A stretch of DNA of 13,130 nucleotides, from the NCBI GenBank assembly GCA_002686955.1, contig NYZA01000251.1, positions 1-13,130 on the forward strand. Reading direction: 5' to 3'. The translations under genes and the position numbers were made by a program. The DNA is from Gemmatimonadota bacterium. Lineage in GTDB: Bacteria > GCA-2686955. The notes under the pieces are model-generated. The model searched no databases and was not told the DNA's origin. It worked only from the letters and a program-made list of their open reading frames with translations. Below are positions 1-13,130 of the stretch, piece by piece (within the stretch, counting starts at the first letter, position 1; every line of letters begins with the position of its first letter).

Positions 1-591
1 GATCGTCTCGCTGCGGTAGACTCGCCCCGGCGTCACCACCCGCACCGGTGGCCGCATCCCCTCCATCGTCCGGATCTGGACCGGAGAGGTATGGGTCCTG
101 AGCAGCACTTCGCCGCCGACATAGAAAGTGTCGTGCATGTCGCGGGCCGGGTGGTCGTCAGGGAAGTTCAGGGCCTTGAAATTGAAGTAGTCCAGCTCGA
201 TGTCGGGGCCGAGCGCCACATCGAAGCCCATCCCCCTGAATATCTCGACCAGCCTGCGCTCGACGAGCCTCACCGGATGCAGGCCACCGCGCCAAGGAGC
301 TCGGCCCGGCAGAGTCAGATCGGGTCCAGCCTCTTCCGCCGTCGGTTTCGCCAGCTCCTGCTTCGCCTCCGCGATCCGAGACTCGATCCGCGCGCGCAGC
401 TCGTTCGCCAGCCGACCGACCGACTTCCGCTCTTCGGGCGGGAGCTGCCCCAGCGTCCGCAGGATCTCCTTGAGCGCCCCCTTGCGCCCGAGAAGACCGA
501 TGCGAAGCGCTTCCACCGAATCGGCATCGGTCGCTACGGCGATCGCCTCTTCGAACTCCTCGGAAAGATCCCGGATCCGCTCGATCGGCAC
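1..591 (-). CDS. pheS: Phenylalanyl-tRNA synthetase alpha subunit, C-terminus cut off by the window edge
   Basis: PheS charges tRNA-Phe with phenylalanine as part of an alpha2-beta2 class II synthetase in the cytoplasm. The 197 codons visible start VPIERIRDLSEEFEEA and hold the N-terminal coiled-coil region (LGRKGALKEILRTLGQLPPEERK). The start of the catalytic domain follows: GMGFDVALGPDIE, then FPDDHPARDMHDTFY, then LLRTHTSPVQIRTM, then RVYRSETI at the edge, all hallmark PheS blocks. I chose the GTG at 591-589 because the frame continues without a good ATG and it sits only 8 nt after the rplT stop, with GAAGGG inside the rplT end as a likely ribosome site. The gene is therefore probably translationally coupled to rplT. 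pheT would be expected next, beyond the window. Identity is certain; the exact start is less so. Confidence 0.95.
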   Translation of the reverse strand, partial: MPIERIRDLSEEFEEAIAVATDADSVEALRIGLLGRKGALKEILRTLGQLPPEERKSVGRLANELRARIESRIAEAKQELAKPTAEEAGPDLTLPGRAPWRGGLHPVRLVERRLVEIFRGMGFDVALGPDIELDYFNFKALNFPDDHPARDMHDTFYVGGEVLLRTHTSPVQIRTMEGMRPPVRVVTPGRVYRSETI

Positions 592-599
592 GAAGCTCG

Positions 600-962
600 C
601 TACCCTTCGGCGGCCGGAGCTACGGCCTGCTCGACAACCTGCGCGAAGGCCGCGTCGTCGTGCATCGCGAGGTGGGCGAGGCTCTTGCGGTCGATCTCGA
701 TCTCGGCCCGCTTCAGGCCGTTCATCAATCGGGAGTAGGTAGTGCCGTGGAGCCGGGCGGCGGCGTTGATGCGGACGATCCAGAGGCGACGGAAATCACC
801 CTTCTTCTTCTTTCGATCCCGATATGCATACTGCCCCGCCTTGATCGAGGCGGTGCGGGCCGTACGGATCAGCTTGGATCGCCCGCCGCGATACCCCTTG
901 GCGGATTTGAGGATCTTCTTGCGCCGGGCGCGAGACGGAACAACGGTCTTTGAACGAGGCAT
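600..962 (-). CDS. rplT: Large-subunit ribosomal protein bL20
   Basis: bL20 is an early-binding 23S rRNA protein needed for 50S assembly; in several bacteria it also represses its own operon. The 120-residue product has the normal family length and sequence: [55 protein letters not shown], and the C-terminal [19 protein letters not shown] globular part. The start is ATG at 962 with AGGTGA about 7 nt upstream. It follows rpmI after a 78-nt gap that contains a strong hairpin, and precedes pheS by 8 nt. The order infC-rpmI-rplT-pheS is the classical one. Nothing in the protein is abnormal apart from a short alanine-rich tail (VAPAAEG). Confidence 0.98.
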
Positions 963-982
963 CTTTTCTCACCTACTGGTCC

Positions 983-1005
983 CCGGCCGCGCCTTGCGCG
1001 GCCGG
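983..1005 (-). promoter_or_regulatory. Perfect 10-bp hairpin between rpmI and rplT
   Basis: CCGGCCGCGC and GCGCGGCCGG flank a 3-nt loop, forming a very stable stem in the rpmI-rplT mRNA spacer. No U-run follows on the minus strand, so it is unlikely to be an intrinsic terminator. A role in mRNA processing, in setting the rpmI/rplT ratio, or in bL20 autoregulation is possible but is inference only. Confidence 0.5.
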
Positions 1006-1040
1006 CATGAAGGGAAGGGTTTGCTGAACCCCTGATTCGC

Positions 1041-1238
1041 CTAGGCGTACGGCAGCATCGAGTCGACCTGCTTCTTGTCGGATGGAGCGACGTCGCCTCC
1101 GCCGCGCAGGTGACGCTTCCGCTTCGTCTTCTTCTTGTTGAGAATGTGGTTCGTATACGCCTTCTTGCGCTTGTATGCGCCGCCGGCGCTCTTCTTGAAG
1201 CGCTTCGCCGCGCCCCGCTTGGTCTTCATCTTCGGCAT
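1041..1238 (-). CDS. rpmI: Large-subunit ribosomal protein bL35
   Basis: This 65-residue, very basic protein matches bL35 in length and sequence: [20 protein letters not shown], then [20 protein letters not shown] near the middle, ending [12 protein letters not shown]. It is a structural component of the 50S subunit. The start ATG at 1238 is preceded by GAGGAACAACTGCC, a Shine-Dalgarno sequence (AGGA) about 9 nt away. It lies 70 nt after the infC stop and 78 nt before rplT in the same orientation, the standard infC-rpmI-rplT arrangement, and is most likely transcribed from the infC promoter. Confidence 0.98.
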
Positions 1239-1308
1239 GGCAGTTGTTCCTCGGGTCTTTGATTTCGGGGGAGGTTTCGGTTGACGTTGTCGCTGTCGCG
1301 AGCGGAGA

Positions 1309-2181
1309 TCAGGCGCCCTCTTCTACCTTCTCGTTCACATCGCCCGCGGATGAGGGCACCGCGGCGGTTTCGGTCTGCTCGGTCTCGTTTTGGTCCGACG
1401 CGTCGGGGTCCGGCTCGGGCCGGCCGACTTCAGCTTCGACTTCGGCTTCGGCCTCCGCGCTCTCGGCGAGCGCCGTCTCGGCTTCGCGCCGCTGGCGGGC
1501 CCGATCGAGGCCGGCGGCCATGATCGATCGTGGGCGGCCCGCGGTGGTTTCCGCGACGGGAGCGGTCTGCTCAACCTGCTCCGCCTCTTCCGACGCCGCC
1601 GCCAGGGCCGCCTTGCGTGCCTTCGCCTTCTCGCGCAGCCCGGCCCTCGGCGAAACCACCATCACCGTCTCTCGCCCGGCCTTCATCGGAGGAGAATCGA
1701 CAACCGCATGGTCGCCCAGCGCTTCGAGAATCGAATCCGCCAGCTCCCTTCCCCGCTCGGGTCGGGAAAGCTCGCGCCCGCGGAAGATGATGCGGAACTT
1801 CACCTTGTTCCCCTCCTCGAGGAACTGCTTCGCGTGGCGCACCTTGAAGTCGTAGTCGTGAGACGAAATCTTCAGCTTCATCTTCACTTCCTTGACCTTG
1901 GTCCGGTGCTGCTTCGCCTTGGCCTCTCGGGTCTTCTTCGCCTGCTCGAACTTGTACTTTCCGTAGTCCATGATCCGGCAGACCGGCGGCCGGGCCGTGG
2001 GAGCAACCTCGACCAGATCCAACCCATTCTCTTCGGCGAGCGCCTGCGCGTCGCGCGTATCCATGACTCCCAACTGCTCTCCTTCGGCGCCTATGACCCG
2101 GATTTCGGGGATTCGAATGCGGTGGTTGACCCGCATATCGTCCTTGCGGGGCGGCTGCATCGGTCGTGGACGTCGTCTGAT
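1309..2181 (-). CDS. infC: Translation initiation factor IF-3 with a long acidic C-terminal extension, AUC start
   Basis: IF-3 binds the 30S subunit, prevents premature 50S joining and checks start codons. With the start proposed here the protein has 290 residues. The N-domain covers about residues 17-85 ([39 protein letters not shown]), the basic linker about 76-100, and the C-domain about 95-180 ([37 protein letters not shown]-like [10 protein letters not shown]). Residues from about 181 to 290 form an Ala/Glu-rich, predicted disordered tail not present in the usual 170-180 residue IF-3. The frame is open far upstream to 2511, but that part is not IF-3-like. The start is set at ATC 2181-2179 because a perfect AAGGAGG lies 6 nt upstream; in-frame ATGs at 2160 and 2136 have worse ribosome sites. 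If an ATG is used instead, the protein loses 7 or 15 basic residues. It is the first gene of the operon and has its own promoter and leader. Confidence 0.95.
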
Positions 2182-2194
2182 GGTTGGCCTCCTT
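2179..2194 (-). promoter_or_regulatory. infC ribosome-binding site with non-canonical AUC start codon
   Basis: AAGGAGG (2194-2188), a 6-nt spacer CCAACC, then ATC in the infC frame. This is the strongest Shine-Dalgarno in the operon, and no ATG, GTG or TTG lies at the right distance from it. In E. coli infC starts at AUU and IF-3 represses its own translation by rejecting that codon; AUC would serve the same discrimination. The codons after it (RRRPRP) match the basic N-terminus common in IF-3. The next ATG in frame (2160) has no clear Shine-Dalgarno; the one at 2136 has AAGGA only 4 nt away. Confidence 0.75.
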
Positions 2195-2214
2195 GTGGCC
2201 TGTTCTGGGGCTGC

Positions 2215-2253
2215 AAAGAAAAAGGGCGAATCGCGATAGATCGCGGACCGCCC
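2215..2253 (-). terminator. Intrinsic-terminator-like hairpin in the infC leader (possible attenuator)
   Basis: In the minus-strand RNA, GGGCG (2253-2249) pairs with CGCCC (2228-2224). Inside it CGCGAU pairs with AUCGCG across a tight CU turn, which opens to a 4-nt loop with 5 bp. The stem runs directly into UUUUUCUUU (2223-2215). A further hairpin, CCGCGG-6 nt-CCGCGG, lies just upstream at 2259-2276. The infC Shine-Dalgarno begins 21 nt after the U-run, so this terminator sits within the leader of infC rather than behind another gene. Conditional read-through is likely, comparable in principle to the bL20-controlled leader of Bacillus infC-rpmI-rplT, though I cannot match that motif. Confidence 0.65.
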
Positions 2254-2383
2254 GATACCCGCGGTCGAAGCCGCGGCGATGGAACCCACGAAGCCCTCGA
2301 GCTCGCAGGTGAGCGGATCCGCGCCCGCTTCTTTGTCTGTTTTTCGGTAACGTCGCGAGAAGAGACACCGCGACGAACAGCGC

Positions 2384-2412
2384 AGTCTAAAGGGGGACGG
2401 AGGGGGTGTCGA
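2384..2412 (-). promoter_or_regulatory. Candidate sigma70-type promoter for infC-rpmI-rplT-pheS
   Basis: TCGACA (2412-2407) and TAGACT (2389-2384) are separated by exactly 17 nt, with 5/6 and 4/6 consensus matches. Transcription would begin near 2377 and give a leader of about 195 nt before the AUC start. The -35 overlaps an 8-bp inverted repeat. Confidence 0.5.
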
Positions 2413-2436
2413 GGAAAAACCCTGGGATCTCGACAC
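2406..2436. repeat. Inverted repeat overlapping the infC promoter -35
   Basis: GTGTCGAG (2406-2413) and CTCGACAC (2429-2436) are perfect inverted copies 15 nt apart. The left copy contains the whole proposed -35 box, so this could be an operator; it could also be a hairpin of no regulatory role. No U-run follows on either strand. Confidence 0.4.
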
Positions 2437-2441
2437 GAGGA

Positions 2442-2459
2442 AATCCCCCCGGGGGGATT
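2442..2459. repeat. Perfect 18-nt palindrome upstream of infC
   Basis: AATCCCCCC followed by GGGGGGATT. It lies about 30 nt upstream of the infC -35. Function unknown; protein-binding site or structural element. Confidence 0.4.
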
Positions 2460-2565
2460 GAGCACTGACAGGGGGGCCTTGCCCTCGACGCTCACGCGGC
2501 GTTTTTCTCACTGAGCCAAACCGACCTTACCCATGCGGCTTCCCGAGCGCTCGCGGGCCAGTCGA

Positions 2566-3633
2566 TCAATCGCAGTCCCAGGATCCGAACCCGAACCAGG
2601 CCCCGTTGCAGGGCCCCCCATAGGCGCCCATGTCGGACCTGGGACCATCCGGGTAACGCCCGGGCCAGCGCGGGTGCCAGTCCGAGACGGCGTCCTCGAG
2701 AGCGGGATCGCCCGCGTCGACACCCGGCGATCCGGGGCCGAGCACGTGCTCGAAGCTGCCCAAGGAGCGGAATCGAGGGTCTTGGTCGGTGTTTCCGACT
2801 CCTGGCCACCCGCCCTCCACGATGCTGTAGGTCGCCGCGCTCTCCGGAGCCAGCTGCTCGTTGGAGTTGCCCCATATCACGCAGTTCCTGGCCCATGAGC
2901 CCTCGCCGAGGCTGAGTCCACCGGCTCCGCCGAATGTCGCGATGTTTCCCACGATGGTGGAGTTCTCCACGGCGACTTCGACGGACCAATCGCGCTCTGA
3001 GTGGATGGCGGCGCCCTCTGAAATATCTGTCCCCCACTCGTTGTCGGTCAGGCCGGCGATGTTGTCGACGAAGAGGCATGCCTCGATCGCCGCGGATGCT
3101 TGCCATATAGAGACACCCGCTCCTAACGATATGTCGCCGTACATCGCATCGGCGTCCACCGTGTTCCCCTTGAAAACGCATCGAATCAGCCGTGTCCGAT
3201 CCCCGCGGTGCACGTAGAGGCCTCCACCTCGAGCGGTCGCCGATGTCCCCTCGCAATAGACACTGTTCCCGATGAAGTCGCAGCCGAGGAAGCTCGGCGC
3301 GGAATCGTAGCAACGGGCGCCGCCCCCTTCACTGCCGACGGTCCACAGCGCACTGTCTACAACGCGATTGTCCCGGATGATGCAGCTTTCGACCCGAGGA
3401 GACGCCGATCTGCAGTTGAGACCTCCTCCCCACCTACTCCAATTGTCCCTTATCACGCAGTGCCGGATCCAGGGGGAGGAGCCGCGGAGCTGGATCCCGC
3501 CACCGAAGAGGCTCGTGTCTGTGCCCCCGGTGACCGTGAGCCCCTCCAGAACCGTATGGCAACCGCCGGCATCTCCGCGAGGGCCCGGGAGACTCTCTTC
3601 GCGAGCGATCTTGGGATCAGCGAGGGGTGCACA
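2566..3633 (-). pseudogene. Right-handed parallel beta-helix repeat protein, 5'-truncated
   Basis: The frame is open from just after a TGA at 3636-3634 to a TGA at 2566, 355 residues. Repeated coils of the type SCIIRDNRVVDS, RCVFKGNTVDA, NSTIVGNIATFGGAGGLSL and NCVIWGN are characteristic of secreted right-handed parallel beta-helix (Pmp-like/NosD-like) proteins. The end GSPGVDAGDP...RSDMGAYGGP is the typical closing cap. Upstream of the first GTG (3456) the frame still reads helix sequence (CHTVLEGLTVTGG, then WIRHCVIRDN), so the homology runs to about 3575. No ATG, GTG or TTG lies in frame between the stop and 3456, and no signal peptide or N-terminal coils are found in any frame upstream. 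The gene has therefore lost its 5' part. Starting at GTG 3456 would give a 297-residue product without a signal sequence. Downstream is the infC promoter region. Confidence 0.75.
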
Positions 3634-3653
3634 TCAGGAATATGAGTCCTGAT
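3633..3653. repeat. Short inverted repeat at the break of the beta-helix gene
   Basis: ATCAGGA (3633-3639) and TCCTGAT (3647-3653) with a 7-nt loop. The repeat starts exactly where the beta-helix frame meets its upstream stop codon. Confidence 0.4.
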
Positions 3654-4362
3654 ATGCGCCGTTGGCAACGGGAAGGTGGTGTTGGGGGGAGGGACGACGG
3701 TGAGGAGCAAGGGGCGGGGATCGCGCTCGAGCTGGGGGGATGAGGGGATGCCAGCATCCGACGGCACTGCCGGCCCACGCGGGTCGCCATTGAACCCACC
3801 TTGTTCACCGAAACTCGCAGCGAGCCGGCGCAGATTCGTGCCCCGGCGGCACTTCGCGCCGCTTCGCGCGGAAGGGTCTACCCTGGAAGCGGCCGGTTCG
3901 AGCTTCGGGGCGCCGCGAGGCGCGGTCACGGGAACTCGACAGCGGTCTCGACGACCAGCGGAGGACGATGCACTCGGAAACGCGCCCGAGCGAGGCTGGT
4001 CTTCCGTCTGGCCTCCACGGGGTGGATGGGAAGACGCAGCTCGAATCGCCTAACCGCAAGTGGCGGAGGGAGCGACGATCGGGGCCGGGGAATACTCGAA
4101 GACCAGGGGATTGGGGCGCTATGCGAGTGCCCCGAACCGACCATCGGAGCCACGCATGCGCGATCGCCGCGCGCCCGAGAGGGGCTGGACCGCCGATGCT
4201 TTTGAACACGTGTGCCCAGTGTTCCGCGGCTGATGGCCGCTCTCCAAAGGAGCCGCATCGGAGAGCTCCTGGGCCTTGAAGAGCGGTGGAAAAGGATCAC
4301 ACGCGCGCCCCCCCTACCGCGGGTTGTGGGGCAGCGCATCAAGTTATCTCTTCGCCGACCCT
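3654..4362. other. Intergenic stretch without a recognisable gene
   Basis: About 700 bp. Open frames exist on both strands, as expected at this GC content, but all translate to Arg/Ser/Pro-rich strings without domains, signal peptides or ribosome sites. The missing 5' part of the beta-helix gene is not here in any frame. One imperfect stem-loop (GTCTTCC ... GGGAAGAC, about 4003-4035) is visible; nothing else stands out. Confidence 0.6.
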
Positions 4363-4965
4363 CTATGGACCGTCGTCGCTCCCATTCACCAGCTCAGCGC
4401 TGAAGGAATCGCTCGATAGAAGATCCCCTCCATCGTAGAGCAATGCGGTGACGGTGTAGGTGCCCGGGATCCGGTTGTGGTCGTGAAGGGGGCGGCCGAA
4501 GCTCGTTCCCGCCTGCTCGCCATGATCGAGCCATACCGCGGGGCCGTCGTAGAGCACGAAGAGGAACGACTCCGGACCGCCGATGTCGAGATCGACGGTG
4601 GTGAATGCGGCAGGATCCTCCCCATGGTTACACACTTTGATGTCGAAGCTCACCGAGCCCGGCTGGGTCACTGTGTCGGGCGGATCGGCAAACCAGAGGA
4701 CGAGCCCGTCGTCCGTGTCGGCGTTCGTGCCGAAGCCGCCACGCAGCTCATCCAGCACGAAGAGACCGCCCGAGACGGCGGCGACCGGGGGGCAATCGGA
4801 GTCCGATTGGGTCCAGAAGGAGCCCCGCAAGGTCTCGAGATCGGTCGTCTCCCCTGCTGCACCCGGGCCTGCCGAGAGGCCCGCGACGATCAACCAGGCG
4901 ATCGTGAGCTGCAACCACGCTCTTCCGCGGCGGTCGACGTGAATCGATTGCACTGTGTTGACCAT
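4363..4965 (-). CDS. Secreted protein of unknown function with a beta-sandwich-like C-terminal half
   Basis: The 200-residue product begins with a positively charged stretch (HVDRRGRAW) followed by a hydrophobic segment, about residues 18-33 (LQLTIAWLIVAGL). A probable signal-peptidase site lies near residue 38 (AGPGAAG/ETTD). The mature part is acidic and rich in beta-type alternation: VSFDIKVCNHGEDPAAFTTV, then SFLFVLYDGPAVWLDHGE, then RIPGTYTVTALLYDGGDL. This spacing looks like an Ig- or CARDB-like sandwich, but I do not recognise a named family. It contains two cysteines, in DSDCPP and KVCNHG. The start ATG at 4965 has AAAGGA about 9 nt upstream. It appears to be a single-gene unit; its nearest upstream neighbour is divergent. 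It is probably exported to the periplasm or outside. Confidence 0.8.
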   Translation of the reverse strand: MVNTVQSIHVDRRGRAWLQLTIAWLIVAGLSAGPGAAGETTDLETLRGSFWTQSDSDCPPVAAVSGGLFVLDELRGGFGTNADTDDGLVLWFADPPDTVTQPGSVSFDIKVCNHGEDPAAFTTVDLDIGGPESFLFVLYDGPAVWLDHGEQAGTSFGRPLHDHNRIPGTYTVTALLYDGGDLLSSDSFSAELVNGSDDGP

Positions 4966-5354
4966 GGCTCGCCGTCCTTTCGGAATCCCGCCGAGGAACC
5001 CAGGCTCCGATACGCGCTCTCCACTCGCGACCAGAGTAACCCTGCCGACCTTCAGAAGAGGGTTGCCGAATCGAAATGGAAACGGTGGATGCGGGCCATA
5101 GGCGCACTCATTCGGTTGGCATCGATCTCTCCGGCGGGGCGAGCCGCCCGATCGCGCAGTCGACTCCGCATGGATCCTGCTCGAGCGACCCGTTCGTGTC
5201 GCTCTCCACCGGTCCCTTTTATGGTCTCCGCGAGCCCCATACCACCGTCCTATACCGCGTCATCCAGGGAAGGTCAGACTCGCTAGACCGACAGTTCCCG
5301 GACAGTGGTACAATCCTATCGTCCCAATCCAAATCCTGTGCCGCGTAGAATCCT
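4966..5354. other. Divergent intergenic region
   Basis: This 389-bp stretch separates the secreted-protein gene (minus) from the nucleotidyltransferase module (plus). It holds the plus-strand extended -10 promoter listed separately. On the minus strand CTGACC and TATAGG are spaced 17 nt apart, about 5249-5278 (4/6 each), a weak promoter candidate that would give a leader of about 275 nt. No gene is convincing inside it. Confidence 0.5.
5306..5314 (+). promoter_or_regulatory. Extended -10 promoter for the nucleotidyltransferase module
   Basis: TGGTACAAT is an extended -10 (TGn followed by TACAAT, 5/6). The -35 is poor (TAGACC at 19 nt). Transcription would start near 5321, about 34 nt before the first ATG. 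The motif AATCCTAT occurs at 5312 and again at 5349 across the first start codon, a possible operator pair. Confidence 0.5.
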
Positions 5355-5606
5355 ATGGACTCGAACTTTGACCAACGTGCCCGCCTGCGCCGGCAAACCT
5401 GGTCCGCGGGAGTATCTTCGGGCTTCACCGCTCACGAGCTGGATGATCTGCGTTTCTGGATGAGTACGACACCCTCCGTACGATTGACCGCTGCATGGGA
5501 TCTCGCTGTCGAGGCGATCTCGATGCAGGCCGCCGCCGGAGAAGAGGATGGCCCTTCAAGCCGACTTTCGAGATCTGTTGGAGGTGTTCGACGAGGAGGG
5601 TGTTGA
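5355..5606 (+). CDS. Small protein, putative antitoxin-like partner of the overlapping nucleotidyltransferase
   Basis: An 83-residue protein, MDSNFDQRARLRRQ then ELDDLRFWMSTTPSVRLTAA and a basic tail (RLSRSVGGVRRGGC). The middle WxxxTPxxRLxAxWDL resembles the short helical segment, roughly 'SPEERLEALWEL', of small proteins often encoded just before MNT/AbiEii-type nucleotidyltransferases. I recall this pattern but cannot name a family. It overlaps the next gene by 59 nt in a different frame and lies directly behind an extended -10 promoter, so co-transcription and coupled translation are very likely. No obvious Shine-Dalgarno is seen, which could mean a near-leaderless or weakly translated start. 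The antitoxin role is inferred from gene order only. Confidence 0.65.
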   Translation: MDSNFDQRARLRRQTWSAGVSSGFTAHELDDLRFWMSTTPSVRLTAAWDLAVEAISMQAAAGEEDGPSSRLSRSVGGVRRGGC

Positions 5607-5997
5607 GTATCTCCTCATCGGCGGCTACGCCGTTGCCTTCCATGCCCGTCCGCGCATGACCAAGGACCTCGATCTCTGGATCGCGGCGAGCGCCACGAAC
5701 AGAAGCCGCGTCGAACGCGCGCTCGTTCGTTTCGGTGCCCCGTCGAAGATCATCGAGACCTTCCGCGGCGCGGCGATCGATGAGATCGTCTACATCGGTT
5801 CGCCCCCGGTCCGCGTCGACCTGCTGCAGCAGATTCCAGGCATCGAGTTCGAAGAAGCCTACGGCCGTCGTCTCGCCGGACAATGGGAGGGCGTGCCGGT
5901 GTCGGTAATCTCGCGCGAGGACTTGATTCGCGCGAAGCGGGCCGCGGGCCGGCCGCAAGATCTACTGGACGCCGAGATTCTGGAGAAACTCGGTTAG
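5548..5997 (+). CDS. AbiEii/DUF6036-like minimal nucleotidyltransferase (putative toxin of a toxin-antitoxin pair)
   Basis: The 149-residue protein has the DNA polymerase beta-type nucleotidyltransferase core. It shows YLLIGGYAVAFHARPRMTKD (GG at 25-26), the metal-binding pair D40 and D42 in TKDLDLWI, and a likely third acidic residue D91 in VRVDLL. It ends with DLIRAKRAAGRPQDLLDAEI (residues 125-144), the closing helix signature of DUF6036/AbiEii-like enzymes. Known relatives transfer nucleotides to tRNA ends or proteins and act as toxins or modification enzymes; the substrate cannot be told from sequence. The start ATG is preceded by GGAG at a good distance, within the end of the upstream small gene. 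It converges on the CotH gene with a 27-nt gap that includes a weak 5-bp stem (CCTGG/CCAGG). Confidence 0.85.
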   Translation: MALQADFRDLLEVFDEEGVEYLLIGGYAVAFHARPRMTKDLDLWIAASATNRSRVERALVRFGAPSKIIETFRGAAIDEIVYIGSPPVRVDLLQQIPGIEFEEAYGRRLAGQWEGVPVSVISREDLIRAKRAAGRPQDLLDAEILEKLG

Positions 5998-6024
5998 CCT
6001 GGATTCCCACGGACCAGGAAAGCG

Positions 6025-9000
6025 CTAACGCCCGCCGGGCGTCGGCTCGCCGCTCGGTTCCCAAGTAGGCTGACCCGCCGGCACGCGCGCCAGACTCCAA
6101 TCGGTCTCCTGATAGCCGAACACAATCCGATCCACCACCAACGGATCCGATTCCGGACCGCGAATCAGCGCCACCTCCTCCCCCCCGCGCGCCAACCTGA
6201 ACGGTCCGTGAAGCTCCCCCTGCTCCGTGTCACCGTCGAGCCAGAGTAGCAACACTTCGCCTGGAGCCAGGGTGCGCACCGGGAGCGTCCAGCGCAGAGG
6301 TTCTCCCCCCCAATCGTCGCTCAAGTAGAGACCGGCGGTCGAAAGCGGGCCTGTGGTCGGATTGAAGATCTCCACCCAATCGTCGTACTCCCCCATCTCG
6401 TCGCTCACTACCGTCGCGTTCGAGGCGCAGAGCTCGTTGATCACGAGTGTTTCCGGCGAGCCGGTGTCGACATAGATCGAAACCGACTCGCGGGCGACTC
6501 GATCGTCTCTCTCGAACGCGCTCAGGATCAGATCGTAGCGTCCGCCCCCGATCCACCAAGCGTCGGAGGGGATCGGAATGTCGATCTCCTTCTCGATCCG
6601 TTCTCCGCGCCGCAGCGACCCCAGCTCCACATCGATCACGAAGGGCACAGGCAGCCACACACCGCCCGCGCCCGTCGCCTCGATTCTCAACATTGTGTTG
6701 ATCTCCTGGCGCCATGTCGCCCTCACCGTCAGGCTGAGCTCGATCGTCTCGCCAGGCGCGACATATCGATCGTCGACCGAGACTTCCATAGCCACGGTTG
6801 GATCCCACAGGTTCTCGCCACCCGGCGTGGGCGCCCGAAGCACCCGCATCCTCCCCGCTCCGTCCGGATAGCGACCAACCACGGCTTGCGGCGAATATGC
6901 CCCCAGATGCACCTCGTCGATAACCCCGACGTTTTCCGGCGCGACCAGGAACAGCCAGCCCTCCTGCCGCCCCGGCAGCCCAACGGTGGCGCGTTCCCCC
7001 TCCGACAAAACCGTCGCCGGAACCGGCCACCGGTACAGATCGTCGGGGTCGTCGCTCAGGTACACACCCTCGAGATCCAGCGGCTCTGCGCCACGATGGT
7101 GAAGCTCCACGATCGTGCTACCTGGTCGCGCGATCTCGTTCAGCGCCAAATCGACCCACCGATTAGGCATCAGCGAGGCGACCGATGCTCGAAGTGTCGT
7201 TTCCCGCCCCGCCAAAATCTGTCTCATCTCTTCCGTCTGCCACCGGTACAGCTCCGCCGATTCACGCACCATCTTTTCGGTATCGAGAAAACCGTCCTCA
7301 ACGATCAAATCGGCTAGCGAATCGAGCACAGCCGCGGTTCGTTCGGTGGCGAGCGGCCCATCGAGCAGCATCTCGAGTCGTCGCAGGTAGCGACGCCGGA
7401 GCGAGCGCGGTTCCAAGAGCCGATCGGCCAGCGCGTTGTATTCCCCGCGAGCGTCCGGCGCCGCCGCGGTCGTGAAATCGGCGGGCGTACCATGTTCGTA
7501 GAGCAACCCCTCGACGTCCCAGGGCAACACTCGCCACTTCCCCCCCAGCCGATCTCGGTGCAGAATCTGGTTGCGCATCGCAAAATCGTTGTTCCCAAGA
7601 AACACCTGTAGTGCGTACCAGTCGATCACGGTGTCGATGTCGAAAGTGGCTCTCAGCCAGATCTCCAGATCCGGTCCCTGGAGTCGGTCCAGATTCTGGA
7701 CCAGATCGACTACATCGCGGCGAATCCAATCCTCGGTCTGTGTGTTCTGAAAGCTCTCGATATATGCGCTTTCGTCCACCAGAGGGAAAAGACCCGCCTC
7801 CACCTTGTAGGATCGCCCGTTCGGGTCGAGCCCGATCCGCGCCAGGAAAACTGCGTCGGGCTCCTCGACATGCTCAAAGACACCGAGAAGTGTGCCGTTC
7901 AGAGAGAGCGATAGCGGATCGACGCGATAGGCATCGATGCCGCAATCGCGCATCAACCGGTGGGCCAATGGCTCCCGCAGCAAGGCGGCATCATTGAAAT
8001 TCGCCGTCATATTGACAACGGCGGAACCACGCACCGGCTCCCCCCCCTCGATCCTCATCTTCCACGACTTCTTGGGTTGTCGCAGGCTTCCGGTCCCGCG
8101 GAATTGCAGGTCCCCGAAGCGCGCCAAAGCGTCGATCACGAGCATAGCGCTCCGATCGATCTTCGCCGGCAGCGCTCGCTCCATCGAGCGCAGATCATCC
8201 TCGTCGATCCACAGCTCCCACCTCGAAAGTGGCCCCGGGTCACGTGGCGCGCTCCCCCCCACCCGAGCAACATCACCCGGATACCCGCCCGCGTCGAGTG
8301 CTCGCACGCGGTAGCTCAACCCCGGATCGGCCGGCAGGCGGATCCACGGCAGGTAACGAATCGTCGAAGACACACTCTCCAACGAGGGGGAAAAAAACCG
8401 TCCCCGCCTCGACGTCCAGACCTCGTATCGATCGAGCCCGACCGGCCCGGCCGGCCGCCAGGTAAAGAGAACATCGTCGTCTCCGGGGTAAACCTCCAGG
8501 TCGATCGGAGCCTCGAGCGGCGGTGGAACGCCGGCGGAAAGCGATCTCAGCGCAATCGCCGATACTCTGGGCGGCAATAACGACGCTTCGTGCGCCGCGA
8601 ACGAAATCTCGATCGAATCTACGTCCGCGAACACTTCTCGTCGAATATTCAGCGCACGCTCCTTCCCGACCAAGGCATGGATATCGAGATCGTCCAGCAA
8701 AGTGTCGCGATCGACCGAAACCACCATTCGACGGATCCCCGGTCCGTCCGCCTCGGTTTCATTGAAGCGCATGGTCAGCTCGAAAGGCCCCGGTTCGACC
8801 GAAAAGCGCCACAGATGCGATCCCTCGCGAAAAACGCCGTAGAGAGGGCCATCGCCTTCCTCTCCATCGACGAAGAAGGTCCTGCTGACGTCGGCGACCG
8901 CCTCCCCCCCGACAAACCCCCCGTCGGCGCCAGTCCGCCAACCCGTCTCGCCTCGATACTCGATCCCGTCCGACGCAACGAGAGAGCTACTCTCTCCGGC

Positions 9001-9093
9001 GTTGAAGCCGATCGTGTCCCCCGCGGCCGTCATGCCGGCGACGGCGGCGGCGGCGGTGAGCGCGGATCGAATCGGCTGTGTCGCGAATCCCAT
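6025..9093 (-). CDS. Large secreted CotH kinase-like protein with malectin-like, FnIII-like and lamin-tail domains
   Basis: The 1022-residue product starts with a signal peptide (residues 1-24, ALTAAAAVAGMTAAG). A malectin-like carbohydrate-binding domain follows (about 26-185: IGFNAGES, GFVGGEA, PFELTMRFNETEA), then an FnIII-like domain (about 195-280). The CotH domain spans about 290-630, with FRGTGSLRQPKKSWKMRIEG (lysines 341-342), LSLNGTLLGVFEHVEEPD, DWYALQVFLGNNDFAMRNQI (N501, N502, D503) and KWRVLPWDVEGL (W525, D526). CotH proteins of the spore coat are atypical protein kinases; the same domain is common in secreted proteins of unknown role. Residues about 645-760 form a degenerate lamin-tail domain, 765-880 a beta-sandwich, and 882-1022 a clear lamin-tail domain (LVINELCASN, DDWVEIFNPT, GLYLSDD). 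It ends at PTPGGR with no sorting signal. The ribosome site is weak (GAG). It is alone in its strand block. Confidence 0.92.
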   Translation of the reverse strand: MGFATQPIRSALTAAAAVAGMTAAGDTIGFNAGESSSLVASDGIEYRGETGWRTGADGGFVGGEAVADVSRTFFVDGEEGDGPLYGVFREGSHLWRFSVEPGPFELTMRFNETEADGPGIRRMVVSVDRDTLLDDLDIHALVGKERALNIRREVFADVDSIEISFAAHEASLLPPRVSAIALRSLSAGVPPPLEAPIDLEVYPGDDDVLFTWRPAGPVGLDRYEVWTSRRGRFFSPSLESVSSTIRYLPWIRLPADPGLSYRVRALDAGGYPGDVARVGGSAPRDPGPLSRWELWIDEDDLRSMERALPAKIDRSAMLVIDALARFGDLQFRGTGSLRQPKKSWKMRIEGGEPVRGSAVVNMTANFNDAALLREPLAHRLMRDCGIDAYRVDPLSLSLNGTLLGVFEHVEEPDAVFLARIGLDPNGRSYKVEAGLFPLVDESAYIESFQNTQTEDWIRRDVVDLVQNLDRLQGPDLEIWLRATFDIDTVIDWYALQVFLGNNDFAMRNQILHRDRLGGKWRVLPWDVEGLLYEHGTPADFTTAAAPDARGEYNALADRLLEPRSLRRRYLRRLEMLLDGPLATERTAAVLDSLADLIVEDGFLDTEKMVRESAELYRWQTEEMRQILAGRETTLRASVASLMPNRWVDLALNEIARPGSTIVELHHRGAEPLDLEGVYLSDDPDDLYRWPVPATVLSEGERATVGLPGRQEGWLFLVAPENVGVIDEVHLGAYSPQAVVGRYPDGAGRMRVLRAPTPGGENLWDPTVAMEVSVDDRYVAPGETIELSLTVRATWRQEINTMLRIEATGAGGVWLPVPFVIDVELGSLRRGERIEKEIDIPIPSDAWWIGGGRYDLILSAFERDDRVARESVSIYVDTGSPETLVINELCASNATVVSDEMGEYDDWVEIFNPTTGPLSTAGLYLSDDWGGEPLRWTLPVRTLAPGEVLLLWLDGDTEQGELHGPFRLARGGEEVALIRGPESDPLVVDRIVFGYQETDWSLARVPAGQPTWEPSGEPTPGGR

Positions 9094-9296
9094 GTCTCAA
9101 GGATAGCCCGAATTGGCAGTGGGCTTGGCGTGGTCAGGAGAATGGGGAGGCGATACGCGATTTCGAAGTACCACCCTCGGGTGCGACGCAATCTCCAACG
9201 GCCGTCACCCACGAAGACACGTAGCGCCCGGGTCTTTGAACGCGTTCGCCGGGGCTGGCCGCGCGTGTCGATGCGGCTCCGCATCCTCGCGCATCA
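9094..9296. other. Gene-free upstream region of the CotH gene
   Basis: About 200 bp without a convincing gene or promoter. One small palindrome, GATGCGGCTCCGCATC (9270-9285), is present. Confidence 0.4.
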
Positions 9297-9475
9297 GGGT
9301 CCGCGCAAGAATGACTAGTCATCTTGGCGCCCGGATGTGCCGCGGATCTGGCCGATCGGTGAGCTCCGAAACCGGAGGAGTAGCAGCGCTGCTTCGAGGC
9401 TTTCGAGGCTCGCCGATCGGACTGAGATGAGGTGCAGATGGGATGCCAAATGACAAACCATTCTTGCGCGAGCCC
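9297..9475. repeat. 179-bp palindromic MITE-like repeat, copy 1, abutting the thrS stop codon
   Basis: Terminal inverted repeats GGGTCCGCGCAAGAATG (9297-9313) and CATTCTTGCGCGAGCCC (9459-9475) match at 15 of 17 positions, and the similarity of the arms continues inward (GTCATCTTGGC / GTCATTTGGC). The centre is a second long hairpin: CGATCGGTGAGC...CCGAAA pairs with TTTCGAGGCTCGCCGATCG, capped by GAGTAGC AGC GCTGCTTC. The whole unit folds as one long stem. A second copy (13011 onward) shares the left half at high identity. The right end stops exactly at the base before the thrS stop triplet, so the element may also act as the transcript end of thrS. No transposase is encoded. Confidence 0.8.
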
Positions 9476-11470
9476 TCAATCCCCCGACTTCGACCTCACC
9501 GCGTCGAGCACCAGCTCGATCGCTTCGCCGACCGGTTTCGCGCCCAGATCCCGCCGGCCGCGCCTGCGTACCGAGGCTTCGTCGCTCGCCGCCTCTCGTT
9601 CGCCGATGACGAACATGAAGGGCACCTTGGCCTTTTCCGATTCGCGGATCTTGAGCCCGATCTTCTCGTTGCGCCCGTCGAGGCGCACGCGCAGCCCGGC
9701 TTCCATGCAGCGGCGGCGAACCTGCTCGGCGTACTCCGCGGCCGCATCGGTGATCGACAGAACCGCCACCTGCTCCGGCGCGAGCCAGGTCGGGAACGCA
9801 CCGGCGACATGCTCGATCAGCACGCCGTAGAAGCGCTCGATCGAGCCGAATACCGCGCGGTGGAGCATCACCGGGCGCTGAGATGCGCTGGTCCGGTCCA
9901 CATACGATAGATCGAAACGCTCCGGCAGGTTGAAGTCGGCCTGGATCGTGCCAAGCTGCCAGGAGCGTCCGATCGCGTCGTTCAGATGGAACTCTATCTT
10001 CGGTCCGTAGAAAACCCCTTCGCCTTCGGCGATTCCGTAAGGCAGCCCCTGACTCTTCGTCGCCTCTTCGAGAGCGCCTTCGGCGGTGTCCCAAACTTCG
10101 TCGCTGCCCAGCCGCTCCTCGGGGCGCGTGGCGATCTTGATCCGAACGTCGCTGAAGCCGAAATCTCGGTACACTTCGTTTACGAGATCGAGAAAACCGG
10201 AGATCTCGGATTGGATCTGATCGAGTCCACAGAAAATATGTGCATCATCCTGGGAGAAGCTGCGAACGCGCGCCAGGCCGTGCATCACACCGCTGCGCTC
10301 ATACCGATGCAGCCTTCCGAAGTCGGCGATCCGCATCGGCAGATCGCGATAGCTGCGACGGGTCATACCGAAGAGAAGGGCGTGACCCGGACAGTTCATC
10401 GGCTTGACGCCGTAACGGATGGCGTCGCCGAGATGTCCGGACGAGCCGTCCTGCTCGGCACGGTCCCGCGCCCGATCGAGATCGACCTGCGATCCGCTGA
10501 AAAACATGTCTTCGGCGTAGTGCGGCAGATGTCCCGACGTATGGAAGAGCGAGGCATCGAAAATCTGTGGCGTGATCACCTCGTCGTAGCCGTAGCGATC
10601 GTACAGCTCACGAATGTAGTCGATGAGCAGGTTGTAGATGCGGGCACCCTTCGGAAGGAAGAAGGGCGATCCCGGCGCGATCGGGTGGGTCACGAAAAGG
10701 CCCAGCTCCTTGCCCAGCTTGCGATGGTCCCGCTTCTTCGCCTCTTCGATCCGGTGCAGATGGGCGTCGAGATCGGCCTTCTTCTCGTAGGCGGTTCCGT
10801 AGATCCTCGTGAGCATCGGGCGGCTCTCGTCGCCACGCCAATACGCGCCCGAAACCGACAATAGTTTGAAATGCTTGATCGCGCCGGTGGAGGGCACGTG
10901 AGGTCCCCGGCAGAGATCCTCGAACTCCCCCTGGCGGTAGATCGAGGGGTCGCCCCGCCCGACGACGCTCTCGATGATCTCGACCTTCAGATCCTGCCCC
11001 GATTCGGCGAAGAAAGCGATCGCCTCGTCGCGGCTCGGCAGACGCTTTTCGACCGCCAGATTCTCCTGGACGATCCGCCGCATCTCTTTCTCGATCTTTG
11101 GAAGGTCCTCCGCCGAGATCGCCTCGTCGAGACCGATGTCGTAGTAGAAGCCGTCTTCGATCGTCGGACCGATCCCCAGGCGCGCGCTCGGATGGAGGCG
11201 CATGACGGCCTGGGCCATGATGTGCGCGCAGGAGTGCCAGACGATTTCACGCCCTTCGGGATCGTCGAAGGTCAGTACACGAGCTTCGGAGCCGTCGGCG
11301 AGCGGAGCGGCGAGATCGCGTGCTTCACCGTCCACGCAGAGAGCGATCGCGCGTTTTCGGAGCTTGTTGCCCAAGCCCGCTACGAGATCATGCCCGGTCG
11401 CGCCCGTCTCGAACGATCTCTCCGATCGGTCGGGAAGGAAGACCTTCAGCTCGTCGGTTCTCGCGGACAT
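9476..11470 (-). CDS. thrS: Threonyl-tRNA synthetase
   Basis: ThrRS attaches threonine to tRNA-Thr and edits Ser-tRNA-Thr. At 664 residues it is slightly longer than usual. Domains: TGS (1-67), editing domain with HSCAH (H79, H83) and CRGPH (C187, H191), class II core (about 255-555), and anticodon-binding domain (about 565-660: NEKIGLKIRE). The catalytic zinc ligands are present: C360 (MNCPGH), H411 (DDAHIF), H537 (MLHRAV). Motif 2 reads RLHRYERSG, as in many non-enterobacterial ThrRS. A hydrophilic insert of about 20-25 residues (about 326-350) separates EDMFF from YGVKPMNC. The start ATG at 11470 has GGGAG 7-8 nt upstream. It lies 58 nt after tRNA-Val and probably shares its promoter, with a terminator-like hairpin between. 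infC, often its direct neighbour, is about 7 kb away. Confidence 0.98.
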   Translation of the reverse strand: MSARTDELKVFLPDRSERSFETGATGHDLVAGLGNKLRKRAIALCVDGEARDLAAPLADGSEARVLTFDDPEGREIVWHSCAHIMAQAVMRLHPSARLGIGPTIEDGFYYDIGLDEAISAEDLPKIEKEMRRIVQENLAVEKRLPSRDEAIAFFAESGQDLKVEIIESVVGRGDPSIYRQGEFEDLCRGPHVPSTGAIKHFKLLSVSGAYWRGDESRPMLTRIYGTAYEKKADLDAHLHRIEEAKKRDHRKLGKELGLFVTHPIAPGSPFFLPKGARIYNLLIDYIRELYDRYGYDEVITPQIFDASLFHTSGHLPHYAEDMFFSGSQVDLDRARDRAEQDGSSGHLGDAIRYGVKPMNCPGHALLFGMTRRSYRDLPMRIADFGRLHRYERSGVMHGLARVRSFSQDDAHIFCGLDQIQSEISGFLDLVNEVYRDFGFSDVRIKIATRPEERLGSDEVWDTAEGALEEATKSQGLPYGIAEGEGVFYGPKIEFHLNDAIGRSWQLGTIQADFNLPERFDLSYVDRTSASQRPVMLHRAVFGSIERFYGVLIEHVAGAFPTWLAPEQVAVLSITDAAAEYAEQVRRRCMEAGLRVRLDGRNEKIGLKIRESEKAKVPFMFVIGEREAASDEASVRRRGRRDLGAKPVGEAIELVLDAVRSKSGD

Positions 11471-11482
11471 GGAGCGCTCCCG

Positions 11483-11522
11483 AAAACAGAGTCGCGGCGC
11501 CCCCCTGTCGGGACCGCCGCGA
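11483..11522 (-). terminator. Hairpin plus short U-run between tRNA-Val and thrS
   Basis: TCGCGGCG (11522-11515, minus) pairs with CGCCGCGA (11499-11492), with TCCC/GGGG pairing further inside, followed by CTCTGTTTTC. The U-run is short, so termination would be partial. It could end the tRNA-Val transcript or regulate read-through into thrS. The region lacks the T-box consensus, so a classical T-box is not supported. Confidence 0.5.
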
Positions 11523-11528
11523 GGCAGA

Positions 11529-11605
11529 TGGTGGGCGATACTGGAATTGAACCGGTGACCTCTCGCATGTCAAGCGAGCACTCTAACCATCTGAGCTAAT
11601 CGCCC
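11529..11605 (-). tRNA. tRNA-Val(GAC) with encoded CCA
   Basis: The cloverleaf is complete. Acceptor stem GGGCGAT/ATCGCCC with discriminator A and encoded CCA (11531-11529); D arm GCTC-AGATGGTTA-GAGT; anticodon stem CTCGC/GCGAG around loop TTGACAT, giving anticodon GAC (valine, GUC codons); T arm ACCGG-TTCAATT-CCAGT. The T stem has one C-A mismatch at its middle pair (most tRNA-Val have CCGGT here), and the D stem has one G-U pair. Transcribed in the thrS direction, with a strong promoter about 110 nt upstream. Confidence 0.95.
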
Positions 11606-11607
11606 TT

Positions 11608-11629
11608 TTGCGGGCGGTTCCCGCCGCAA
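11608..11629 (-). other. Hairpin directly 5' of tRNA-Val
   Basis: TTGCGG-CGG-GAA-CCG-C-CCGCAA (minus strand), 9 bp with one bulge, ends 2 nt before the mature tRNA. No U-run follows. It lies in the tRNA 5' leader and could guide RNase P or other processing. Confidence 0.45.
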
Positions 11630-11635
11630 GAGGGG

Positions 11636-11683
11636 GGGCGATTGGAGCTGGTGAGCGCTGAGACGCTCGCAGCTCAATCGCCC
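11636..11683 (-). other. 48-nt hairpin mimicking the tRNA-Val acceptor stem
   Basis: On the minus strand GGGCGATTG pairs with CAATCGCCC, then AGCTG with CAGCT across a bulge, then GAGCG with CGCTC, closing on TCTCAG. In total this is about 19 bp. The outer arms repeat both ends of the neighbouring tRNA (GGGCGATT...ATCGCCC). It may be an internally deleted tRNA gene or a leader structure. Confidence 0.6.
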
Positions 11684-11716
11684 CTCGGGCGGGGCGTCCG
11701 CGATATTGGAGAGGGT

Positions 11717-11745
11717 AGTTTATGGGATGGGGGTTAGGGGGTCAA
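11717..11745 (-). promoter_or_regulatory. Candidate sigma70-type promoter for tRNA-Val and thrS
   Basis: TTGACC (11745-11740) and TAAACT (11722-11717) with a 17-nt spacer: 5/6 and 4/6 matches. Transcription would start near 11710, ahead of the two leader hairpins and the tRNA. Confidence 0.6.
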
Positions 11746-11764
11746 GATTTGGGGCGACGGACAT

Positions 11765-11897
11765 GGCGTTTCGATATAGGCGTGAGATCCTCGGGAGGAC
11801 TGCGCACCGGCGGGCGGAGAGCCGTCGTTCCTGGCCAGGCCAGCCCAGCGGCTCCTCTCGGGGCGGACTTCCCGCCCTGCGTGCCCGCGAGGCGACA
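11765..11897. repeat. Diverged direct repeat, copy A (133 bp)
   Basis: It aligns without gaps to 12035-12167, beginning GGCGTTTCGATATAGGCGTG here and GACGCTTCGACATAGCGCTG there. Both then share GAGATC, a GGAGGxCxGCG block, CGTCxTTC and CCCGCCCTG. Identity is roughly two thirds by eye. No coding signal. Confidence 0.65.
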
Positions 11898-12034
11898 CTG
11901 GTCAGCGCGCCCCTCTCTGCCTCGGGTCCCGACCTCCACGTCCGCGGCAAGCTCGCGCGAGTGATGGCTGAGCGACCTCGCGGATCGATGCGATGTGCTG
12001 GCGACGCCTTAAGTCGCTATGCGGTAACGAGACT

Positions 12035-12167
12035 GACGCTTCGACATAGCGCTGAGATCGCCGGAGGGACCGCGTGCCAGCCGGAGGGCGACCGTCCTTC
12101 GCCGCCGGGCATGCCCGGTGGCTCCGCTCCAAGCGAACATCCCGCCCTGAGCGCCCGCAGCGCCACA
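12035..12167. repeat. Diverged direct repeat, copy B (133 bp)
   Basis: Partner of copy A, same orientation, 270 bp further on. Weak similarity seems to continue about 25 nt past it, up to the start of the TGAACTTGACAC element, suggesting that element landed in or beside the repeat. Confidence 0.65.
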
Positions 12168-12202
12168 ACCCGCCGGTGATCGCGCCGGTTCTCGCACGGA
12201 GT

Positions 12203-12375
12203 GGGGGGTGAACTTGACACCTGGTACGCGGAGATGGGGGTCAAATCGACAACGTGGGCCGAGAGACCGCCAGATCGGCCTTGGAGCACTGCTTTCACCG
12301 GTCTTGGCCCCCCTTGCAGTTGGTATCTGTCAACTTCACCCCTCACTGTGCGCGTGGAGTGTCAAGTTCAACCCC
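12203..12375. mobile_element. Small element with inverted, internally repeated ends (IS-end remnant or MITE)
   Basis: GGGGGGTGAACTTGACAC (12203-12220) and GTGTCAAGTTCAACCCC (12359-12375) are nearly perfect inverted ends; from TG (12209) to CA (12370) the unit is 162 bp. Each end carries a second, weaker copy of the same motif about 31 nt further in (GGGGGTCAAATCGACA at 12236; CTGTCAACTTCACCCC at 12328). TG...CA ends with several internal repeats are typical of IS21-family insertion sequences, but no transposase is present. It may be a non-autonomous derivative or two ends left by deletion. Confidence 0.6.
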
Positions 12376-12737
12376 AACTGTGCGCGGCGACTCGCTCATG
12401 ACCCGTAAGCGGGGAGGAAAGGTATCGGGTGAATCGAGGCCGGAGCCCCATGAGGAACGGAGTCGCGGAGCGGCATCCGCGCCTCGTGCCCTTCCCCGCG
12501 CCGACTGGGCCAAAGAGCTCGCGGTCTCCAACCCTCGCCTGGCAAACAGACCATCGCGTTCGGGCACGCGGAGCCGTTGGGCGGGCCTGGCTGAGAATGG
12601 CGGCTCCCGGCAAACCAATACTCAGTCATCCTCCTCCCTCTTCGTCCTTCCTCTCGATCGGGGCCCCTGATTCGAGACGCCGGCATGACTTCGGGTGGTT
12701 TGGCGCGGGTGAACCCAGGTGTTTCGACTGGTGTACC
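12376..12737. other. Gene-free stretch between two palindromic elements
   Basis: A 166-codon open frame crosses this region on the plus strand and others on the minus, but their composition is Arg/Ser/Pro-rich, they run through the inverted repeats, and they show no domain. I see nothing functional here. Confidence 0.5.
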
Positions 12738-12922
12738 CCAACGTTGCATAAAATCTCGGCGCAGACCGCCTTCGGCTCGCGAAATAGCACGCGAACTCCG
12801 AGCGTGCTCACGTTTTGTGGATCTCACATAGGGTGGACTGTGCTCCGATCCTCAAGACGCTGCGCGCGCTCGGATTTCACGCACTCTTTCGCGTCTGCGC
12901 TCGAGATTCCATTCAACGTTGG
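12738..12922. repeat. 185-bp unit with 29-nt imperfect inverted ends (MITE-like)
   Basis: The left arm starts CCAACGTTGCATAAAATCTC (12738-12766 in full). It is matched by the reverse complement of 12893-12922, which starts CCAACGTTGAATGGAATCTC. About 25 of 29 positions agree, with one gap. The interior has a further stem, GCACGC...GCGTGC. Size and architecture resemble the 179-bp repeat, but the sequences are unrelated by eye. No transposase is encoded. Confidence 0.6.
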
Positions 12923-13010
12923 AGTGTAGTCTCCTCATGCGGGTTTCTTGCTGTTCGAAAAGCGCCTCATCTCATATGGATGCAACAGACATCGGTTCGG
13001 CTTCACCTAA

Positions 13011-13130
13011 GGGTCCGCGCAAGAATAACTTGCTATTTTGGCGCCCAGATGTGCCGCAGATCTGGTCGATCGCCGATCTTCGAAACCGGAGGAATAGCAG
13101 AGCTATTTCGAGGATTTCGGAGGTCGGCGA
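13011..13130. repeat. MITE-like repeat, copy 2, cut by the window end
   Basis: It starts with the same GGGTCCGCGCAAGAAT as copy 1 at 9297, in the same orientation, and aligns along the visible 120 bp, including GGCGCCC, ATGTGCCGC, GAAACCGGAGGA and TTTCG. The inner hairpin is kept: CGCCGATCTTCGAAA pairs with TTTCGGAGGTCGGCG over 15 bp with two wobble pairs, and GAATAGC pairs with GCTATTTC around AGA. The right terminal repeat would lie beyond the window. Confidence 0.8.

Follow-up and report, generated by a model that had tools for sequence, protein, structure and literature searches.

The window, the whole 13,130-nt stretch of DNA analysed here (contig C251), belongs to a draft MAG of 4.28 Mb in 270 contigs, 84.5% complete, in which mis-assembly of repeats is possible. 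A 179-bp palindrome lies at 9297–9475, exactly where the original prediction had placed it, with the triplet TCA on both sides, and a second copy runs into the contig end. The features of the locus are as follows.

6025–9093, − strand: large ORF of 1022 aa, putative CotH/lamin-tail-domain protein, on the other flank of copy 1 from thrS
9294–9296, no strand: left 3-bp target duplication, TCA, flanking copy 1
9297–9475, + strand (canonical orientation): element copy 1, 179 bp
9297–9322, + strand: left inverted end, columns 1–26, GGGTCCGCGCAAGAATGACTAGTCAT
9327–9332, + strand: GCGCCC, 5' side of a helix that is present in the G060 family too
9334–9335, + strand: 5' side of a tandem G.A mismatch, partner 9437–9438, columns 38–39/141–142
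9345–9346, + strand: 5' side of a tandem G.A mismatch, partner 9426–9427, columns 49–50/130–131
9349–9423, + strand: core hairpin, columns 53–127, with a strong bias of G-U over A-C
9375–9376, + strand: 5' side of a tandem G.A mismatch, partner 9396–9397, columns 79–80/100–101
9440–9446, + strand: GGGATGC, 3' side of the GCGCCC helix, in which one A is bulged and one pair is G.U
9450–9475, + strand: right inverted end, columns 154–179
9476–9478, no strand: right target duplication, TCA, doubling as the thrS stop codon (TGA on the − strand)
9476–11470, − strand: putative thrS (threonyl-tRNA synthetase, named from its sequence), stop codon adjoining copy 1
13008–13010, no strand: TAA, left flank of copy 2 and one side of its target duplication, whose right side would lie past the contig end
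13011–13130, + strand: element copy 2, truncated at the contig end after 120 of its roughly 179 bases

Copy 1 folds with a predicted energy of −111.8 kcal/mol, against −68.4 in shuffled sequences (z = −9.9). The two copies are identical at 99 of 120 bases, and as copy 2 is cut at 13130 only 29 pairs can be assessed there. The paired changes listed in the original prediction are all present: a G-C pair is C-G in copy 2 (9359/9413 versus 13073/13127), another is A-T (9380/9392), T-G becomes T-A through G-U at two places (9365/9407 and 9381/9391), and G-C becomes T-G at 9363/9409. One further change was not listed, a non-pair C.A at 9366/9406 in copy 1 that is T-G in copy 2.

A search of the whole genome, which had been proposed as a check, showed that two copies was a large undercount. 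The terminus GGGTCCGCGCAAGAAT, with three mismatches or fewer, matched 220 times, against 22 matches for a reversed-pattern control, so the refuting condition set beforehand, a family of two copies only, does not hold. We mapped 91 copies or fragments and studied them within the sequence stretches surrounding them; the true number is larger, as copies are cut off at the ends of several contigs, and the family comprises about 100 elements in this genome. The element carries no gene, and its terminal inverted repeats of 16–26 bp start with GGGTYCGCGCAAGAAT (terminal pattern GGGTYCGCGC...). Among the 54 two-ended copies, 32 measure 176–180 bp and 12 measure 86–88 bp; the remainder are two each of 90, 98 and 40 bp, one of 105 bp, one of 151 bp and two doubtful end pairings of 233 and 237 bp. 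Flanking triplets are identical in 28 of these 54, where 10.3 would be expected with random flank pairing, and the matching triplets are mostly TNA (TAA, TTA, TCA, TGA), with matching non-TNA flanks (AAA/AAA, TTT/TTT, ATA/ATA and CAA pairs) present as well. Gene context could be classed for all but 32 of the 91 copies, which lie at contig or stretch ends: 34 copies sit between co-directional, 12 between convergent and 12 between divergent gene pairs and one overlaps a predicted gene, so almost all classed copies are intergenic. Short gene-less length, high copy number, inverted ends and a 3-bp target duplication are the marks of a MITE, and the suggestion of a MITE-like mobile hairpin is thus borne out.

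The 86–98 and 40 bp forms, which lack the core, still carry target duplications. The 86–88 bp copies seem, from their sequences, to be deletions at the short direct repeats AGATGTG and GCAGAT around the core, and these two recurrent deletion junctions suggest that some core-less copies arose in place. Elements inserted next to each other (L009/L039, L073, L074) have one TNA triplet in common (...GGACCC-TTA-GGGTCC...), which suggests that a copy can insert into the target triplet duplicated by its neighbour.

To examine the interior, we aligned 53 copies and paired their arms by a strand-neutral alignment in which G-U and A-C departures were scored equally. In a DNA palindrome neither should be commoner or more harmful than the other, since G.T on one strand reads as A.C on the opposite one. 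The observed departures are far from equal, with G-U:A-C at 190:7 in columns 27–52 and 261:66 in the core, and a non-significant 55:38 in the inverted ends. Counted at interior pairs whose commonest state is Watson-Crick and sorted by frequency, G-U:A-C is 15:14 among singletons, 8:6 among variants in two or three copies, and 10:0 among those in at least four, the ten shared G-U columns occurring in differing sets of copies. At further interior pairs G-U is the majority state in eight and A-C in one. Conserved mismatches follow the same strand, being purine-purine in seven cases and pyrimidine-pyrimidine in none, with six of the seven being G.A in tandem pairs. The plus strand is predicted to fold more stably in 38 of 38 copies, with a mean gap of −31 kcal/mol under RNA parameters.

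A second family shows the same asymmetry with a different interior. It lies in genome G060 (Acidobacteria bacterium isolate B71T1B8), where the terminus has 128 matches against 19 for the control, and its 157-bp element has ends as in the window element. The plus strand is again more stable (21/21 copies), G-U:A-C is 3:0 among fixed departures, 4:0 among variants in at least four copies and 11:21 among singletons, and mismatches are purine-purine in 12 cases against two, with three tandem G.A loops. The GCGCCC/GGGATGC helix, with its bulged A and G.U pair, is common to both families. When these are pooled, G-U:A-C is 38:44 for variants in three copies or fewer and 14:0 for those in at least four (Fisher p = 8e-5), a test that rests on 14 shared variants and 11 fixed ones from two families, and conserved mismatches are purine-purine in 19 cases and pyrimidine-pyrimidine in two. 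With DNA parameters the plus strand is likewise the more stable one throughout (38/38 and 21/21), by about −10 kcal/mol on average.

Since mutations arising after insertion are even while shared variants stand at 10:0, multiplying lineages must have kept the plus-strand fold. Private mutations of resident copies disrupt pairs symmetrically; the ability of one strand to fold, whether as RNA or as single-stranded DNA, was thus kept during spread and not detectably in resident copies. Simple strand-biased mutation was considered as the source of the G-U excess and is inadequate, because the bias is missing in singletons (15:14; 11:21) and not significant in the inverted ends. Thus the earlier proposal that a folded RNA or DNA hairpin is being kept holds for a strand-specific, RNA-like constraint on the interior, and fails for each resident copy taken singly. 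The covariation analysis it had called for gave a likewise divided answer. Summed across hairpin pairs, covariation reached 375.7, against 2.5 ± 26.7 under a tree-based null, and the Watson-Crick fraction was 0.738 against 0.593 ± 0.021, so that pairing is kept beyond what relatedness explains; in a pair-by-pair test (R-scape-like, tree null) no single base pair was significant, because copies share haplotypes.

Relatives with these ends occur in other bacteria. The terminus was present in five of 396 sampled Acidobacteriota genomes, with controls at zero, and among 386 genomes drawn as relatives of the window genome it occurred only in that genome itself and in G553. The G553 element matches the window family at 21 of 22 bases of its 3' part, AGATGTGGTGAAGATGGGATGC, and its plus strand is again the more stable; genes beside long single ends in G553, examined as partners, were ordinary genes. 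Two further genomes, G256 and G326, hold elements of 228–241 bp that have the ends in common and fold into branched shapes with a smaller strand difference. These shapes are cloverleaf-like and contain GATGCAAGGC...CAACGCCGCAGATG (L298-L306 in G256, L309-L311 in G326), and the middle of the G060 element has an AAGGC...AACGCC hairpin similar to that motif. A whole-element DNA search of 60 genomes yielded no relative, whereas the search with the 16-bp end did find relatives. No curated Rfam family matched any part of an element at E ≤ 5, and a literature search on the terminus found no relevant paper.

A transposase gene flanked by the same ends had also been proposed as something to look for, and a partial counterpart is present. 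The window genome has a two-ORF insertion sequence (IS) in which a helix-turn-helix (HTH) ORF precedes a 572-aa protein matching PF21804 (Transposase_29, E = 2.5e-190). Because Tn5 transposase is the best solved-structure match of its predicted model (pLDDT 84.6; E = 8.8e-8), this protein is, as judged from the model, a DDE (Tn5-like) transposase. IS copies and end fragments in this genome carry the outer ends GGGTYCGCGCAAGAATRACTTCAGACC common to the MITE, the IS ends reading GGGTYCGCGCAAGAATRACTTCAGACCTCCTGATC with the outer 20 bp shared, and in G060 one PF21804 IS end carries the 27-nt arm of the local MITE. However, PF21804 was sought and not found in four Acidobacteriota genomes with same-ended elements, so its role as mobilizer is unproven. 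PF21804 homologues examined in other genomes have only TCAGACCTCCTGATCTC as a conserved inverted repeat, which the MITE lacks; the absence of the TCAGACCTCC repeat, together with the four PF21804-free genomes, weakens PF21804 as sole mobilizer. The sequences are compatible with two roles for the IS, as the mobilizer or as a passenger that these ends carry. DDE_Tnp_1 (two matches) and DDE_Tnp_1_2 (none) were considered as an IS5-like partner and discarded, with no element ends nearby.

No assembled IS copy has both ends: contig C99 breaks off within the gene, and in contig C108 the right end is missing at a junction with the MITE interior. At that junction (L080:3140-3200) the IS passes at ...AGGTCTGAA directly into the MITE interior CTTGTCATTTGGCATCCC, which looks like a lost palindromic junction between the IS end and an adjacent MITE. 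The two ORFs of the IS, orfA and orfB, are in different frames and overlap within an A-rich run (L080:2480-2530, L070:1190-1220; GAAGAAAAACTGC; GAAAAAAAACTG), suggesting a possible programmed frameshift that would give an OrfAB fusion.

The nearest known kind of element is the ERIC-like/MITE repeat. ERIC of enterobacteria, a 127-bp imperfect palindrome, resembles the window family in being short and intergenic, with inverted ends and tens to hundreds of copies. Furthermore, in seven E. coli ERIC copies (L324-L330) one strand is the more stable in 7/7, by about 4 to 23 kcal/mol, and 5'-GA/GA-3' internal loops are present, so that a working definition of a one-strand-biased imperfect palindrome with G.A loops covers 38/38 copies of the window family, 21/21 in G060 and 7/7 of ERIC. 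The ends differ: those of ERIC are 7-bp inverted repeats with TA termini (PMC2229807), while those of the window family measure 16–26 bp, start with GGGTYCGCGCAAGAAT and are accompanied by a 3-bp TNA-like duplication. Local alignment gave no significant ERIC homology, with scores within or barely above those of shuffles; only the G060 core was slightly above (19.0 against a maximum of 18.0). MITEs in general, such as Correia/NEMIS and the Coxiella QMITEs, are likewise non-coding and intergenic, with inverted ends, target duplications and a stable predicted transcript fold (PMC10969869), but the reviews consulted do not describe selected strand-specific pairing with tandem G.A and fixed G-U. 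REP/BIME repeats with RAYT are also palindromic, intergenic and multi-copy, but measure 20–40 bp against 179 bp; they are marked by a GTAG/CGTC-type tag and by a Y1 transposase gene with flanking copies. The suggested REP/RAYT relation is not supported by the features compared, because the window element has long inverted ends and 3-bp target duplications and the IS sharing its ends belongs to a DDE, not a tyrosine, transposase family.

We consider it probable that the element is a MITE, moved by a DDE-type transposase, whose plus-strand hairpin was selected during multiplication. A plain MITE, that is, an internally deleted or end-sharing derivative of the PF21804 IS, whose palindrome is a by-product of arm-to-arm correction and which has no RNA or single-stranded DNA function, is unlikely. 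It would account for the outer ends that the IS copies and fragments share, and for arm blocks that change as wholes, with chimeric copies carrying unmatched arms (L008, L012, L024). Template switching creates and maintains hairpin pairing without selection (PMC8794818) and, acting across hairpins in replication, would by itself make the compensatory changes. It probably contributes to arm matching here, given the joint changes of arm blocks and the chimeric copies, but it cannot give the asymmetry because it is blind to strand. Strand-blind correction of arms cannot yield shared variants at 14:0, purine-purine mismatches at 19:2 or tandem G.A in two families, and the plain MITE is already strongly weakened by this strand asymmetry.

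Selection during spread and not in resident copies, and DNA energies that favour the plus strand throughout, would also fit a folded molecule of single-stranded DNA, extruded or transferred as a hairpin in transposition or replication, in which G.T and G.A are tolerated. Double-stranded DDE transposition is indicated instead by the ends, by the 3-bp duplications and by the Tn5-like transposase of the IS that has these ends in common, and RNA parameters give a gap between the strands about three times that obtained with DNA parameters. Single-stranded DNA transposases such as IS200/IS605/RAYT are not known to leave target duplications. We regard single-stranded DNA as quite unlikely, and RNA, which would be transcribed from the element, as the simpler candidate for the folded molecule. 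A role at the level of the host, with insertions retained as regulatory RNAs or terminators that end or stabilise neighbouring transcripts in the manner of REP/BIME, ERIC or Correia repeats, is very unlikely. ERIC and Correia RNA hairpins do influence mRNA decay (PMC2229807, PMC10969869), copies here are nearly all intergenic, and 15 directly adjoin a stop codon while none adjoins a start codon. However, TAA and TGA are TNA triplets, so this adjacency is roughly, by estimate, what random intergenic TNA insertion gives, and stop-codon targeting was rejected. Pair loss in resident copies is symmetric. Relative to the genes beside them, elements favour neither orientation (30 same and 38 opposite at gene 3' ends, 32 and 40 at 5' ends), hence there is no sign of a role in host mRNA, and the proposal of a structured RNA that ends transcripts is not supported.

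On the favoured reading, a non-autonomous inverted-repeat element would move as DNA through a DDE-type transposase that recognises its GGGTYCGCGCAAGAAT ends and duplicates a 3-bp target at insertion, movement that we infer from the ends and duplications. Its interior would be more than dead filler: one strand gives a long hairpin in which G-U pairs and tandem G.A mismatches occur, and selection would have kept this strand-specific fold during multiplication of the element. Most simply, a folded transcript would matter to the element itself or to tolerance of its insertions, by analogy with ERIC repeats, whose RNA is reported to alter mRNA stability in Yersinia in an orientation-dependent way (PMC2229807). 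It is conceivable, if doubtful, that there is a wider class of transposable elements, perhaps including ERIC, whose structured RNA module, with stacked tandem-G.A helices, is needed for their own propagation; the RNA would then be mobile in several phyla, carried along by transposition of the DNA.

Palindromes of MITEs are usually viewed as decaying DNA in which the hairpin is incidental. The strand-neutral frequency-spectrum test used here (G-U against A-C, shared against private) separates a DNA palindrome from a fold selected on a single strand, and its outcome agreed between two families whose interiors differ. As the seven E. coli ERIC copies share a strand preference in fold energy, the test could be extended to repeats such as ERIC, YPAL and Correia, and whether these are RNA elements would become directly testable. 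The ends common to distant genomes offer a handle for finding the mobilizer.

Two other repeats were noticed in the window. In a gene-poor region after a tRNA (11755–12180), two stretches, GCGTTTCGATATAGGCGTGAGATC... and ACGCTTCGACATAGCGCTGAGATC..., resemble diverged copies of one another by eye. Between 12200 and 12390, the motifs GTGTCAA(G/C)TTCAACCCC / TGTCAACTTCACCCC recur in both orientations, with a direct pair at 12328–12386, and are perhaps remnants of another mobile element.
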